NCBI GenBank assembly: GCA_900316205.1
Contig: ONBX01000005.1
Location: 20,042 to 84,041 of the forward strand
DNA length: 64,000 nt
Direction of reading: 5' to 3'
DNA from: an uncultured Eubacteriales bacterium
Lineage (GTDB): Bacteria; Bacillota; Clostridia; Oscillospirales; Oscillospiraceae
Shown: piece by piece, positions 1-64,000 of the stretch
How the letters are laid out: the number at the start of each line of letters is the position of its first letter
Position numbering within the stretch: position 1 is the first letter of the stretch
Translations under genes and position numbers: made by a program
The notes under the pieces: generated by a model
What the model was told of the DNA's origin: nothing
What the model saw: the letters and a program-made list of their open reading frames with translations, nothing else
Databases searched by the model: none

Positions 1-37
1 AGAGTTCCGGATCGATGATGGTGAGTTGATACAGCAT
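1..37 (-). CDS. Partial gene, N-terminus of unknown protein
   Basis: Only the first 12 codons are in the window (reads MLYQLTIIDPEL) and the gene runs off the left edge. The ATG at 35-37 is preceded by AAGGAAG with 6 bases of spacing, and a matching promoter lies upstream at 87-114, so this is a genuine gene start rather than a random ORF. The product cannot be identified from 12 residues. The AT-rich dyad over the promoter suggests a repressor-controlled, possibly autoregulated operon. Confidence 0.6.
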   Translation of the reverse strand, partial: MLYQLTIIDPEL

Positions 38-74
38 GGCAAGCTTCCTTTCTCAAAACGGAAGCATGAGGATC

Positions 75-114
75 ATATATATTGTTACTATATATAGAAG
101 AGGAAGAGGTACAA
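75..114 (-). promoter_or_regulatory. Promoter with AT-rich dyad operator for the leftward partial gene
   Basis: On the minus strand TTGTAC (109-114) and TATAGT (87-92) are separated by 16 bp. The -10 region is embedded in an inverted repeat, ATATATA (75-81) and TATATAT (89-95), around a 7-bp centre. Such dyads over the -10 box are typical of GntR/PadR-type repressor sites; the binding protein is not known. Confidence 0.5.
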
Positions 115-132
115 GGAAGAAGAAATGCGCTC

Positions 133-161
133 TTGGAAAGCGCGCCGGGGCATGGTATACT
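133..161 (+). promoter_or_regulatory. Sigma-A promoter of corA
   Basis: TTGGAA (133-138), 17-bp spacer, TATACT (156-161). The start codon of the CorA gene follows about 45 bp after the predicted transcription start. Confidence 0.55.
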
Positions 162-213
162 GTGCCCAAAGTCGAAAGTTTGACAGAGCGATTTGCGGGA
201 AGGGGAGAGCGCT

Positions 214-1137
214 ATGGCGTACTATCTTTTGGAGGAAAGCATCCGCCCCTGCGGGGCGGAGGAGCTGCGGGACCCGGCGGGCCGCCGATACGTGGCGGTG
301 CTGAGCAGCCCGGAATGGGAGCGGGAGCGGGACCGCTTCGACATGGGCATCGAGCTGGAGCCGGACGCGGGAAACATTCACAACACCAAGGCCGAGGTCA
401 ACTACGACTCCCTCACCGGGACCTTCCAGATCCCGGACCGGAGTGATCTCCAGGGGCGGGATTTCCGCTTTGCCTTCGCCCTGGACGAGAAGGGCGTCGT
501 GTTCATCGACGACAGCGGCAAGGCGCAGCAGATGATCGACGAGATCCGCCGCACAAAGCGCTGGCGGGAGCCAAGTCTGGAGCGCTTCCTCTACGATTTT
601 CTGGAGCTGATCGTGGACAAGGATCTGGCGCTGATGGAACGCTTTGAGTCCGAACTGAACCGGATCGAGGACGGGATCCTGGCCGCCCGGGAGCAGAGCG
701 ACCTGGTGCGGGTCAACGAGATCCGCAGCGATCTGCGGGAACTGCTGGTGCACTATGAGCAAATCATTGACCTGACCCAGGAGCTGGAGGAAAACGAAAA
801 CGGCTTTTTCCTGGAGGAGAACCTGCGCTATTTTCACCTGTTTATGAACCTGATGGCCCGGAGGCACGATTTTGCCTCCTCCCTGCGGGATTACACCATG
901 CAGGTGCGGGACCTGTACAACGCCCAGCTGGAGGTAAAGCAGAACCGGATCATGACCCTGCTCACGGTGGTCACCACCATCTTCATGCCCCTGACCCTGA
1001 TCGCGGGCTGGTACGGCATGAACTTCCGCTATATGCCGGAGCTGGAGTGGCGCGCCGGCTACCCCATCGTGATCGCGGTGAGCGTGGCCGTGGTCGTGTT
1101 CTGCCTGATCTTTTTCAAGAAGAAAAAGTGGCTCTGA
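214..1137 (+). CDS. corA: CorA-family divalent cation (Mg2+) channel
   Basis: Membrane channel of the CorA/MIT family that passes Mg2+ (or Co2+/Ni2+) inward as a pentamer. The 307-residue product has the large acidic, helix-rich N-terminal cytoplasmic domain and two C-terminal membrane helices (about 246-268 and 285-300). The defining YGMN signature falls at the end of the first helix (GMN at about 268-270) and a basic KKKK tail follows the second helix. The ATG at 214 was chosen over an in-frame TTG at 193 because GGAAGGGGAG sits at the right distance before it. The gene is monocistronic, with its own promoter and a strong terminator. The MPEL loop after GMN fits the family. Confidence 0.93.
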   Translation: MAYYLLEESIRPCGAEELRDPAGRRYVAVLSSPEWERERDRFDMGIELEPDAGNIHNTKAEVNYDSLTGTFQIPDRSDLQGRDFRFAFALDEKGVVFIDDSGKAQQMIDEIRRTKRWREPSLERFLYDFLELIVDKDLALMERFESELNRIEDGILAAREQSDLVRVNEIRSDLRELLVHYEQIIDLTQELEENENGFFLEENLRYFHLFMNLMARRHDFASSLRDYTMQVRDLYNAQLEVKQNRIMTLLTVVTTIFMPLTLIAGWYGMNFRYMPELEWRAGYPIVIAVSVAVVVFCLIFFKKKKWL

Positions 1138-1150
1138 GTCTAAAAAACAG

Positions 1151-1200
1151 CAAGGCCGCCGGACCGGGAAGGAAAGATCCTTCCGGTCCGGCGGCCTTTT
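1151..1200 (+). terminator. Rho-independent terminator of corA
   Basis: GC-rich hairpin (arms AAGGCCGCCGGACC and GGTCCGGCGGCCTT with an inner AAGG/CCTT stem) ending in a short T run, directly after the corA stop codon. Confidence 0.9.
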
Positions 1201-1312
1201 GCGGGCTCCTTCAGATAAAACAACTTGACTTGTCGGAGAATGCTGTCAGGAAAACGACGAGGAAATCGACGAGAGCAGAGTGTCCGCAAGATGCCGGAGC
1301 GATACGGTCTTC

Positions 1313-1837
1313 TCAGGAATCGTAGAAATGCTGCCCGTCCTCGGTGACGAGGCGCTCGGTCCGGGGATACTCGAAAATGTCATCGTTCTCGGCGTTGGCT
1401 TCCAGGTAGTCGGCAAACTCCCGGGCGTACCACTTGGCCATCTCCAGGTTGTGCATCAGGTAGTGGCCGCAGTTCACGGGGGCGGCGCCGGGGACCTCGG
1501 TGGCATCCTCCACGGCCCGGAAGGCACGCAGCAGCAGATCATACAGCTCCCGGGGCGCGCGCCGGCCCTTGAGGATCAGGTAAAAGCCGGTGAGGCAGCC
1601 CATGGGGCCCCAGTAGATCACCTCGTCCTTCCAATCCGGGTCGTTGCGGAGGAAGGTGGCGATGATGTGCTCCAGAGAGTGCATGGCGCCCACGTCGATG
1701 ACCGGCTCCCGGTTGGGGCGCTTGAGGCGGACGTCATAGGTGGTCACGGCATAGTCGCCCAGGGTATCTACCCGGCTGGTGAAAATGCCGGGGACGATGC
1801 GGGTATGATCTACCGAAAAGCTCTGAATGAGTTCCAT
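1313..1837 (-). CDS. luxS: S-ribosylhomocysteine lyase (autoinducer-2 synthase) LuxS
   Basis: Cytosolic Fe2+/Zn2+ enzyme cleaving S-ribosylhomocysteine to homocysteine and DPD, the precursor of AI-2, within the activated methyl cycle. The 174-residue protein is full length for the family. Metal ligands are visible as HSLEH (H53, H57) and C123 in NCGHYLMH. The catalytic cysteine is C81 in GPMGCLTGFY. AAAGGAG lies 6-7 bases before the ATG. The gene is monocistronic with its own promoter; no methyl-cycle partner (pfs, metK) is adjacent in this window. Confidence 0.96.
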   Translation of the reverse strand: MELIQSFSVDHTRIVPGIFTSRVDTLGDYAVTTYDVRLKRPNREPVIDVGAMHSLEHIIATFLRNDPDWKDEVIYWGPMGCLTGFYLILKGRRAPRELYDLLLRAFRAVEDATEVPGAAPVNCGHYLMHNLEMAKWYAREFADYLEANAENDDIFEYPRTERLVTEDGQHFYDS

Positions 1838-1871
1838 GTTGGATTCTCCTTTGTTGTGATGTGTTCAAATG

Positions 1872-1900
1872 ATTATACCATAGCCCGGCCGGGCAAACAA
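1872..1900 (-). promoter_or_regulatory. luxS promoter with 12-bp palindrome in the spacer
   Basis: Minus strand TTGTTT (1895-1900), 17 bp, TATAAT (1872-1877). The spacer contains the perfect palindrome GCCCGGCCGGGC (1883-1894), which could be an operator or a chance GC-rich dyad. Confidence 0.6.
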
Positions 1901-2024
1901 CAAAAACCTCCTTGGCCCGGAGGCAAAGGAGGGGAAGGTACCCGTAGCGCCGAGCATTGCTCGGCGGCAAACCGGAGCGGATGCAAAGAACAGCAACGGA
2001 ATGAAGCTGCGTTCTTCTGACGCA
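1901..2024. other. Intergenic hairpin-rich stretch
   Basis: No convincing gene. It contains short dyads CCTCC...GGAGG (1908-1933 area) and a perfect GCCGAGC/GCTCGGC hairpin (1951-1967). The open frames here have no ribosome binding site and look like repeat translation. Confidence 0.4.
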
Positions 2025-2091
2025 GCGGAGATGGAGAGATTCGCTTGCATCAGATTTCCCCTTGCGGGGGACGGGGAAATCTGATAGAGGT
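2025..2091 (-). repeat. tRNA-Ser 3'-end repeat unit, partial copy A
   Basis: Starts with 19 of the 20 bases that end the tRNA-Ser gene (GCGGAGATGGAGAGATTCG, 2025-2043). It continues into the CTTGCATC plus AGATTTCCCC/GGGGAAATCT hairpin shared with the two full copies, then stops before the other dyads. Confidence 0.85.
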
Positions 2092-2128
2092 GTTTTACCT
2101 GTCTTTGTTAAGAAAGCAATCCTGTTCC

Positions 2129-2312
2129 GGCGGAGATGGAGAGATTCGCTTGCATCAGATTTCCCCTTGCGGGGGACGGGAAAATCTGATAAAGGTATCG
2201 TCCAGTGTGCGCACTGGACGATGAACATGCCACCGGCATGTTCGGACATGATTCGAATCTCTCCACTCCTGAAAAAATACAGCCACCCCTTTTGGGGTGG
2301 CTGTATTTTTTG
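2129..2312 (-). repeat. tRNA-Ser 3'-end repeat unit, full copy B with terminator
   Basis: About 184 bp. Carries an exact 20-base copy of the tRNA 3' end (2129-2148). Terminal arms GGAGAGATTCG (2138-2148) and CGAATCTCTCC (2254-2264) are perfect inverted repeats enclosing three smaller dyads: AGATTTTCCC-type, CCAGTGTGCGCACTGG (2202-2217) and ACATGCC/GGCATGT (2225-2241). It finishes with a strong bidirectional terminator, TACAGCCACCCC/GGGGTGGCTGTA, at 2277-2312. The unit could extrude as one long cruciform. Confidence 0.85.
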
Positions 2313-2398
2313 GCTAAAGATTGCGATTATAACATAATAGGGGTTACCGTTAAATGTCGTAACGCTAAAAGAACACACAAAGATAATGCTTTTGAGAA

Positions 2399-2695
2399 TT
2401 ACTCATTAGAATCTCGATTAACAATCCATACACTAGTGAAATCCGGGTCAACCACGATTTCTCCGGTTGAATGGAGTCGATATTCTCCTTTTGGCGCTGG
2501 TTTGGTGGAGCTCAAATCTGGGGGAAGTCCAAAAACATCCCCATTCTGTTGTCTGAAGCATATTTGCCTGTCGTTGGACTCAATTACCGTTCCCCAGTAC
2601 TGCTTTTGTTCAATAAACTCATTGTCTTTCGTATAGTATGTAATTCCGACCAAAATCGTTTTCCCAAGCAAATCAGAGAAAGACAACTCAGACAT
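2399..2695 (-). CDS. Small low-GC hypothetical protein inside the tRNA-Ser repeat array
   Basis: 98-residue soluble protein that I do not recognise; it has no signal peptide or membrane segment. Its base composition is clearly more AT-rich than all neighbours, and codon use is correspondingly different (many AAA, GAT, TTT), which points to recent acquisition. A promoter (TTGACA-N18-TATACT, 2731-2760, minus strand) lies upstream. The start ATG is preceded by a run of G about 11-14 bases away, an unusual spacing. It sits between two full copies of the tRNA-Ser 3'-end repeat as the only cargo gene. The size and setting are reminiscent of orphan immunity or accessory proteins, but no function is assigned. 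Confidence 0.6.
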   Translation of the reverse strand: MSELSFSDLLGKTILVGITYYTKDNEFIEQKQYWGTVIESNDRQICFRQQNGDVFGLPPDLSSTKPAPKGEYRLHSTGEIVVDPDFTSVWIVNRDSNE

Positions 2696-2730
2696 TCAGG
2701 TCTACCCCCCCTTATATGATTCCAAATGAT

Positions 2731-2776
2731 AGTATAACAAAGGATTGCTATCTTTGTCAAAATAGCAATCCTTTTC
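2731..2776 (-). promoter_or_regulatory. Promoter with overlapping hairpin for the small low-GC gene
   Basis: Minus strand TTGACA (2755-2760), 18 bp, TATACT (2731-2736). The same stretch forms a 12-bp inverted repeat (AAAGGATTGCTA 2739-2750 with TAGCAATCCTTT 2763-2774), so it is either a terminator from the preceding unit or a protein-bound dyad. Confidence 0.5.
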
Positions 2777-2777
2777 T

Positions 2778-2959
2778 GGCGGAGATGGAGAGATTCGCTT
2801 GCATCCGGTTTCTCCTTGCAGGGGACGGAGAAACCGGATAAAGGTATTCGCCAGTGTGCGCACTGGCTCATGCACATGCCACCGGCATGTGCGGACATGA
2901 TTCGTATCTCCCCACTCCTGAAAAAATACAGCCACCCCTTTTAGGGTGGCTGTATTGTT
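2778..2959 (-). repeat. tRNA-Ser 3'-end repeat unit, full copy C with terminator
   Basis: Second full copy, directly abutting the tRNA gene. It has the same 20-base tRNA end (2778-2797) and the same order of dyads; compensatory changes keep the hairpins paired (CCGGTTTCTCC/GGAGAAACCGG; GCCAGTGTGCGCACTGGC). The terminator at 2923-2957 serves as the transcription stop of the tRNA gene itself. Confidence 0.85.
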
Positions 2960-3051
2960 TGGCGGAGATGGAGAGATTCGAACTCTCGAGGAGCTTTTGA
3001 CCCCTACACGATTTCCAATCGTGCGCGCTCGACCAACTACGCGACATCTCC
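2960..3051 (-). tRNA. tRNA-Ser (anticodon GGA), CCA encoded
   Basis: Minus-strand cloverleaf of 92 nt. The acceptor GGAGATG pairs with CATCTCC, followed by discriminator G and an encoded CCA. The anticodon stem CACGA/TCGTG encloses loop TTGGAAA (anticodon GGA, reads UCC/UCU). The class II variable arm is long (AGGGGTCAAAAGCTCCT), and the T arm GAGAGTTCGAATCTC is intact. Its 3' end is the source of the direct repeats at 2025, 2129 and 2778. Confidence 0.95.
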
Positions 3052-3093
3052 GTGTTTGCTCAAGAATGAGGCTGTTCAATTGTCAGCTTGCAT

Positions 3094-3122
3094 ATTATAG
3101 TGCAGCTTTTCCGTAAAGTCAA
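3094..3122 (-). promoter_or_regulatory. Promoter of the tRNA-Ser gene
   Basis: Minus strand TTGACT (3117-3122), 17 bp, TATAAT (3094-3099), placing transcription start about 36 bp before the tRNA 5' end. Confidence 0.75.
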
Positions 3123-3139
3123 GGAATATTTTTGGAAAA

Positions 3140-3672
3140 GTCGAAAAGAATAGCGGTAGGCACGATTTCCAATCGTGGGCGGAAGGGAAAAGGGAAGACG
3201 GAGGAACACGGGACCCTGCGCCGGGGGCGAGATCCTTCGACGCACTTCGCTTGCTCAGGATGACAGGACGGGGGACGGAGGCTTGACTCCCTCCGTCATC
3301 CGCCTCGCGGGGATCGGCGGATGCCACCTCCCTCGGGGAGGGAGGCTGTGGGCGACCTGTGGTCGCCTGACGAGAAAAATCAGACGGAGGCGGCCAGAGG
3401 CCGCCCCTGCGGTGGGGGCGGGGTGGCTTGTTCCTCCCCCAGCGGGGGAGGATGTCGCTTAGCGACAAGTGAGGGAGAAAAAACTGTATTTCCCACTGCT
3501 GGAAAGGATCCGGCTTTCTCCCTCATCACCCTCCAGTGTGCGCACTGGAGGGAGCTTCCCCCGCTGGGGGAAGCACTGCCCGCCGTAGGGCCGCCGTCCG
3601 CTCATGCCTCCCCCAAAAGGGGATGTATCGCCGTCGCCTGTGCGGGAGGGGAGACCACTTTTTTTCAAGATC
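3140..3672. repeat. Cluster of dispersed palindromic repeats, no gene
   Basis: About 530 bp of intergenic repeats. It includes a 17-base copy of the tRNA-Ser anticodon arm (CACGATTTCCAATCGTG, about 3160-3176), a GCGACCTGTGGTCGC palindrome, CTCCCCCAGCGGGGGAG and GAGGATGTCGCTTAGCGACAAG units, and CCTCCAGTGTGCGCACTGGAGG (about 3530-3551). The same families recur elsewhere in the window. Open frames on both strands through it lack ribosome binding sites. Confidence 0.7.
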
Positions 3673-3684
3673 GGAGGAGATACG

Positions 3685-4125
3685 ATGACCAATGAAGAAT
3701 ATCGTCGCTATGCGGGAAAGCACGCGCCGCGCTCCAAGGTGGGGCGCAACTGCCTGGGTGCCTTTCTGGTGGGCGGGAGCATCTGCTGCCTGGGACAGCT
3801 GATCCTGAACCTCTGGGGCAGGCTTGGCCTGGAGCAGCAGGACGCCGCCACGGCCACTTCCATAAGCCTGGTGTTTCTGGGAGCGCTGCTCACGGCCCTT
3901 GGCGTCTATGACGATCTGGCCCGGCTGGGCGGCGCCGGGACCCTGGTGCCCATCACTGGCTTTGCCAACTCCGTGGCGGCCCCGGCCCTGGAATTCAAGA
4001 CCGAGGGGCTCATCACGGGGACGGCGGCCCGGATGTTCGTCATCGCGGGGCCGGTGATCGTCTTCGGCATCGGCAGCAGCGTGGTCTATGGCCTGATCCT
4101 GTGTCTTGTGGGAGGCGGCGCATGA
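3685..4125 (+). CDS. spoVAC: Stage V sporulation protein AC
   Basis: Inner-membrane subunit of the SpoVA channel, which moves dipicolinic acid into the forespore and out during germination. The 146-residue product has the family N-terminus (MTNEEYRRYAGKHAPRSKV), about four hydrophobic segments, and the conserved GAGTLVPITGFANSV and EFKTEG stretches. The ATG at 3685 follows GGAGGAGA with ideal spacing; an upstream in-frame ATG at 3604 reads through repeat DNA and is rejected. Unusually, spoVAD and spoVAE do not follow; only a 42-codon frame overlaps its stop. Confidence 0.93.
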   Translation: MTNEEYRRYAGKHAPRSKVGRNCLGAFLVGGSICCLGQLILNLWGRLGLEQQDAATATSISLVFLGALLTALGVYDDLARLGGAGTLVPITGFANSVAAPALEFKTEGLITGTAARMFVIAGPVIVFGIGSSVVYGLILCLVGGGA

Positions 4126-4250
4126 AAAAGAAGCGGGCGCAGCCGCCGGTACAGACCGGCCATGACGAACGGAGCGAGGAGCGGCAGCGGGGCGAGCAGC
4201 AGGGGAAAGAGGCGGCGGCGCCGGACGGCGTCAGCGGCAGCTGGACATGA
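4122..4250 (+). CDS. 42-residue hydrophilic ORF coupled to spoVAC
   Basis: Its ATG overlaps the spoVAC stop (ATGA), the usual arrangement for translational coupling, and it ends just before a terminator. The product is very charged (begins MKKKRAQPPV, rich in E, R, Q and A) with no recognisable domain. It could be a real small spore protein or leftover coding sequence where spoVAD would be expected. The evidence is positional only. Confidence 0.3.
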   Translation: MKKKRAQPPVQTGHDERSEERQRGEQQGKEAAAPDGVSGSWT

Positions 4251-4285
4251 AAAACGGCAGCGGGGGAGATCCTTCCGCTGCCGTT
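4251..4285 (+). terminator. Terminator after spoVAC
   Basis: Hairpin AAACGGCAGCGG/CCGCTGCCGTTT with a short loop and modest T run. Confidence 0.75.
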
Positions 4286-4396
4286 TGCGTTCCATACGCC
4301 AAATGCCGGGGAAAACGAAAACACAGGTGGCGCTGGTCCTTTTTGCCAGAACAGCAGGGGAGTGCTGGGACGGTTTTGTGATTTTTGCCTAAAAGC

Positions 4397-4425
4397 TTGA
4401 CGCTGGGAGCGGAAAAGCTTATAGT
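4397..4425 (+). promoter_or_regulatory. Promoter of the OYE-SDR-lipocalin operon
   Basis: TTGACG (4397-4402), 17 bp, TATAGT (4420-4425). The first ATG of the operon is at 4467. Confidence 0.7.
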
Positions 4426-4466
4426 AATAAAGAGAACAAGACTTCAGGCAGGAAGGAAGGGATCCT

Positions 4467-6545
4467 ATGTACGAAATGCTGCTTTCCCCCATGAAGATCG
4501 GCAGCATGACCGTGAAAAACCGCACGGTGATGACGGCGGCGGAATTCAGTCTGGGCCAGACCAACGGAAAGCCCACGGAGCGGCTGATGGACTATTACGA
4601 AGAGCGGGCCAAGGGCGGCGTGGGCATGATCATCCCCGGTATCTGCCGGGTGAACGACATGGGCGGCGCCTCCACCTTCACGCAGCTTGCCATGAGCCAT
4701 GACTATCACATCGAGCCCATGCGGGAGTTTGCCGAGCGCATCCACCGCCATGGGGCCAAGCTCTGCATCCAGCTGCACCATCCCGGGCGGCAGGGCATGG
4801 CCAGCGCCATCAATTCCCTGCCGCTGGTGATCCCCATTGCGGACCGCTTTCCCGGCGTGATGGACCAGGTGTTCAAGTGCACGCCGCTGCTCCTGGGCAT
4901 GGAGGCCAAGGGCATCTGCTTCTCCGTGCAGGCCCCCTCCAAGGTGGAACTGGCAAAACACGGCGCCACCAGGATGCATGCCATGTCCAGGCGGGAGATC
5001 CACAGCCTGATTCAGGACTTCATCGAGGCGGCGGTGCGCTGTCAGAAGGCCGGGGTGGACTGTGTGGAGCTCCACGGCGGCCACGGCTACATCATCCAGC
5101 AATTCCTCTCCCCCAACACCAACCGGCGCACCGATGAATACGGTGGAAGCTTTGAAAACCGGATGCGCTTTCTCACGGAGATCATCCAGGGCATCCGGGC
5201 GCGCTGCGGCAGGGACTATCCCCTCACCGTGCGCCTCACCGCGGACGAGATGTACGACCGGATCGGGCAGCCGGGGAAGGGCTACGACCTGGAGACGGGC
5301 AAGCGGATCGCAAAGCGGCTGGAGGAGCTGACGGTGGACGCCATCAACGTGACCTCCGCCTGCTACGACGCCTATAACTACTGGCTGGAGCCAACGTCCT
5401 TCGAGCCGGGCTGGCGGAAGTATCTGGCAAGAGAGATCAAGAGCGTGGTGTCCATCCCCGTGATCGCAGCCAACGTGATCCGCACCCCGGAGCAGGCGGA
5501 ACGGCAGCTCCAGGAGGGGGACCAGGACTTTGTGGCTTCGGCCAGGGCCTTTATCTGCGACCCCCACTGGGTGGAGAAGGCCGCCACGGGGCGGGAAAAG
5601 GAGATCCGCCGCTGCATCGGCTGCCTCAACTGCATCCGCTCCTTCATGAATAACGCCGGCGTGGGCAAGCCAGGCGAGTGCGCATTGAACATGAGTGTGG
5701 CAAGGGAGAAGAGCTACTTCTCCATGCCGCGGGACGGCAGAGGACGGAAGATGCTGGTGATCGGCGCAGGGCCGGCGGGCCTTACCGCCGCCCAGACCCT
5801 TGCCATGCGGGGTTTCGACGTGACGGTTTTTGAAAAGAGCGAAAAGCCCGGCGGTCAGGTCCTGACCGCCGCGGCCTGCCACTTGAAGGACAAGCTCTAT
5901 TGGTGCATTGAGGACCTGATGGTGAACGCCAAAAAGGCCGGCGCAAAGATCGAGCTGGGCAGAGAGCTGAGCGCGGCCCAGATCGCCGCCATGGAGCCCT
6001 GGGGGGTCATCGTCGCCACAGGCGGCGAGCCTCTGGTGCCCCGGTCCATCCCCGGACTGGAGGGAGAGAAGGTCTTTACCGCGCCGCAGATCATCCACCG
6101 GGAGAAGGTGCTGCGAGACAAAAAGGTGATCGTGGCAGGCTCCGGCATGACGGGGCTGGAGACGGCGGAGATCCTGAACGAGACCGGGAACAAGGTGACC
6201 GTTATAGAGATGGCTCCGGAGATCGCCCCGGGGACCTGGTTCCAGCTGGTGGACGACGAGATGGAGCGCCTCTCCAAAACCGACACCTGCTTTGAGACCT
6301 GCACCAAGCTCCTCTCTGTGGATGAGAAAGGTGTCACGGTGGAGAACGTGAAGACCGGTGAGCAGCGGCGCATCCCGGCGGACGCCCTGGTGCTCTCCCT
6401 GGGCGTGCGCCCGGCGGGGCATCTTGCCAAAGAGCTGGACAAGCTGGGCGTCATGCGCATCTGGTCTGTGGGCGATGCCAGACAGAGCGGTACCATCGCC
6501 GACGCCTGCCACAGCGCCTATGATACCGTGATGGCGATTTCCTGA
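4467..6545 (+). CDS. Fe-S flavoprotein reductase of the 2,4-dienoyl-CoA reductase / BaiCD-BaiH family
   Basis: NAD(P)H-dependent reductase of C=C bonds conjugated to a carbonyl. An N-terminal old-yellow-enzyme TIM barrel (residues about 1-370) binds FMN, with the family motif HGGHGYIIQQFLSP (203-216) followed by TDEYGGSFENR. A [4Fe-4S] site is formed by C383, C386, C389 and C405 (CIGCLNC...C). The C-terminal FAD domain starts at about 428 (VIGAGPAGLTAAQ), with an inserted NAD(P)-binding fold (VIVAGSGMTGLETAE, about 556). Length 692 is slightly above FadH (about 670) and BaiCD/BaiH (640-660). GGAAGGAAGGG precedes the ATG. It is first in an operon with an SDR and a lipocalin-like protein, suggesting reduction of a bulky hydrophobic enone such as a steroid, bile acid or terpenoid. 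The actual substrate cannot be read from sequence. Confidence 0.9.
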   Translation: MYEMLLSPMKIGSMTVKNRTVMTAAEFSLGQTNGKPTERLMDYYEERAKGGVGMIIPGICRVNDMGGASTFTQLAMSHDYHIEPMREFAERIHRHGAKLCIQLHHPGRQGMASAINSLPLVIPIADRFPGVMDQVFKCTPLLLGMEAKGICFSVQAPSKVELAKHGATRMHAMSRREIHSLIQDFIEAAVRCQKAGVDCVELHGGHGYIIQQFLSPNTNRRTDEYGGSFENRMRFLTEIIQGIRARCGRDYPLTVRLTADEMYDRIGQPGKGYDLETGKRIAKRLEELTVDAINVTSACYDAYNYWLEPTSFEPGWRKYLAREIKSVVSIPVIAANVIRTPEQAERQLQEGDQDFVASARAFICDPHWVEKAATGREKEIRRCIGCLNCIRSFMNNAGVGKPGECALNMSVAREKSYFSMPRDGRGRKMLVIGAGPAGLTAAQTLAMRGFDVTVFEKSEKPGGQVLTAAACHLKDKLYWCIEDLMVNAKKAGAKIELGRELSAAQIAAMEPWGVIVATGGEPLVPRSIPGLEGEKVFTAPQIIHREKVLRDKKVIVAGSGMTGLETAEILNETGNKVTVIEMAPEIAPGTWFQLVDDEMERLSKTDTCFETCTKLLSVDEKGVTVENVKTGEQRRIPADALVLSLGVRPAGHLAKELDKLGVMRIWSVGDARQSGTIADACHSAYDTVMAIS

Positions 6546-6597
6546 GAAAAGCTCTCATTTCGATAAAAGGAAGAACAAAAACAGGAGGGTAGGACTT

Positions 6598-7425
6598 ATG
6601 ATCCAGCACAAAAACATCGTTGTCACCGGCGCTTCCAGCGGCATCGGCAAGGCCATCATGGACGAGCTGGTGCAGCAGGAGGGCAACCGGATCCTTGCGG
6701 TCTGCCGTCATGCCGACCGCATCACCGGCTACGGCGAAAATGTGATCCCCTTTTCCAGCGACCTGAGCACCCGGGAGGGCGTGGACGCGCTCTTCGCGAA
6801 AGCAGAGGAGCTGTTTGAGAAGGTGGACCTCTACTTCTGCAATGCCGGCGCACCCTATTACGAGCAGTTTGACTATGAGGACTGGGACCGGATCCGTTAT
6901 CTTTTTGATCTGAACACCGTTTCCCACATCTACACCTATTCCAAGTATCTCAACCACCTCCATGGACGGCAGGGACGGCTGGTGTACACCATCTCCGCCA
7001 TGGGGGAGATGGCCCTGCCCGGCTACGCCCTCTACGCCGCCACCAAGTTTGCCATGAAGGGCTTTCAGCAGGCGGTGCGGGACGAGGCGCCGGAAAACCT
7101 GCAGATCACCTGTGTATACCCGGTCTCCACCCGCACGAATTTCTTCAACGTGGGTTCCGGCGGCAGGAAGCTGACCCCGCCCTTCCCGGTGCAGGAGGCA
7201 GAGACCGTGGCCAAGGCCGTGGTGGAGGGCGTGAACAAGCTGAAAAAGCACATCTACCCCTGCCCGGTGTACCTGCCCAGCAAGTATTTGATGAAGGTGG
7301 TGCCGCCGGTGAAGGCCATGTACGTGAAGGCCCAGAAGAGCAAGCTCCACCGCTTCGTGAAGAAGGTCAGAGCCGAGGGCGAGGGGCTGCGGGAAGAGAT
7401 CAAGCTGAAGAGAACGCTGAAATAA
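6598..7425 (+). CDS. Short-chain dehydrogenase/reductase
   Basis: NAD(P)-dependent alcohol dehydrogenase or ketoreductase of the classical SDR family, 275 residues. The cofactor motif TGASSGIG is at 10-17, CNAGAPYY provides the NAG motif, and the active site YAATK (Tyr-x3-Lys) follows an ISAMGEMALPGY strand carrying the serine. The C-terminal 50 residues are a basic, helical tail (PPVKAMYVKAQKSK) longer than in most classical SDRs and could associate with membrane or the partner flavoenzyme. AGGAGGG sits 8 bases before the ATG. It is the second gene of the operon, 52 bp after the flavoenzyme, so it probably acts on the same substrate (oxidising or reducing a hydroxyl next to the reduced double bond). 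Confidence 0.88.
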   Translation: MIQHKNIVVTGASSGIGKAIMDELVQQEGNRILAVCRHADRITGYGENVIPFSSDLSTREGVDALFAKAEELFEKVDLYFCNAGAPYYEQFDYEDWDRIRYLFDLNTVSHIYTYSKYLNHLHGRQGRLVYTISAMGEMALPGYALYAATKFAMKGFQQAVRDEAPENLQITCVYPVSTRTNFFNVGSGGRKLTPPFPVQEAETVAKAVVEGVNKLKKHIYPCPVYLPSKYLMKVVPPVKAMYVKAQKSKLHRFVKKVRAEGEGLREEIKLKRTLK

Positions 7426-7450
7426 GGGCTGAAAGAAGGAGGAAATCACC

Positions 7451-8593
7451 ATGGCGAATATTCATGACATCAGCCGGGACAGCTTCATGCTGAGAGGGCC
7501 GCTGGCCAAAAAGGGCTATGACTGGTGGTGGCACTCCCTGACAGCGGAGAATGCCGAGACCGGCGAGAAAAAGCCCTTTTATATCGAGTTTTTCACCTGC
7601 AACCCGGAGCGGGCGGCAGAGGAGCCGGTGATCGTGTGGAACGACCCGGAAAAGCAGAAGAAGGGGATCCTGCCCTCCTACGTGATGGTGAACGTGGGCT
7701 TCTGGGGGGAGGATCACGGGCAGCTCCATAACTTCTACGCCTGGAAGGATGTGACCTTGCGGCCCGATGCACCCTACTTTATCTCCTGCGGTCCGTGCAA
7801 TTGCTCCGAGACCTTCACCGAGGGCAGCGTCACCGTGAGGCCGGAGGAGCGGGACGCTCATCCCGAGTGGATGTGCGACGCGGGCAGCATGAGCTGGCGC
7901 CTTGCCATCGACAAGAAGATCGCCTTCCACGTGGGCTACGGCGCCAGCAAGCCTCTGCGGGATCTGAACGCCTTTGAAATGTTCTGGCATGCCGAGGGCA
8001 TGAAGACCTGCTACAGCGGCGAGATCATCCTGAACGGGGTGCGCTATGTGGTGCGGCCCGAGACCTGCAACGGTTATGCGGACAAGAACTGGGGCGGGGA
8101 CTTCACCTCTCCCTGGGTATGGCTCTCCAGCAACGATCTCACCAGCCGCATCACAGGCAAGAAGCTGGAAAACAGCGTCTTCAACATCGGCGGCGGCCGA
8201 CCCAAGGTGGGGCCGGTGGCCCTGAACCGAAAGCTGCTGGGCGAGTTCTATTACGAGGGGAAGGACTATGAATTCAACTTCTCCAAGTTCTGGACCCTCT
8301 CCGGCACGAAGTTCGACTGTCGGGAGACCGAGGACGAGATCCTCTGGCATGTGGACCAGACTACCGCCACAGCGCGGCTGGTGACGGACATCCGCTGCTA
8401 TAAAAAGGACATGCTGAACATCAACTACGAGGCTCCCACCGGTCTCAAGCGCCACAACCGCCTCTGGAACGGGGGCAACGGCACCGGCGTTCTGAAGCTC
8501 TACAAGCGTCTGCCCGGCGGAAAGGAGACGCTGATCGACGAGGTGGAGGCCCGGGGCATCGGCTGCGAGTACGGGGAATACGACCCGGACTGA
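7451..8593 (+). CDS. Lipocalin-like protein of the tocopherol-cyclase / CrtC-AttH type
   Basis: 380-residue soluble protein without a signal peptide. The aromatic N-terminal block (KKGYDWWWHSLTAENAETGE), the later PYVMVN-like strand, and a repeated beta-rich pattern (WHAEGMKTCYSGEIILNG; NWGGDFTSPWVWLSSND) resemble the two-lipocalin fold of tocopherol cyclase-like and carotenoid-hydratase/AttH proteins, which bind or act on isoprenoid-like hydrophobes. The assignment is from recollection of family appearance, not a search. It is the last gene of the operon, 26 bp after the SDR and preceded by AGGAGG. A plausible role is binding or isomerising/hydrating the same hydrophobic substrate. A purely substrate-carrier role is equally possible. 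Confidence 0.6.
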   Translation: MANIHDISRDSFMLRGPLAKKGYDWWWHSLTAENAETGEKKPFYIEFFTCNPERAAEEPVIVWNDPEKQKKGILPSYVMVNVGFWGEDHGQLHNFYAWKDVTLRPDAPYFISCGPCNCSETFTEGSVTVRPEERDAHPEWMCDAGSMSWRLAIDKKIAFHVGYGASKPLRDLNAFEMFWHAEGMKTCYSGEIILNGVRYVVRPETCNGYADKNWGGDFTSPWVWLSSNDLTSRITGKKLENSVFNIGGGRPKVGPVALNRKLLGEFYYEGKDYEFNFSKFWTLSGTKFDCRETEDEILWHVDQTTATARLVTDIRCYKKDMLNINYEAPTGLKRHNRLWNGGNGTGVLKLYKRLPGGKETLIDEVEARGIGCEYGEYDPD

Positions 8594-8618
8594 TTCAGAA
8601 AGAGAACCCGGAAAAAGG

Positions 8619-8824
8619 AGCTGTCTCAAAACGCGTAAACCTCAGATTTGCGCGTAGGGGGCGCCTCTCTCGGCGTCCCGCGCCGAACGAAAGAAATGAC
8701 AAAGGAAAACTCCGGCGAAAACGGTACCGTTTTCGCCGGAGTTTTTGCTGTTCTATCCGTTTTTTCACACAGGGATGCCGAGGGCGGCATCCCCTGCCAT
8801 TCATCAGATCGGAACTTGAGACAG
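8619..8824. repeat. Inverted-repeat element enclosing a terminator
   Basis: CTGTCTCAA (about 8621-8629) and TTGAGACAG (about 8815-8823) are inverted ends of a roughly 200-bp unit. It contains GGCGCC- and GCCCTCGGC-type dyads and the terminator at 8706-8746. Looks like a dispersed nonautonomous repeat; no ORF in it is credible. Confidence 0.5.
8706..8746. terminator. Bidirectional terminator between convergent operons
   Basis: Near-perfect hairpin AAAACTCCGGCGAAAACGG with its complement through to TTTTT, placed between the lipocalin-like gene and the leftward ABC exporter operon. Confidence 0.9.
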
Positions 8825-8847
8825 CCCCTTCTGCCTCTGCAGCCCGG

Positions 8848-10002
8848 TCATTCCCTTGCGGAGAAGCGGGCCAGGAACCAGAAGCGCAGACGGGAGCAGA
8901 GGGACCAGAGCAGCAGGAGCGCCGCCAGGTAAAAGAGCGTGGGACGAAGGGCGAGGCTGCCCAGGGCGGCCTTGAGGTAATAAGAGGTGGGCAGCAAGGC
9001 GCGGAAGGGAAGGGGCAGCTGCAGATCCACAAAGACGGGGCAGAGCACCAGTACCGCCACGGCCAGAATGGGGATCAGGGCGCCGTAGTGCTCCTCCCGG
9101 GGGGAGAGACAGCGCAGCACCTCGCAGAAGAGGACGCAGCAGGGCAGGTAGAGCAGCATCATCACTGCCTCCCGCCCCAGGCCCAGCCAGAGCCCGGAGA
9201 GATAGAGCGCGGCCAGCACCGCGAGGGCTGCGGGCACCATGGCCGTGAGGTGGCACAGCAGGGGCAGGAGCCGGCGCTTTGGCCGGGAGAGCCAGACAAA
9301 GCTCTCCTCCCGCTCCTCCCGGTAGCAATACATGCCGGAGGCAAGGCCGCAGAGCAGGAGCAGCAAGGCCAGGATCCCCCGCAGGGGAGCGGTGAGATAG
9401 CGCCCGCCAGGTTCGATCTCGCTGCCGTCCACGTAGGTGAAGCGGATGAGTTCTTCGGCGGTGAAGCGGCCGGCGTAAGCCCCGCGCAGGGTCTCCTCCG
9501 GGAGAGCATCGGCTCCCAGCTCGTTCACCAGAAAGTTTCGGAACACGGAAAAGGACAGCTCCGGATAGAGAGCGGCGTAGAGCTTTTCCCGGGCCAGCAT
9601 GAGAAAGACGTTCTCCTCCCGCTCCACCACGGTGATGCTGCCGCCGGAGCCGTAGCGGGCGAAGAAGTCCAGGCGCTTTTCCAAGTCCGCGGGCAGGATC
9701 CAGGCGGCGTCCGCCTGTCCGCTGCGCACCGCCTCCCGGGCGGCTTCGGGATCCGGATAAGCGCTGCAGCGCAGGATGCTCTCGGCGTTCAGCAGCCGCT
9801 CCGCCGTGGTGCGGGCGGCGGCATCGGCGGGCTCCTCCAGACAGAGAGCCACGGTGACGACCCCGCTTTCCTGCCGGGAAAAGAGGGCGAGAGCCAGGGC
9901 AAAGAGGGGGATCAGCAGCAGCACGGCCAGATACCCGGGCCGCCGGAGCAGACGCTTGGAGAGCAGACCGTACCAGAGAAAGAAGCGGCGAATGGAAGAC
10001 AT
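8848..10002 (-). CDS. ABC-2-type exporter permease (second permease)
   Basis: 384-residue integral membrane protein with the ABC-2 layout: one N-terminal helix (about 22-42), a large extracytoplasmic domain (about 45-195), then a cluster of five to six helices (about 203-375). It is the last gene of a four-gene leftward operon (lipoprotein, ATPase, two permeases), 16 bp after the sister permease. The two permeases probably form a heterodimer served by the ATPase at 11248. The substrate is unknown; such modules export peptides, lipids or drugs. The extracytoplasmic loop is Glu/Asp/Ala-rich and has no recognised domain. Confidence 0.8.
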   Translation of the reverse strand: MSSIRRFFLWYGLLSKRLLRRPGYLAVLLLIPLFALALALFSRQESGVVTVALCLEEPADAAARTTAERLLNAESILRCSAYPDPEAAREAVRSGQADAAWILPADLEKRLDFFARYGSGGSITVVEREENVFLMLAREKLYAALYPELSFSVFRNFLVNELGADALPEETLRGAYAGRFTAEELIRFTYVDGSEIEPGGRYLTAPLRGILALLLLLCGLASGMYCYREEREESFVWLSRPKRRLLPLLCHLTAMVPAALAVLAALYLSGLWLGLGREAVMMLLYLPCCVLFCEVLRCLSPREEHYGALIPILAVAVLVLCPVFVDLQLPLPFRALLPTSYYLKAALGSLALRPTLFYLAALLLLWSLCSRLRFWFLARFSARE

Positions 10003-10018
10003 GATCGCAGCCCTCCCT

Positions 10019-11251
10019 TCAGGAGCGGTTCCTGCGGCGGCGGAGCAGCAGGCTCAGCAGCAGGAACAGCAGCAAATAGACCCAGACAAAGACGCGGGCA
10101 GAATTCTCCGGCAGGGAGAGAAGCTCGGCGCGCAGATCGTCCATGCCAACGCCCGCAGGGAGCAGGGCGCCCAGGCGGCGCAGGCCCTCCGGAAAGAAGG
10201 AGGAGGGGTAAAAGCAGCCGGAGAGATAGCCCTGGACCACGGCGGAGAGAAATTGCAGCAGAATGCCGCTGACGGCGCTGCCGGAGAGCTCATAGAGCAA
10301 AAACTGAAAGGCGCAGAGCATCAGGGCCGGCGGAAGCAGGGCGGGGAGCAGGGAGAGGGCGGAGCCCTCCCCCCGCTGCAGCTCCGGAATGGCGACGCCG
10401 AAGCGCCCCAGCAGCAAAAAAGCCAGAAGCCCGGCCACGGCCATGGCGCAGAGCAGCAGCAGGAAAAAGGCAATGAATTCGCAAAAGACCTGGCCGGCGG
10501 CGCCGAAGCCCTCGGCGCTGAGGACCTGGCCCAGCTCCCGGGAGCGCCGGGAGAAGAAGGGGGAACAACTGACGGACCAGAGCAGCACGAACACCAGAGA
10601 CAGGCCGCAGAGATAATAGCCTGCCAGGCTCAGGGCGTTGTCAGTGTCCGGAAGCTCCACGGTGTAGAGCCGCTGCCGGTCCAGAATGGCGGAGGCGTAG
10701 CGGGTGACCAGCCTGTCCCCGGCCCGGTAGGGATCCTGATCCGGAAGGGCTTCCCGTACCAGGGCCTGGGCACCGTAAACGGCGTTCTCCGTCTCCAGAA
10801 TGAGGGAGGAGATGGAGGCCACCAGCTCTCTCGTCATGAGGGAGCCCACATCGGAGCCGGCGGCCCTGGTGAGATAGGTGACGGGCCGGTGCTCCCCGTA
10901 CCAGAGAGCCTGGGCAAAGCCGTCGGGAAAAAGGACCAGGCCGTTCAGCTCCCCTTTGGCGAGGAGCCGCCGTCCCTCCGCCTCCTCCATGCGCTCGAAG
11001 CCGACGGAGAAGCGGGAGGAGTCCACGCTCTGCAAAAGCTCCAGGGCCTGGGAGAGGATCTCCTCCCCGCTGTCCCCCGCCACGCCGATGCGAAGCCGCT
11101 TTTGGGAGGCGTCGTCCTCGTTCAGGCGGGTGAGGATCAGGGCGCTCATGGCGCTGAGCACCGCCAGCAGCAGGGTCACCGCCAGCATCCGCGGCAGAAG
11201 CCGGGCGGCCCGCTTCAGCTGCAGGCCGAAATAAGACGGAAGCTTTCTCAT
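10019..11251 (-). CDS. ABC-2-type exporter permease (first permease)
   Basis: 410-residue paralogue of the next gene: N-terminal helix (about 19-42), extracytoplasmic domain of about 180 residues, then about six helices ending in a basic LLRRRRNRS tail. Its start codon overlaps the ATPase stop by a few bases (ATGA-type coupling at 11248-11251), so the two are made together. Shared topology with the downstream permease, and low sequence similarity, argue for an ancient duplication giving a heterodimeric channel. Confidence 0.82.
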   Translation of the reverse strand: MRKLPSYFGLQLKRAARLLPRMLAVTLLLAVLSAMSALILTRLNEDDASQKRLRIGVAGDSGEEILSQALELLQSVDSSRFSVGFERMEEAEGRRLLAKGELNGLVLFPDGFAQALWYGEHRPVTYLTRAAGSDVGSLMTRELVASISSLILETENAVYGAQALVREALPDQDPYRAGDRLVTRYASAILDRQRLYTVELPDTDNALSLAGYYLCGLSLVFVLLWSVSCSPFFSRRSRELGQVLSAEGFGAAGQVFCEFIAFFLLLLCAMAVAGLLAFLLLGRFGVAIPELQRGEGSALSLLPALLPPALMLCAFQFLLYELSGSAVSGILLQFLSAVVQGYLSGCFYPSSFFPEGLRRLGALLPAGVGMDDLRAELLSLPENSARVFVWVYLLLFLLLSLLLRRRRNRS

Positions 11252-11925
11252 GGGCGTTCCAGATCCCGGAGGAGAGCCTGCAGGTCTCCCGTGTAGCTGT
11301 AGGGGGAGAGCTTGCCGCCGGAGAGCAGGTATAGCTTACTGCAGAGCTCCATTTCCCACTGGTCATGGGTCACCAGCACCAGCAGGCCGCCGTTGCTGCG
11401 AAAGCGCTCAAAGGTCTCCAGGATCCGCTCCTTGCACACCAGGTCCAGGGCGGCGGTGGGCTCGTCCAGCAGCAGCACCGAGGGGTCCCTTGCGAGAGCA
11501 CAGCCGATGCTGAGCCGCTTGCGCATGCCGCCGGAAAGGCGGGAGGCGGTGGTTTTCAGAAAGTCCGGCACGCCCAGCTCCCGGAGCAGTCCCTGGTCCA
11601 GGGAGCGCTCCAGATCTTTCGGCGCGTACCAGAGCCGCAGATTGTCCAGGGCGCTCAGCTCCTCAATGAGCGGGGTACCCTGGGGCACGTAAGCAAGCGT
11701 GCGGGAGCGGAGGGAGGCGTTTTTCAACAGATCCTCCCCCTGCCAGAGACAGCGCCCGGCGTTAGCCCGGAGCACCCCGGCCAGAATGCGCAGCAGGGTG
11801 GACTTGCCGGTGCCGTTGGTGCCGATGATCCCGGCGCAGTCGCCCCGGTCGGCACTGAAGCCGGCCCCGGTCAGGACGGGGTTTCGGCCGTAGCGCTTTT
11901 GGATGTTTTCAACCGAGAGGTCCAT
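11248..11925 (-). CDS. ABC transporter ATP-binding protein
   Basis: 225-residue nucleotide-binding subunit. Walker A GTNGTGKS is at 35-42, Q-loop VPQGTP at about 80-85, signature LSGGM at 130-134, Walker B LLLDEP at 151-156 and H-switch THD near 178. The ATG at 11925 lies 7 bp after the stop of the lipoprotein gene; a longer frame starting at 11970 overlaps that gene's 3' end and was rejected. No strong Shine-Dalgarno is visible, so expression probably depends on coupling. It pairs with the two ABC-2 permeases that follow. Confidence 0.88.
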   Translation of the reverse strand: MDLSVENIQKRYGRNPVLTGAGFSADRGDCAGIIGTNGTGKSTLLRILAGVLRANAGRCLWQGEDLLKNASLRSRTLAYVPQGTPLIEELSALDNLRLWYAPKDLERSLDQGLLRELGVPDFLKTTASRLSGGMRKRLSIGCALARDPSVLLLDEPTAALDLVCKERILETFERFRSNGGLLVLVTHDQWEMELCSKLYLLSGGKLSPYSYTGDLQALLRDLERP

Positions 11926-11932
11926 GGCGCGC

Positions 11933-13612
11933 TCAGCCCATAAAGCCATTGATGAGAGAGTTGGGAACACCGGCTTCCGCCAGCTTGTTCAGGATCTTGG
12001 TGATGGTGGCAAAGCCCAGGGAGCCGGTCCAGGTGTCCAGATCCACGGACTCCGCGGGCGCGGTGATGGCAAAGGGCTCCTGGCTCTCACCCAGAACGGT
12101 GAGGGTCAGCAGGTCCTTGCCGCCGCTGCGCAGAACGCAGCTTAGATCCAGCTTTTCCTGGGTGCTGCGGTTGGAGGCGAAGAGCGTGAGGCTCCGCACC
12201 AGATCGAGGACCGGCGCCGGAGTGTCCTCGCCCAGGTCCTCACAGGCCTTGTCCAGCAGCTCCTTGGTGGGGATCAGCTCCACATCACCCAGGAAGCCCT
12301 CCTTGCCGAAGCTGCCGTCCACGTTGGCGGTGAAGACGGGGATGTCCAGTTCCTCCCGCTCCTGTCGTCCCCCCCAGTCATTCAAAGTGTGGGTGCTGAT
12401 GAGGAAGCTGCCGTTGAGCTTGCCCTCCCGGGTCAGGCTGCCGCTGCCGCTGATGGTCACGTCGTTGCCAATGTTCCAGGTATAGGGGTCCCCGGAGGAG
12501 GGGCTGACCGCGCGTTCAACATGGGAGCGGAATGCAGCCTCCAGGCCCAGCTTGTCGCCGTCCCGGGCGGTGAGATAGGAGAAGAGATATTCGGTTTCCC
12601 CGTTGCTCTGCAGTTCCAGATGGCGGCCCTGGATCTCGCCCTTGGGGTCGATAAACACGTCCATGAGAACGGCGGCCTTGTCCATATCCTCGGGAGTGGT
12701 GGACTCCAGCTTCTCCCGGGCCTCCCGGATGCGCTGGGGATAGGCCTCATGGAAGTCCGCGAAGCTGCCGGTCTCCGTTCCCTGGATGGTCAGAACATAG
12801 TATACCAGCTTTTCCGCAGAGGGATCCTCGGCGGCGGCGTCCACGCAGGCCTTGGCCACGCGCAGCAGATCCTCCCCCTCCAGCTTCACGGTGGCGATGC
12901 TGCAGGCGTTTTCGATGCCGCCGGCGGTGATGCTCTCGTCCCGGAGCTCCACGTTCTCCACGTTGTTCATGACAAGCTCATGGTAGCGCAGGACGAGAGA
13001 ATTGAGCTCCTCCGGACTGAAGCTCATGGCGGCGGAGAACTCCTGCAGGTCCGCAGGAGCGCCGATCTGCTCGGCCAACTCCAGAAAGTTGAACTTCAGC
13101 CAATCTTCATTCAGCAGGGGCACGGAGGCGTAGACGTCCATGGTGGCGGGGTCCACCACGCCGGTGAGGCTGAGAAGGTCGGTGTCGTTCAGGCGAAGGA
13201 TCATATCGACCTGGCGCAGATCCTCCTGCATGCCCAAGGCGTAGCCGAAGCCCAGGCTCTTGAACCAGCTGAGATCCATGCCCACATTCTCGGTGATATG
13301 ATCCCGCAGGTCCTGCGCCAGGGCGGACTGGTCCAGACGCAGCAGCAGCTCTGTCCGGGAAAAGCCCTCCTGCAGAGCGGCGCTGTATTCCGTGAGATTG
13401 CGGATGCTCATCAGCTCCTGGGCCCGGCGCTGTTCCACAGCGCGGTAGAACTCCAGGGGGGAGGGATAGTCCTTTTGGACGATGGCCATGGTCTCATCCC
13501 CGAGAAGTTCCCGCACAAGGGGGTCCGCCGGCTTATCTCCGCAGGCGGAGAGGGAAAGCAGCATCATCACGGAGAGAAGGATCGCAAGCATTCTGGTCCA
13601 TCTTTTCATCAT
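11933..13612 (-). CDS. Large lipoprotein of unknown function, first gene of the ABC exporter operon
   Basis: 559 residues. A type II signal peptide ends in LLSLSAC (lipidation at about Cys24), so the protein should sit on the outer face of the membrane. The remainder is a mixed alpha/beta acidic protein with no domain I can name. Phrases such as NDTDLLSLTGVVD, IENACSIATVKLEGEDLL and a C-terminal strand-rich part (DVTISGSGSLTREGKLNGS) suggest a periplasmic-type beta-sandwich that measures or buffers something. AAGGAG lies 7 bases before the ATG at 13612; upstream in-frame ATGs run across the promoter and were rejected. Operon position argues for a role with the exporter, for example an accessory receptor. 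Confidence 0.75.
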   Translation of the reverse strand: MMKRWTRMLAILLSVMMLLSLSACGDKPADPLVRELLGDETMAIVQKDYPSPLEFYRAVEQRRAQELMSIRNLTEYSAALQEGFSRTELLLRLDQSALAQDLRDHITENVGMDLSWFKSLGFGYALGMQEDLRQVDMILRLNDTDLLSLTGVVDPATMDVYASVPLLNEDWLKFNFLELAEQIGAPADLQEFSAAMSFSPEELNSLVLRYHELVMNNVENVELRDESITAGGIENACSIATVKLEGEDLLRVAKACVDAAAEDPSAEKLVYYVLTIQGTETGSFADFHEAYPQRIREAREKLESTTPEDMDKAAVLMDVFIDPKGEIQGRHLELQSNGETEYLFSYLTARDGDKLGLEAAFRSHVERAVSPSSGDPYTWNIGNDVTISGSGSLTREGKLNGSFLISTHTLNDWGGRQEREELDIPVFTANVDGSFGKEGFLGDVELIPTKELLDKACEDLGEDTPAPVLDLVRSLTLFASNRSTQEKLDLSCVLRSGGKDLLTLTVLGESQEPFAITAPAESVDLDTWTGSLGFATITKILNKLAEAGVPNSLINGFMG

Positions 13613-13702
13613 TGCACACTCCTTTTTGACTGTTTTGGGCAAAATATCCCTTCTGAGGGTATAACGTTTTCCGGATAAAAATGTTCCGCCAGAATCAAGA
13701 AA

Positions 13703-13731
13703 ACTATACCATATTCCCGGCTGCCTGACAA
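13703..13731 (-). promoter_or_regulatory. Promoter of the lipoprotein-ABC exporter operon
   Basis: Minus strand TTGTCA (13726-13731), 17 bp, TATAGT (13703-13708). It leaves an untranslated leader of about 80 nt. Confidence 0.65.
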
Positions 13732-13753
13732 GCAAAGAAGGGACCGGAGCCGC

Positions 13754-13782
13754 TTTACGGGCAGGAAAAACCATGCTACAAT
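13754..13782 (+). promoter_or_regulatory. Promoter of acylphosphatase gene
   Basis: TTTACG (13754-13759), 17 bp, TACAAT (13777-13782); divergent from the exporter promoter 25 bp away. Confidence 0.55.
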
Positions 13783-13807
13783 ACAGGAAACAAGGGGGGG
13801 AAACGCT

Positions 13808-14098
13808 ATGGCGGAGAAAACGGTGCGCAGGCACCTGATCTTTGAGGGCCAGGTCCAGGGGGTGGGCTTTCGCTGGCGGGCCGGGCAGGCCGCCCGGGCC
13901 GCGGGTGCCACCGGCTGGGTCCGCAACGACTGGGACGGCACCGTCTCCATGGAGCTGCAGGGCAGCGAGGCGCAGATCGACCGGGTGCTCCAGACCCTGG
14001 AGCAGGGAAGATATATCCGCATCGAGAACGTAAACATCCGCACGATCCCCACGGAAGCGGACGAGCGGGACTTCGTGACCCTGGACGACAGGTGGTGA
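13808..14098 (+). CDS. acyP: Acylphosphatase
   Basis: Small cytosolic hydrolase of acyl phosphates such as carbamoyl- or acetyl-phosphate, 96 residues, the usual size. The signature VQGVGFRWRAG (about 17-27) carries the phosphate-binding loop and catalytic Arg, and GWVRNDWDGTVSMELQG (about 37-53) carries the catalytic Asn. A run of G before the ATG serves as the ribosome binding site. The next gene, an SGNH hydrolase, starts 11 bp later, so the two form an operon. Confidence 0.92.
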   Translation: MAEKTVRRHLIFEGQVQGVGFRWRAGQAARAAGATGWVRNDWDGTVSMELQGSEAQIDRVLQTLEQGRYIRIENVNIRTIPTEADERDFVTLDDRW

Positions 14099-14109
14099 GG
14101 AGGAAAACC

Positions 14110-14817
14110 ATGCGTGTTTTATTCGTCGGCAACAGCCATACCTACTTCAACGATATGCCCGCCCAATTCGCCCGGATGTGCCGGGAAATGGACGGGGACG
14201 AGCCGGAGGTCCAGATGCTGGCCTACTCGGGCCGCTCCCTTCACTGGCACCGGGAGGAGTACTTTTCCCTGCGCTTTGCCCTGCTGCGGGGACGCTTTGA
14301 CTACTGCGTGCTGCAGCAGCAGGCCCACCCCTTCCCGGGGGAGGAGGAGACGGAGCAGGCCCTGCGGGAGATCCTGCCCCTCTGCGAAAAGGCGGGGACA
14401 AAGCCGGTGCTCTTCATGACCTGGGCGGAGAAGGCGAAGCCGGAGAACGCCGGGAGCATGATGTGCTGCTATCGGCGTCTGGCGGAAAAGTACGGCGCGC
14501 TGCTTGCTCCGGTGGGGGAGCTTTTCGAGCGCTTCCGGGGCACGGAGATCGAGCTCTACTGGAAGGACGGGGAGCACGCGTCTCCTTACGGCAGCTATCT
14601 CACGGCGGCGACCCTGGCGGCGCTGCTCTGCGGGGGAGCGGGGCTGGAGCGCCTTTCGGACCGGGGCTGCGACTTCGCGGCCTGCTTTGCAGGGGAGAAC
14701 GGACTTCCCCGGGCGGAGGAGGACGCGGGCAGGGCGGAGATCGACCTGGACCCGGAGAAGACCGCCGCCCTGCGGGAGGCGGTGCGGGAGGCGCTGACCG
14801 GGAAAGAGCATGGTTGA
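14110..14817 (+). CDS. SGNH/GDSL-type hydrolase
   Basis: Cytosolic esterase/lipase-like protein of 235 residues. Block I is VLFVGNSHTYFNDMP, where the usual GDS is GNS with Ser at about residue 9. Block III-like YCVLQQQAHPF carries a Gln in the Asn position, and block V-like DGEHASPYGSYLTA near residue 158 supplies D-x-x-H. The variant GNSHTY start is typical of a Firmicutes subgroup annotated as SGNH family of unknown substrate. AGGAGG is 5-6 bases before the ATG at 14110; the upstream GTG at 14092 is an unlikely start. No signal peptide. Confidence 0.75.
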   Translation: MRVLFVGNSHTYFNDMPAQFARMCREMDGDEPEVQMLAYSGRSLHWHREEYFSLRFALLRGRFDYCVLQQQAHPFPGEEETEQALREILPLCEKAGTKPVLFMTWAEKAKPENAGSMMCCYRRLAEKYGALLAPVGELFERFRGTEIELYWKDGEHASPYGSYLTAATLAALLCGGAGLERLSDRGCDFAACFAGENGLPRAEEDAGRAEIDLDPEKTAALREAVREALTGKEHG

Positions 14818-14884
14818 TTTCTCCAAAAAATGGGGCGGAAAATTAGGAAAAGCATACAAAAGCCGGGAGAAGGGAAAGAATCCA

Positions 14885-14913
14885 TTGACTTTTCCCCCGG
14901 ATTTTTCTACAAT
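14885..14913 (+). promoter_or_regulatory. Promoter of the frameshifted GPH transporter
   Basis: TTGACT (14885-14890), 17 bp, TACAAT (14908-14913). Confidence 0.65.
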
Positions 14914-14988
14914 ATGCAAGATGACATGTTTGCAGCGCAAAGATGTCATCATCGTTTGCCCGAAATGATTTGGGAGGAAAGAGAAACT

Positions 14989-16364
14989 ATGAAACAGTTG
15001 AAGCCCATCACCAACAAGCTGCTCTGGATCTTTGCCATCGGCCAGTTCGGCTGGAGTCTGTTGTCCGGCGTCGTGACCAACTGGATGGTCTATTACTACA
15101 CCGGCACCCCCGACGCCAACAACCCCAACACCGGCATCTTTGCCTCCATGGTCACCCAGAACCCCATCGTCTTCAAGCTGACGCTCTTCGGCCTGGTCAT
15201 GGCGGTGGGCCGCATCTTTGACGCGGTGACAGACCCTCTGATCGCCGGCTGGTCCGATCGCAGCAATTATAAGGGCGGCCGCCGCATCCCCTTTATGCGC
15301 ACCATCGCCATCCCCTTCGCCCTGATCACCGTGGCTCTCTTCACCGTGCCCCAGACCGCCAACGTTGCCGTGAACGACGTGCTGCTCTTCGTGATCCTCA
15401 TGTGCTTCTATCTCTTCATGACCATCTTCTGCACCCCCTACAACGCCCTGATCGCGGAGCTGGGCGACACCCAGGAGCACCGCATCAACGTTTCCACTTA
15501 CATCTCCTTCACCTTCATCGCCGGTACCAGCATCTCCTTCATGCTGCCGAACGTGGCGGGCCTCTTCTCCTTCGCGGGCCAGGCCGGTTCCATCCGCCTT
15601 GCGGTGGCGACCATGTGTGCCGTCGCCTGCATCGCCATGCTGGTGCCCTCCCTCTATATCAAGGAGCGGGACTATATCGACTCCAAGCCCAGCGAGACGC
15701 CCGCCTTCTCCTCTCTGCTCAAGACCTTCAAGAACGGGCAGTTCCGCCGCTTCGTGTACAGCGACGTGATCTATTTCTTCGCCCTGACCCTGTTCCAGAC
15801 CGGCCTTGCCTTCTATGAGACCAAGCTCATGGGCATTGAGGACACCTGGACCTTCCCCCTGACCGCCACCATGACCTTCGTGAGCGTGCTGCTCTACCCG
15901 GTGGTGAACAAGCTGGCTCCGAAGCTCGGCAAGAAAAAGCTGATCGTCACGGGCTTCTTCTCCTACGCCTTCGTGTTCTTCATCACCTCGTCTGCGGCAA
16001 GGGCCTGTACTGGGGCTTCATCGTGGCCATCTGCGCCGCCGTGCCTCAGGCCATTCTGGGCATCCTGCCCCAGGCCTGCGTGGCCGACGTGGCGGAGCTG
16101 AGCCGCCTGGAGACCGGCGAGGACCGCAGCGGCATGTTCTTTGCCGCCCGCACCTTCGCCTTCAAGATGGGCCAGGCCATCGCCATGGTGGTGTTCACCT
16201 CCATCACGGCGCTCCGCCCCGGCATGACCGAGGTTCTGCCCGGCCAGTACCGGACCACCGCTGTGGTGGCCACCGTCACCTGCCTCATCGGCGCGAGCCT
16301 TTTCCTGCTCTACAACGAGAAGATGATCCTCTCCCGGATCGAGGAGCTGAAGAAGCAGAGCTGA
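14989..16364 (+). pseudogene. GPH-family (Na+/melibiose symporter-like) MFS transporter with a single-base frameshift
   Basis: Twelve-helix cation symporter of the glycoside-pentoside-hexuronide family. The N-terminal part (MKQLKPITNKLLW; GRIFDAVTDPLIAGWSDRS, a family motif) reads in frame to about residue 335. At about 15991 the frame breaks: the continuation (CGKGLYWGF, then PQACVADVAELSRLETGEDRSGMFF and IEELKKQS) is in the next frame up to the stop at 16364. A missing base in CTCGTCTGC explains it. Everything on both sides of the break matches a normal family member, so it is either a recent inactivating deletion or a sequencing error. GGGAGGAAAG precedes the ATG. A second member of the family at 48528 is broken in the same way. 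Confidence 0.85.
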
Positions 16365-16381
16365 AAAAAGAACGACAAGAA

Positions 16382-16541
16382 AGAGCGCGTTGTAAAATGC
16401 GCTGTCATTGCGAGACCAGTTCGCAAACTGGTCGTGGCAATCCGTTAACCTGTGCGATGGTATACGGATCCCTACGCCCACACCAGTGACATCGGTCACT
16501 GGTTCGGAATGACAGGGTCCTGCATTTTGCAACGCGCTCTT
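16382..16541. repeat. 160-bp palindromic dispersed element, copy 1
   Basis: Ends are inverted repeats (AGAGCGCGTTGTAAAATGC and GCATTTTGCAACGCGCTCT). Inside are TGTCATTGCGA...TCGGAATGACA and a variable internal palindrome, CCAGTTCGCAAACTGG here. Same architecture as 58315-58467. Too short for any transposase; resembles a MITE or a large REP element. Confidence 0.8.
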
Positions 16542-16591
16542 TTGTTCTATCCGCTTGCGCATCTGCATATGCTTTCTGCGGGGGTGATGGG

Positions 16592-16873
16592 ATGGCCAAG
16601 GAAGAAATGCTGCAGGTGCCGGCGCTGCCCCACGGCCTGCGCCTGGAGGGCAGGGAAAAGCTCAGCATCACCGGGGTCCAGGACGTATCCGGCTTCGATG
16701 AGGGCACTGTTCTGCTGGAGACCGGCCTGGGAGAGCTCTGCATCCGGGGGGAGGGCCTGCATATCGAACGGATCGACCTGAACACCGGGGCCTTGGAGCT
16801 GCACGGCAGGATCCGGGAGCTGAGCTATGAGGAACCAGCCCGGGGCGGCCTGCTGTCCCGCCTCTTTTCCTGA
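16592..16873 (+). CDS. yabP: Sporulation protein YabP
   Basis: 93-residue spore-coat/cortex morphogenesis protein of the YabP/YqfC family: N-terminal strand-rich LEGREKLSITGVQDVSGFDEGTV, followed by ETGLGELCIRGEGLHIERIDLNTG, which is the family core. In Bacillus it is made in the mother cell under sigma-E and works with YabQ. Here it is the first gene of yabP-yabQ-divIC-yabR, the conserved order of this cluster in endospore formers. GGGGGTGAT lies before the ATG. A typical sigma-A promoter is not seen. Confidence 0.9.
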   Translation: MAKEEMLQVPALPHGLRLEGREKLSITGVQDVSGFDEGTVLLETGLGELCIRGEGLHIERIDLNTGALELHGRIRELSYEEPARGGLLSRLFS

Positions 16874-16874
16874 G

Positions 16875-17273
16875 ATGGGGATCCGTCCCTCTGCCCAGGC
16901 CCTGGAGCTGCTGGAGGCGCTGCTGCTGGGCGTGGGCCTTGGCCTGGGCTACGACCTGCTCCGTCCGCCCCGGCGCAGGAGCGGGAGGCTGGGCGGGAGC
17001 CTGCTGGATCTGCTTTTCGCGCTGCTTGCCGGAGCGGCGGCCTTCCTCTCTGCCATGAACAGCTCAGGAGGGCGAACAGGCCTGTGGGAGCTCAGCGCCA
17101 CACTGCTGGGCTTTCTGCTTTATCTGTATGCGCTGAGCCCGGCGGTACTGCCGCTGCTGGAGGGCTGGTGTCGCGTGATGTTCAACACCATGCGATTATT
17201 TAAAAAAATTGAAAAAAATCTCTGGAAATCTGCAAAAAAAACTTTCCAAACCAGAAAGAATGGATTATTATGA
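16875..17273 (+). CDS. yabQ: Spore cortex biosynthesis protein YabQ
   Basis: 132-residue membrane protein with three to four helices (about 14-28, 44-62, 75-98), beginning one base after the yabP stop, so translation is coupled. The helix ALLLGVGLGLGYDLLRPPRR and the basic C-terminal tail (KKIEKNLWKSAKKTFQ) are typical of YabQ, which localises to the outer forespore membrane and is required for cortex formation. An upstream frame from 16827 overlaps yabP and is not used. Confidence 0.88.
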   Translation: MGIRPSAQALELLEALLLGVGLGLGYDLLRPPRRRSGRLGGSLLDLLFALLAGAAAFLSAMNSSGGRTGLWELSATLLGFLLYLYALSPAVLPLLEGWCRVMFNTMRLFKKIEKNLWKSAKKTFQTRKNGLL

Positions 17274-17320
17274 AACGGTAGGTTCGGCCTTCGGACCGCC
17301 GTAAAAGGAGGAACGGAAGC

Positions 17321-17644
17321 ATGCCGAGCCGCAGGGGGATCGTTCGGATCGTCATTACCCTGCTGTTGGTCTATTCGCTGCTGTGCTTTGCCCGGGCGGG
17401 CAGGACACTTGCGGAAATGGAGCGCACAGCCGCCCGACTGGAAGGGGAAAGGGAACTGCTGGAGCAGGAGCACGCGGAATGGGAGCTGCGTCTGCTGCAG
17501 CGGGACAACCCCGAACAGGTGGAGGCGCTGGCCCGGCGGGAGCTGGGCATGGTGATGCCGGGAGAGATCGTATTTCTATTTACGCAAGCGGAAGAAGCCA
17601 AGTCGGCACAGACAGAGAGGGACCCTTTATGCCATTGGAAGTAG
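17321..17644 (+). CDS. divIC: Septum formation initiator DivIC/FtsB-like
   Basis: 107-residue bitopic division protein: short basic cytoplasmic start (MPSRRGIVR), one membrane helix (about 8-26), then an extracytoplasmic coiled coil (LAEMERTAARLEGERELLEQEHAEWE) and the conserved ARRELGMVMPGEIVF end. Partners are FtsL and DivIB/FtsQ in the divisome. GGAGG lies 8 bases upstream. The gene order after yabQ confirms the assignment. Its 3' end overlaps the next gene by 16 bp. Confidence 0.88.
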   Translation: MPSRRGIVRIVITLLLVYSLLCFARAGRTLAEMERTAARLEGERELLEQEHAEWELRLLQRDNPEQVEALARRELGMVMPGEIVFLFTQAEEAKSAQTERDPLCHWK

Positions 17645-18084
17645 GAAGTATTGTAGAAGGAAAAGTTACCGGGATCACCAAGTTCGGCGCCTTTGTGTCC
17701 CTTCCCGAAGGGAAGAGCGGTCTGGTGCATATCTCCGAGATCGCAAACAGCTTTGTCAATGACGTGCACGAGCACGTCCAGCTGGGACAGACGGTGAAGG
17801 TGCGTGTGCTGAGCGTGAGCGAGGAGGGGAAGATCAACCTCTCCATCAAGCGCGCCCTGGAACAGAGCCCTGCCCCCGCTCAGCGGGAGAATTTCCGCCG
17901 GAACAACCCGACGGCCCGGCCCGCGCAGAGCCCCAGGCCAGCGGTGGAGCGCACGGCGGCCGACGGGCCCAGCAGCAATGTGGAATTTGAGGATCGGCTG
18001 AAGAAATTCATGCAGGAGTCGGACAGCCGCATTGCGGATAACCGCATCTATGCCGATCACCGCAGCCGGAACCGCCGGCGCTGA
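17629..18084 (+). CDS. yabR: S1 RNA-binding domain protein, YabR-like
   Basis: 151 residues. The N-terminal S1/OB fold (4-75: VGSIVEGKVTGITKFGAFVSL, GKSGLVHISEIAN, VKVRVLSVSEEGKINLSIK) is followed by a basic, Pro/Ala/Arg-rich disordered tail ending in RNRRR. S1 proteins of this size bind RNA and are associated with the ribosome or polynucleotide processing. It is the usual neighbour of divIC in Firmicutes. Start at the ATG 17629 inside the end of divIC; GAGAGGGACC provides a weak ribosome binding site. Last gene before a terminator. Confidence 0.88.
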   Translation: MPLEVGSIVEGKVTGITKFGAFVSLPEGKSGLVHISEIANSFVNDVHEHVQLGQTVKVRVLSVSEEGKINLSIKRALEQSPAPAQRENFRRNNPTARPAQSPRPAVERTAADGPSSNVEFEDRLKKFMQESDSRIADNRIYADHRSRNRRR

Positions 18085-18097
18085 GGATGGCGTTTCA

Positions 18098-18125
18098 CCA
18101 GGGCCGGAGTTTCTCCGGCCCTGGC
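18098..18125 (+). terminator. Terminator of the yabP-yabR operon
   Basis: Hairpin CCAGGGCCGGAG-TTTC-TCCGGCCCTGG, GC rich and perfect; the T run is poor. Confidence 0.65.
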
Positions 18126-18223
18126 TGAACACAGGGAGTGCTTCGGCGCTCCTTATATTATGTTAGAGGATGGGTGGCCTGAGACTGAAAAACAGTCTCC
18201 CGCCCAGCCAAAAGGAGAGAAAC

Positions 18224-19531
18224 ATGACAGACTTCGGAACTCTGTACGAGGCGAAACGCAGCACGGCGGAGGATCTGGCAGCCCGGGTGGAGAGCGGATG
18301 GCTCATCGGCATGGACGCCGCTGTGGCCGGCGCACCCTGCATCCTGGAAGCCCTGGCCAAGCGGGCCGGGAAGGATGAACTGAAGGGCGTGCGCATCCAG
18401 ACCCTGCTGGATGTCTACCCCTATCCCTTTTACGCGGACAACAGCCTTTTCGGAAAGCTCACCGGCGAGGCCTGGTTTTCCGGCGGCGGCGCCCGCAAGG
18501 CCGTGAACGCGGGCTTTGCGGATACCATTCCCAATTACTACCGGGACTGCCCGGGCCTGATCCGCAAGGGGGAGGACTATGACCTGTTCATTGCCTCCGT
18601 GTCCCCCATGGACAAGCACGGTTATTTCAGCCTGGGGGCCACCTGCTCCTATTCCCCGGCCATGCTGGAAAAGGCCAAACGGGTCTTCCTGGAGGTCAAC
18701 GATCGCCAGCCCCGCGCCGTCTGCGGCGGCCAGATCCACATCAGCCAGGTGGATGGATTCGTGGAGACCAGCTATGCCCTGCCGGTCCTGCCTCCCACCA
18801 AGCAGGATGCCATCAGCCAGCAGATCGGCGGCCTGATCGCGGAGCGGATCGACGACGGCTCCTGCATCCAGCTGGGCATCGGCGCCATTCCCGACGCGGT
18901 GGGCGCTGCCCTGACGGCAAAGCATGACCTGGGCATCCACACGGAGATGTTTACCGATTCCATGGTGGAGCTGATCCAGTGCGGCGCGGTGAACAACAGC
19001 AAAAAGCAGATCCACCGGGGCCAGAGCGTGACCACCTTTGCCTTCGGCTCCCAGCGGATCTATGACTATATCGACGATAACCCCGGCATCGCCATTTTGC
19101 CGGTGGACTATGTGAACGATCCCAACGTCATCTGCCGGAACGACAACATGATCTCAATCAACGCCGCCCTGGAGGTGGACCTCTGGGGCCAGGTCTGCGC
19201 GGAGAGCGTGGGCACCAAACACATGTCCGGCACCGGCGGTCAGGTGGATTACGTCCGGGGCGCCACCCAGTCCCGGGGCGGCAAGAGCTTCATCGCCTTC
19301 TCGTCCACCACCAAGAACGACACCATCAGCAAGATCAAGTCCACCCTGACCCCCGGCGCGGTGGTCACCACCAGCAAGAACGACGTGGACTACATCGTCA
19401 CCGAGTTCGGCGTGGCCCACCTGCGGGGCGAATCCCTTGCCAGCAGAGCCAGACAGCTCATCGCCATCGCCCACCCCAACTTCCGGGACGAGCTGAGCTT
19501 CGAAGCGAAAAAGCGCGGCATCCTCATCTGA
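18224..19531 (+). CDS. Acetyl-CoA hydrolase/transferase family CoA-transferase (butyrate or 4-hydroxybutyrate type)
   Basis: Class I CoA-transferase of 435 residues, exchanging CoA between acyl-CoA and acetate through a glutamyl-CoA intermediate. Visible family blocks are GIGAIPDAVGAAL (about 222-234), HTEMFTDSMVEL, DNMISINAALEVDLWGQVCAES and GTGGQVDYVRGA followed by SRGGKS, plus the C-terminal TEFGVAHLRG. The size and motifs fit butyryl-CoA:acetate or 4-hydroxybutyrate CoA-transferases of gut Clostridia. Exact specificity cannot be fixed without alignment. The ATG at 18224 follows AAGGAGAG; a longer frame from 18170 has no such signal. Monocistronic, terminated at 19580. Likely the final energy-conserving step of a butyrate-type fermentation. 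Confidence 0.88.
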   Translation: MTDFGTLYEAKRSTAEDLAARVESGWLIGMDAAVAGAPCILEALAKRAGKDELKGVRIQTLLDVYPYPFYADNSLFGKLTGEAWFSGGGARKAVNAGFADTIPNYYRDCPGLIRKGEDYDLFIASVSPMDKHGYFSLGATCSYSPAMLEKAKRVFLEVNDRQPRAVCGGQIHISQVDGFVETSYALPVLPPTKQDAISQQIGGLIAERIDDGSCIQLGIGAIPDAVGAALTAKHDLGIHTEMFTDSMVELIQCGAVNNSKKQIHRGQSVTTFAFGSQRIYDYIDDNPGIAILPVDYVNDPNVICRNDNMISINAALEVDLWGQVCAESVGTKHMSGTGGQVDYVRGATQSRGGKSFIAFSSTTKNDTISKIKSTLTPGAVVTTSKNDVDYIVTEFGVAHLRGESLASRARQLIAIAHPNFRDELSFEAKKRGILI

Positions 19532-19545
19532 TCGCCATCGATATG

Positions 19546-19580
19546 CAAAAAAGGAACACCCGAGGGTGTTCCTTTTTTGC
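19546..19580. terminator. Bidirectional terminator between CoA-transferase and LCP gene
   Basis: AAAAAAGGAACACCC-GA-GGGTGTTCCTTTTTT, symmetrical A and T runs serving both convergent genes. Confidence 0.92.
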
Positions 19581-19581
19581 G

Positions 19582-20595
19582 TTATTTTTCAATCCCGATG
19601 CCGTAGATGAATTCCTTGAGGCGCTCGGCCTCAAACTGGAAGTCACAGCGGGCGGGCTCCCCGGGAATGCGCAGGGGAACGGTCATCTGCTCCGCGGTCG
19701 CGCCCAGGAATTTTGAGGCGTGGTGCACCAGATCGGAGATCTGCTCCTTGGTGAGATTGGTGTGGATCAGGGGAAGAACCGTATCCGCCAGAGCGTCCAG
19801 TTCCTTCAGGCTCAGGCTTTTGGCCTTGCTCATGGCGGCCTGGATCACGCTGCGCTGGCGCTCCACCCGGTGCCAGTTGGAGTCGATGCTGCGCAGACGG
19901 GCGAAGCGGAGGGCCAGTGCACCGTCCAGGTGGTTGACTCCCTCCGAGAGGTGGTGCTCGAAATCCTTATCGATGGCCCAGGCCTCCACCTCGGTAAGCT
20001 CCACATCGATGCCGCCCATAGCGTCGATGATCTCAATAAAGGATTCAAAGTCCACCTGGACATAGCCGGCCATATCCAGCAGGAAATAGTCCCGGAAAAG
20101 GCTGAGCATGTATTCCGGGCCGGCCCAGCGAAAGGCGTGGGTCAGCAGATCGATGTCGTGATCCGGCACGGGGACCATGATGCCCCGCTCAAAGCTGGAT
20201 AGCTTGACCGAGCCGTCGGAGCGGTTCAGAGAAATGACCTGGATGGCGTCTGCCCGGCCGGGGTCGTGACCGTAGGGAAGCCGCTCATCCGTGCCCAGAA
20301 GCAGAATGTTGATCACGTCGCTGTCCCAGACCACTTCGCCCTCGGGAGGCGCCGCCGAAGTCTCGATCGCCTCTCCGGATTCGATCTCCTTCCGGGATTC
20401 CTCCTCCAGAAGCGCTGTCTCTTCCTCCGTGTATTCCGGGTGAACGTAAGTGCCGGTGGGGGTATAGGAGATCTTGTCCAGCTTCTCGTCCAGGTATCGG
20501 GCAAAAAACTTTGATGCGGCGATGCCAAGAACCAGCAGGATCAGGAGAACGCCCGCGGCGATCAGAAGGATCCATTTCTTCTTGTTATTTTTCAT
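19582..20595 (-). CDS. LytR-CpsA-Psr (LCP) family cell-wall polymer ligase
   Basis: 337-residue membrane-anchored enzyme that transfers polyprenyl-linked glycopolymers (teichoic acid or capsule) to peptidoglycan. A cytoplasmic KNNKKK start and one helix (about 8-28) precede the extracytoplasmic catalytic domain: INILLLGTDER (about 96-106), RADAIQVISLNRSDGSVKLSSFERG, then GYVQVDFESFIEIIDAMGGIDVEL and HLDGALALRFARLRSIDSNWHRVERQ. The usual Arg/Asp phosphate-binding residues are present. The ATG at 20595 directly precedes KNNKKK; upstream codons lie in the leader. Single gene with a consensus promoter. Confidence 0.92.
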   Translation of the reverse strand: MKNNKKKWILLIAAGVLLILLVLGIAASKFFARYLDEKLDKISYTPTGTYVHPEYTEEETALLEEESRKEIESGEAIETSAAPPEGEVVWDSDVINILLLGTDERLPYGHDPGRADAIQVISLNRSDGSVKLSSFERGIMVPVPDHDIDLLTHAFRWAGPEYMLSLFRDYFLLDMAGYVQVDFESFIEIIDAMGGIDVELTEVEAWAIDKDFEHHLSEGVNHLDGALALRFARLRSIDSNWHRVERQRSVIQAAMSKAKSLSLKELDALADTVLPLIHTNLTKEQISDLVHHASKFLGATAEQMTVPLRIPGEPARCDFQFEAERLKEFIYGIGIEK

Positions 20596-20689
20596 TGCAG
20601 AATCTTCTTTCTTACGGATGCATGAGAGCAATGGGAGCAGCGGCAGCGCTTCATACAGCCTGCCGGCCCGCTGCCCATGCTGTTACGTC

Positions 20690-20718
20690 ATTATAAGAAA
20701 ATAGCGGCTCTTTGTCAA
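20690..20718 (-). promoter_or_regulatory. Consensus sigma-A promoter of the LCP gene
   Basis: Minus strand TTGACA (20713-20718), exactly 17 bp, TATAAT (20690-20695): a perfect consensus, about 90 nt upstream of the start codon. Confidence 0.85.
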
Positions 20719-20721
20719 TTC

Positions 20722-21423
20722 TCAGAGGAAGAACTTCTTGTGCAGCGAGCGGCGCAGCGCCGGGGAGAGGCCGATGATGATGAGCAGCAGGCCCAGAAGG
20801 AGCAGAACGGTGAGGGGATAGAGACTCCACCAGAGCATGGGGAGGGCAAAGCTCACATGGAGCAGAAACTCCAGCAGCAGACAAAAGCCGCCCAGGCCGA
20901 TAAGGCCCCCGCCGAGAATAAAGAGCGCGCGGTGCCGCTTTTCCCCGACGGTGTAGCGGAGAAGGACGATCATGGCCTCCACAAGCAGCAGCAGGGCGCC
21001 GCCCGCCGGAAAGGCAAAGGACAAAAACCAGTGGCCGCCGGTTTTCAGCGAGATATAGAGGGCAAGGAGCAGCGCCGCCGTCATGGCGACGGGGAAAAAC
21101 ACCACGGGATAGGGGCGGCGGAACCAGAGGGGGAGACAGCCCCAAACATAGAGCGTCAGCAGTCCGAAGCAGACATAGCCGCTCCAGATGACCGCTCCGT
21201 CAAGCTTCAGATCCACCAGCAGGCAGATCAGAGCTGGCAGCAGAAACAGGAAGCTCAGGAGAAAGAGCACGGCGCCGTGGCTCACGGTCTCCGGCTCGGT
21301 ATAACGGGGATAAAGGGAGGGCTCCTTCTCCTCCTGCAGATCCGGGTGCCAGACCCGCAGTGAGCACAGCGGGCAGCGCTCCACACCTTTTTGCAGCTCA
21401 ACGCCGCAGCGCGCACAATACAT
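20722..21423 (-). CDS. Zinc-ribbon membrane protein (DUF6320-like)
   Basis: 233 residues. The N-terminal zinc ribbon has C3-x2-C6 and C17-x2-C20, followed by about 20 linker residues and six hydrophobic helices spanning about 50-215. It ends in a basic LRRSLHKKFFL tail. Such proteins (I believe DUF6320) are found beside condensation-like acyltransferases, which is exactly the arrangement here: it begins 27 bp after the acyltransferase stop. A joint role in acylating a membrane-associated or exported product is an inference from that pairing only. Confidence 0.7.
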   Translation of the reverse strand: MYCARCGVELQKGVERCPLCSLRVWHPDLQEEKEPSLYPRYTEPETVSHGAVLFLLSFLFLLPALICLLVDLKLDGAVIWSGYVCFGLLTLYVWGCLPLWFRRPYPVVFFPVAMTAALLLALYISLKTGGHWFLSFAFPAGGALLLLVEAMIVLLRYTVGEKRHRALFILGGGLIGLGGFCLLLEFLLHVSFALPMLWWSLYPLTVLLLLGLLLIIIGLSPALRRSLHKKFFL

Positions 21424-21450
21424 AGCAAGTCACCTCCACAGATGGCGGGT

Positions 21451-22740
21451 TCAGGTTTTTTCGTTGGATTCGATTTTGACGGCAAAGCCCAGCTTTACAA
21501 GACGGGTGAAGAAATGGCGCTCCAGGGTGGGCTCCACGGTATTGCGAACCAGATTCACCCAGGTCTTGCCCCGCCAGCTGGTGACGCTGCAGTTGTAGGG
21601 CGAGCTGGCCTGGGAGCCCAGGACGAATTCCACCCTGGTCACATAGGGGGCCATGGCCTGCGACAGGCGGACCTGACCCAGATTGGAGAGGGAGAGAGAG
21701 GCCACCCGCTCGCCGATGCTGTCAAACACCATGCGCATGATGAGGCTCTTGAGCCCCAGGGGCACGATCTTGAGCAGGGGATTGGCCTCGTCGTTTACAT
21801 TGGGGGTGAAGATGGCCCGCATGTTTTTCTCGGTGATGGTGAGCTTCATCTGGTAATGGACGAGCTTCACCAGCTCCTCAAAGCTGTAATCCCCCAGGCG
21901 GGGGTCCACGCCGACGTTGGCCACCGCAACAAAGTTGCGCATGGTGTCGCCGCCGTAGAGCTGGCGGAGATTCACCGGGATCTGAACCTTCACGGGGTGA
22001 CGGCGCCGCCGGTGGGGCTGCTCAGCCGCCTGCATGTCCAGCAGGGCCTGGAGCAGCACCGCGGTGAGATAGGCCGTCACCGTGACGCCCAGAGCCTTGG
22101 CACGGGCATGGAGAGCGTCGCTCTCCAGAATGCCGCAGGTCACGTGGAGGAAGCGGTCCGGCTCCAACTGCCCCTTGGGGCGGTAGACGTCGCGGCTGTC
22201 CCGGGGCGCGGCCACAGGTCCGGCGGTTTCCTGGAAGCGGTCCGCAAATTCCTCGGGGCGGGGAGCTTCGTGGAGATCCTTGATCCCCTCCTCGGCGGGG
22301 ACCTCAACCCGATAGCGCAGGCGGATATACTCCGCTGCCAGATTTTTGGCAAAAATAAGGCCGCCGGTGCCGTCGGTAACGGCGTGGAAGAATTCCACAG
22401 CCATCCTGTCCCGGTAGTAGAGGACCCGGATGGCGCATCTGCGCACGTCCGAGAGCGTCATGCCCACCAGCGGCTGGGCGCTGTCCTCCCGCACCCGGGG
22501 CGGGCGCTCCAACTCCTCCAGATAGTACCAGAAGGCGCTGCGCCGCAGACGGACGCAGATGGAAGGGAAGCGCGGCGCCACATGGTCCAGGGCCTGCTGG
22601 AGCAGGGCCGGGTCCACCGGGTCCGGGAAGTTCAGCGAGATGCGAAAGGCATTGCTCCAGTGCTTTCGCAGGGAAGCGGGGAAGATGAGGGCTGCGTTGT
22701 CCAGCCGCATCCAGCGAAGCTCCCGTTTGCGTTCCTCCAT
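21451..22740 (-). CDS. Condensation-domain-like acyltransferase (alcohol acetyltransferase type)
   Basis: 429-residue soluble enzyme of the CoA-dependent acyltransferase/condensation superfamily. The catalytic HxxxD-type motif is VEFFHAVTDGTGG (about 127-139). The second half carries the VQIPVNLRQLYGGDTMRNFVA block, equivalent to the bridging strand, and the LSLSNLGQVRL segment near 340. No carrier-protein or adenylation domain is present, so it is stand-alone, as in PapA- or alcohol acetyltransferase-like enzymes. AAAGGAGGG precedes the ATG. Two-gene operon with the zinc-ribbon membrane protein. Substrate unknown. Confidence 0.75.
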   Translation of the reverse strand: MEERKRELRWMRLDNAALIFPASLRKHWSNAFRISLNFPDPVDPALLQQALDHVAPRFPSICVRLRRSAFWYYLEELERPPRVREDSAQPLVGMTLSDVRRCAIRVLYYRDRMAVEFFHAVTDGTGGLIFAKNLAAEYIRLRYRVEVPAEEGIKDLHEAPRPEEFADRFQETAGPVAAPRDSRDVYRPKGQLEPDRFLHVTCGILESDALHARAKALGVTVTAYLTAVLLQALLDMQAAEQPHRRRRHPVKVQIPVNLRQLYGGDTMRNFVAVANVGVDPRLGDYSFEELVKLVHYQMKLTITEKNMRAIFTPNVNDEANPLLKIVPLGLKSLIMRMVFDSIGERVASLSLSNLGQVRLSQAMAPYVTRVEFVLGSQASSPYNCSVTSWRGKTWVNLVRNTVEPTLERHFFTRLVKLGFAVKIESNEKT

Positions 22741-22839
22741 GAGCGACCCTCCTTTCTGGCGGTTTCGAAATAAGGAATTGCGAAGGACAGAAGAAAACTG
22801 AGTTCAATGCCCCGAAGGGAATCATAATCGTTTTTGCCG

Positions 22840-23117
22840 TAGCCTGACGGCGCCAATTCGAACACGGTTTTGATGGGCCAATTTCCGCCAATTCCGCGTC
22901 AAAGGGCTTGACAATACACAAAGTATTCTCTGCGCCCTTTTCCTTGTCTTGACGAAAAATGGCTCCGTCAAAACTGCAAGGCACCTCTCAGCGAGAATTT
23001 TTCGAGGGATTTTTGTTGCGGACGACGAAGCCTTGCTGGCGCAAGGCGAGGAGGACAAGGCAAAAAGCACCGAAAAAGGCCGCTGAGAGGCGTGTTCGAA
23101 TTGGCGCCATCAGGCTA
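22840..23117. repeat. 278-bp element with 26-bp terminal inverted repeats
   Basis: Arms 22840-22865 and 23092-23117 (start TAGCCTGA, contain GGCGCCAATTCGAACAC) match at 25 of 26 positions. A nested perfect pair CCTCTCAGCG (22984-22993) / CGCTGAGAGG (23081-23090) lies inside. It also contains an internal segment (22913-22961: ATACACAAAGTATTC ... CTTGACGAAAAATG) that recurs inverted at 33777-33823. No ORF; resembles a nonautonomous mobile element filling the gap between 22741 and 23370. Confidence 0.75.
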
Positions 23118-23370
23118 GCTTTGCCACGGGAAAAACACCCTGAGCCGAGAATCGCAAGGCCTCGCGCCGACAAAACACGGCGCATCTCCCGTGCGCCGTG
23201 TGCGATAAGCGCGAGTTGACGATTGCGAAACGTCAGTTTTGCAATCGCCAAAAGTATACCCCCAAAAGCCGGCCGCGTCCAGCCCTCCTTGACAGAAAGA
23301 GAGGGGCGGCGTATGCTGGTAGAGAGCTGCCCGGAAGGGTAGAGAGGGCGAAAAAGGAGTAGAGAAAGCC
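23118..23370. other. Intergenic dyads, no gene
   Basis: Contains ACACGGCGCATCTCCC.GTGCGCCGTGTGCG (inverted GGCGCA/TGCGCC), GCGATTGCAAAAC-like inverted segments around 23218-23248 (GATTGCGAAACGTCAGTTTTGCAATC), and a ribosome binding site before the gene at 23371. No coding sequence is supported. Confidence 0.4.
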
Positions 23371-23595
23371 ATGAGCGAAGAGATCAAATGCGGGAAATAC
23401 CGGCATTTCAAGGGCAGAGAATACGAGGTGCTGGGCCTTGCCACCCACTCCGAGACCGAGGAGCAGATGGTGGTCTACCGGCCCCTTTACGGCGAAGGAA
23501 AGCTCTGGGTCCGCCCGGCTGCCATGTGGAACGAGACCGTGGAACGGGACGGAAAGACTTTCCGGCGCTTTACCTACATCGGGGACGAGTCATGA
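23371..23595 (+). CDS. DUF1653-domain protein
   Basis: 74-residue protein consisting of a single DUF1653 domain: GKYRHFKGREYEVLGLATHSETEEQMVVYRPLYGEGKLWVRPAAMW. The domain is common in Firmicutes and proteobacteria as a small stand-alone protein of unknown biochemical role. AAAAAGGAG lies about 14 bases before the ATG. Its stop overlaps the start of the following Smr-type gene (ATGA), so the two are co-translated. Confidence 0.85.
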   Translation: MSEEIKCGKYRHFKGREYEVLGLATHSETEEQMVVYRPLYGEGKLWVRPAAMWNETVERDGKTFRRFTYIGDES

Positions 23596-23834
23596 ACGCC
23601 TTTCAGGAGATCAATGTGCACAACATGACGAAGGTCCAGGCGCTTACCGCCATCGATGCAGCCCTCCGACGGGCAAACGCCGGGGTCTACCGCATCCGGG
23701 TGATCCACGGCTATCACGGGGGCACGGTGCTGCGGGACGCGGTGCGGGCACATTATGCAAAGCATCCCAAGGTCAGGCGCATCGAGCTGGGCTTGAACCC
23801 GGGGGAGACGGACCTGATTTTGCGGGAGCTCTGA
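23592..23834 (+). CDS. Small Smr-domain protein
   Basis: 80 residues forming one minimal Smr domain: LTAIDAALRRANAGVYRIRVIHGYHGGTVLRDAVRAHYAKHPKVRRIELG, with the (V/I)IHGxG-like core read here as VIHGYHGGT. Smr domains bind or nick nucleic acids, and stand-alone versions are uncharacterised. The ATG at 23592 overlaps the stop of DUF1653. It is followed by a good terminator at 23857-23892. Confidence 0.8.
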   Translation: MNAFQEINVHNMTKVQALTAIDAALRRANAGVYRIRVIHGYHGGTVLRDAVRAHYAKHPKVRRIELGLNPGETDLILREL

Positions 23835-23856
23835 AAGGAAGACCATAGAGAAAGAA

Positions 23857-23892
23857 ATGCGGCGGATTCGCGCACATGCGAATCCGCCGCAT
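23857..23892. terminator. Terminator after the DUF1653-Smr operon
   Basis: Perfect hairpin ATGCGGCGGATTCGC / GCGAATCCGCCGCAT. Confidence 0.75.
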
Positions 23893-23897
23893 ATTGT

Positions 23898-23982
23898 GTT
23901 CCTCCCCCGGCGGGGGAGGATGTCGCTTGCGACAGGTGAGGGAGAAAGACGCGATATTCTCCCCTGTGCGGAGACGGGCTGC
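23898..23982. repeat. Dispersed CTCCCCC/GTCGCTTGCGAC repeat
   Basis: Unit CCTCCCCCGGCGGGGGAGG-ATGTCGCTTGCGACA-GGTGAGGGAGAAA, the same type as at 3430-3480 and 29750; palindromic and noncoding. Confidence 0.65.
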
Positions 23983-23984
23983 GC

Positions 23985-24956
23985 TCAGCCGACCTCGATA
24001 TGGATGTCGCCGGTAGAAGTGGTGATCTTGCATGTGCCGCCGGAGACGGTATCGGGCACATGGATCTCTCCGGTGCTGCTGCGGACGAGGAAGACCTTTT
24101 CCGTGAGGAGCGTGCCGGAGACGTCGCCGGTATCGGTGCTGATGAAAAGCTCCCCGGCGTCGCAGTCTTCCAGGCGTACATCCCCGGTGCTCCGCTCCAC
24201 GGAGAGCAGGCCGGAGACCAGCACCTGCTCCAGGCTGAGATCGCCGGTGTCTCCCTTGGAGGTGAAGCTTTCACTGCTTACCTCGCTCAGGATCGCTTTG
24301 CCGGTGGAGACGCTCACGTTCAGGTCCCCTGCGCAGGCGACGGAACGCAGCTCGATCCTGCCGGTATCGGTGGAGAGGGAGAGCGCCCCGGCGGAGAGAG
24401 CCTCCAGCCGGATATCCCCGGTGGTGGTCTTGATGCTGATAAGCCCGGAGGATGAGGCACGGCAGTCCACATCCCCGGTATCGAGGGTAAAGCGGATGCT
24501 CTCAAAGGCAAAATCCCCGGGGAGGACCACATCTCCCGTGTCCTCGTCGATGGAGAGGGCGGCATAGTCCCGCCCAGGCAGATAGACCGTGATCCGGGGC
24601 TTTTCCACAGGGCCGAAGGAGAAGGAGAGCTTGTCGCGCCATTTCCTCTGATCGATGCCTTCGATGGAGAGCGTGTCCCCCTGCACGGAGGCGGAGAGCT
24701 TCCGCGTTTCCATCACCGCGTAGTCCACGCGGCAAACGCCGTCCTCAGAGGGGAGGAAGCGGATCTCCTCCGTATCGGAGGTGATGCTGATGTTCCGAAA
24801 GCTTTCGGAGATCTCCGCGGTGCCGGTGTCCAGCTTCGCGGTGCCGAACGCGCCCAGATCCCAGTGGTGGAGGGCCAGCTCCCCAACGAAGAGAAGTCCT
24901 CCTGCCAGGATCAGGAGAAGGCCGACGATGAGCCAGGCTTTGGATGTTTTTCTCAT
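23985..24956 (-). CDS. DUF4097-family beta-repeat protein, membrane anchored
   Basis: 323 residues: an N-terminal membrane helix (about 8-28), then a right-handed beta-solenoid made of repeated S/T-T-G-D-(I/V/L) rungs such as EDTGDVVLPGD, LDTGDVDCRAS, TTTGDIRLEAL, STDTGRIELR and SSTGEIHVPDT. This is the adhesin-like DUF4097 fold. It is the third gene of the PadR-DUF1700-DUF4097 operon, a widespread Firmicutes envelope-sensing cassette of unclear function. The start at 24956 is just after the AAGGAGAAGTAATC end of the DUF1700 gene. Confidence 0.88.
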   Translation of the reverse strand: MRKTSKAWLIVGLLLILAGGLLFVGELALHHWDLGAFGTAKLDTGTAEISESFRNISITSDTEEIRFLPSEDGVCRVDYAVMETRKLSASVQGDTLSIEGIDQRKWRDKLSFSFGPVEKPRITVYLPGRDYAALSIDEDTGDVVLPGDFAFESIRFTLDTGDVDCRASSSGLISIKTTTGDIRLEALSAGALSLSTDTGRIELRSVACAGDLNVSVSTGKAILSEVSSESFTSKGDTGDLSLEQVLVSGLLSVERSTGDVRLEDCDAGELFISTDTGDVSGTLLTEKVFLVRSSTGEIHVPDTVSGGTCKITTSTGDIHIEVG

Positions 24957-24958
24957 GA

Positions 24959-25555
24959 TTACTTCTCCTTTCTGAGAAACAGGGACTTGAGCCAAAGAGC
25001 GGTCTTCCCCGTCAAAGCGGCGGCGCCCTTGGAGGCCGCTTTACAGCCGAAGAACAGGAATACGGAGAGACCCGCCAGCAGGAGCCCTGCGCCCATCATC
25101 AGCAGAGCGTTGGAGGGCTCGCCCCGGAAAAGGGACAGGACCCCGGTGACCAGCGCGCCAAGAGCGCCTGCGATCAGCGAGAGCTCTACCGCCCAGAGGC
25201 AGAGGATCAGGGACCAGAGCACGATGAAAACGGAAAGCAGCAGGACTAAGGCGGTGACCAGCAGGGGAAACCACAGCGGAAACCCCAGGACCAGCAGCAG
25301 GATCTCCCAGACGGGCATCCGGCCCCGGGAACGGATCTTTTCCCTGACCAGGGTGGGGAATGGCGTCTCCGCCAGGATCTGGGCGGCGACTTCCTCCACA
25401 GGGCCAAGCTCCTCCACGGCCGCCTCTTCGGTCAGGCCTTCCTCCAGCCGGTCCTCGATGCTCTCGCGGAAAAAAGCCAGGCGTTCCTGCAGCTCCTCCT
25501 GCGGGAGGCCGGAGAGCGCCTGCCCCAGCCGTGAGAGAAATTCCTGTTTATTCAT
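24959..25555 (-). CDS. DUF1700-family membrane protein
   Basis: 198 residues. The cytoplasmic N-terminal helical hairpin domain is typical of DUF1700 (NKQEFLSRLGQALSGLPQEELQERLAFFRESIEDR, then EGLTEEAAVEELGPVEEVAAQI). Three to four membrane helices follow (about 85-105, 110-140, 148-167). The ATG overlaps the end of the padR gene. These proteins are always coupled to a PadR regulator and usually to a DUF4097 protein, as here; the molecular role is unknown. Confidence 0.88.
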   Translation of the reverse strand: MNKQEFLSRLGQALSGLPQEELQERLAFFRESIEDRLEEGLTEEAAVEELGPVEEVAAQILAETPFPTLVREKIRSRGRMPVWEILLLVLGFPLWFPLLVTALVLLLSVFIVLWSLILCLWAVELSLIAGALGALVTGVLSLFRGEPSNALLMMGAGLLLAGLSVFLFFGCKAASKGAAALTGKTALWLKSLFLRKEK

Positions 25556-25865
25556 GCCGCACCTCCCTGTTCACAAAGCGGTAGATTGCCAGGATTTCCT
25601 GCCAATCGTTCTGAAAATCCTCCAGCCGACGGATCCCTGCGCCGGTAATGTGGTAATACTTCCGAAGCCGCCCGTCATGCTCCGCGCTGCGCACGGTGAG
25701 CATCCCCGCCGCCTCCAGCCGTTTCAGGATGGTATAGAGCGTGGACTCGGACATCTCCAGATAGGGCTTCATATCCTTGATGATCTGATAGCCATAGGAA
25801 TCTTCGTTTCGGATCGCGGCCAGGACGCACACGTCCAGCAGACCGCGCTTGAGCTGCATGTCCAT
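25548..25865 (-). CDS. PadR-family transcriptional repressor
   Basis: 105-residue winged-helix regulator: MDMQLKRGLLDVCVLAAIRNEDSYGYQIIKDMKPYLEMSESTLYTILKRLEAAGMLTV is the PadR DNA-binding domain, and a short C-terminal dimerisation helix follows (LEDFQNDWQEILAIYRF). First gene of its operon; it overlaps DUF1700 by 8 bp. A strong promoter with an overlapping dyad at 25886-25918 suggests autorepression. AGGTATTC with GGAGG precedes the ATG. Confidence 0.92.
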   Translation of the reverse strand: MDMQLKRGLLDVCVLAAIRNEDSYGYQIIKDMKPYLEMSESTLYTILKRLEAAGMLTVRSAEHDGRLRKYYHITGAGIRRLEDFQNDWQEILAIYRFVNREVRHE

Positions 25866-25885
25866 AGAATACCTCCGTTGATGGA

Positions 25886-25918
25886 ATACATCGTATCACG
25901 AAGTATTGAGCCTGTCAA
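25886..25918 (-). promoter_or_regulatory. Promoter and probable PadR operator
   Basis: Minus strand TTGACA (25913-25918), 17 bp, TACGAT (25890-25895). The dyad ATAC-A-TCGT-ATC-ACGA-A-GTAT (25886-25906) covers the -10 and spacer, so a bound dimer would block RNA polymerase. Its position directly before padR fits autoregulation. Confidence 0.75.
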
Positions 25919-25989
25919 GGGCAGATCGCTTTGAAAAGGAAAAAACAAGAGGATAAAAGCAGTTTTCTGCGCGCATCTCTCCTTTTTTC

Positions 25990-26017
25990 TTGCAATTCGA
26001 CAGAAGCGTGATAAAAT
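25990..26017 (+). promoter_or_regulatory. Promoter of the serine-hydrolase gene
   Basis: TTGCAA (25990-25995), 16 bp, TAAAAT (26012-26017). Confidence 0.5.
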
Positions 26018-26091
26018 AACTCTGTTGTGCATTGTGAAGATGCATGCTCTTTCACAGGAAAGGGCAAGATCCAGGAAAGCGGTTGGATAAA

Positions 26092-27933
26092 ATGATGAGA
26101 CGGATCAAGAACCTGTTGTGTCTGGCGCTGGCGCTGTGCATGCTGCTGCCGGGACTGCCTGCCGCCTTTGGCGAGGAGCCTTCCGAGGAGCCTTCCGAGG
26201 CCCCTTCGGAGGACAGCTTCGGCATCGAGTTTCCGCAGGACGAGCGCTTTGATGATAAAAGCTGGGAACAGGTGGTGGAGGAGTTCCTGCAAAGCTGGGG
26301 GGCAGACCCCGACAGCGTTGGCCTGGGCTACTACAACACCGTCACCGGCGAAGAGCAGTACTGGAACGGAGACAAGTACATGGTCTCCGGCAGCATGTAC
26401 AAGGTGCCGCTGAACATGGCCTTTGCGGCCAAGGTGGCCAGCGGCGAGATGGACTGGGACACCACCATCGGCGCCTTCTCCTACGAGCGGCTGCTGGAGG
26501 GCTCCATCGTCCACTCCGACAATGAATTTGCCAAGATCCTGTGGGAACACCTGGGCAACGGCCGCTACCGCACCTACCGGAGGGTCATCGCTCCCCTGAT
26601 GGGCGAGGATCCGGACACGGTGGACGCCAAGTATTATGAGAACAATTTCTTTACCCCCCGGCAGATGATCTTCTGCCTGCGGGAGCTCTATGAGAACCAG
26701 GAAAACTACCCCCGCATCATCGAGACCATGCAGCGGGCGGAGCCCACGGAGTACTTCAAGCGCCGGGAGAGACGCTTCAATATCGCCCACAAATACGGCT
26801 TCCTCCAGGAGACCTACCACCTGTACATGAACGACTGCGCCGTTGCCTTTACGGACGATCCCATTGTGTTCGTCATGTTCACGGACAATACGGTCCACGC
26901 CTATGACGTGATGGCGGACTTCTGCACGCTGATGTGCGATTACGCCCAGTATCACCACGCTCTGCGCACGGCGCAGGAAGAGGTGGAGGCAGAGCGGCAG
27001 CGCCTGGAGGCGGAGCGGCTGGAGCAGGAGCGCCAGGAACAGGAGAGACTGGCTCAGGAGCAGCAGGAGCAGACGGTGCCGGAGACTTCCGTGAGCGCTT
27101 CCCCCACAGAGCAGCCCTCCGCCGTTGTGAGCGCCGCCCCTCAGCGGGAGGAGAACCGGAGCGCAGAGGCCGCGGAGGAGCAGCAGAAGAAGGGGCTTAC
27201 CCCCGACTCCCTCGCCGCCATCGGCGGGGCGGTGCTGGCCATGGTGCTGGCGCTGGTGGCCCTTACCGCCATCGGCAGGCATTTTCGGGTGCGTCCGGGG
27301 ATCTTCCTTGTGCTGGCGGTGCTGCTGAGCCTTGGCGCTCTGGGAAAGATCGTCTGGCCGGCCTTTGAGGATGCCCGGGACAAGCCCAGGGGAGACCCGC
27401 AGGAGACGGTAGTCAACTTCCTCGGCGCCCTCAGCCGGGGCGATACTGCAGAGGCCTATGCCCGCATGGACTATGTGGAGACGCTGGGCCTGGACTACCA
27501 GCCCCAGCGGGAGAGCCAGAAGCAGCTTTTTGACGCCATGCGCAGGACCTTCTCCGCGGAGATCTACGGGGACTGCACGGTAAACGGGGAGCGGGCCTAT
27601 CAGCAGGTGAGCTGCCGCTATCTGGATGTGGACAAGCTCAACACCGAGGCCAGGAGCCAGGCGCTCATTTACATCAGCCGCTATGTCAGCAGCCACTCGG
27701 TGGGAGAGCTGTACAATGAAAACGGCAACTACCGGCCGGAGCTGATGTGGGAAGCCTGGGACCAGGCGGTGCTGGAGCTGCTGCAGCAGCACCCGGAGGA
27801 CTACCGCAGTTCTACCGGCATTCAGCTGGAGCTGCGCTGGCATGACGGCGCCTGGCATGTGGTGCCCGGCGATAAGCTTCTGCAGCTGCTGACCGGCGGC
27901 ATCGATGTGACGGAGAAGGGGGGAGCGGCATGA
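26092..27933 (+). CDS. Membrane-anchored class-A beta-lactamase-like serine hydrolase with C-terminal extension
   Basis: 613 residues. A signal peptide (1-27, ends AAFG|EE) and an E/P/S-rich linker precede a domain with the serine beta-lactamase/transpeptidase motifs: SMYK (S101-K104), SDN (142-144) and KYG (234-236) in place of KTG. A coiled coil rich in E, R and Q follows (about 300-335), then a P/S/A linker, two membrane helices (about 376-395 and 403-420), and a C-terminal domain of about 190 residues (from PQETVVNFLGALSRGDTAEAYARMDY), which looks like an NTF2-like/DUF4878 fold. The beta-lactamase-like part is probably a cell-wall hydrolase or transpeptidase-like enzyme rather than a resistance factor. 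Coupled by ATGA overlap to the next gene. Confidence 0.8.
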   Translation: MMRRIKNLLCLALALCMLLPGLPAAFGEEPSEEPSEAPSEDSFGIEFPQDERFDDKSWEQVVEEFLQSWGADPDSVGLGYYNTVTGEEQYWNGDKYMVSGSMYKVPLNMAFAAKVASGEMDWDTTIGAFSYERLLEGSIVHSDNEFAKILWEHLGNGRYRTYRRVIAPLMGEDPDTVDAKYYENNFFTPRQMIFCLRELYENQENYPRIIETMQRAEPTEYFKRRERRFNIAHKYGFLQETYHLYMNDCAVAFTDDPIVFVMFTDNTVHAYDVMADFCTLMCDYAQYHHALRTAQEEVEAERQRLEAERLEQERQEQERLAQEQQEQTVPETSVSASPTEQPSAVVSAAPQREENRSAEAAEEQQKKGLTPDSLAAIGGAVLAMVLALVALTAIGRHFRVRPGIFLVLAVLLSLGALGKIVWPAFEDARDKPRGDPQETVVNFLGALSRGDTAEAYARMDYVETLGLDYQPQRESQKQLFDAMRRTFSAEIYGDCTVNGERAYQQVSCRYLDVDKLNTEARSQALIYISRYVSSHSVGELYNENGNYRPELMWEAWDQAVLELLQQHPEDYRSSTGIQLELRWHDGAWHVVPGDKLLQLLTGGIDVTEKGGAA

Positions 27934-28469
27934 GCAGAGACCGGGATCTGGATCTTGACGCCATCCTGGCGGAGTTTCACGGCCAGGACGAAGAAGCCCG
28001 GCCTGTGAACAGGACCGAGCCCCCGAAAACCCCGAGCCGCAGAGAACTGCGGGAGGAAGCGGAGCGGCAGACTGCCGCGCAAAAGCCCGCCCCCACCGGG
28101 GACAAAACCGTCCTCTTCGAGAAGCTGGCCACGGAGAGCCCCGCGCCGCAGCCGAAAGCTGCGGTCAAAGCGCCGGCCGCCGCGGGGGAGCCGCGGAAAA
28201 AAACGCCCGCCGCTCCGGTGCGGGAAGCGGCGGAGAAGCCGGCAAAGGCGCCCGTCCGGAAGCAGGCAAAAAAAGAGCAGAGGCCGGGTACGGCCTTTGC
28301 CCTGATGGCTTTGGTGCTGCTTGTTCTTGCGGTGGCATTGGCTGGCCTGATGCGCTGGAGCAGTCTGGCCGAGGAGGCAGCAAAGCCCCAGCCCCCGGAG
28401 GAGATCCGCCTGAGCCTGGGAGAGGATCTGGAAGCGCTTTTGAACGAAAAAGCGGCCTCCAGCAGATAA
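27930..28469 (+). CDS. Single-pass membrane protein with long Ala/Pro/Lys-rich cytoplasmic domain
   Basis: 179 residues: an acidic N-terminus containing DLDAILAEFHGQ, a pattern often seen in Firmicutes membrane proteins next to cell-wall factors, then a disordered A/P/K-rich stretch (about 30-120). One membrane helix follows (about 122-142), with a short extracytoplasmic tail (EEIRLSLGEDLEALLNEKAASSR). The start overlaps the stop of the serine-hydrolase gene, so the products are made together. No enzymatic domain. It may anchor or scaffold the hydrolase; that is inference. Confidence 0.7.
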   Translation: MSRDRDLDLDAILAEFHGQDEEARPVNRTEPPKTPSRRELREEAERQTAAQKPAPTGDKTVLFEKLATESPAPQPKAAVKAPAAAGEPRKKTPAAPVREAAEKPAKAPVRKQAKKEQRPGTAFALMALVLLVLAVALAGLMRWSSLAEEAAKPQPPEEIRLSLGEDLEALLNEKAASSR

Positions 28470-28544
28470 ATCGTTTTGAGATTTGAGAGGACCGGAGTTT
28501 TCCGCGAAATCAGAAGCTTTTCAAAACGCAAAACTGAAAACTGC

Positions 28545-28583
28545 GCAAAACAACAGGGGACTTGCGGTCCCCTGTTGTTTTAT
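28545..28583. terminator. Bidirectional terminator
   Basis: AAAACAACAGGGGAC-TTGCG-GTCCCCTGTTGTTTT between convergent genes. Confidence 0.92.
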
Positions 28584-28972
28584 TGCTGTTTTGCCAGGGC
28601 TTTTTCCAGGAAGCGGGCGTTGTCGATGATGAAGCGCTCATGCTCGCCCTCGCCGATGAGCTCGTCCCCCGCCCAGGCGCGAACGGAGAAGCGGAGCTTC
28701 CGCCGGTCGATGGCGATGAGCTCGCTCTCGGCCCGGACAGAAAGCCCGATGGGTGTGGCGGCCAGATGGGAGACCTCCAGGCGGGTCCCCACCGTGCCCT
28801 GGCCTTCGGGAAGGTAGGGCTGGACGGAGCCTGCGGCGGCCTTTTCCATGAGGGCCAGCATGGCGGGGGTGGCAAAGACCGGCAGCAGCCCGCTGCCCAT
28901 GGCGGCGGCGGTGTTCTCCTCAGTGACAAGGGTTTCGGCAAGGCCTTTCAGACCGATGGAAAGAGCGTCCAT
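28580..28972 (-). CDS. Hotdog-fold thioesterase (fluoroacetyl-CoA thioesterase FlK-like)
   Basis: 130 residues. The family N-terminal helix carries VTEENTAAAMGSGLLPVFATPAMLALMEKAA, where Thr, Glu and His line the site in FlK. GTRLEVSHLAATPIGLSVRAESEL and GEHERFIIDNARFLEKAL follow, and the HLAAT and EHERF blocks match the class. It probably releases CoA from a small acyl-CoA or clears toxic thioesters. The ATG at 28972 has TGAGGAC 8 bases upstream; the alternative GTG at 28987 would overlap the preceding gene. It follows the UlaG-like hydrolase by 11 bp. Confidence 0.82.
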   Translation of the reverse strand: MDALSIGLKGLAETLVTEENTAAAMGSGLLPVFATPAMLALMEKAAAGSVQPYLPEGQGTVGTRLEVSHLAATPIGLSVRAESELIAIDRRKLRFSVRAWAGDELIGEGEHERFIIDNARFLEKALAKQQ

Positions 28973-28983
28973 GTTGTTTGTCC

Positions 28984-29691
28984 TCACTTTCTTTTCAGGA
29001 AGGCCAGCAGCCCCCTGCGCTCCGGCTTTTTCTCAGGGGCGGCCAGCTCCGTCCAGGCCTGGGGGCCCAGGAACTTCAGCACCGCCACCTGGGGCTCCAT
29101 ATCCTCGGAGACGGGGAAGGTGTCGGTATCATAGCGGTGGATGAACTCCGGCGCGTCAAAGTACTTGATGAACTCCTCCACGCTCTCCAGCCGGTGAGCG
29201 CCCCGGTTCTGGTCCCGGTAGTGCATGGGGATGATGACCTTGGCCATGATATCGTCCGTGGCCCGCTTGGCCTCCTGGGAGGGGAGCGCCGTGGCGGAGC
29301 CGGCGCAGATCATGCACACGTCCGCCCCGAAGAGCCGGGAGATCTGACCGCCGTCCAGCTGGGTGCCCAGATCCCCCATGTGGACCAGCTTGAGGCCCTC
29401 CGCCTCCAAAATGTGGATCTTGGTAAAGCCCCGCCAGTTGCCCATTTTGAACTCATGGGGCGCGGTGAGGGCGGTGATGGTAAAGGGACAGTCGCTCTCG
29501 GGCCGGCCGGAGAGCTCCACGCCCTCCCGGTAGTTGTGGCCGAAATGCTCGTGGCTCACCAGGACCATGTCCGCCTTCAGGCGCAGCTTGGGGTAACCCG
29601 CGGTATAGTCGCTGTTATAGGGATCGATGATGATGGTATAGCCCTTGTGCCGGATGGCAAAGCAGGCATGCCCCAGCCATTGGATCGTCAT
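28984..29691 (-). CDS. UlaG-like metallo-beta-lactamase-fold hydrolase with altered metal motif
   Basis: 235 residues of the MBL fold. The WLGHACFAIRHKGYTIIIDP opening is typical of the UlaG/YtkL branch, followed by VLVSHEHFGHN. The usual HxHxDH metal motif reads HEHFGH: the Asp that bridges or binds the second metal is Gly, so a normal dinuclear site is unlikely. Downstream ligands appear at APHEFK (His), HMGDLGTQ (Asp) and IPMHYRDQN (His). The ATG at 29691 follows AGGAGG. Operon with the thioesterase. Function of the variant is unknown. Confidence 0.82.
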   Translation of the reverse strand: MTIQWLGHACFAIRHKGYTIIIDPYNSDYTAGYPKLRLKADMVLVSHEHFGHNYREGVELSGRPESDCPFTITALTAPHEFKMGNWRGFTKIHILEAEGLKLVHMGDLGTQLDGGQISRLFGADVCMICAGSATALPSQEAKRATDDIMAKVIIPMHYRDQNRGAHRLESVEEFIKYFDAPEFIHRYDTDTFPVSEDMEPQVAVLKFLGPQAWTELAAPEKKPERRGLLAFLKRK

Positions 29692-29744
29692 AGGTTTTCC
29701 TCCTTGCAGTCGGAAAAGTGAATAGTGAATAAGGAAGAGTGAAA

Positions 29745-29830
29745 AAGGAAGGTGTCGCTTCGCGACATTACAATTCATCCCCGAAGGGGATACCACAACT
29801 CTTCCCTATTCCCTATTCGTTATTCCCTTA
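29745..29830. repeat. Short repeats between UlaG-like and DUF4037 genes
   Basis: GGTGTCGCTTCGCGACA and CCCCGAAGGGG palindromes plus a near-direct repeat of TTCCCTATTC; noncoding. Confidence 0.5.
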
Positions 29831-29832
29831 TT

Positions 29833-30747
29833 TCATCCTTCCATCACGTGCAGGGCGCGGATCTCGGGATTTTGGATCTTCCCCTGGACGGCGAAGGCGT
29901 GGGGCTCCAGATAGTCCCAGGTCCCGTCAGAGAGCCCCTGGACGTGAAGCTCGGCAGAAACGGTGGCGCAGATGTCCTCGATGACCCCCTGGCGGAGGGC
30001 GGGATCATCCTCGCCGGTGAGCAGAAATTCCAGCGCGGTGCGCAGATGCCCCAGCTTGGGCAGGGCGTCCATGCCCCGGAGCATCCACTTGGTATAGGGC
30101 ATGTGCCGCTTTTCCAGCAGATAGACGGCGCCGCAGGCGGCGCGGACAAAGTCGGAGAGTTCCAGGGCGGCGGCGCCCTGTTCCCCATGCTTCAAACAGC
30201 GGGCATAGTTATACTGGCCGGTCTGGGCCATCTCGATGAGCCGGGCGGCCAGCTTTTTTTTGCGCACGTCCTCCGGCATACCGGAAAGCAGCGTCTCCCG
30301 GATGGCGGTGAACTGGCCCAGATCGTCCCGGAAGACCTGGCCGTTGGTGGCCTCCGCCAGGGCGTGGGAGGGGAGGGAGAGCCATTGCTGCCAGCTCTCC
30401 GGCGCGCCGGGGGAGCCGGTGTAGCGCCGGTAGAAAAAGGCGGTGCGCCGCACGCCGCAGTTGTCCTCCGCGAGAGCACTGTGCTTGCCGCCCTCGCCCA
30501 GGGGGAGACTGCGGTAGGCCCGGTTCAGGGCCACGCCATAGCGCAGATCGTCCTCATCCGTGAGCCAGAGACAGAAGCCCCGGGCAAAGTCGTGGTCCCG
30601 GGAAATCTCATCGTCATAGCCGTAGCACTCCGAGCCGTGGCCCACCAGACCCACGGCGATGCGCCCCTCCAGCTGGGGAAACTGGGCGTGGATCATGGGT
30701 CGGCCGAACTCCTCATAGAGGGCCCGGGCCTCGTCAAGTCCCTGCAT
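29833..30747 (-). CDS. DUF4037 protein with nucleotidyltransferase-like N-terminus
   Basis: 304 residues. Near the N-terminus, GLVGHGSECYGYDDEISRDHDFARG gives a G-S plus D-x-D-like arrangement reminiscent of polymerase-beta-type nucleotidyltransferases (HGS...DEISRDHDF), as described for DUF4037. The C-terminal half is helical, with LLEKRHMPYTKWMLRGMDALP and GEDDPALRQGVIEDI. It overlaps the TPR gene by 14 bp and is its constant neighbour in related genomes as far as I know. The substrate to be nucleotidylated, if any, is unknown. Confidence 0.82.
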   Translation of the reverse strand: MQGLDEARALYEEFGRPMIHAQFPQLEGRIAVGLVGHGSECYGYDDEISRDHDFARGFCLWLTDEDDLRYGVALNRAYRSLPLGEGGKHSALAEDNCGVRRTAFFYRRYTGSPGAPESWQQWLSLPSHALAEATNGQVFRDDLGQFTAIRETLLSGMPEDVRKKKLAARLIEMAQTGQYNYARCLKHGEQGAAALELSDFVRAACGAVYLLEKRHMPYTKWMLRGMDALPKLGHLRTALEFLLTGEDDPALRQGVIEDICATVSAELHVQGLSDGTWDYLEPHAFAVQGKIQNPEIRALHVMEG

Positions 30748-31549
30748 AGATCTGCTCCGCCCTTTCCTTCAGCTCTTTGGCGTAGAGAAAGTAGCCGAAA
30801 TAGTCAAAGCTGGGGGCGCACTTGGAGATGGTGAAGGCGTGATAACCGTTGCGGGGAAGGCTGGGAGCATTGAGATAGTCCCAGGCCATCTCCATATACT
30901 CGCCGATGCGGGGATCCTCCGGGTCCTGCTTGTCGTAAAGCTCCGCCAGGTTGCAGCAGGTGACGGCCAGCTCGTTCTCCGGATTCCGGGAGTGGGCGAT
31001 GATATTCAGAGCCAGGCGGAAGCTCCGCTCAGCCTGGAGATAGTCCCCCTCATCCTCGTAGCTCAGGCCCATATTGTTGTAGAGCCCGGCGAAGCGGTAG
31101 TCCATGGGGTCCAGATTGTCGGCATAGACCCGGGCGCAGTGCTCAAAGATGGGCAGCGACTCCTTGGCCCTGCCGAAGGCCTTGAGGGTGGTGGCGGCGT
31201 TGATGAGCACCGTTGCCCCGGAGACGGTGGCGCCCATGCGGTGGATGCGGATCAGATCCAGGGCGCCGTTCACGGCGGCCATGGCCTTTTCCCGGTCCCC
31301 GTCCCGCCGGTGATAGCCCAACAGCTCGCTGAGCATGCTCAGTTCGCCCCGCCAGTCCCCCCGGCTGCGGGCGGCATCCCGCCACTGTTCCAGAAGGGCC
31401 AGGGCGTCCTTCTCCCGGCCGGCGTTGTAGAGCGCGTCCAGCTCGCGGATGACGGCGGGCACGTCGATGGGGTTGCGGCAGGGCTCGGCGTCGGGGATGC
31501 CGCGGTAAGCGCTGCTGTCAAAGCAGCAGCAGGCTTCGATGTAGTCCAT
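30734..31549 (-). CDS. Tetratricopeptide-repeat protein paired with DUF4037
   Basis: 271 residues of helical repeats from about residue 30 to the end. TPR-like units include ELDALYNAGREKDALALLEQWRDAA, AKESLPIFEHCARVYADNLDP, AGLYNNMGLSYEDEGDYLQAERSFRLAL and AVTCCNLAELYDKQDPED. The ATG at 31549 (DYIEACCCFD) has GAGG upstream; the longer frame starts in the promoter region. It probably acts as a protein-binding partner for the DUF4037 nucleotidyltransferase-like product made from the same transcript. Confidence 0.82.
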   Translation of the reverse strand: MDYIEACCCFDSSAYRGIPDAEPCRNPIDVPAVIRELDALYNAGREKDALALLEQWRDAARSRGDWRGELSMLSELLGYHRRDGDREKAMAAVNGALDLIRIHRMGATVSGATVLINAATTLKAFGRAKESLPIFEHCARVYADNLDPMDYRFAGLYNNMGLSYEDEGDYLQAERSFRLALNIIAHSRNPENELAVTCCNLAELYDKQDPEDPRIGEYMEMAWDYLNAPSLPRNGYHAFTISKCAPSFDYFGYFLYAKELKERAEQIYAGT

Positions 31550-31561
31550 AAAAAACCTCAC

Positions 31562-31590
31562 TTGATAGCAGGCTGGGAATTGGATATAAT
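31562..31590 (+). promoter_or_regulatory. Promoter of the YyaL-like gene
   Basis: TTGATA (31562-31567), 17 bp, TATAAT (31585-31590). Confidence 0.75.
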
Positions 31591-31638
31591 ACAAACGAAT
31601 TATAAACCAAAGGGCTTTGCCTGTAAAGGAGAATCGCC

Positions 31639-33621
31639 ATGCCGAACCGTCTTCAAAACGAGCGCTCCCCCTATCTGCTGCAGCACGCGGACAATCCTGT
31701 GGATTGGTACCCCTGGGGAGAGGAGGCCTTCGAGAAGGCCCGCCGGGAGGGAAAGCCCGTCTTCCTCTCCATCGGCTACGCCACCTGCCATTGGTGCCAT
31801 GTGATGGCCCGGGAGTCTTTTGAGAGTCCTGCGGTGGCGGAGATCCTGAACCGGAGCTTCGTGCCTGTGAAGGTGGACCGGGAGGAGCGGCCGGACGTGG
31901 ACGCGGTGTATATGGAGGCCTGCGTGGCCCTGAACGGCAGCGGCGGCTGGCCCCTGACCCTGCTGCTCACCCCGGAAGGGGAGCCCTTCTTTGCCGGAAC
32001 CTATCTGCCTCGGGAGAACCGGGGGCGGCAGCTTGGCCTGATCCCCCTGCTGCAGGCGGTGGAGGCCAAGTGGAAGCGGGACCGGCAGGGTTTGGAGAAG
32101 ACCGCCGGAGAGCTCAGCGCGTTCCTTCGCCGGGAGCGGCCCCTGCAGCCGGGAGCGCTGGACGAAGAGCTGCCGAAGCGGGCCTATGAGCAGCTGAAAG
32201 GGATTTTCGACGAGGAGTACGGCGGCTTCGGCACGGCGCCCAAGTTCCCTGCACCCCAGAATCTGCTGTTCCTGCTGCGCTATGCCGCTCTGACCGGGGA
32301 AAAGGAAGCCCGGCGCATGGCGGAGAAGACCCTGCAGCAGATGGCCCGGGGCGGCATCTATGACCAGATCGGCGGAGGCTTTGCCCGCTACTCCACAGAC
32401 CGGGAGTGGCTGGCGCCTCACTTTGAAAAGACCCTCTATGACAACGCCCTGCTGGCCCTGTGCTATACCGAGGCCTGGCAGGAGGGGCGCTTTGCCCTGT
32501 ACCGCCGCATCGCGGAGGAGACCCTGGATTACTGCCTGCGGGAGCTCAAAAGCCCCTGCGGCGGCTTTTGCAGCGGCCAGGACGCGGACAGTGACGGGGA
32601 AGAGGGCAAGTACTATCTGCTGACCCCGGAGCTGGTGAAGGCGGTGCTGGGCGAGGACGAGGGGCGGCACTTCGGCGAGTGCTACGACATCACCCCCGAG
32701 GGCAATTTCCAGGGCAAGAGCATCCCCAATCTGCTGCTGAACCAGCGCTGGAACCTGATCCCCGAGGGCTATGGGGAATACCGGCAGCGCCTCCGGGAGG
32801 ACCGGGCAAGGCGGGTGAGTCTGAAAAGAGACGATAAGCTCCTCACCGCCTGGAACGGCATGCTGCTGATGGCCCTCTCCCGGGCGGCCAGGGCCTTCGG
32901 GCGGGAGGACTATGCCGAGGCTGCCCGTAAGCTCGTCTCCTTCCTCCTGGAAAAGGCGGGAGGATCGGTGCCGGAGAAGCTGCGGGCCGTCTGCTACGAG
33001 GCCGAGAGCGCCTTTCTGCCCGGACAGCTGGACGATTACGCCTTCACGGCCCTGGGCCTGCTGGAGGCCTACGCCCTGGATCGGGACAGCGATCTGCTCC
33101 TGGCGGCGGAGGCGCTGGCCCGGGAGATCCCGGCCCACTTCACCGCGCCAAACGGCGGCTTTTACCGCAGCGCCGACCGGGCGGAGACGCTTATCAAGCG
33201 GCCCATGGAGCGCTATGACGGGGCCATGCCCTCCGGAAACTCCGCAGCGTTGGTCCTCTTCGACCTGCTGCGGCGGCTCAGCGGCAAGGAGGAGTGGCGG
33301 GAGGCTGCCGAAAGGCAGGGGGCCTTCCTCTGCGCGGCGGTGAAGGAGGCGCCCATGGCGGGGGCCTACGGCCTGCTTGGCCTGATGGGGCAGCTCTATC
33401 CCACAAAGGAGCTGGTGGCGGCCCTGGCCGGAGAGGAGAGCCGGATGCTCTCCAGCATCGAGAGCCGCTTTGATCCCCAGATCGCGATCCTGGTGAAAAA
33501 GCCCGGGGACGAGAAGCTGGCCGCATTTGCGCCCTTTACCGAGCCCTACGGCCCCATCGACGGTAAGAACGCCTTTTATCTCTGCGAAAACGGCGCCTGC
33601 TCCCTGCCTGTTAGGGAGTAG
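31639..33621 (+). CDS. yyaL: Thioredoxin-domain protein YyaL/SSP411 family (DUF255)
   Basis: 660 residues. The N-terminal thioredoxin-like DUF255 domain has [22 protein letters not shown] and the CHWCH active site (C50-x2-C53), followed by [16 protein letters not shown] and [25 protein letters not shown]. The rest is a large six-hairpin-like (alpha/alpha)6 domain ([58 protein letters not shown]). The family is conserved from bacteria to humans and its enzymatic role is not settled. AAAGGAG precedes the ATG. Monocistronic. Confidence 0.93.
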
Positions 33622-33637
33622 GATTTTTGAGTTTTGA

Positions 33638-33668
33638 GAAGGGGAGCGGGAGACTCCCGCTTCCTTCT
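33638..33668 (+). terminator. Hairpin after yyaL
   Basis: GAAGGGGAGCGGGA / TCCCGCTTCCTTC stem; no T run, so a weak terminator or stability element. Confidence 0.45.
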
Positions 33669-33719
33669 GACCCGAAAAAGCGCAAAAAAAACAGCCCCCT
33701 GGCGGGAGCAGACAAAAGA

Positions 33720-33900
33720 CGATCAGAGGACAATCATACGGAGCACAGATGAAAAAGCTTGAGCGAGCAGCGAGAACATTTTTCGTCAAGCGAGGCATTG
33801 GCCGCAGGGAATACTTTGTGTATTTCCAAGGACAATAACGAAGCATGACGGAAAAGGGGCCGCTGCGAATCAAGTCTTTTTCGTCAGGGCTTCGTATCAG
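33720..33900. repeat. Dispersed repeat related to the 22.9-kb element
   Basis: CATTTTTCGTCAAG (33777-33790) and GAATACTTTGTGTAT (33809-33823) are the inverted counterpart of 22913-22961. The rest of the stretch is noncoding and contains TTTTTCGTCAGG-like sub-repeats. Confidence 0.55.
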
Positions 33901-33902
33901 AC

Positions 33903-34189
33903 AAAAAAAGAAGCAGCCCTTGACTGTAACACGTCCGATTTTTCACACAGTCAAGGGCTACTTCTTCGTGTTCTTGGTATCTAGCATCCTGGTTACCTCT
34001 CTTTCTACAGATTTTTTGCTGCTGTGTCGTTCTCGGGACTCGCAATCGGCATCTAATTTGGGTTCTCTTCCCCGCCCTCAAAAGTGAGGCATGCTTTTGG
34101 CCGTCGTTCCCGCTGGCGCATCCCCAGCAGCTTCCTCAGGTTCCCGTTCCTCGGATCTTTCCTATATGTAACGGACCTTCATCCTTTGT
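33903..34189 (-). ncRNA. Structured noncoding RNA of about 287 nt
   Basis: A complete transcription unit on the minus strand without a credible ORF: sigma-A promoter at 34196-34224 and a strong terminator at 33903-33961 (stem AGCCCTTGACTG/CAGTCAAGGGCT plus T run). The RNA is purine-rich with a network of possible pairings: GTTAC near the 5' end with GTAAC near the 3' end, GCTGCT with AGCAGC, local hairpins GCTGG/CCAGC and CCTCA/TGAGG, and AGCAT with ATGCT. That pattern of nested and long-range helices is typical of large conserved RNAs. It is not tmRNA (no tag frame), SRP RNA or RNase P by their hallmark segments. The raiA-motif class of Firmicutes is my leading guess, from memory only. Confidence 0.7.
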
Positions 34190-34195
34190 GGCTAT

Positions 34196-34224
34196 AATAT
34201 AGCAGATCATACGATGAAATACAA
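34196..34224 (-). promoter_or_regulatory. Promoter of the structured ncRNA
   Basis: Minus strand TTGTAT (34219-34224), 17 bp, TATATT (34196-34201). Confidence 0.75.
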
Positions 34225-34309
34225 GTGGTATTCTATACAAAATAAACAAAACAAACTTGTTGAAAGAGCAGAATTTCGGCATGACTCCGTGAAAATATCC
34301 AAAAAGCCC

Positions 34310-34390
34310 TTGACAATTTACCGTATTACATAGTATGATAAATACGTTGGGGCCTAAAAACCGACCGCTTTTCAGCGGTCGGTTTTTTTC
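34310..34390 (+). promoter_or_regulatory. Promoter running directly into a terminator
   Basis: TTGACA (34310-34315), 18 bp, TATGAT (34334-34339). It is followed about 17 bp later by AAAAACCGACCGC-TTTT-GCGGTCGGTTTTT (34356-34390). The predicted transcript is only about 45 nt, nearly all terminator hairpin. The hairpin is symmetrical and also stops leftward mutY transcription. Confidence 0.7.
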
Positions 34391-34411
34391 ATGTTCCGGA
34401 GGAAGGATTTC

Positions 34412-34505
34412 CCTGTCATTGCGAGCCAGTGCGCACACTGGCGTGGCAATCCGTTTTTCCCTTGCGGCAAGAGAGGCCACCCTGGGGGCGGCGAGGCGAT
34501 GACAG
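34412..34505. repeat. TGTCATTGCGA dispersed repeat, CCAGTGCGCACACTGG variant
   Basis: TGTCATTGCGAG-CCAGTGCGCACACTGG-CGTGGCAATCCG followed by ...GAGGCGATGACAGG: same frame as the elements at 16382 and 58315 but a shorter form lacking their outer ends. Confidence 0.65.
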
Positions 34506-34514
34506 GTTTTTCGT

Positions 34515-35552
34515 TTATTCGATGAGTGCCAGATAAGCTTTCAGTGCGGTGGGGATGGAGTAGCGGGCGCGGATCTCCTCGGCAGTCTCCCAGGTGAGGC
34601 CGGGGAGGGGCTTTCGGAGATCCAGAAGCCAGCCCTCCATGTGCCACTCCACATGGGTGAAGACGTGCTTGGCACTGCCGCAGGGGTCGATGCGCTCCGC
34701 CTGGGGGAAGCGGGCCCGGAGCTCCTCCTCCGTCACGGCGCCAAGCTCATTGGGAAACTCCCAAAGCCCGGCCAGAAGCCCCTTCTTTTCCCGCTGCCGG
34801 ATGGCCCAGCGGTTCCCCCAGCGCAGAAGCAGCACGGTCCGTTCCTCCACCCGGCGGGGTCTGGGCGGGGCCTTTACGGGGAACTTTTCTTCCGTGCCGT
34901 TCTGGTGGGCGCGGCAGAGGCTCCGCCAGGGGCAAAGCTCGCACTTCGGCGAGCCGTTCGGGATGCAGATCGTCTCGCCCAGTTCCATGAGCCCCTCGGT
35001 GGTGAGGGCGGCGGCCTCCCCGCGGGGGTAGTGCTCCCGCAGCAGGGCGGTGACGCTCTTTTTCACGGCGGGGAAGAGAATGTCCCCGCTGTTTTCCAGC
35101 AGGCGGGAGAGCACCCGCAGCACGTTTCCGTCCACAGCGGGCTCCGGCTCTCCGCAGGCGATGGAGGCGATGGCCCCGGCGGTATAATCCCCGATGCCGG
35201 GGAGCGTGCGAAGCTGCGCCGCGGTATGGGGCAGCTCCCCGCCATAATCCCGCATCACGATCTCCGCCGCTCGCTTCAGGTTGCGTGCCCGGCTGTAGTA
35301 GCCCAGCCCCTCCCAGAGCTTCAGGAGCCGGTCCTCCTCCACCGCGGCCAGGGCCGCCGCGTCCGGCAGCTCCGCCAGAAAGCGGTGGTAATAGGGGATT
35401 ACCGTCTCTATCCGGGTCTGCTGCAGCATGATCTCCGAGATCCAGATACGGTAGGGCGTGGGCTCCTCCCGCCAGGGCAGCACCCGGCGGCTGAGAGCGT
35501 ACCAGTCCGCGATCCGGGGCAGGGCCTGTTCAATGATTTCAGCGTCCGTCAT
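34515..35552 (-). CDS. mutY: A/G-specific adenine DNA glycosylase MutY
   Basis: Base-excision repair enzyme removing A opposite 8-oxoG. 345 residues. The N-terminal helix-hairpin-helix glycosylase domain has catalytic Glu40 in SEIMLQQT, HhH LPGIGDYTAGAIAS (118-131) and catalytic Asp141 in VDGNVLRV. The [4Fe-4S] cluster loop has C196-x7-C204-x2-C207-x5-C213. The C-terminal NUDIX-like 8-oxoG-recognition domain starts at about 235 (ERTVLLLRWGNRWAIRQREKKGLLAGLWEFP). The ATG at 35552 follows AGGAGAGG; a longer frame crosses repeats and is rejected. Monocistronic. Confidence 0.95.
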   Translation of the reverse strand: MTDAEIIEQALPRIADWYALSRRVLPWREEPTPYRIWISEIMLQQTRIETVIPYYHRFLAELPDAAALAAVEEDRLLKLWEGLGYYSRARNLKRAAEIVMRDYGGELPHTAAQLRTLPGIGDYTAGAIASIACGEPEPAVDGNVLRVLSRLLENSGDILFPAVKKSVTALLREHYPRGEAAALTTEGLMELGETICIPNGSPKCELCPWRSLCRAHQNGTEEKFPVKAPPRPRRVEERTVLLLRWGNRWAIRQREKKGLLAGLWEFPNELGAVTEEELRARFPQAERIDPCGSAKHVFTHVEWHMEGWLLDLRKPLPGLTWETAEEIRARYSIPTALKAYLALIE

Positions 35553-35626
35553 GGCGCACCTCTCCTTGCTTGCTGCTGCGATTGTAGCACAGGACGGGCA
35601 AATGCGCAAATGCTTTGGAGAGTATT

Positions 35627-36130
35627 CGCCTTCTCCCCGCAGGGAGGGAGGCATATGTGCTCCCCTGCAAGGGGAGCTGTCGCGGCGGCTCGCCGCTGTG
35701 ACTGAGGGATTGTGCTCCCCTGCAAGGGGAGCTGTCACGGCGGCTCGCCGCCGAGACTGAGGGGTTTGACCCCTCCGTCACCGTCGCAAGCTCCGGTGAC
35801 ACCTCCCCTTTCAGGGGAGGACACACGGCAGGCAGATGATAGACACCCTACGCCGTTGGGACGAGCATCGCTCGTCCGCCAAGGCTCCTCCCTATCGGCC
35901 TTCGGCCACTGGCCACCTTGCCGCAATTGCCATTCCCGAGCCTGCTTCGCGATGGCCCGCCAACACCCCAGGGTGCCTTCTCTTGCCGCTGCGCGGCAAT
36001 TCACCTTGTGGCGCGGCTGCGGAAATTGCGGCCTCGCTTTGTCTGCCACTGGCAGCGCGAGACCGCAATTCCCCCGGAGGGGGAAGGAAGAGCACCCGGC
36101 CCTTGCGGGACGGGGCGCCGCGTGATAGAA
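35627..36130. repeat. Cluster of dispersed repeats upstream of mutY, no gene
   Basis: About 500 bp: two tandem units of TGCTCCCCTGCAAGGGGAGCTGTC-(G/A)CGGCGGCTCGCCGC followed by GACTGAGGG (35659-35766), then CCGTCACCGTCGCAAGCTCCGGTGACA, a CGTTGGGACGAGCATCGCTCGTCC dyad, and GCGGCCTCGC.../GCCACTGGCAGCGCG segments. Similar clusters lie at 37557-38075 and 42010-42545. Open frames here are repeat-derived. Confidence 0.7.
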
Positions 36131-36205
36131 TTTCAAAAAGGATGAAACCTTTTTACAGCTTTAAACGTTATAGGGACAGATCAAAGAAAACGGGAGGGAA
36201 CGGAT

Positions 36206-37498
36206 ATGGATAACAGCGAACAGGCTCTGGTGACCTGGCTGATCCTCTTCTTCCTTTTTGGGCTGCCGCTGCTGGTCACGCTGGGAGTGATCCTGGCAGG
36301 CTGGATCCAGAAGAGAAAAACAGGCGAGCGCAGCGACGGGCTTCGGGGGCTGGTCCTGCCGATCGGCCTGTGGGACGGCTTTGCCATCGGGCTTTTCGCT
36401 CTGCTGATGGGCATTTTTCAGCTCCATTGGTACATGAAGCTCTGCATCTTCCTGGCGGCGATCCTGCTGGAGGGGCTGCTGGTGGGCCTGATGGCCGGGT
36501 GGTTCACCTGGAAGCGCTTTCTCCTGTGGCTGCCCTGCGCCCTGGCTGTGGTCGGTACGCTGGTGGGTACGACCCTGTGGGAGAGACATCTGCGGGAGAT
36601 CAGCATGCCGGAGAGCTTCAATTATCGGGACTATCTGCCCTTTCAGGAGGAGAGCCCCGTGGCGCGGCTGGAGGGGGAGAGCAGCCTGCGCTTTGCAGCG
36701 GACGAGAAGCTCCCCAAGATGGACGGGGCCACAGCTCTGTACCCGGTCTACGCCGCCTTTGCCCAGGCGACCTACCCGGAGGAGATGGAAAGATGGAACC
36801 GTTGGGATGTGGAGCAGCAGGTGTACTGCGGCACCACCTCTTCTGCCTACAGGAATATCGTAAAGGGAGGCTGCGACATTATCTTTGTGGCAGGGCCCAG
36901 CAGGGAGCAGGAGGAATACGCCAAAGAGCAGGGCGTGGAGCTGGTGTACACCCCCATCGGGCGGGAGGCCTTTGTGTTCTTTGTCAATCCCCAAAATCCC
37001 ATCGAAGGGTTGACCCTGGAGCAGATCCGGGGCATCTATTCCGGCGGGATCACCGGATGGGCCGACCTGGGCGTTCCCGGCCTGGGGAAGATCCTGCCCT
37101 TCCAGCGCAGCGAGGGCAGCGGCAGCCAGACAGCCCTGGAGCGCTTCGTGATGGGGGACACGCCCCTGATGCCGGCGAAAACAGAGGAAATCATGACCGT
37201 GATGGATGGCATCGTGGAGCAGGTGTCCAGCTACAAAAACCACCCCAACGCCATCGGCTACTCTTTCCGCTTCTACTGCACCGGCCTCATGCGGGGCTTT
37301 GACGTAAAGCTCCTGGAGATCGAGGGCGTGGCCCCCACGGTGGAGAACATCGAAAACGGCACTTACCCCCTGGCCTCGTATTTCTACGCCGTCACCCGCA
37401 GCGACGCGGACGAGAACACCCTGCGGCTTCTGGACTGGATCCTTTCGCCCCAGGGACAGGAGCTGGTGGAAAAAAGCGGGTATACGCCATTGACATAA
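36206..37498 (+). CDS. Membrane-anchored phosphate-binding (PstS-like) protein
   Basis: 430 residues with an unusual layout: four N-terminal helices (about 9-32, 57-75, 79-98, 105-125) fused to an extracytoplasmic periplasmic-binding-protein domain (about 140-430). The binding domain has PstS-like features: DGATALYPVYAAFAQ, CGTTSSAYRNIVKGGCDIIFVAGPS, GREAFVFFVNPQNPIEGLTLEQIRGIYSGGITGWADLG and QRSEGSGSQTALERF (the SGS phosphate loop). No pst permease genes are near. It may sense rather than transport phosphate or another oxyanion. GGAGGGAACGG precedes the ATG. Followed by its own terminator. Confidence 0.82.
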   Translation: MDNSEQALVTWLILFFLFGLPLLVTLGVILAGWIQKRKTGERSDGLRGLVLPIGLWDGFAIGLFALLMGIFQLHWYMKLCIFLAAILLEGLLVGLMAGWFTWKRFLLWLPCALAVVGTLVGTTLWERHLREISMPESFNYRDYLPFQEESPVARLEGESSLRFAADEKLPKMDGATALYPVYAAFAQATYPEEMERWNRWDVEQQVYCGTTSSAYRNIVKGGCDIIFVAGPSREQEEYAKEQGVELVYTPIGREAFVFFVNPQNPIEGLTLEQIRGIYSGGITGWADLGVPGLGKILPFQRSEGSGSQTALERFVMGDTPLMPAKTEEIMTVMDGIVEQVSSYKNHPNAIGYSFRFYCTGLMRGFDVKLLEIEGVAPTVENIENGTYPLASYFYAVTRSDADENTLRLLDWILSPQGQELVEKSGYTPLT

Positions 37499-37511
37499 GA
37501 AGAAGAAAAGG

Positions 37512-37556
37512 ATCGGGCTTCCGCTGTACAGGACGGCGGAAGCCCGATTTTTGCGT
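37512..37556 (+). terminator. Terminator of the PstS-like gene
   Basis: ATCGGGCTTCCGC / GCGGAAGCCCGAT hairpin followed by TTTTT. Confidence 0.88.
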
Positions 37557-38080
37557 TGAGGGGCGGGCGATTCGTGAATCGCCCCTACGGGGGACAGGGG
37601 AGACGCCCTCCGTCATCCCTTAGAGAGGGAGGCATATGGGCTCCCCTGCAAGGGGAGCTGTCGCGGCGGCCAGCCGCTGTGACTGAGGGGTTTGCCCCCT
37701 CCGTTAATGACTCCCTCCGTCACGGAGCTTGTGTGAGACGCTCCGTGACACCTCCCTCAAAGAGGGAGGCATATGGGCTCCCCTGCAAGGGGAGCTGTCG
37801 CGGCGGCTTGCCGCCGGGACTGAGGAATTGTGCTCCCCTGCAAGGGGAGCTGTCGCGGCGGCTTGCCGCCGGGACTGAGGGGTCTGACCCCTCCGTCACC
37901 GTCGCAGGCTCCGGCGACACCTTCACCTTGCGGTGCCCGAAAAACGCTGCGGGCTTGCGCTTGTCCCTTGCGTTTTTCGACCGCTGCGGAAAAAGCGCCA
38001 TCGCTTCTTCTGCCACTGGCAGCGCGATGGCGCTTTTCCCCCTTTCAGGGGAGGACACGCGAGAAGCGGTGAAACGCGGC
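37557..38080. repeat. Cluster of dispersed repeats, no gene
   Basis: About 520 bp containing GGGCGATTCGTGAATCGCCCCTACGGGG, three copies of GGGCTCCCCTGCAAGGGGAGCTGTCGCGGCGGC-type units (about 37637, 37772, 37825), an internal CACGGAGCTTGTGTGAGACGCTCCGTG dyad, and the GAAAAACGC...CCGCTGCGGAAAAAGCGCCATCGC...GCGATGGCGCTTTTCC unit that reappears at 42128-42236 nearly identically. Confidence 0.75.
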
Positions 38081-38081
38081 C

Positions 38082-41000
38082 TTACGGCGCGGGGGTGGGC
38101 GGGGTGCTCTGCCCGGCAGCCCTGGTGTAGACTGTGATGGTCTTGCTGAGATCCTGGTAACGCACCGTCAGACGGACCCCGCCGGGGACGGCCTTCAGGG
38201 CCTCCAGGGTGCAGGAGCGCCCGTCGGTGTCCGGCGTTATCTTCAAGGCCTCATCGTTTTCACAGATCCAGGAGATCCCATCTGTCGGATAACGGCCCAG
38301 GGGGAAGAGCACCGCATCCAGCCGGACCGACTCCCCTTCGCTCAGGGTGAATTCCGAGAGCTGGTTATCGTAATAGAAGACCTCCAGCGCCTCCTGGGAG
38401 AAGTCTTCCGGCAGGTTGCCCTCCAGGGCGATCACCGTGAGGCGAAGGTCATGCTCGTCGCCCTCCGCCATGCGGCCAAAGGCCAGACGGCCGCCGCAGA
38501 AGGTGTTGCCCAGCTCGGAGGCGCCGTAGGCGTCCAGCGGGGCATCCGCAATCACCTGCCGGTAGGAAGGAGGCATCAGGGCGTCCAGATCCAGGGCGAG
38601 GAAGTCCTCCGGGGAGTAGGAGACAAGGGAGTCGGTGCCGGTGAAGATGGGGAAGGGGTAGCAGAGCTGGGTGCTCAGCGCCGCCCAATTGCCCTCGGCA
38701 ATGTTCTGCTGCACAGCCCGGGCGAAGTCCAGAGTCTCTCCCTCCTGAAAGCGGCCGGGATCCAGGAACTCGAAGGGAGGATAGGCCACGGCGTAGCCCT
38801 CCCCGGCAGGTCCGGCGGGGTCTGGATCCACGGAGAAGGGCTTCCCATCGGCATCCAGATCAAAGCGGCTGCCCAGGAGAGGCTCCCCGTTCCAGCTCAG
38901 ATCCCCGCTGTTGAAAAAGTACAGGGCGGGGCTGGGGACGTCGTGAATGTCGCAGTTCAGGAAGCGGACGCCGTCGGTGCGGGCCAGATGCACGCCGCCC
39001 TGGGAGCACTCATAGATCTCACACTCCCGGACCGCCACGCCGCTGCAGCCGTCGCAGTCCAGACCCAGGATGCCGCAGCCGTAGAGCCTGCAGCGGTCCA
39101 GGTCGATGCCGTGGCAGTTTGTAAAGTACAGGACGCCGCCCGAACAGGAGCCGGGCTCCCGGGTGTGCCCGGCGGTGAAATCCGAAAGACTGATGTTTTC
39201 GCAGTCCCGGAAGGCCAGCACATTGGCATAACGGGGCACGGCGGACAGGGTGACGGCCTTGGGATCCCCATTCGCGCCCCGGATGGTGAGGCCGGAAAGG
39301 TCCGTGATGATCAGCGCGGGCCCGTCGGGACTCTCCGACCAGTAATAATACTTGCCACCTACGCCGCCGTAATTGGACGCGGTGGAGAGGTCGAAGCTTT
39401 CCCCGTCCAGCAGGATGGTCCGGTCGGGGCCGATGGCCTTCAAAAACTCGTCCACGGTCTTCACGGTGACGCTGCCGCCCACGGGCAGCTCCAGGGCGTC
39501 CTCGGCAGGGAGAGGAGGATGGATTGTGGCCGGGTCAAGCTCCCGGTACTCCATGGCCTGGATGGCGGCCGGATCCAGAGCCTTTCCGTCCGCGTCCACG
39601 GGGAAGATGCCGCCGCCGTAGATGAAGCTTGCGATCTCATTGTCCGTAAAGGCGCAGCCGTCCACGGTGACGGGATATTGCTGCATCTGGAAGAGGCTGG
39701 TTTGGAAACCGTTGTTCTCCACCCGGTTGGAGAGGAAAAGGGCGTTTTTGCTGTTGACCGTGTTCAGAAGCGTCTGGCACGTGTTGTCGTGGACGCGGCA
39801 GTTCAGCACGGTGAAATCCTCGGTGAGGTCTGCGGAGAAAAGACTGTAGGCAGGACCGACGCCGGGCTTGAGGCCGTTGCGCTCCACCTCGCAGTCCTCC
39901 ACCAGTACATCCCGGCAGCTGTGGACGAACACGGCGCTGTAGCTGCACTCATAGATGTGGCAGCCTTTCACCTCCAGGCCGCGGCAGTCCCGTGCCTGCA
40001 CGCCGATGGTGCCGCAGCCGAAGAGGCCGCAGTTGGATACGGCCAGGTCGCTGCAGACGTCAAAGTACAGCACACCGCCGTTGCAGTAGCCGGGGGCCTG
40101 GGTGTGCCCGGCGGTCAGGTCTTCCACCCGCAGCCCGTCGCAGTTCAGGAAATGGAGGACGTTGGCGTAGCGGGGCACGGCGGCCAGGGTCGTTTTTCCC
40201 TCCCCGGCGCCCCGGATGGTCAGACCCTCGACGCCCAGGATCTGCAGCTCATAGCCCGGCGCGTTCTCCGCGCCGTCGGGAACGGCGACCCAGGCATAGT
40301 TGGGATCTGCGTTCTCCTTGCCGTAATCGGAGGCGGTGGAAAGGTCATACTCGCCCTCGGCCAGGACGATGGTGGCGTTGGGGACGATGGCGTCCAGAAA
40401 TTCGTCCACAGTGGAGACGTGGGTCACGTTCTCCTCCCTGGGGACCAGGGATGCCTCCTGTCCGGAGGCGGGCCCCGCCGCTGCAGTGCAGCCGCAAAGC
40501 AGCAGCAGAGCCAGCAGGGCGGCCAGCACCCTGCCTTTCGTGTGTTGATAATGCATGATTTGCTCCAATCTTTCTTTCAGATCCTTCTTCTCGGTGGAGA
40601 AGGTGGTGGCAACGACTCCCGCAGGCAGGGACGCGCTTGCGGCCATGCGCAAAAGCGTCTCGCCGTAGGACTGCTTTTTGTTCCGGTCCATGGAGCGGAG
40701 CAGCATCTCGTCACAGCTGAGCTCGCAGGCCCGGTTCAGCTCCCGGCGGATGAGCCAGGAGAGGGGATTGAACCAGTGCAGGGCCAGGACCCCGGCGGCA
40801 AACCACTTGTAGAGCGGATCCCGCCGCCGGTAGTGGCAGAGCTCGTGGCGCAGGATGTTCTCCAGCGTCTCCGGATCGGAGATCCCTTGGGGCAGAACGA
40901 TCCGCGGGGAGAAGACCCCGAACATCAGGGGCGTTTGCAGCGCGGAACAGGTGGAAAGCGCCGGCTTTCTCCCGGGGATGCGGGCATAGAGGGCGGAAAG

Positions 41001-41510
41001 CTCCCGCTCCGGGCTCCGCAGCGCAGGCCGGAGGGCGCGGCGAAAGCGCAGGTAGGAGACCACCGGCCAGAGAAAGCAGAGTCCTGCCCCAACGGCCCAG
41101 AGGGAGAGCCAGAGCCGGGGCGAGCGCCAGTCGATCCTGATGCTATGTTCGATTGCGGGGGAGGGGGAGAGGCTTGGCGCGGCGGCTGGATGGACCTCCG
41201 CCTCCGGGACTGCCGGAACCTGAGCCGGCAGATCAGCAAGCGGCGCATAGGCCGGGGCTGCCGTCGTTTCCGGCGGGAGATACACATCCTCCAGCAGCCG
41301 CGGCGCGGTCAGGTGCGCTGGCGCGCCGCCCTCGGTCTCCTGTCCCAGAGGGATCAGTCCCGGCAGGGGCAGCAGAAAGCGCAGCAGCACCAGCAGCCAG
41401 GCATAGTAATACACCGTGCTGGAAAGGCGCCCGCCCAGCAGCTTTTTCAAAAGCAGCAGCAAGAGCGCCAGGGCGCTGCCGCTGAGTGTGAGAGAGATCA
41501 GTGTCTCCAT
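38082..41510 (-). CDS. BlaR1-type M56 metalloprotease fused to two beta-helix units and an Ig-like domain
   Basis: 1142-residue membrane sensor/protease. Helices at about 4-22, 32-56, 136-155 and 326-345 surround the M56 domain with zinc motif HELCH (222-226) and ELSCDE (263-268). A lipobox-like LLLLCGC follows (about 335-341). Outside the membrane are two homologous right-handed beta-helix units (from about 365 and 682), sharing TVDEFL, FDLSTAS, GLTIRGA, VPRYANVL and AGHT...GGVLYF. A predicted catalytic-free region and a Big2-like strand domain end the protein (about 1060-1135). BlaR1 homologues normally carry a penicillin-binding domain; a pectate-lyase-like helix suggests a polysaccharide or glycan signal. 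The ATG at 41510 has GGAGG from the end of blaI upstream. Coupled to the BlaI-type repressor. Confidence 0.88.
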   Translation of the reverse strand: METLISLTLSGSALALLLLLLKKLLGGRLSSTVYYYAWLLVLLRFLLPLPGLIPLGQETEGGAPAHLTAPRLLEDVYLPPETTAAPAYAPLADLPAQVPAVPEAEVHPAAAPSLSPSPAIEHSIRIDWRSPRLWLSLWAVGAGLCFLWPVVSYLRFRRALRPALRSPERELSALYARIPGRKPALSTCSALQTPLMFGVFSPRIVLPQGISDPETLENILRHELCHYRRRDPLYKWFAAGVLALHWFNPLSWLIRRELNRACELSCDEMLLRSMDRNKKQSYGETLLRMAASASLPAGVVATTFSTEKKDLKERLEQIMHYQHTKGRVLAALLALLLLCGCTAAAGPASGQEASLVPREENVTHVSTVDEFLDAIVPNATIVLAEGEYDLSTASDYGKENADPNYAWVAVPDGAENAPGYELQILGVEGLTIRGAGEGKTTLAAVPRYANVLHFLNCDGLRVEDLTAGHTQAPGYCNGGVLYFDVCSDLAVSNCGLFGCGTIGVQARDCRGLEVKGCHIYECSYSAVFVHSCRDVLVEDCEVERNGLKPGVGPAYSLFSADLTEDFTVLNCRVHDNTCQTLLNTVNSKNALFLSNRVENNGFQTSLFQMQQYPVTVDGCAFTDNEIASFIYGGGIFPVDADGKALDPAAIQAMEYRELDPATIHPPLPAEDALELPVGGSVTVKTVDEFLKAIGPDRTILLDGESFDLSTASNYGGVGGKYYYWSESPDGPALIITDLSGLTIRGANGDPKAVTLSAVPRYANVLAFRDCENISLSDFTAGHTREPGSCSGGVLYFTNCHGIDLDRCRLYGCGILGLDCDGCSGVAVRECEIYECSQGGVHLARTDGVRFLNCDIHDVPSPALYFFNSGDLSWNGEPLLGSRFDLDADGKPFSVDPDPAGPAGEGYAVAYPPFEFLDPGRFQEGETLDFARAVQQNIAEGNWAALSTQLCYPFPIFTGTDSLVSYSPEDFLALDLDALMPPSYRQVIADAPLDAYGASELGNTFCGGRLAFGRMAEGDEHDLRLTVIALEGNLPEDFSQEALEVFYYDNQLSEFTLSEGESVRLDAVLFPLGRYPTDGISWICENDEALKITPDTDGRSCTLEALKAVPGGVRLTVRYQDLSKTITVYTRAAGQSTPPTPAP

Positions 41511-41514
41511 CCCG

Positions 41515-41892
41515 TCAGTCCTCCACATGGAACAGCTCCTGCAGCTCCTCCAGATCCCGGCGGCTCAGACCCTCGGAGTGGACCAGCGCCGCCACCAGGT
41601 CCTTGGCGCTGCCGTGATACAGGCGGCGGATCAGGTTGTCGGTGGCCCAGGCGTTGTATTCCTGCTCCGTGATACGGGGGGAATAGTAGAACACGTTCCG
41701 CTTTTCCTGGGCGATCACGCCCTTGGATACCAGACGGGAGACCAGAGTCTTCACCGTGGTGGCCTCCCAGCCCCGGCTGCGATGCAGGGCCTCGCGGATC
41801 TCCGTGACAGGCAGAGCGTCCTCCGCTTGCCACAGCAGCTTCATGACCTCCAGCTCGGAGTCAGAAATTTTATCGGCGAGAGAATCAGACAT
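41515..41892 (-). CDS. blaI: BlaI/MecI-family transcriptional repressor
   Basis: 125-residue winged-helix repressor: SDSELEVMKLLWQAEDALPVTEIREALHRSRGWEATTVKTLVSRLVSKGVIAQEKRNVFYYSP is the BlaI/MecI DNA-binding region, with a C-terminal dimerisation helix (GSAKDLVAALVHSEGLSRRDLEELQELF). In the family, the partner M56 protease triggers cleavage or inactivation of the repressor on signal. Here it lies 4 bp before the M56-beta-helix gene. AAGGAGGATTCCCCC precedes the ATG. It likely represses its own operon through the dyad around 41942-41978. Confidence 0.93.
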   Translation of the reverse strand: MSDSLADKISDSELEVMKLLWQAEDALPVTEIREALHRSRGWEATTVKTLVSRLVSKGVIAQEKRNVFYYSPRITEQEYNAWATDNLIRRLYHGSAKDLVAALVHSEGLSRRDLEELQELFHVED

Positions 41893-41941
41893 GGGGGAAT
41901 CCTCCTTGCAGGCAATGATAAAATGCGAATAGATTACACGC

Positions 41942-41987
41942 GTAGTCCGGACAAGTACAAGATAGCACAGGAGACTACAGTTGTCAA
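41942..41987 (-). promoter_or_regulatory. Promoter/operator of the BlaI-M56 operon
   Basis: Minus strand TTGACA (41982-41987), 17 bp, TATCTT (41959-41964). Inverted GTAGTC (41973-41978 complement) and GACTAC (41942-41947 complement) half sites flank the -10 box, consistent with BlaI-type TAC/GTA operators. Confidence 0.65.
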
Positions 41988-42009
41988 CCGGATAATTCTG
42001 AAGAAATCA

Positions 42010-42545
42010 TAAAAGCATATGGGCTCCCCTGCAAGGGGAGCTGTCATGGCGGCCTGCCGCCGTGACTGAGGGGTCTGACCCTCCGTCACCGTCGCAGGCT
42101 CCGGCGACACCGCCACCTTGCGGGGAGGCGAAAAACGCTTCGGGCTTGCGCTTGTCCCTTGCGTTTTTCGACCGCTGCGGAAAAAGCGCCATCGTTTCTT
42201 CTGCCACTGGCAGCGCGATGGCGCTTTTCCCCCTTGCGCAGGGGAGGTTTTTCTGCGGGCGGCTGATAGCCGCCCCTACGGCGGGAGGGAACGCCACCTC
42301 ATCCGCCCCAGTGTGAGCACTGGGGCACCTTCTCCTCAAGGAGAAGGCTTGAGGGCGGGCGCTTGTTCATCACTCCATTGCCGTAGGGACGAGCATCGCT
42401 CGTCCGCCCAGGCTTACGGAACGCGCAAATGAAAGCGAAAAGTTCCCGACGAAAGATCCGCTGCGCGGGGACCTCATCCGGCGCTTCGCGCCACCTTCCC
42501 CCTGAGGGGGGAAGGCTTTGGCAGACTCAACCGGGAGGAGAGTCA
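42010..42545. repeat. Cluster of dispersed repeats, no gene
   Basis: Units GGGCTCCCCTGCAAGGGGAGCTGTC, the CGGCGGCCTGCCGCCG type, the GAAAAACGC...GCGATGGCGCTTTTCC block (nearly identical to 37938-38042), GGGCGGCTGATAGCCGCCCCTACGG, CCCCAGTGTGAGCACTGGGG and ACGAGCATCGCTCGTCC. Long frames here are shadows of repeats. Confidence 0.72.
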
Positions 42546-42649
42546 ACTCCCGTGTGAGGCGCTGGTATTTCGGCGTTTCCTCTGTAATAGTAGGGCCATG
42601 TAAGAGATGCGGACGCAGTTCCGCAGGAAAAGCCAAGGAGGAAACAAGA

Positions 42650-43666
42650 ATGGAAATGGGAAAAGAGATCCGCAGACTGCGCAATGAGAGAGGGCTGACC
42701 CAGGAGGCCCTGGCGGCGGACCTGCATGTGACAGCCCAGACCGTGAGCAAATGGGAGTGCGGCAACAGCGTGCCGGACGTGCAGATGCTGCCGGAGATCG
42801 CCGTGTACTTCGGCGTGACCATCGACCAGCTCTTTGCCATGAGCCCGGAGCAGCAGCTGGAACGGATGGAGAACCACATCTACGCCCGGGGCCTCTTCCC
42901 GGAGGCGGAGCAGCGGCAGCTGGAGCAGCAGCTCAAGGCCATCGGAGAGGATCCGGCCATGACCGGGAAGACCGAGACGCTGCTGGCAAAGCTCTACAAC
43001 AGCCAGGCCGAGCAGTACCGGCTGCTTGCCGTGGAGCACGGCAAGACCGCGGTGGAAAAGACCGGCGACCCGGACGCCATCAGCGAGCTCTGCAACGCCT
43101 GGGGGAGCTACATCCCCGACTGGTGCGTCCGCAACCACCACGCCCTCATCCAGTGGCTCAGCGACTACTGCCGCCGTAACCCGAAAAACCGTTCCGCCCA
43201 TATGTGGCTGCTGGACAATCTCATTGACGACCGGCGCCTGACCGAGGCAAGAGAATGGCTCGAAAAGCTGGCCGCCATGGACAAGAGCTTCCGCGTGCCC
43301 CTGTACCGCTATCTCCTCGCCCAGGCGGCGGGCGAGCGGGAGGAGACGGAAGCCCAGCTCCGGGCTCTGGAAGAGCTGGCGGAAAGCGAATGGTGCTGCG
43401 CCACCACCCTGGGGGACATTTACACCCAGCGGCAGGACTATGACCGGGCCATCGCCTGGTACCGCAAAGGCCAGGAACTGCAGCCCTCCCCCAAATTCAC
43501 CGACAGCGCCATGAGCATTGCCCACATCTGCGAGATCCGGGGCGACAGGGACGGGGCCATCGCCGCCTACCGGGAGCAGCTGCGCCTGATGCGGGAGGAC
43601 TGGGGCATCGCCGGCGGCGAGGACTACGCCCAGGTGGAGCGGGCCATCCACAGACTGCAGGAGTGA
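42650..43666 (+). CDS. XRE-type regulator with C-terminal TPR-like helical domain
   Basis: 338 residues. The N-terminal lambda-repressor-like helix-turn-helix covers 5-60 (IRRLRNERGLTQEALAADLHVTAQTVSKWECGNSVPDVQMLPEIAVYFGVTIDQLF). The remaining 270 residues are helical repeats (LLDNLIDDRRLTEAREWLEKL; YDRAIAWYRKGQEL; GDRDGAIAAYREQL), a typical peptide- or protein-sensing output domain as in Rap/PlcR-like and many Clostridia regulators. The ATG at 42650 follows AAGGAGG. A signal peptide pheromone gene is not evident next to it. Its targets are unknown. Confidence 0.85.
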   Translation: MEMGKEIRRLRNERGLTQEALAADLHVTAQTVSKWECGNSVPDVQMLPEIAVYFGVTIDQLFAMSPEQQLERMENHIYARGLFPEAEQRQLEQQLKAIGEDPAMTGKTETLLAKLYNSQAEQYRLLAVEHGKTAVEKTGDPDAISELCNAWGSYIPDWCVRNHHALIQWLSDYCRRNPKNRSAHMWLLDNLIDDRRLTEAREWLEKLAAMDKSFRVPLYRYLLAQAAGEREETEAQLRALEELAESEWCCATTLGDIYTQRQDYDRAIAWYRKGQELQPSPKFTDSAMSIAHICEIRGDRDGAIAAYREQLRLMREDWGIAGGEDYAQVERAIHRLQE

Positions 43667-43771
43667 GGGTACCCCTATCCCCCAGTGTGCGCACTGGGGA
43701 CTTCCCCCAAAGGGAAGCAAGAATTCTCCTTCGTCGGCGAGCAGAGCCTGGAACAGAAGAGCAGAATAATA

Positions 43772-43812
43772 AAAAGAACCTGCGCGGGTCTATCACCGCG
43801 CAGGTTCTTTGT
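43772..43812. terminator. Bidirectional terminator between the XRE regulator and iorB
   Basis: AAAGAACCTGCGCGG / CCGCGCAGGTTCTTT hairpin. Confidence 0.88.
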
Positions 43813-43838
43813 TGTGTATTTGCTTTTTGAGGCAGGCC

Positions 43839-44414
43839 TCACACCGCAGCGTAGCCGGCGCGGTAGGCCTGCAGGTTCAGCTCCTTGAACTTGGCGGGCA
43901 CCGTCTCAGCGATGACGGCTTCCCAGTCGATATCGTCCATGTGCAGGGCCTTGACCATGCCGCCGAAGAGGACGATGTTCATGCACTTGGCGTTGCCCAG
44001 CTCCTCGGCGATCTTCTCGGCATTCAGGACCAGGCAGCGGTAGTGCTTCTGCATGGCCTCCAGACAGCCCTCCGGATACTCGCAGAGGCCGGCGGCGATG
44101 CTGGAGGAGGCCATCTCATAGTCGTTGATGACAGCCACGCCATCCGGCTTCAGAAAATCCGCGTAGCGGACGGCTTCCATCTTTTCAAAGGCCACGATGA
44201 TATCCGCCGCGCCCTTGCCGATGACGGGGGACCAGACCTTGTCGCCCCAGTGGACCTGGGTGGAGACGCTGCCGCCCCGCTGACTCATGCCGTGGACCTC
44301 GGACATCTTGACGTCATAGCCTGCCTTCATCAGGCCGTTTACCAGCACCTTGGCGGTGAGGATGGCACCCTGGCCGCCTACGCCAACCAGCAGCGCGCTT
44401 TTGGTTTCTCTCAT
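43839..44414 (-). CDS. iorB: Indolepyruvate:ferredoxin oxidoreductase, beta subunit
   Basis: 191 residues of the gamma/beta domain of 2-oxoacid:ferredoxin oxidoreductases: KSALLVGVGGQGAILTAKVLVNGLMKAGYDVKMSEVHGMSQRGGSVSTQVHWGDKV is the characteristic block. With IorA it oxidatively decarboxylates aryl pyruvates (indole-, phenyl-, hydroxyphenylpyruvate) to aryl-acetyl-CoA, reducing ferredoxin. The ATG at 44414 lies 5 bp after the iorA stop; GGAAGGAGTGAGCGGC, read on the minus strand, gives the ribosome binding site. Last gene of a two-gene operon. Confidence 0.93.
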   Translation of the reverse strand: MRETKSALLVGVGGQGAILTAKVLVNGLMKAGYDVKMSEVHGMSQRGGSVSTQVHWGDKVWSPVIGKGAADIIVAFEKMEAVRYADFLKPDGVAVINDYEMASSSIAAGLCEYPEGCLEAMQKHYRCLVLNAEKIAEELGNAKCMNIVLFGGMVKALHMDDIDWEAVIAETVPAKFKELNLQAYRAGYAAV

Positions 44415-44419
44415 GCCGC

Positions 44420-46168
44420 TCACTCCTTCCTCGAAATGGCGCCCTTGGGGCAAACCTGGGCGCAGACGGTGCAGCCCACACACTGATTCTGGTCGATGCG
44501 GGCCTTCTTGTTCTCCACCAGGATGGCGGGGCAGCCCACCCGCAGGCAGCTCTTGCAGCCGATGCACTTGTCGGGATCCACCACGCACTTGCCGATGTCG
44601 TGCTTGATGCCCTTGATGAGCAGGCACGGACGGCGCACCACGATGGCAGCGGGGACCTCGGAGGCGGCGGCCTTCACGACGGCCTCGTCCATGGCCTTCA
44701 GATCCTGGGGATCCACGATCTGGATGAACGCATAGCCCATGGAGGCCAGGATCTTTTCGATGCGCAGCTTCTCGGCGATCTCGCCCTGGAGGGTCTTGCC
44801 GGAGCCGGGGTTGTCCTGATGGCCGGTCATGCCGGTGATGGAGTTGTCCAGCACCACGGGGATCATGGGCCCCTTGTTGTAGATGATCTCGGCGGCGCCG
44901 GTCATGCCGCTGTGGAAGAAAGTGGAGTCGCCCACCACGCCGAAGACCTTCCGGGGATCGCCGGTGAGGGCCAGGGTCTTGGCGATGCCCATGCCCACGG
45001 TGAAGCCGCCGCCCATGCAGACGCAGGTGTCCGCCGCGTTGAGGGGCGCGGCGCCGCCCAGGGTGTAGCAGCCGATATCGCCAGTGACGATGAAGTTCTT
45101 GTGGCGGGACATGGTGTAGAAGAAGCCGCGGTGGGGGCAGCCGGGGCAGAGAGCGGGGGGACGGGAGACCGCCGCGACGCCCAGATCAGGGGCCTGGGGC
45201 TTCTCGCCGAAGAGCCGCTCCTTCAGCAGCTGGGGATTGAACTCATACATATTGCCGGTGAGCTCCTTGCCCACGCAGTCGATGCCGGCGGCCTTGATCT
45301 GCTCCTCCATGAAGGGGTCCAGCTCCTCGATGACATAGAGCTTTTCCACCTGGGCGGCAAATTCCCTGATAAGCTTCATGGGCAGAGGATTGGTCAGGCC
45401 CAGCTTGAGGAAAGAGGTGTCCTCGGGGAACACGTCCTTGGCATAGAGATAGGCGATGGAGGCGGTGATCACGCCAACCTTGTGGCCGCGGATCTCCATC
45501 TTGTTGAGGCAGCAGGTATTGCCGTACTCCTCCAGCTCCTTCATGTGGGCCTCCACCTTGGGGTGGTTGCGGTAGGCCAGCGCGGGGGTGCAGGAGAATT
45601 TGGCGGGATTGCGGACATAGGGCGTGATCTCCTTCTCTTCCCGCTCGCCCAGGCTCACCAGACTCTTGGAGTGGGAGACGCGGGTGGTGGTGCGGAAGAG
45701 CACCGGCGCGTCAAACAGCTCGGAGATCTTGTAGGCTTCCTTCATGAAGTCCTTGCATTCCTGGGAGTCGGAGGGCTCCACCAGGGGAATCTTGGCGGCC
45801 CGGGCATAGTGGCGGTTGTCCTGCTCGTTCTGGGAGGAGTGCATGCTGGGATCGTCCGCCGAGACGATGACCATGCCGGCGTTCACGCCGTTGTAGGCGG
45901 CGGTGAACACGGGGTCGGCCGCCACGTTCAGCCCCACATGCTTCATGGCGCAGAGGCTTCTTGCCCCGGCGATGCTGGCGCCGTAGGCCACCTCCACGGC
46001 CACCTTTTCGTTGGGGGCCCATTCGCAGTACAGCGCGTCCTTGAACTGGGGAAGATTCTCGAAGATCTCGGTGCTGGGTGTGCCGGGATAGGCGGAGCAC
46101 ATGCGCGCGCCCGCTTCATAGGCGCCGCGGGCAATGGCCTCGTTCCCGGATAACAGAACCTTGTCCAT
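44420..46168 (-). CDS. iorA: Indolepyruvate:ferredoxin oxidoreductase, alpha subunit
   Basis: 582 residues. The N-terminal pyrimidine-binding domain (GNEAIARGAYEAGARMCSAYPGTPSTEI; MKHVGLNVAADP) precedes a linker. The TPP-binding domain comes next (LCPGCPHRGFFY; GDIGCYTLGGAAPLNAADTCVCMGGG; GDSTFFHSGMTGAAEIIYNKG with N-[IV]-TG metal site NSITGMTGHQ). Two C-terminal [4Fe-4S] motifs close the protein, CIGCKSCLRVGCP and CVGCTVCAQVCP. The ATG at 46168 has AAGGAAAG upstream. The operon is divergent from a LysR regulator, which probably controls it. It is a key entry enzyme for aromatic amino acid fermentation. Confidence 0.95.
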   Translation of the reverse strand: MDKVLLSGNEAIARGAYEAGARMCSAYPGTPSTEIFENLPQFKDALYCEWAPNEKVAVEVAYGASIAGARSLCAMKHVGLNVAADPVFTAAYNGVNAGMVIVSADDPSMHSSQNEQDNRHYARAAKIPLVEPSDSQECKDFMKEAYKISELFDAPVLFRTTTRVSHSKSLVSLGEREEKEITPYVRNPAKFSCTPALAYRNHPKVEAHMKELEEYGNTCCLNKMEIRGHKVGVITASIAYLYAKDVFPEDTSFLKLGLTNPLPMKLIREFAAQVEKLYVIEELDPFMEEQIKAAGIDCVGKELTGNMYEFNPQLLKERLFGEKPQAPDLGVAAVSRPPALCPGCPHRGFFYTMSRHKNFIVTGDIGCYTLGGAAPLNAADTCVCMGGGFTVGMGIAKTLALTGDPRKVFGVVGDSTFFHSGMTGAAEIIYNKGPMIPVVLDNSITGMTGHQDNPGSGKTLQGEIAEKLRIEKILASMGYAFIQIVDPQDLKAMDEAVVKAAASEVPAAIVVRRPCLLIKGIKHDIGKCVVDPDKCIGCKSCLRVGCPAILVENKKARIDQNQCVGCTVCAQVCPKGAISRKE

Positions 46169-46224
46169 AAGCTTTCCTTCCTTTCTGACGAATGATGAGA
46201 CGAAAAGATATATCTGCAAATTCT

Positions 46225-46253
46225 ATTCTACAAAAGCTCTTGAAATGTGTAAA
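46225..46253 (-). promoter_or_regulatory. iorAB promoter
   Basis: Minus strand TTTACA (46248-46253), 17 bp, TAGAAT (46225-46230). Confidence 0.6.
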
Positions 46254-46260
46254 ATACTTC

Positions 46261-46298
46261 CTTATAATAGGGATATAAGAGTTTCTTATAACGATAAG
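46261..46298. promoter_or_regulatory. Four alternating CTTAT/ATAAG half-sites, probable LysR operator
   Basis: CTTAT (46261), ATAAG (46275), CTTAT (46285) and ATAAG (46294) form three overlapping dyads with gaps of 9, 4 and 5 bp, including perfect ATAAGA-GTT-TCTTAT (46275-46289) and CTTAT-AACG-ATAAG (46285-46298). They lie just upstream of the iorAB -35 box and before the LysR start codon. Confidence 0.7.
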
Positions 46299-46311
46299 AG
46301 GATGTGATTTT

Positions 46312-47232
46312 ATGACCACCACGCAGGCCCTCTATGTGCTGGAGGTGGCCGCCTGCCGCAGCATGTCCCGGGCGGCACAGCGGCTCTATGTGTCCCAGTC
46401 GGCCATCTCCCAGCAGATCCAGAAGCTGGAGCAGGAGCTGGACTGCGCCCTCTTCACCCGGACGGTGACCGGGCTGGAGCTCACCGCGGCGGGGGAAAAC
46501 TTCTGCCATCAGGCCAGGCCCGTGATCGACGCCTGGCAGAAGCTCTGCCAGGACCTGAACGCGGATAACGTCACTGCCAAAAAGCAGCTTCGCATCGGGC
46601 TGGGCTCCCGGGTCTATTCCAACAGCCTCTTCCGGGACATCGTCCGCTTCTTCGACGACCGTCCGGAGATCGAGGTCTCCTTCCACACCGAGGCGGGCAT
46701 GGATTTCCTCCAGTCCCTCCGGCAGCAGCAGGTGGACCTGGTGCTGGATCGGCTTCCGACGGAGGACTATCTGGACCGGCAGCCGGAGTACTATAACCTG
46801 CCCCTGGTGCGGGAGCGGCAGTGCATGCTGATGGCCCGGCGGGATCCCCGGGCGGAGCTGGGGGAGATCTCCATCGCGGATCTGGAGGGGGCCACGGTGA
46901 TCTCGGGCCTGGAAAACTCCGCCGAGGACCGGCAGCTCAGGGAACTCTGCCGCCGCCACAACATCAGCCTGAGCCGCGTCTACCGCTCTGACGGCATCGA
47001 TACCAACATGAGCATGGTCCGGAGCGGCGTCGGGGTGGTGCTGGGGCCGGCGTCCTTTGCCCGGTATTATAATGTAGCGGCGGTGCCCCTGGTGCCGGAG
47101 ACGGAGGCCTCCCTGCGCTTCATCTGCCTGAAAAGCCTGCTGCAGCGCAAGGAGATCCGGGAGCTGCGGGACCATCTGGTGCGCATCTGCCGGGAGCACA
47201 AGCTCCTGAACGGGGGAGATCGTGAGGCTTAG
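46312..47232 (+). CDS. LysR-family transcriptional regulator divergent to iorAB
   Basis: 306 residues. N-terminal winged helix: TTQALYVLEVAACRSMSRAAQRLYVSQSAISQQIQKLEQELDCALFTRTVTGLELTAAG (residues 2-60). The C-terminal substrate-binding domain covers about 90-300 (RIGLGSRVYSNSLFRDIVRFFDDRP; GVGVVLGPASFARYYN). LysR regulators usually sit divergent from the operon they control and bind between the two genes. The multiple CTTAT/ATAAG half-sites there fit, so it is the likely activator or repressor of iorAB, responding to an aryl- or keto-acid ligand. Confidence 0.93.
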   Translation: MTTTQALYVLEVAACRSMSRAAQRLYVSQSAISQQIQKLEQELDCALFTRTVTGLELTAAGENFCHQARPVIDAWQKLCQDLNADNVTAKKQLRIGLGSRVYSNSLFRDIVRFFDDRPEIEVSFHTEAGMDFLQSLRQQQVDLVLDRLPTEDYLDRQPEYYNLPLVRERQCMLMARRDPRAELGEISIADLEGATVISGLENSAEDRQLRELCRRHNISLSRVYRSDGIDTNMSMVRSGVGVVLGPASFARYYNVAAVPLVPETEASLRFICLKSLLQRKEIRELRDHLVRICREHKLLNGGDREA

Positions 47233-47271
47233 TCTGACGGCGCCGGCAGAGAGAAAAGAATCACGTGAGAC

Positions 47272-47300
47272 TTGAAAAATCCGGAGGCCTGTATTATAGT
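47272..47300 (+). promoter_or_regulatory. Promoter of the CaCA antiporter gene
   Basis: TTGAAA (47272-47277), 17 bp, TATAGT (47295-47300). Confidence 0.6.
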
Positions 47301-47319
47301 CTCTTCCGTCGGAAAAAAC

Positions 47320-47358
47320 GCCCGCCCTCTGCCAAAAGGGGCAGAGGCCGGCCTTTTC
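47320..47358 (+). terminator. Leader hairpin with short T run before the antiporter gene (possible attenuator)
   Basis: GCCCGCCCTCTGCC-AAAAGG-GGCAGAGGCCGGCC followed by TTTT, between the promoter and the antiporter start codon. The position inside the 5' leader suggests conditional termination; no riboswitch class is recognisable. Confidence 0.5.
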
Positions 47359-47398
47359 CTTTACACCGAGAACGTTTCGTGAAAAAGGGAGAAATACT

Positions 47399-48379
47399 AT
47401 GCTGGTACCTGTGATCTTGTTCCTCGTGGGCTTCGGGCTGCTGATCAAAGGCGGCGACTGGTTTGTGGACGGCTCTGTGGGCATCGCCCGCCGCTTCCAC
47501 CTGCCGGAGCTGCTGATCGGCGCCACCATCGTCTCCATCGGCACCACCCTCCCGGAGGTGATGGTCTCCAGCCAGGCCGCCCTGCAGGGCAACGCCGGCA
47601 TCAGCTACGGCAACGCCATCGGCTCCATCATCTGCAACACCAGCCTGATTGCCGCCATCACCATCTCCGTGAACCCCGGGAAGGTCAATCCCAAGTCCTT
47701 TGCCCTGCCCACCGCCTTTTTCTTCGCCGCGGCGCTCTCCTATTCCCTCATCGCCTGGACGGGGGGCACGTTCCAGCGCTGGATGGGCCTGATGTACCTC
47801 GCTGTGTTCGTGCTGTACATGGTCGTCTCCACGGTGCAGATGAAGAAGCACCCGGAGCTGGCGGAGGAGAAAGAAGAGGAGACCGGAGACGGGGGAAAGC
47901 CCCGGAGCTTTGCCATGGAGCTTCTGCTGCTGGTCATCGGCGCGGCGGCCATCGCCCTGGGCGCCCGCTTTCTGGTGGATAACGGTACCAAGATCGCCTC
48001 GGCTCTGGGCGTGCCCGATTCGGTCATCGGCCTTACCATGGTGGCCCTGGGCACCAGCCTTCCCGAGTTCATCACCGCCATCACCAGCCTTGTGAAGGGC
48101 CACGGCTCCCTGTCCCTGGGAAACATCATCGGCGCCAATCTTTTTAACATCATCCTGGTCAGCGGCATGGCCATCAGCCTTTCGCCTTTCTCTCTCCCGG
48201 CGGAAAAGACCCTGGCCGGCGGCGTGAATTCCAGCCTGGTCATCGACCTGCCGGTGATGCTTCTCGTGATGGCGATCATGTGCCTGCCCGCCCTGAAAAA
48301 AGGCGCGCTGAAGCGCTGGCAGGGAATCCTGCTCCTCTGCATCTACGCGGCCTTTACGGCGTATCAGTTCATGAGCTGA
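47399..48379 (+). CDS. Calcium/sodium antiporter (CaCA family, YrbG type)
   Basis: 326-residue membrane exchanger with ten helices in two homologous halves. The alpha-repeat motifs are visible: GATIVSIGTTLPEVMVSSQAALQG...SYGNAIGSIICNTSL in the first half and GLTMVALGTSLPEFITAITSLVKG...SLGNIIGANLFNIILV in the second, with the conserved (G)T(S/T)xPE ion-binding Glu in both. A charged loop (KKHPELAEEKEEETGDGGKP) separates the halves. It probably exports Ca2+ in exchange for Na+ or H+. The start follows AGGGAGAAATACT. Separate transcription from the LysR gene. Confidence 0.92.
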   Translation: MLVPVILFLVGFGLLIKGGDWFVDGSVGIARRFHLPELLIGATIVSIGTTLPEVMVSSQAALQGNAGISYGNAIGSIICNTSLIAAITISVNPGKVNPKSFALPTAFFFAAALSYSLIAWTGGTFQRWMGLMYLAVFVLYMVVSTVQMKKHPELAEEKEEETGDGGKPRSFAMELLLLVIGAAAIALGARFLVDNGTKIASALGVPDSVIGLTMVALGTSLPEFITAITSLVKGHGSLSLGNIIGANLFNIILVSGMAISLSPFSLPAEKTLAGGVNSSLVIDLPVMLLVMAIMCLPALKKGALKRWQGILLLCIYAAFTAYQFMS

Positions 48380-48448
48380 ACCAGTCCTTCTCCCGGTGGG
48401 TGTCGAATGCCGGAGATCAAGAGCTTTTCTGCTCTGCCGAATAGAACA

Positions 48449-48493
48449 AAAGCAATGGACGGATACGCAGTGCGCATCCGTCCATTGCTTTTC
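48449..48493. terminator. Bidirectional terminator
   Basis: AAGCAATGGACGGAT / ATCCGTCCATTGCTT hairpin between convergent genes. Confidence 0.88.
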
Positions 48494-48527
48494 TCGTTTT
48501 TTGCCTTGGCCTGAATATGGGCAGCGC

Positions 48528-49939
48528 TTACTTCGCGGCGCCCAGGACCTTTTCCTTTTCCAGCTGCAGCTCCTCGATCTTCTGCCTGGAGAGGGGATAG
48601 ACAAAGCGCAGCAGCAGGAAGACCAACAGGAACAGCACCGCCGGGATCATGACGGAGGAGTTGTACATGCTCTTCAGCGCCTCAGGGGTCAGCCCCTCGG
48701 TGTTGAGCTTGCTGCCGTCATAGCCGATGCGGAGCAGGGGGACGTTGATGAGAATGGTGGCAACGGTCTGGCCCAGCTTGCGCATGAAGGAATAGAAGGC
48801 GTAGCTGGTGGCCTCGTCGTTGAGACCGAATTTGACTTTGTTGTAGTCGATGGCGTCGGTGGCCAGAGCCCAGATCAGCAGGAAGATGAAGGCGGTGCCC
48901 ACGCCGGAGGCCAGGCAGGCGGCCAGGTACAGCCAGATGTTGGTGATGCCGAAGAGGGCCAGCACGAAGAGCACCAGGTAGAACACGGCGGCCAGCAGCA
49001 CGCCCCAGGCGCAGACCTCCCGTCGGCCCAGCTTGTTGCCCAGGCGGGCGGCAAAGAACATGACCACCGCCACCGGCAGATACTGGAAAACCGTGGGCAG
49101 CATGGTGAGGCCGGGCTTGTTGAAATAGTTGTGGAAGAGGTAGGTGTTGTAGCCCTGACCGAACATCTGGGCGGCCAGGAACAGCATGGAGGCCAGGGAA
49201 ACCGCCATGAAGGGGCGGCTCTTCAAGAGGACCTTGATGACCTTCATGGTCTGGCCCTTCTCCCGGGGAGCAGGCCGGGATTCCACCCGCTCCTTGGTCC
49301 AGCTGTAGCAGAGCAGGTAGGCCAGCACCGAGCAGACGGAGATGGCGGCGGTGCCGATCAGGACCTTCTTGGGGTCCACCACGCTCTCCGTATCGGAAAT
49401 CTTGGTGTACATCATGGAGGCCAGGACCATGGCGGGCATGGCGCCGAAGGTGGAGCCGATGGAGCGGAACACCGAAAGAGAGCTGCGCTCCTTGTCATCG
49501 GAGGTGATGACCTGGGCCAGAGAGCCGTAGGGGATGTTGATGCAGGTGTAGAGCATGCCGAAAAGAATGTAGGTAACATAGATGTAGGCAAGCTTGGTGC
49601 TGTCTGCCCAGGCGGGATTGCCCACGAACATCAGCACCGCCGAAAGCGCCACAGGAAGGGCGAAAATCCGGATCACCGGCGGTAGCGCCCGTCGGCTTTG
49701 GGCTTGGCCCCGTCGATGAGACGTCCCCAGATGGGATCGTTGATGGCGTCCCAGATGCGGGCGATGATGGTCATGATCATGACGCTGGAGACTGCGATGC
49801 CCAGACCGTCGGTGTAGTACTTGTTCATGACGCTCTGGGTCAGGCCGAAGACCAGACAGGAGGCCAGATCGCCCATGGCGTAGCCGATCTTGTCCCGGGC
49901 CTTGATGCCGCTGGTGCTGGCAATATAGCCTTTTTCCAT
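48528..49939 (-). pseudogene. Second GPH-family MFS transporter with a single-base frameshift
   Basis: Glycoside-pentoside-hexuronide-type symporter. It starts at 49939 (MEKGYIASTSGIKARDKIGYAMGD) and includes IIARIWDAINDPIWGRLIDGAKPK. The frame runs into a stop around 49673 after GRYRR. The downstream reading (IRIFALPVALSAVLMFVGN, onward to LEKEKVLGAAK at 48528) is one frame away, and a missing C in the CCGCCGGTG context restores it. Otherwise about 12 helices and a normal length of about 470. Both GPH genes in the window break at a single base, hinting either at relaxed selection or at a common assembly artefact. GGGGG plus AAAGAGG precedes the ATG. Confidence 0.85.
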
Positions 49940-49990
49940 GTTTTCCCCCTCTTTCTTGTTGATGCGGATCGCGGATCAAAATCCAAAACT

Positions 49991-50020
49991 ATTGTACCGT
50001 ATTTTGAAGCTTTTCGTCAA
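49991..50020 (-). promoter_or_regulatory. Promoter of the second GPH transporter
   Basis: Minus strand TTGACG (50015-50020), 18 bp, TACAAT (49991-49996). Confidence 0.6.
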
Positions 50021-50126
50021 CAGAGAATCCGAAAAAGAAAAAATCTGAAAAGATAAGAAATCTTTAGATTCTTTGGCGGAAAAATGTGGTATCATGGAGA
50101 AAAAAAGAGAGCGGGAGGAGAGAAAG

Positions 50127-51419
50127 ATGAAAAGACGCTGGACCGCGGCGCTGCTGGCGCTGCTGCTCCTGGCCCTCTGCGGCTGCGCTTCCCGGGGACA
50201 GGAGATTGCAGAAATCCCTGCGGCGGAGCCCGAACAGAGCGCCGCGCCCGAGACAGGGGGGGAGCCCTCTGTCCCCGCGGCGACAGAGGCGCCTGCTCCT
50301 GCGGCAAGCGAGAAGCCGAAGCTGAGCGCGGCGGCGGAGCCGGTCCAAACGGAAACCGAGGAGTCTTCCCCTACGGATAGCCCGGAGCCGGCAGAGGAAG
50401 AGGAGATCAAACTCACCACCCACTGGCAGATGGCCTATCAGGAGCTGCTGGAGGATCCGGCCCTGCTGGATCAGGTGATCGGTCAGAACGGGGACTACCG
50501 CAAGGGCTACTTCGGCGGCTGGGACAATAGCGGCTATCTCCTGCCCTTTTCTTCCTATGCGGTTGCGGATCTGGACGGGGACGGCGTTCCGGAATTGCTG
50601 CTGGATTCCGAGCAAATGGGACTCACAGACCTGATCGGCTGGAACGGAGATTACATATACATCGACTATGACGACTATCTGGGCCTTTTACCGGAACTGG
50701 GAGCCTCCCTGGTTCACGGCCACTGGCACGGCGCCGGGGGCTCCTACACCTATGAGTATTCGGTGTTCGGTCTGCCGGAACATAAGCTGTTGGCCTACTT
50801 CGATCACAGCGAGCCCGGCTACGGCGCACTGACCTGGAGCTTCGTGGAGGAGGACGGCAGCTGGTACAGCGGCTCCGCGGAGGGGGACAGTGCCCGCTAT
50901 GACGCCCTGGTCCGGCAGTATGTGTATCCGGCCCTGCGGGTGGAGGATCTGGCCTTCTATCCCCTGGATTCCCTGTGGGGCCTGGCCCAGCCCCAGGATC
51001 TCTCCGCGCTGCCCACCCTGGAGCAGGTGGTCCGCCGCTTCCCCGGGACCTGCAAGCGCTTCCTGGAGGAAAAGGGCTGGCAGAACCTGGGTCTGAACCT
51101 TGCGGAGGAGGGCCTGGAGGCCGCCCTCTGGGACCTGGACCGGGACGGCGTGCAGGAGCTTCTGCTGCGAAATCGGGAGCTGTGCGTCCTGTTCCGCTAT
51201 GACGGGATCGGGGACCGGATGGAGTACCTTGGCCAGGTGCAGGGTGATATCGTCGGGGTGCAGGGACATGAGCTGGCTGTCCGGGCAGAGGACGGCTGGA
51301 TGCTCTATTCCAAGCGGCACGCGGACTTCAAGGGGGCCTTCTTCACCAGTTTTTCCGAGGAGTATGCCAGCCTGATCGGCTGGGTCAGCCCCAATATGCT
51401 GGCCTCGGGCCTTTTATGA
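50127..51419 (+). CDS. Secreted lipoprotein with EF-hand-like DxDxDG motifs
   Basis: 430 residues. A lipoprotein signal (LLLLALCGC) is followed by an acidic, P/E/S/T-rich linker (about 25-110). A globular domain then carries VADLDGDGVPELLLD and WDLDRDGVQELLL, two DxDxDG-type calcium-loop motifs like those in FG-GAP/VCBS-type beta-propeller blades. Many gut Firmicutes have such extracellular lipoproteins of unknown role. GGGAGGAGAG lies before the ATG; an in-frame TTG at 50073 is not used. Not in an obvious operon. Confidence 0.75.
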   Translation: MKRRWTAALLALLLLALCGCASRGQEIAEIPAAEPEQSAAPETGGEPSVPAATEAPAPAASEKPKLSAAAEPVQTETEESSPTDSPEPAEEEEIKLTTHWQMAYQELLEDPALLDQVIGQNGDYRKGYFGGWDNSGYLLPFSSYAVADLDGDGVPELLLDSEQMGLTDLIGWNGDYIYIDYDDYLGLLPELGASLVHGHWHGAGGSYTYEYSVFGLPEHKLLAYFDHSEPGYGALTWSFVEEDGSWYSGSAEGDSARYDALVRQYVYPALRVEDLAFYPLDSLWGLAQPQDLSALPTLEQVVRRFPGTCKRFLEEKGWQNLGLNLAEEGLEAALWDLDRDGVQELLLRNRELCVLFRYDGIGDRMEYLGQVQGDIVGVQGHELAVRAEDGWMLYSKRHADFKGAFFTSFSEEYASLIGWVSPNMLASGLL

Positions 51420-51439
51420 TGCTGACAAAGGCAGATGAC

Positions 51440-51800
51440 TTCTGCCGGAACAGACTGCACATCAAAAAAGCACCCCCTCGGGGCACCCTCCGCAAGGAAG
51501 GTGCCCCGGTCTTTCACTCACCCTCGTCTCCACCTCATCCGCCTCGCTGACGCTCGGCACCTTCCCCTCGAGGGGAAGGCTTGAGGAGTGCACCATCAAA
51601 GGGCTTCCCCTTGAGGGGAAGCTGTCAGCCGCAAGGCTGACTGATGAGGTGCCAAACAAAATACAGCGTTGTTGTATTGTTTGGAATGACGAGAGGACCC
51701 GAACAAAAAACAATGCTTTGAGCAAAGTAACAACCATCTAAAAGGATATGAAACAGGCGTGACCACTGCGGTCACGCCCGTTTTGTCTATCGGATTTTGA
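51440..51800. repeat. Repeat cluster after the lipoprotein gene, no gene
   Basis: Contains CACCCCCTCGGGGC / GAAGGTGCCCC dyads acting as a terminator near 51468-51508, a CCTTCCCCTCGAGGGGAAGG palindrome, GCTTCCCCTTGAGGGGAAGC with GCTGTCAGCCGCAAGGCTGA, and GGCGTGACCACTGCGGTCACGCC (about 51755-51777). Confidence 0.6.
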
Positions 51801-51862
51801 GGGGCACAATCCGATGCTCGCTATAAATGTGGACAACAAAAACCTGTTCGACAAACTGGAAT

Positions 51863-52300
51863 TTAGCGCAATCGCTTTTCCATAACAATCTCATCCTCAT
51901 CTCTCTGCCCGGTATGATGAAATCCAAGTTTTTCATAGAGACTCTTTGCCGCGTTATCGCCGTCGATATAGCAAAGAACGACTCTGTCGTATCTTCCGTC
52001 AGCTTTCATCCTGTCCAGAATCATCTCAGCTGCCTTTAACCCGTATCCTTTTCTTTGATAACGCTGGTCGATAAAGAACTGACTGAAGTCATAAGCTTTC
52101 CACTCATCAAAGTCATGATACATGGCCATTCCAACCGGGATATCGCCATCATATATTACGAAAGCTTGACTTCTATCATTCCGATAAGCATAAGCCCTTG
52201 CCAGTATCCCGGAACTGTTAGATACATAGTTGCACTGATCTTCACGGACAGATAGACCAAGTCTCCAGTTATCTGGTGTAATCGTTTCTAAATGAAGCAT
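51863..52300 (-). CDS. GNAT-family N-acetyltransferase, low GC
   Basis: 145 residues with the GNAT core: ENWRLGLSVREDQ-type N-terminus (reads DNWRLGLSVREDQCNYVSN, resembling polyamine/BltD-type acetyltransferases), AFVIYDGDIPVGMAMYHDF, the acetyl-CoA loop FIDQRYQRKGYGLKAAE (Q-x-x-G-x-G/A), and VVLCYIDGDNAAKSLYEKLGFHHTG. AT-rich third positions (AAA, TAT, GAT, TCA) set it apart from the surrounding genes and suggest horizontal arrival. The ATG at 52300 has GAGGG upstream. Possibly acetylates a polyamine or small amine. Confidence 0.85.
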   Translation of the reverse strand: MLHLETITPDNWRLGLSVREDQCNYVSNSSGILARAYAYRNDRSQAFVIYDGDIPVGMAMYHDFDEWKAYDFSQFFIDQRYQRKGYGLKAAEMILDRMKADGRYDRVVLCYIDGDNAAKSLYEKLGFHHTGQRDEDEIVMEKRLR

Positions 52301-52381
52301 AATTACCCTCGCAAATTCCAGTTTGTCATAATTATTATACCATTGCTGACTGGCGTGGTCAATTATCTCGCGCTCAAACGT

Positions 52382-52412
52382 GAAAAAGGCACTTCCTAAC
52401 GAAGTGCCTTCC
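52382..52412 (-). terminator. Terminator of the SPFH gene
   Basis: AAGGCACTTCG-TTAG-GAAGTGCCTT on the minus strand with a T run. Confidence 0.8.
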
Positions 52413-52437
52413 TCGGGGTGCTTTTTTGATGCACTTG

Positions 52438-53436
52438 TTATTCGGGAAGGTTCAGCATGAAGTCCATGCCCTCGCCCAGGACGGTGCTGGGCAGGATGCC
52501 GTTCCACTGCTTGATCCAGTAGTACTGGATGAGACCGGGAGTGAGGGATTCGGAGATGCGCTTGTTCATCTCAGCCTCTTTCTCACCGGCGTAGAGGGCG
52601 GCTTCGGCCTGGACCTTAACCACCTCCAGCTCAGCATTGGCGGCGATGACGGCCTTCTCCGCTTCGGCGTTGGCGGCGATCACCGCGCGCTTGGCAGTGG
52701 CTTCCTCCTCCATGGTCTTCTGGGCCTGCTGGGTCTCGGCTGTGAGCTTGTTCTGGGCCGCCACCTGCTTGGCCTCCACGGCGGTGGTGAAGGCGTCGGT
52801 AAAGTCGATGTCCTCAATGGCAATGGAGACGATGGTGATGCCATAGGACTTCATGTCCTCCGCGGTGCTGGCGGCGATCAGATCGGAGAGGGCGTTGCGC
52901 TTTGCGATGAGGTTTTCCGCCGAATACTGGGAGAAGACAGCCTTGGTGTTCTCCAGGATCCGGGGAAACATCACGTTCTCGTAGTAGCCCACGCCCACGG
53001 TGCGATAGAGCTCCTGGGCGGTCTCCTGGTCGATGCAGTAGTTCACGCTGAGCTGCAGGTCCACCTGCTGAATGTCGCTGGAAAAGGCCTGGGTGACGAT
53101 CTGCACCTTCTGGGTGCGGTTGTCCATCTTTACCACGTCCTGCCAGGGCAGGATCAGGTGGGCGCCGGCGGAGAGGGTCCGCTGCTCCACCTTGCCGAAG
53201 GTGGTGATGATGCCGGTGTAGCCCGTGGGCACAACGGTGACGCTGCCCAGGATCAGGGCGCCTACCAGCAGCACCAGGGCCGCCGCCTGGGCGGGACGCC
53301 GCTTCCAGCTGTAACGCCCGGTCTTCTTCGTCTTCGTGCCCCCCCGGGCGTCGGTCACGGTGACCTCCTCCGGCTGCAGTCCCAATACCACAAAGAGCAC
53401 CACAGCCGCAATCAAACCAAGAATCAGAATAAACAT
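52438..53436 (-). CDS. SPFH/band-7 (prohibitin-like) membrane protein
   Basis: 332 residues. Helix 1 covers about 2-21; a basic cytoplasmic loop follows (GGTKTKKTGRYSWKRR); helix 2 covers about 50-70. The SPFH domain comes next (VPTGYTGIITTFGKVEQRTLSAGAHLILPWQDVVKMDNRTQKVQIVTQAFSSDIQQVDLQLSVNYCID), then a long A/E-rich coiled coil (AQNKLTAETQQAQKTMEEEATAKRAVIAANAEAEKA). Such proteins form large membrane-associated cages or flotillin-like platforms. The N-terminal double-pass differs from the single-pass flotillin form. Monocistronic. Confidence 0.9.
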   Translation of the reverse strand: MFILILGLIAAVVLFVVLGLQPEEVTVTDARGGTKTKKTGRYSWKRRPAQAAALVLLVGALILGSVTVVPTGYTGIITTFGKVEQRTLSAGAHLILPWQDVVKMDNRTQKVQIVTQAFSSDIQQVDLQLSVNYCIDQETAQELYRTVGVGYYENVMFPRILENTKAVFSQYSAENLIAKRNALSDLIAASTAEDMKSYGITIVSIAIEDIDFTDAFTTAVEAKQVAAQNKLTAETQQAQKTMEEEATAKRAVIAANAEAEKAVIAANAELEVVKVQAEAALYAGEKEAEMNKRISESLTPGLIQYYWIKQWNGILPSTVLGEGMDFMLNLPE

Positions 53437-53479
53437 TCCTCCAACCTCCTTCCGTCTATCCCGTATGGTTTGGCTTACG

Positions 53480-53840
53480 ATGATATGGACGGCGGGGGCG
53501 GAAAAAGGTTCCCCAAAATCGGCGGGATCGTGTCGGAAATCGGGAGGGGGCGACGATCAGGGAGAACGGCGCGGACGAGCAAGGGAATGGGTGCAGTGAT
53601 CCATTGTGCCTGGCGCCGACGAGATCCTTCGTCGGTTTCACCTCCTCAGGATGACAGCGTGGGTGGCGCGGCACGACGCATGTCTTCGCCGTAGGGGCGG
53701 CCTTTGGCCGCCTCCTTTTGGCCTCCATCTATCAGGCGACCACAGGTCGCCCCTACGATCCGCCCGTCCCTGCCGCAGGGGCGGCCTGCGGGTGCCTTCT
53801 ATAAGAAGCAGGGGCGATCCGTGCATCGCCCCTGCTGGGT
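53480..53840. repeat. Dispersed palindromic repeats and terminator, no gene
   Basis: Contains GGCGGCCTTTGGCCGCC, GGCGACCACAGGTCGCCCCTACG and CCGCAGGGGCGGCCTGCGG. At 53808-53839 is the hairpin AGCAGGGGCGAT/ATCGCCCCTGCT, which also terminates the leftward methyltransferase gene. Confidence 0.6.
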
Positions 53841-53848
53841 ATTATCAG

Positions 53849-55078
53849 TTATACGATCTGGAAGAGGTAGAATTTCAGATAGTCCGTCTCCGGCACGTTC
53901 CAGAGAATGGGATGGTCCGGGCCCTGCTGGCGCACCTCGATCTGCCGCAGCTGCACATTGGCCTGGCGGGCCGCGGTGCGCAGCATCTGCTGGAAGCGCT
54001 CGTTTGGCATGAAATGACTGCAGGAGGCGGTGGCCAGATACCCGCCCCGAGGCAGCAGCTTCATGGCCAGGTAGTTGATCTCCCGATAGCCCCGCTCCGC
54101 CGCGTCCGCCGTTTTACGAGATTTGGTGAAAGCCGGCGGGTCCAGGATGATGAAGTCAAAGGGCTTGTGGCTGCGCTCGGCAAGCTCGGTGAGCCGGTCG
54201 AACACGTCGTGCTGCTGAAAGTCTGCGATGTGGCTGAGACCGTTGCGCGCGGCGTTGGCCTTTGCCATCTCCACGGCGGCAGCGGAGATGTCCCAGCCCT
54301 CCACATACTCGGCGCCCCCTTTGGCCGCGTTCAGGGCAAAGGAGCCGGTGTGGGTAAAGCAGTCCAGCACCCGGCGGCCCCTGGCGAGACGGGCGACGGC
54401 CAGGCGGTTAAATTTCTGGTCCAGGAAGAAGCCGGTCTTCTGGCCGTTTTCCACGTCCACCTGATACGTGATCCCGTTTTCACAGATCTCCACCAGGGGA
54501 GACTCCGGCGCGGGCAGGCCCGGCAGGGGATACCAGCCCTTGCCCTGCTCCAGCCCCTCCAGCTCCCGGATGGCCACGTCGTTGCGCTCGAAAAGGCCGC
54601 GGATCTCCTGCCCGTCCTCACGCAAAACCTCCACCAGAAGGGGAAACAGTGTGCCTTTTATATATTCGATCCCCACCGAGAGGGTCTGCGCCACCAAAAT
54701 GTCGGAAAAACGGTCCACCGTCAGCCCGGGGAAACCGTCCGCCTCGCCGAAGATGAGGCGGCAGCAGTCCGTCTGCCCGTCCATCACGGCCTTGCGGTAG
54801 CTCCAGGCATACTGGATCCGCCGCTTCCAAAAGGCGGCGTCAAAGCTGTCGTTGGCGTTGCGGGAGAGGATGCGCACCCGGATCTTGCTGTGTTCGCTGA
54901 GAAAGCCTGTGCCCAGATACCGTCCCTTGCCGCTGATGACGTCCACCAGCCCTCCGTTGGGGCAGTCCCCCTCCCGGCGGATCACCTCGCCCTCGTAGAC
55001 CCAGGGATGGCCGGCGGAGACCCAGTCGGCCCCCTTGGCGGAAATGATGCATTTGGGATAGCTGCGTTCGATCTTCAT
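53849..55078 (-). CDS. rlmI: RlmI-type 23S rRNA cytosine-C5 methyltransferase
   Basis: 409-residue SAM-dependent rRNA methyltransferase. The N-terminal PUA-like domain (about 3-75: GADWVSAGHPWVYEGEVIRREGDCPNGGLVDVISGKGRYLGTGF) precedes the catalytic Rossmann domain: FFLDQKFNR at about 220, RVLDCFTHTGSFALNAAKGGAE (motif I), ILDPPAFTKSRK (motif IV) and GGYLATASCSHFM. In E. coli the homologue methylates C1962 in 23S rRNA. Promoter TTGTAT-N17-TAAAAT at 55103-55131. GGAGGG precedes the ATG. Confidence 0.92.
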   Translation of the reverse strand: MKIERSYPKCIISAKGADWVSAGHPWVYEGEVIRREGDCPNGGLVDVISGKGRYLGTGFLSEHSKIRVRILSRNANDSFDAAFWKRRIQYAWSYRKAVMDGQTDCCRLIFGEADGFPGLTVDRFSDILVAQTLSVGIEYIKGTLFPLLVEVLREDGQEIRGLFERNDVAIRELEGLEQGKGWYPLPGLPAPESPLVEICENGITYQVDVENGQKTGFFLDQKFNRLAVARLARGRRVLDCFTHTGSFALNAAKGGAEYVEGWDISAAAVEMAKANAARNGLSHIADFQQHDVFDRLTELAERSHKPFDFIILDPPAFTKSRKTADAAERGYREINYLAMKLLPRGGYLATASCSHFMPNERFQQMLRTAARQANVQLRQIEVRQQGPDHPILWNVPETDYLKFYLFQIV

Positions 55079-55102
55079 GATTCCCTCCAGGACTTTTTTG
55101 CG

Positions 55103-55131
55103 ATTTTACCATAAGGTCGCCAAAGATACAA
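55103..55131 (-). promoter_or_regulatory. Promoter of rlmI
   Basis: Minus strand TTGTAT (55126-55131), 17 bp, TAAAAT (55103-55108). Confidence 0.7.
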
Positions 55132-55205
55132 TGAAAAATGCTTCCGCTTCCGTCCAAACTGTGATAGAATCAAAAACAGAAATCCGAAGAAAAGGAGAAT
55201 CGACC

Positions 55206-55433
55206 ATGTCTTACAATGAAAACACCAAGCTCTCCCAGATCCTGAGCGAGCACCCCTGGCTGGAGGAGGAACTGCCCAAGCGCTATCCGGAGCTGAAGGC
55301 CATGGACAATCCGGCCGCCCGCTTCATGCTCAAGCGCATGACCGTGAAGGACGCCAGCAAGCTCAGCAAGATCCCGGCGGAGAAGCTCCTCGGAAAGCTG
55401 GAGAGCGTGATCCGCGAGCACGACGGCAAGTAA
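55206..55433 (+). CDS. Small DUF1858-like domain protein without the Cys motif
   Basis: 75 residues: TKLSQILSEHPWLEEELPKRYPELKAMDNPAARFMLKRMTVKDASKLSKIPAEKLLGKLESVI. The fold and spacing match DUF1858/DUF438 N-terminal domains (a helical pair around a Met/Cys site), but the CxxC of the redox form is absent. In the DUF438 form the domain is heme- or metal-associated in related proteins; here no such ligand is evident. The ATG at 55206 follows AAAGGAG. Monocistronic, with a terminator at 55440-55483. Confidence 0.65.
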   Translation: MSYNENTKLSQILSEHPWLEEELPKRYPELKAMDNPAARFMLKRMTVKDASKLSKIPAEKLLGKLESVIREHDGK

Positions 55434-55439
55434 AGAGAA

Positions 55440-55483
55440 AAAACCTGGATGTGATTTTTCACATCCAGGTTTTTTGCTCCTCA
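55440..55483. terminator. Bidirectional terminator
   Basis: AAAAAACCTGGATGTG-ATTTTT-CACATCCAGGTTTTTT between convergent genes. Confidence 0.92.
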
Positions 55484-55513
55484 AATCTCAAAACTGAAAA
55501 CGCAGAACTGTAC

Positions 55514-56251
55514 TCAGGCCTTGGGCAGCTGGATCTCGCGGACGTAGGGATCCCAGTGATCGGTGGCGTTGCGGATCTCATCGCGGAGGGCGGTGGCGTC
55601 GTCCTTGTTGTCGAACTTGCCGGCCAGGATCAGGTAGAAGAAGGGCATGCGGACCACGTAAGCGTCAAAGCCTTTCTCGATCAGCATATCCCGGGCGCGC
55701 TCAGCACCCTTGAAGCTGTCGCCGGCGCCGTACTGGACGGCATAGACCGGGGCGGTCTCTTCTTCATTGAGGGCCATGTCGATGAAGGGGCCGCTGGGGT
55801 TCTCCCAACCTCTGAAGTTGACTTTGTAAGCGACCAGGGGATCGTGCCGGAAGCTCTCGGCAAAGGCGTCGATGGCTTCCTGGGGCAGGCGCACGTCGGT
55901 GACGTAGGCGGTGTCCCGCTCGGTCTTCTCATGGATCAGATCGCAGTAGGCCCAGGCTTCTTCCGCATGGGGGAACTTGCCGCACATGATGCGGTAGCCG
56001 CCGTCCACTTCGAAAAGGAAGCTGTCAAAGCCCTTGGAGAGCATGTAGCTGCGGACGCGCTCGGCGCCGGAGCGGCTGCAGCCGGCAGAAACCTGCACAG
56101 TGTAAACAAAGACCTGGTTCTCATCAGCCTGGTAGATCTGCTCGTCAGCATAGGGGCAGGTCTGGTCCTCCGCAAAGGCGACCACGGACAGAGAGCAGAC
56201 GGTCAGCGCCGCAAGCAGCAGCGCGATCACGGAACGAAAAGTTTTCTTCAT
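55514..56251 (-). CDS. Secreted protein with two SPOR-like repeats
   Basis: 245 residues. The signal peptide (1-27) ends VVAFA|ED. Two similar SPOR-type units follow: VYTVQVSAGCSRSGAERVRSYMLSKGFDSFLFEVDGGYRIMCGKFPHAEEAWAYCDLI and VYAVQYGAGDSFKGAERARDMLIEKGFDAYVVRMPFFYLILAGKFDNKDDATALRDEI. SPOR domains bind denuded peptidoglycan at the division septum or spore cortex. The protein is otherwise a bare pair of units. GGGAGGATATTGAT precedes the ATG. Monocistronic. Confidence 0.85.
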   Translation of the reverse strand: MKKTFRSVIALLLAALTVCSLSVVAFAEDQTCPYADEQIYQADENQVFVYTVQVSAGCSRSGAERVRSYMLSKGFDSFLFEVDGGYRIMCGKFPHAEEAWAYCDLIHEKTERDTAYVTDVRLPQEAIDAFAESFRHDPLVAYKVNFRGWENPSGPFIDMALNEEETAPVYAVQYGAGDSFKGAERARDMLIEKGFDAYVVRMPFFYLILAGKFDNKDDATALRDEIRNATDHWDPYVREIQLPKA

Positions 56252-56365
56252 ATCAATATCCTCCCATAACACGATAACTATATTATAGTCCTTTTTCCAA
56301 AAAAAGCAAGACTTACTGCGATCTTCGCAGTATCCGCTCTCCCGCGTCGGCGGCGAGCGGCGGCT

Positions 56366-57604
56366 TCAATCCAGCGGCAGCGCCAGGGTAAAAACGATGG
56401 CGTCTCCCTCGTAGGCGGCATGGATGCTGCCCTTGTGGCCCTGGGCGATGGCCTGGGCCGCGGAGAGGCCGATGCCGTTGCCGCCGGTTTCCCGGCTGCG
56501 GGACTCGTCCGCCCGGAAAAAGCGGTCAAAGAAACGCTCGGGGTCCGGCGCCTTTTCGCTGACGCTGTTTTTCACGCGGAGCACGGCCTTGTCCTCCCGG
56601 CGCAGAGAGAGCTCCAGACTACCCTCCTCCGGGCAGTATTTCACGGCGTTGTCCAGCAGGATGGAGAGCAGCTGCCGCAGCTGCACGGGGCTGCCGGAGA
56701 CGGTGACGTCCTCCGCAAGATCGGCGCTGCAGCTGAGCTTTTTCAGCTCCGCCGGGGCAAGAAAGCTGTCCCAGACCTCCTTTGTCAGAGCCGTGAGGGA
56801 AAGCGCCTGCCGGTCCTGAAGGGCGGCGCCCTCGTCATAGCGGGCCAGGGTCAGAAGATTTTGCATCAGGTCGGAGAGCCGTGCCGCCTGGGAGAGGATG
56901 TTGCGGCTGTATTTGCTCTCGCCGCCCATGAGTTCCAAGGCCTCGGCGTTGGCCCGGATGATGGCAAGGGGGGTTTTCAGCTCGTGGCCCGCGTCGGTCA
57001 CAAAGCGGCGCTGCCGCTCCATATTCTCCGCAATGGGTCGGATGGCCAGACGGCTCAGAGTCCGGACCAGCAGCAGCATGGCAAGCCAGGCGGCGATCCC
57101 GCCCAGCCCGGAAAGGGCGGCTACCCGCAAAAGCTCGTGGGTCTGGCGGCTCATGTCCAGAAAGACCACGGTCCTGGCCTCCGGCGCGGGCTGGACCACC
57201 CGAAAGCGGAAAGCGCCGATCCTGCCGCCGGTTTTGCCGGAATCCAGCGCCTGCCGGGCGTAAGCGGCGGCATCCTCCTCGCTGAGATCGGCAATGCGGC
57301 TGAGATCCGAGCCCACAAGGGTCCCTTCCCCGTCAAAGCGGACGGAAAAGGTCAGCGCGCTCATCCGATCCCCGGCGTCGGGGCTGCGGCGGAAGAGCCC
57401 GTCCTCCCCGTCAGGCCGAAAGAATTCGTCCCGCGGCACGGGACCGAAATCCTCCTGGGCGGCCAGGGCGCTAAGCAGCGCCTCCCCGTCACGGACGACG
57501 GAGAGAATGTTGAAGAGGTTGATGCCGCCCAGCAGCAGCACCAGCAGCACCGTGACCGCGATCATAGCGGTGACGGTGAATTTTTTTTGCAGCGTCCGGA
57601 TCAT
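56366..57604 (-). CDS. Sensor histidine kinase
   Basis: 412 residues. Two membrane helices (about 8-34 and 157-180) flank an extracytoplasmic sensor of about 120 residues (from SVVRDGEALL to VVFLDMSRQTHELL) of PhoQ/DUF-like type. The dimerisation domain has phospho-acceptor His207 in DAGHELKTPLAI. The ATPase domain carries LLSILLDNAVKY (N box) and GGNGIGLSAAQAI (G box). ATGA overlap with the response-regulator stop couples both. The signal is unknown; the sensor resembles cell-envelope stress kinases. Confidence 0.93.
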   Translation of the reverse strand: MIRTLQKKFTVTAMIAVTVLLVLLLGGINLFNILSVVRDGEALLSALAAQEDFGPVPRDEFFRPDGEDGLFRRSPDAGDRMSALTFSVRFDGEGTLVGSDLSRIADLSEEDAAAYARQALDSGKTGGRIGAFRFRVVQPAPEARTVVFLDMSRQTHELLRVAALSGLGGIAAWLAMLLLVRTLSRLAIRPIAENMERQRRFVTDAGHELKTPLAIIRANAEALELMGGESKYSRNILSQAARLSDLMQNLLTLARYDEGAALQDRQALSLTALTKEVWDSFLAPAELKKLSCSADLAEDVTVSGSPVQLRQLLSILLDNAVKYCPEEGSLELSLRREDKAVLRVKNSVSEKAPDPERFFDRFFRADESRSRETGGNGIGLSAAQAIAQGHKGSIHAAYEGDAIVFTLALPLD

Positions 57605-58275
57605 TTGGGCTCCTCCAGCGTGTAGCCGATGCCCCGGCGGGCCTTGATCTCCACCCCGGAGCCCAGAGCGGTCAGGCGCTTGCGCAGATAACTGAGATAG
57701 ACCCAGACCACGCCTACGTCCGCCTCCGTCTCATAGCCCCATACCTTTACCAGCATGTCCTCGGTGGAAAGGCAGCGGCCTCGGTTCAGCATCAGAAGCT
57801 CCATGAGCTTGTATTCCAGCTTCGGCAGGATCACGGCCTCGTTCCCGCAGCGCAGCTCCGCCGTCTGTTGGTTCAGCTCCAGGTCTCCGCAGCGCAGCAC
57901 CGTGGGGGTGAACTCCTCCCGCCTGCGCAGCATGGCCCGGACCCGGGCCAGCAGCTCTCCCATGGCAAAGGGCTTGGGCAGGTAGTCGTCCGCCCCCAGA
58001 TCCAGTCCTTCGATCCGGTCCTCCACCTCGGCCTTGGCGGTGAGCAGCAGCACCGGCGTGCGGCAGCCCTCGGCCCGAAGCTGGCGCAGCACCTCCAGAC
58101 CGCTCATCTTCGGCATCATCACATCCAGGATGATCCCGTCGTATTCCTCCGTCCGGGCGTAGTCCAAGGCGTCCCGCCCGTCATAAACGGCGTCCACACT
58201 GTATTTGTGATAGGTAAGGACGTCGGTCACAGCCTCGGACATGGCCCGCTCGTCCTCTGCATATAATAGTTTCAT
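57601..58275 (-). CDS. OmpR-family response regulator
   Basis: 224 residues. The receiver domain (1-118) has the acidic pocket E7/D8, phospho-acceptor Asp51 in GIILDVMMP, Thr-Ala (TAK) and Lys (LPKPF). The C-terminal winged-helix DNA-binding domain (about 128-222) contains PKLEYKLMELLMLNRGRCLSTEDMLVKVWGYETEADVGVVWVYLSYLRKRL and the wing RRGIGY. First gene of a two-gene operon with the kinase; its stop overlaps the kinase start. GGAGG precedes the ATG. Confidence 0.94.
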   Translation of the reverse strand: MKLLYAEDERAMSEAVTDVLTYHKYSVDAVYDGRDALDYARTEEYDGIILDVMMPKMSGLEVLRQLRAEGCRTPVLLLTAKAEVEDRIEGLDLGADDYLPKPFAMGELLARVRAMLRRREEFTPTVLRCGDLELNQQTAELRCGNEAVILPKLEYKLMELLMLNRGRCLSTEDMLVKVWGYETEADVGVVWVYLSYLRKRLTALGSGVEIKARRGIGYTLEEPK

Positions 58276-58314
58276 CCGGGCTCCTCCTTGTGGATTTCAG
58301 CGTACAGAGAAATA

Positions 58315-58467
58315 AAGCGCACTGCAAAATGCGTTGTCATTGCGAGCCAGTGTCGCAACACTGACGTGGCAATCCGTAATCCTGTAAAGAAAGATGCGGA
58401 TTCCCACACCAGTGACGTCGGTCACTGGTTCGGAATGACAGGGTTCTGCATTTTGCAGCGCGCTCTG
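58315..58467. repeat. Palindromic dispersed element, copy 2
   Basis: 153 bp with ends AAAGCGCACTGCAAAATGC and GCATTTTGCAGCGCGCTC, internal CCAGTGTCGCAACACTGACG and CCAGTGACGTCGGTCACTGG. Same structure as copy 1 at 16382-16541, but the inner palindromes differ while keeping their pairing. Confidence 0.8.
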
Positions 58468-58477
58468 TGCCCGCGTC

Positions 58478-58681
58478 TCAGCCGCGGCTCTGCAGATACT
58501 CCTGAATGGAGGCCAGGACCACGTCCACGTCCAGACCGTGGACGGCGCAGGCCTCTTCCAGGGATTCCCCGATGGAGGAGGGGCAGCCAACACAGTGCAT
58601 GCCCGCCTGCATCAGAACATAGGCGATGCCCATGTCATACTCCAGCATGGCGCCCATGGTGGTTTCCTTGGTGATTTCCAT
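58478..58681 (-). CDS. DUF1858 redox-disulfide protein
   Basis: 67 residues: ITKETTMGAMLEYDMGIAYVLMQAGMHCVGCPSSIGESLEEACAVHGLDVDVVLASIQEYL. The CVGC pair (C29/C32) is the redox disulfide of DUF1858, a domain often found by hybrid-cluster and other anaerobic redox enzymes. It may protect or activate an Fe-S partner. GGAAAGGATGATC precedes the ATG. Monocistronic, with a consensus-like promoter at 58763-58790. The nearest redox operon is the CooC/dehydratase set 1 kb to the right. Confidence 0.9.
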   Translation of the reverse strand: MEITKETTMGAMLEYDMGIAYVLMQAGMHCVGCPSSIGESLEEACAVHGLDVDVVLASIQEYLQSRG

Positions 58682-58762
58682 GTGAGATCATCCTTTCCCA
58701 GAATTGTGCGAGATTGCCGTATGCTTTTCCCACCCAAAAGGCAGGTTTTTGTCAGCGCACCT

Positions 58763-58790
58763 ATTATAACAGGTTCAAGGGAAAAATCAA
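58763..58790 (-). promoter_or_regulatory. Promoter of the DUF1858 gene
   Basis: Minus strand TTGATT (58785-58790), 16 bp, TATAAT (58763-58768). Confidence 0.65.
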
Positions 58791-58879
58791 GAGGGCGGAT
58801 AAGGAATCAAAGCGGCCGGAAAGTTGGTAAAAAACTGGGAAAAATGGGCAAAAAATAACAAAGAATTCACAATTTACTG

Positions 58880-58908
58880 TTGCAATGCGAGAAAGCATGT
58901 GGTACAAT
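58880..58908 (+). promoter_or_regulatory. Promoter of the BlaI-like gene
   Basis: TTGCAA (58880-58885), 17 bp, TACAAT (58903-58908). The rest of the 58682-58989 gap shows only AT-rich sequence. Confidence 0.65.
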
Positions 58909-58989
58909 GAGCAAAAATTGAGTGCAACTAAATCTGATTTGTTCAAAATGGAAGAAATTGGATTTTGACCGCTGCAGGGAGGCATCCGC

Positions 58990-59358
58990 TTGTATCTGAC
59001 AAAAAACGAACTGGAGATCATGGACGTTCTGTGGGAACAGAAGCGTCCCCTCTCCCGGGGAGAACTTCTCTCGCTCCCCGAAAACAAAACCTGGATGGAC
59101 AGCTCCATCCACATCCTCCTCAACAGTCTTCTTCGGAAGGGCGCGATCCGGGAGGCCGGTTATGCCAAGTGCGGCAAGACCAGCGGCCGGGTTTATGAGG
59201 CTGCGCTCAGCTGCGCGGAGTATTATATCACCACGCTGAGCTCCACCAAGGTACAGCCCACCCTGCCTCAGCTGCTGAAGGCCTATCTGGCGGCGGTCCC
59301 GCTGGAGGAAGAGCAGAGAGAAGAGGCGCTGACACTTCTGCAGAAGAGCAAGGACTGA
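58990..59358 (+). CDS. BlaI/MecI-like winged-helix regulator
   Basis: 122 residues, TTG start preceded by GGGAGG. YLTKNELEIMDVLWEQKRPLSRGELLSL and SSIHILLNSLLRKGAIREAGY match the BlaI/MecI/CopY winged-helix. The C-terminal helix is YLAAVPLEEEQREEALTLLQ. No M56 protease partner is adjacent. It lies between the DUF1858 gene and the dehydratase operon and, by position, could regulate the latter, whose promoter carries a small dyad. It is shorter in the DNA-binding N-terminus than the copy at 41515. Confidence 0.85.
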   Translation: MYLTKNELEIMDVLWEQKRPLSRGELLSLPENKTWMDSSIHILLNSLLRKGAIREAGYAKCGKTSGRVYEAALSCAEYYITTLSSTKVQPTLPQLLKAYLAAVPLEEEQREEALTLLQKSKD

Positions 59359-59367
59359 AAAAAACAG

Positions 59368-59415
59368 ACAGCGAAAGATCCCCCGGGCGTTTGTGCCCGG
59401 GGGATCTTTCGCTGT
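59368..59415 (+). terminator. Terminator after the BlaI-like gene
   Basis: Very strong hairpin: ACAGCGAAAGATCCCCCGGG with its complement through GCTGT, loop CGTTTGTG; no downstream T run. Confidence 0.75.
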
Positions 59416-59564
59416 CCGGGGGAGCGGGAAGAGAAAATTGGACGCGAAAAGAAGCCTTGTCTAAACAAAGGAAAAAGACAAAATCGAGCCTGCCAAAAAT
59501 CCGGCGTCATTTTTTTGCAACTTGCACCAAAATTCCGCAAACGGACTTTTTCCGGGCGATTTTG

Positions 59565-59605
59565 TTGCATAATGATCCGCACTGTGATAAAATACTGACA
59601 AGTAT
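59565..59605 (+). promoter_or_regulatory. Promoter and small dyad of the CooC-dehydratase operon
   Basis: TTGCAT (59565-59570), 17 bp, TAAAAT (59588-59593). ATACT-GACA-AGTAT (59592-59605) is a perfect dyad across the -10/+1, a candidate operator. Confidence 0.65.
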
Positions 59606-59664
59606 GCATAGTGGGATCATTCTGTTCTTTTATGCAAAACTGCACTATCCAAGGGGGGACGTAT

Positions 59665-60429
59665 ATGGAGAATAAAGCCAAGATCATTACGGTCGCCGGA
59701 AAGGGCGGCGTCGGAAAGACGTCGATCTGCGCGTGCATCGTGAGGCTGCTTGCCGAGCAATACCCCGACAAGAAGATCCTCGCCATCGACGCGGACCCTG
59801 CCGTCGGCCTGTCGGTTGCTCTTGGCGTGGACGTGAAGCTGACGCTGGATGATATCCGGATGAGCATCGTGGACAGCGTGGAAAACGGAGAGACCCGGGA
59901 GGCCCTGGAGCTTCTCAGCGAGGCCCGCTTCCGTATTTTTGACGCGCTGGTGGAGATGCCCGGTTTTGCTTTCCTGGCCATCGGACGGCCGGAGAGCTCC
60001 GGATGCTACTGCAAGGTCAATTCCTATCTGAAGGAAGTCATCGGCATCCTGGCCAACAGCTTTGACTATGTGGTCATTGACGGCGAGGCCGGGATCGAAC
60101 AGATCCAGCGACGCGTGATGGAGAAGGTCACCCACCTGCTGCTGATCACCGATCAGAGCAAGAAGGGCGGCCAGGTCATCACCACCATCAAGGGTGTGGC
60201 GGACGATCTGATCTCTTATGAGCGGATCGGCGCCATCATCAACCGGGTCACCAATCCTGAGTTAGTGCCGCTCATGCAGGTGCCCGGTGTGGAGATCCTC
60301 ACCGCGATCCCCGCGGACAGCGCTTTTGCGGCAAACGACATCAAGGGCAAGAGCGTTATGGAACTGCCCGCGGATTCCTCCATGCTCAAGGGAGTGCAGG
60401 AAGCGCTCCGGAAAATAGAAATTCTATGA
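59665..60429 (+). CDS. CooC-type ATPase (metal-cluster maturation family)
   Basis: 254-residue SIMIBI/MinD-type ATPase. The deviant Walker A GKGGVGKTS is at 12-20, AIDADPAVG at 40-48 (signature and Mg site), and a CxC pair (C114, C116 in SSGCYCKVN) is like the metal-binding CxC of CooC1, the nickel ATPase that loads CO dehydrogenase. YVVIDGEAGIEQIQRRV supplies switch II. It is the first gene of an operon with two 2-hydroxyacyl-CoA dehydratase-like proteins and an activase. No CO dehydrogenase, hydrogenase or nitrogenase gene is near. GGGGGGAC precedes the ATG. Confidence 0.88.
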   Translation: MENKAKIITVAGKGGVGKTSICACIVRLLAEQYPDKKILAIDADPAVGLSVALGVDVKLTLDDIRMSIVDSVENGETREALELLSEARFRIFDALVEMPGFAFLAIGRPESSGCYCKVNSYLKEVIGILANSFDYVVIDGEAGIEQIQRRVMEKVTHLLLITDQSKKGGQVITTIKGVADDLISYERIGAIINRVTNPELVPLMQVPGVEILTAIPADSAFAANDIKGKSVMELPADSSMLKGVQEALRKIEIL

Positions 60430-60445
60430 AGAAGAGGTGTAACAT

Positions 60446-61642
60446 TTGAAAGATCTTAAGCATCTGATCTACTTCGAACGTCTGCTTGAGAACGCCGACA
60501 ATGAGCTCGTGGAAAAGGCCAAGGCCGACGGCGGCGTCTGCCTGGGCTATACCTGCTTCCACATCCCCGAGGTGCTGCTCAATGTGGACAACTGCTTCTC
60601 CACCAGACTGCGCGCACCCAACACCGGCTCCATCGATATCGCCACCTACTACATGTCCAACTACACCTGCGAGTTCGCCCGCGCCCTGCTGGAGCGCGCC
60701 ATCGAGGGCGGCTACCAGTTCCTGGACGCGCTGATCGGTGTGGACGCCTGCTCGATGATGAACCGCTCCATGGAGCACTTCGAGATCCTGCAGGTCAATG
60801 ACAAGCCCAATTTCTTTGTCACCCACACCGACATGCCCTTCAAGATCACCGACTACACCATCAAGGCCTATGTGCAGCAGATGCAGGCCCACGTGCTGGA
60901 CCGCCTGCATGAGGTCTTCGGCGCCGATACCTCCGACGCCGCCATCCGCAAGGCCGTCGCCGAGCACAACGAGGTGTGCAGGATCATCTCCGAGATCCGC
61001 GAGATGCGCAAGGCAGAAAATCCCGTCATCACCGGCTATGAGTTCCACGTGCTGAACCTGGTGACCTATGTCTGCCCCAAGGCCCTGATCCTGCCCTACC
61101 TGCGGGAGACTCTGGAGGAGCTCAAGACCCGCGAGCCCGACGCCAAGAGCCCCTTCCGCGCCCGCGTTGCCATCGTCGGCTCCGAGATCGACGACCCCAG
61201 CCTCACCAAGCTCATCGAGGGCTGCGGCGCCCTGGTGGTTTCCGACCGTTACTGCTTCGGCTCCACCCCCGGCCGCGAGGTCATTGAGCTCAACGACGAG
61301 GAGGACGCCCTGACCCAGATCTGCCGCCACTACATGGAAGTCTCCGAGTGTGCCCGCTACATCTCCGATGAGAAGGTGCTGCAGCGCCGCGAGACCGCCG
61401 ACCGCCTGGCCAAGGAATTCAACGCCGAGGGCATCATCTACGAGCAGATGAAGTACTGCGATTACTGGGGCTTCGAGCGCGCCCTGGTCAGCCATATCAT
61501 GCACGATGAATACGGCTGGCCCGTCCTCTCCATCGACCGTCTGTACAACAACGGCAACTCCGGTCAGCTGCGCACCCGCGTGCAGGCTTTCGTGGAGTCT
61601 CTGGAGATCAAGCGCATTCATAAAGAGGAGGGTAAAGCATAA
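60446..61642 (+). CDS. 2-hydroxyacyl-CoA dehydratase / benzoyl-CoA reductase-like subunit (HgdB/BcrC-type)
   Basis: 398 residues in the [4Fe-4S] dehydratase/benzoyl-CoA reductase superfamily. Family blocks are GVCLGYTCFHIPEVLLNVDNC (C32, C37, C50), TYYMSNYTCEFARALLERA (C75), LIGVDACSMMNRSMEHF (C102) and RVAIVGSEIDDPSLTKLIEGCGALVV (about 243-268). Conserved cysteines ligate the cluster. TTG start at 60446, 16 bp after the CooC-like gene, with AGAGGTG upstream. In known systems the two subunits with the activase drive ketyl-radical dehydration or ring reduction using ATP; double-cubane cluster proteins also look like this. Substrate unidentified. Confidence 0.88.
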   Translation: MKDLKHLIYFERLLENADNELVEKAKADGGVCLGYTCFHIPEVLLNVDNCFSTRLRAPNTGSIDIATYYMSNYTCEFARALLERAIEGGYQFLDALIGVDACSMMNRSMEHFEILQVNDKPNFFVTHTDMPFKITDYTIKAYVQQMQAHVLDRLHEVFGADTSDAAIRKAVAEHNEVCRIISEIREMRKAENPVITGYEFHVLNLVTYVCPKALILPYLRETLEELKTREPDAKSPFRARVAIVGSEIDDPSLTKLIEGCGALVVSDRYCFGSTPGREVIELNDEEDALTQICRHYMEVSECARYISDEKVLQRRETADRLAKEFNAEGIIYEQMKYCDYWGFERALVSHIMHDEYGWPVLSIDRLYNNGNSGQLRTRVQAFVESLEIKRIHKEEGKA

Positions 61643-63432
61643 TGGCAAAGGTTCAATATCCCAACCCTAAATTCTGGAAAGCCAAAGACAACATCAACTG
61701 GAAAAAACAGGGCGAAAACCTGATGGAGGTCGTGGGCATCTTCGGCGACATGCTGAAGGAGACCGACTGGAAGGCCTTCGGCAAGAAGTGCGTGGAGGAC
61801 TGCAAGGCCAACGTCGAGCGCGTCAAGGGCGAGTACAAGGACTTCATGGCACTGGACAGCGCCGAGAAGTGGGACCGCGTGGTAAACGGCGAGCGCAGCC
61901 TGGGCCGCCTCTACCGCAAGGGCGCCATGGCCACCGTCCGCCGCGAGTGGCGCGGCGTGAAGGACACCGCCTATGACTTCTATGAGTGGGCCAAGATGTG
62001 GGGCATGCTCCTCATGACCTTCTCCAAGGACCTGATCCCCGCCATGAACAGCGCGCTGTGGTATCGCTGGATGATCTCCTACTTCTGCTGCCACGGCTTT
62101 ATGGACAAGAACATCCTGGGTCTGCGCGGCTCCAACCTGCGCATGAGCCATGAGGTCACCTACCAGATCTTCCGCTACGTGGCGGAGAACCTGGTCTTCC
62201 TCTCCAAGGCCGACCGGAAGAACGGCAACAGCGAAGAGCTCAACAAGATGCTCTTCACCTTCGACGAAATGACCATGGGCCAGATCGCCGCCGGCTTCCC
62301 CGACCTGCTCGCCATCCCGCACCAGCTGCTTCCCATGTTCCTGGTCTCTGAGATCGACCAGCTGGTCTGCATCCCCTACATTGACGCCGTTGAGAGCTAC
62401 GGCCTGCCCTCCGACACCTGCCCGGTGCCTTCTTCCGAGTGCGGCGCCCTGGTCATCAACGCTCTGCCCGACATGGGCTCTCTGTTCATCTCCAGCTCCA
62501 TGCCCTGCGACGGCTCCACCATGGCTTCCTCCTACTTTGCCCGCCGCTTCCCCAACACCCCCGTGTTCCACCTCTGCTTCCCCGTGCGTTACCTGGACGA
62601 TGAGAACACCGTGCAGTATGCCGCCGAGGACATCAAGGCCTGCATCAAGGCCATTGAGGACGCCACCGGCGCCAAGTGGAATTGGGACGCCTACTTCACC
62701 GCCATGAAGCGCTTCAACCAGGAGACCGACCTGGAGCTGCAGAAGTGGGAGATCAACAAGTCCGCCTATCCTCAGTTCATCGGACCGAGCTACGAGCTCT
62801 TCCGCAAGTGGAACTACGAGATGGACGGCGGCATCGATCCCCGCGTCCTGCCCTCCATGGAGAAGGTCAACAAGATGCTCCTGAAGGCCTACGAGAACCG
62901 CGAGACCGCCTGGCCCGAGCGCAAGATGCGCTACCGCGCCATCGTGTGGTCCTGCCCGGCCCACTACTATGCCAACTTCTCCAACTGGCTGGCCAACTGC
63001 TGGGGCATCAACGTCCTGGTGGAGATGGAGTCTCTGAACTTCACCAAGCATCTGGAGACCGAGGACAAGGAAGAGGCGCTGCGTGATCTGGCCCGCCTGT
63101 ACGAGCGTATGGTCATGCGCCGTCACACCAACGGCGGTTACCAGAACGTGGTGGACGAGTGCTGGCGCCAGGTGGAAGCCTGGAACGCCCCGCTGGTCAT
63201 CATGTACCAGAACGTGGCCTGCAAGAACATGGCCACCGTGCAGGGCATCCTGGACGAGCAGGGACGTCAGCGCGGCTACGACCTGATCTGGGTCGAGCAC
63301 GACCTGATGGACCCCCGCACCGTCTCCCGCCGTACCATGCGCGACAAGGTCAACGAGTACATGCGCACCGTCAAGCGTGCCGAGCCCGTTGACCCGTCCC
63401 TGGTGGAGTTCGAGGACGAAGTCTGCATGTAA
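61642..63432 (+). CDS. Large 2-hydroxyacyl-CoA dehydratase-family subunit with N-terminal extension
   Basis: 596 residues, longer than typical partners (about 380-480) because of roughly 180 extra N-terminal residues that are helical and charged. The conserved part carries DTCPVPSSECGALV (C260, C267), SSSMPCDGSTMASSYFARRFPNTPVFHL (C289), VWSCPAHYY and VACKNMATVQGI. Cys-rich motifs match dehydratase alpha-like subunits that hold a second [4Fe-4S] cluster. The ATG overlaps the previous stop (TAATG), and GAGGAGGG lies upstream. Co-translated with the smaller subunit. Confidence 0.85.
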   Translation: MAKVQYPNPKFWKAKDNINWKKQGENLMEVVGIFGDMLKETDWKAFGKKCVEDCKANVERVKGEYKDFMALDSAEKWDRVVNGERSLGRLYRKGAMATVRREWRGVKDTAYDFYEWAKMWGMLLMTFSKDLIPAMNSALWYRWMISYFCCHGFMDKNILGLRGSNLRMSHEVTYQIFRYVAENLVFLSKADRKNGNSEELNKMLFTFDEMTMGQIAAGFPDLLAIPHQLLPMFLVSEIDQLVCIPYIDAVESYGLPSDTCPVPSSECGALVINALPDMGSLFISSSMPCDGSTMASSYFARRFPNTPVFHLCFPVRYLDDENTVQYAAEDIKACIKAIEDATGAKWNWDAYFTAMKRFNQETDLELQKWEINKSAYPQFIGPSYELFRKWNYEMDGGIDPRVLPSMEKVNKMLLKAYENRETAWPERKMRYRAIVWSCPAHYYANFSNWLANCWGINVLVEMESLNFTKHLETEDKEEALRDLARLYERMVMRRHTNGGYQNVVDECWRQVEAWNAPLVIMYQNVACKNMATVQGILDEQGRQRGYDLIWVEHDLMDPRTVSRRTMRDKVNEYMRTVKRAEPVDPSLVEFEDEVCM

Positions 63433-63436
63433 CGTC

Positions 63437-63553
63437 AGAAGAAGCCTGCTCCATTCCGCTTCCGCGGTTTTCGTAAGAGCCGCGAAAGCTCCATATCCGC
63501 AGGCTCCTTCTTCCTTAGCCAAACCGAACCCACTCCGTTGGGCTTCGGTTTGG
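63437..63553 (+). other. Intercistronic double hairpin before the activase gene
   Basis: GAAGAAGCCTGC (63438-63449) pairs with GCAGGCTCCTTCTTC (63499-63513), enclosing an inner GCTTCCGCGG/CCGCGAAAGC stem. CCAAACCGAA (63519-63528) pairs with TTCGGTTTGG (63544-63553). Placed between the large subunit stop and the activase start; could set relative expression through processing, partial termination or RNA stability. Confidence 0.55.
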
Positions 63554-63616
63554 TAATAACAAAGATGCCGCGCTGCGGCGATTGTAATTCAAATAATACG
63601 AGGAGAGAGTATCAAC

Positions 63617-64000
63617 ATGAAATATTTCGGCGGTTGTGACGTAGGATCCACCTACACCAAGGCAGTCATTCTGGACGAGAACGGCAAGATGGTAGCCGAT
63701 ACCACCATCAAGAGCAAGATCAATTCCGAGCAGAGCGCCATTGCGGCGATGGACGAGGTTCTGAGAAAGGTGGGCCTGACGAGCAGCAAGGAGCTGGCGT
63801 ACCTGATCGGTACGGGCTACGGGCGCAACAAGGTGCCCTTTGCAGACGAGAACATCTCCGAGATCAGCTGCCACGCCATGGGCGTGCATGTGACCGATCC
63901 CAGCGTGAAGGCCATCATCGACATCGGCGGCCAGGACGTCAAGGGCATCAGCATCGACACGGACGGCACGGTGAAGAACTTTGCCATGAACGACAAGTGC
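63617..64000 (+). CDS. 2-hydroxyacyl-CoA dehydratase activase (partial)
   Basis: First 128 codons of an ASKHA-family ATPase; the gene runs off the right edge. FGGCDVGSTYTKAVILDENG is the phosphate-1 motif (usual G-I-D-x-G-S-T); GTGYGRNKVPFAD, IIDIGGQDVKGI (phosphate-2) and KNFAMNDKC (first cluster Cys at the edge) match the dimeric [4Fe-4S] activators that pass an electron to the dehydratase with ATP hydrolysis. AGGAGAGAG precedes the ATG. It completes the minimal dehydratase set with the two subunits upstream. Confidence 0.9.
   Translation, partial: MKYFGGCDVGSTYTKAVILDENGKMVADTTIKSKINSEQSAIAAMDEVLRKVGLTSSKELAYLIGTGYGRNKVPFADENISEISCHAMGVHVTDPSVKAIIDIGGQDVKGISIDTDGTVKNFAMNDKC

Follow-up and report, generated by a model that had tools for sequence, protein, structure and literature searches.

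The DNA analysed was a stretch of 64,000 nucleotides (the window) from the genome of an uncultured Eubacteriales bacterium. As stated in the original prediction, genes for a CooC-like ATPase, two dehydratase-family subunits and an activase were found in tight succession, and they run to the end of the contig (Table 1). The end of the small-subunit gene and the start of the large-subunit gene overlap by one base. The last base of the window is the end of contig C50 and falls inside the activase gene. Contig C37 ends in a second activase stretch which is 96% identical over 384 nt to the activase of the window, so that the simplest account of the break at the end of C50 is that the assembly stopped at a repeat. 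Contig C54 probably continues C50, judging from the gene order in relatives, where a membrane peptide of some 55 residues comes after the activase and before the protein named X245 here. The best 19-residue hydropathy of the membrane peptide was 2.5 in this genome and 2.1-3.2 in four others. The four genes of the window are best explained as the beginning of a conserved operon of six genes (the block), the rest of which lies beyond the window. Comparison of the first three genes with homologue L034 gave a dN of 0.06-0.08 and a dS of 0.5-0.9, and the ATPase, small-subunit and large-subunit genes are under purifying selection. The promoter that had also been claimed was not recovered, as a consensus scan of 59300-59760 produced no plus-strand sigma-70 match.

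Table 1. Features of the block in the window and on contig C54.
Feature	Position	Strand	Size and evidence
CooC/AcsF-type P-loop ATPase, CxC C114/C116	59665..60429	+	254 aa; PDB, motif, tree
Small HGD-D subunit	60446..61642	+	Pfam HGD-D E 1.7e-88; best PDB match BzdN
Large HGD-D subunit, helical N-terminal extension	61642..63432	+	Pfam HGD-D E 2.9e-34; model matches BzdO
BadF/HgdC-type activase, first 128 codons only	63617..64000	+	Pfam BcrAD_BadFG
Last 99 bases of an activase, start of contig C54	L100 1-99		
Membrane peptide	L100 354-521 (contig C54)		55 aa
X245, ACS-derived	L100 525-1265 (contig C54)		245 residues

A total of 80 loci were named, which are the best 80 of at least 527 confirmed matches and hence close relatives. 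Among these best 80 of at least 527 matches, the ATPase gene was located upstream of the small subunit in 75 loci while four others were cut by contig ends, and the ATPase was kept in 75 of the 76 uncut loci. The ATPase was absent at locus L085, which had a phage-type integrase upstream instead. Testing for X245 required a complete activase followed by 1 kb or more of sequence, and X245 was directly 3' of the activase in 27 of the 31 testable loci among the best 80 of at least 527 matches. In L037, L067, L071 and L097, the region behind the activase gave no X245 even by profile search, although L067 and L097 kept the membrane peptide. In the 245 genomes sampled from the class of the window, X245 was found at E 2e-42 or better in five, and of three weaker matches, two were genuine acetyl-CoA synthase (ACS) genes and the third was due to chance. 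Members of the large-subunit family (E up to 1e-20) were present in these five of the 245 genomes and in no others. The block-type ATPase (55-100% identity) was present in four of the five, and the contig of the fifth ended before the ATPase. A second family of bacteria had X245 in 29 of 397 genomes, and 28 newly fetched loci of this family showed the ATPase in 24 with the other four cut (24/24 uncut loci). Overall, the co-occurrence of CooC, both subunits and the activase across genomes, which was set beforehand as a test of the original prediction, was positive (75/76 and 24/24 uncut loci), and the homologues, far from always lacking the ATPase, keep it. The gene order was shuffled among loci, for example with X245 first or the activase ahead of the pair, while the gene set was constant, which argues for a joint function of the block genes. 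An exception was L246, where cooC, the activase, the transmembrane peptide and X245 were present and the pair was not adjoining. A divergent variant, L257, had a family III CoA-transferase gene upstream of the pair. In the genome of the window, three of the four HGD-D pairs had no CooC beside them, and no activase was found near the pairs on contigs C61 and C58.

The best PDB match of the ATPase was CooC (3kje, E 1e-16). It has a deviant Walker A (GKGGVGKT) and, as predicted, a CxC motif at its two cysteines, and GCxC together with Walker A was present in 50 of 50 ATPase homologues. It is the only CooC in its genome. The absence of CODH near the locus extended further than originally predicted, as no prismane/CODH protein was found even genome-wide in this 96%-complete genome. 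A tree of 46 ATPase sequences comprised 14 CODH-linked CooC1, 10 AcsF, 21 block-type sequences and one further CooC from genome G184. Block-type ATPases formed their own clade (support 100/99), outside both the AcsF clade (89/72) and the CooC1 clade, and were joined by the G184 CooC (98/93). Under midpoint rooting, the block type and the G184 CooC were located beside AcsF, with a long-branch warning by the program. All ten AcsF-type genes were found among AcsD, RACo, AcsC or ACS genes. Three CooC1-type matches (L193, L194 and L196) had no CODH in the sequence at hand. A leftover CODH maturase was rejected as an identity for the ATPase, since the genome has no prismane protein and the CODH-linked CooC1 is another clade.

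The operon of G184 encodes the CooC, a Bzd-type pair, a BzdQ activase over the cut-off, a second activase, a CoA-ligase and a CoA-transferase. It has no X245, of which the single copy in G184 is located elsewhere in the genome. The small subunit of this operon was the sister of the block small subunits (95/95). Because the G184 CooC and small subunit both join the block type without X245, the ATPase goes with the double-cubane pair and X245 is more loosely attached to the set, a link that comes from one genome. AcsF reportedly inserts nickel into ACS, going by the title of a study. Two cysteines of CooC-1 from C. hydrogenoformans bind nickel while CooC of R. rubrum hardly does, according to the available part of PMC6006190.

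The double-cubane ligand positions of the small subunit were C37, C75, C102, C270, C302 and C338, and all six were Cys in 97 of 97 full-length family members. The available part of PMC11971306 gives the [8Fe-9S] ligands of BzdN as C36/73/100/263/293/327. In one alignment with the block small subunits, the BzdN and DCCP segments had the same CCCCCC reading and four HadC-like sequences (two identical) read PCCACC at the six positions. The best NCBIfam match of the small subunit was the double-cubane reductase at 134.5 bits, below the 350-bit cut-off, followed by BzdN at 85 bits, below the cut-off of 453.8, while the HadC model scored 75.7 against a cut-off of 700 bits. A small-subunit tree, which included 9 of 12 extra HGD-D loci after three without usable ORF were dropped, placed the block small subunits in one clade (100/99) outside HadC, and not squarely in a known dehydratase clade. 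An ordinary dehydratase was set aside on the cysteine pattern, the model scores and the clade. The conserved ligands suggest that the small subunit holds an [8Fe-9S] double-cubane cluster. Because all six double-cubane cysteines are kept, the block is best read as a putative ATP-driven reductase similar to benzoyl-CoA reductase and DCCP, and not as an ordinary dehydratase.

In the large subunit, C260, C289, C527 and C453 were conserved in 99 of 99 sequences. The first three were aligned to catalytic-cluster ligands, and by this alignment they pair with C95/C128/C380, which are the ligands in BzdO according to the available part of PMC11971306. The large subunit thus appears to keep a substrate-type cluster site. 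The predicted model of the large subunit had a mean pLDDT of 84 and Foldseek returned BzdO first (E 1.5e-13), followed by the HadBC alpha subunit, MbdO and DCCP. A double-cubane-like reductase, as raised in the original prediction, is consistent with this match to the BzdO fold and with the six cluster cysteines of the small subunit. The first cluster Cys is preceded by 259 residues here compared to 94 in a HadB-like and 111 in a BzdO-like protein. The N-terminal extension noticed earlier is therefore real, with a length of approximately 150-165 extra residues and not 180.

With the NCBIfam ACS models, the X245 copy of L094 matched at E 1e-8 to 3e-6 while the copies of L025 and L082 gave no match, and Pfam CdhC was over the cut-off in three of five X245 copies scanned. 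The X245 profile matched ACS domain 2 in PDB. The AlphaFold model of X245 had a mean pLDDT of 83, and all 23 Foldseek matches at E ≤ 1e-3 (23/23) were ACS. The cysteine tail of X245 reads CX2CX5C in 51 of 51 copies compared to CX2CX8CX9C in the ACS of L113, and stops after the third A-cluster ligand. None of the 51 copies had the CGC nickel motif and the A-cluster site is incomplete. X245 is a fragment of ACS and not an ACS. Selenocysteine in X245 was rejected, as the TGA reported for G223 is an ordinary stop.

CooT with an adjacent His-rich gene flanked the block in 15 of 113 block loci and five more had the His-rich gene alone, while among 20 control loci two, both of them CODH/ACS clusters, had CooT and none had the His-rich gene; the locus profiles were built from the same block loci and these counts lean towards the block. 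CooT corresponds to Pfam PF10133, and four copies scanned were all over the cut-off. An independent Pfam search showed CooT in 12 of 33 block-positive and one of 28 block-negative genomes (p 0.0018). Eight of the 12 CooT genes were at most 1 kb from a block gene or a neighbouring pair gene. Another two were on the same contig as the block (approximately 4 kb and 14.6 kb away), one was approximately 6 kb from CODH/ACS and one was on another contig. The Pfam search found no CooT in the genome of the window. HypA was present in 27 of 33 block-positive and 7 of 28 block-negative genomes. Where HypA was beside the block, a GltD-like Fe-S flavoprotein was alongside in seven of eight loci, and in the eighth (L077) HypA was approximately 4 kb away. 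This flavoprotein resembles IsrA by description and neighbours, not by sequence comparison, and 73% of 988 IsrA homologues are near HypA according to the available part of PMC10134865. The flavoprotein may be the real client of HypA. HypA was rejected as proof of nickel in the block enzyme, as it was mostly found with this separate flavoprotein. For the block ATPase, a nickel client is likely.

Other neighbours were an OYE/BaiCD-like flavoenzyme gene, divergent upstream or downstream, in 10 loci and HtpG in 17 loci among the best 80 of at least 527 matches. The flavoenzyme gene was also found in 7 of 31 other loci, six of which had it adjoining the block. None of the conserved neighbours of the block names the substrate and no aromatic-degradation genes were recognised among them. 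Because the characterised members of the family have CoA esters as substrates and L257 has the CoA-transferase upstream, a CoA ester is our guess for the substrate. Small-molecule substrates as with DCCP are possible.

Overall, the reading considered somewhat more probable than even is a membrane-tethered, ATP-driven double-cubane reductase with CooC-type metal insertion, where the metal would probably be nickel and the substrate would be as proposed above. As a member of the benzoyl-CoA reductase/2-hydroxyacyl-CoA dehydratase superfamily, it would work at very low potential. The activase would spend ATP and push electrons into the [8Fe-9S] double cubane predicted at the observed ligands of the small subunit, and the double cubane would feed the open-site Fe-S cluster at the observed ligands of the large subunit, which would convert the substrate, probably a CoA ester. 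The AcsF-related CooC ATPase would supply the complex with a heterometal, most likely nickel, with the possible assistance of CooT and the His-rich protein in lineages where these genes were observed. Judging from its hydropathy, the membrane peptide would tether the complex, and X245, from its homology, may in most lineages serve as a partner subunit that carries Fe-S or handles CoA. The double cubane itself needs no CooC, because BzdNO acquires it when produced from a plasmid with bzdNO in E. coli (available part of PMC11971306). Against a nickel reductase are the absence of CooT in the window genome, the missing X245 in 4 of 31 loci (among the best 80 of at least 527 matches), L085 without the ATPase, the G184 operon coming from one genome, a CooC that does not bind nickel tightly in every case, the three pairs of the genome's four without an adjoining CooC, and the occurrence of HypA with a separate flavoprotein.

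The ATPase could also build or insert Fe-S clusters, chiefly the [8Fe-9S] cluster, and not nickel, in a role like that of NifH in nitrogenase clusters. The ATPase tracks the double-cubane pair, including in G184, where the Bzd-type operon has no X245, and a nickel site is not readable from sequence alone. However, BzdNO from E. coli contains the double cubane (available part of PMC11971306), nickel is indicated by the CooT and His-rich genes that adjoin 15 of 113 loci, and the nearest known ATPase clade is the nickel insertase AcsF, so this role is regarded as unlikely. It is still less probable that the pair and the activase are an ATP-driven activator of another nickel protein (X245 or an unlinked one), comparable to the MCR activation complex. 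Methanogens have ATP-driven electron delivery to a nickel enzyme via complex Fe-S proteins, as described in the available part of PMC12176620, and X245 is ACS-derived, but X245 is without the CGC nickel site (0/51) and absent from the G184 operon, and the large subunit keeps its substrate-type cluster site.

An ordinary 2-hydroxyacyl-CoA dehydratase with a passenger ATPase would have the same fold and activase type, and the family III CoA-transferase upstream of the pair in L257 would suit it. It is made very improbable by the six-Cys small subunit compared to PCCACC in HadC-like sequences, by the HadC score of 75.7 against 700, by the HadIBC-like control operon L199 which shows no CooC gene (its HadC and HadB matched NCBIfam at 444 and 517 bits, best matches but below cut-off), and by an ATPase that is kept in 75 of 76 (among the best 80 of at least 527 matches) and 24 of 24 uncut loci. 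Finally, there is a very slim chance that the block is a nickel-Fe-S machine for carbonyl/acyl-CoA chemistry without CODH. The double-cubane pair would then supply low-potential electrons, the carbonyl or acyl group would be handled by a nickel-modified cluster in the large subunit (the three Cys and C453) or in X245, and X245 would hand it to CoA. The probability given to this chemistry was lowered slightly because X245 is missing after the activase in 4 of 31 loci (among the best 80 of at least 527 matches). If true, a step for which CODH/ACS has been considered necessary would have a second solution, and the block would be a candidate route in acetogenic Clostridia that have no CODH/ACS, such as the one in PMC7000372, where the presence of the block is hypothetical.

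The system is real and conserved, with no description joining a 2-hydroxyacyl-CoA dehydratase, CooC and activase found in the open-access literature searched. In one open-access paper with DCCP and CooC, the two are separate genes in the part available. A search of plasmid records produced no large-subunit relative and, for CooC proteins, one full-length match in an Acetoanaerobium record. The anatomy of the system has good support; its metal, its substrate and what X245 does are inferences. The block, which is conserved across gut Clostridia, ties the pair to an AcsF-related insertase, partly to CooT and usually to a piece of ACS. This suggests that the benzoyl-CoA reductase/dehydratase superfamily has either a first nickel member or a first dedicated maturase here, and that portions of acetyl-CoA synthase have found a second use outside the Wood-Ljungdahl pathway.

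Among known systems, the (R)-2-hydroxyisocaproyl-CoA dehydratase HadBC/HadI (PDB 3o3m) shares the fold, two subunits and an activase with the block, but HadC-like small subunits read PCCACC and the HadIBC-like operon examined has no CooC. DCCP with DCCP-R (PDB 6eno, 7yyl) shares the six ligand cysteines and the activase and is the best NCBIfam match, but DCCP is a homodimer in a clade of its own (96/89), and the small subunit of the block scores 134.5 against 350 bits. ACS (AcsB/CdhC) has its domain 2 in common with X245, which carries a cysteine tail where the A-cluster begins, whereas X245 reads CX2CX5C and not CX2CX8CX9C and has neither CGC nor the catalytic domain. The nickel-insertion ATPases AcsF and CooC share the deviant Walker A and CxC, with AcsF as the nearest clade, whereas the block ATPases form their own clade (100/99), are tied to a reductase pair and occur here in a genome without CODH. 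The Bzd class I benzoyl-CoA reductase (BzdNO with BzdPQ; PDB 8s02) shares two HGD-D subunits and an ATP-driven activase, as well as the double-cubane cysteines in the small subunit and the three catalytic-cluster cysteines in the large subunit. Compared to BzdNO, the small subunit of the block is far under the BzdN cut-off (85 against 453.8 bits), and the block adds an AcsF-like ATPase, an ACS-derived protein, a membrane peptide, the N-terminal extension and the invariant C453.

Beside the block pair, the genome of the window carried three further small/large pairs on other contigs (C37, C61 and C58). CooC was absent beside all three of these pairs, and each had its own membrane peptide downstream of the large gene. 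The single CooC-type ATPase of this genome may serve the three pairs in trans. Within a given genome, activase copies were near-identical whereas the pairs preceding them had diverged to about 30-50%. This pattern looks like gene conversion, which may be the reason why many contigs end inside the activase gene.

Features of the block and related genes
Feature	Position	Remark
Activase genes	ends of contigs C50 (contig of the window) and C37	window's genome
Activase genes	L070:11830-12618 and L070:16617-17405	
Small/large pair, same family as block pair	L010:646-3478	contig C37, window's genome
Small/large pair, same family as block pair	L011:8216-10976	contig C61, window's genome
Small/large pair, same family as block pair	L012:9848-12642	contig C58, window's genome
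BlaI/CopY-type repressor gene	window 58990-59358	ends about 300 bases upstream of ATPase

Among the 80 named loci (the best 80 of 527 confirmed matches), a gene similar to the BlaI/CopY-type repressor gene was found upstream in 10, and the operon might be regulated by such a repressor. An HtpG (Hsp90) gene was located near the block in 17 of the 80, including L080, L082, L084, L086, L087 and L094, and in several loci it lay between pair B and the ATPase; HtpG is perhaps a folding helper of the complex. Directly 3' of the block, nine loci (L238, L242, L243, L245, L250, L252, L253, L235 and L248) encoded a GltD-like Fe-S/FAD oxidoreductase of ~950 residues, followed downstream by HypA in most of them. 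This oxidoreductase may represent a second, IsrA-like nickel enzyme; alternatively, it may donate electrons.

In genome G184, a benzoyl-CoA-reductase-like operon of the Bzd type (L152) included a CooC gene of its own and was adjoined by acyl-CoA ligase, CoA-transferase and thiolase genes; CODH/ACS was also present in this genome.
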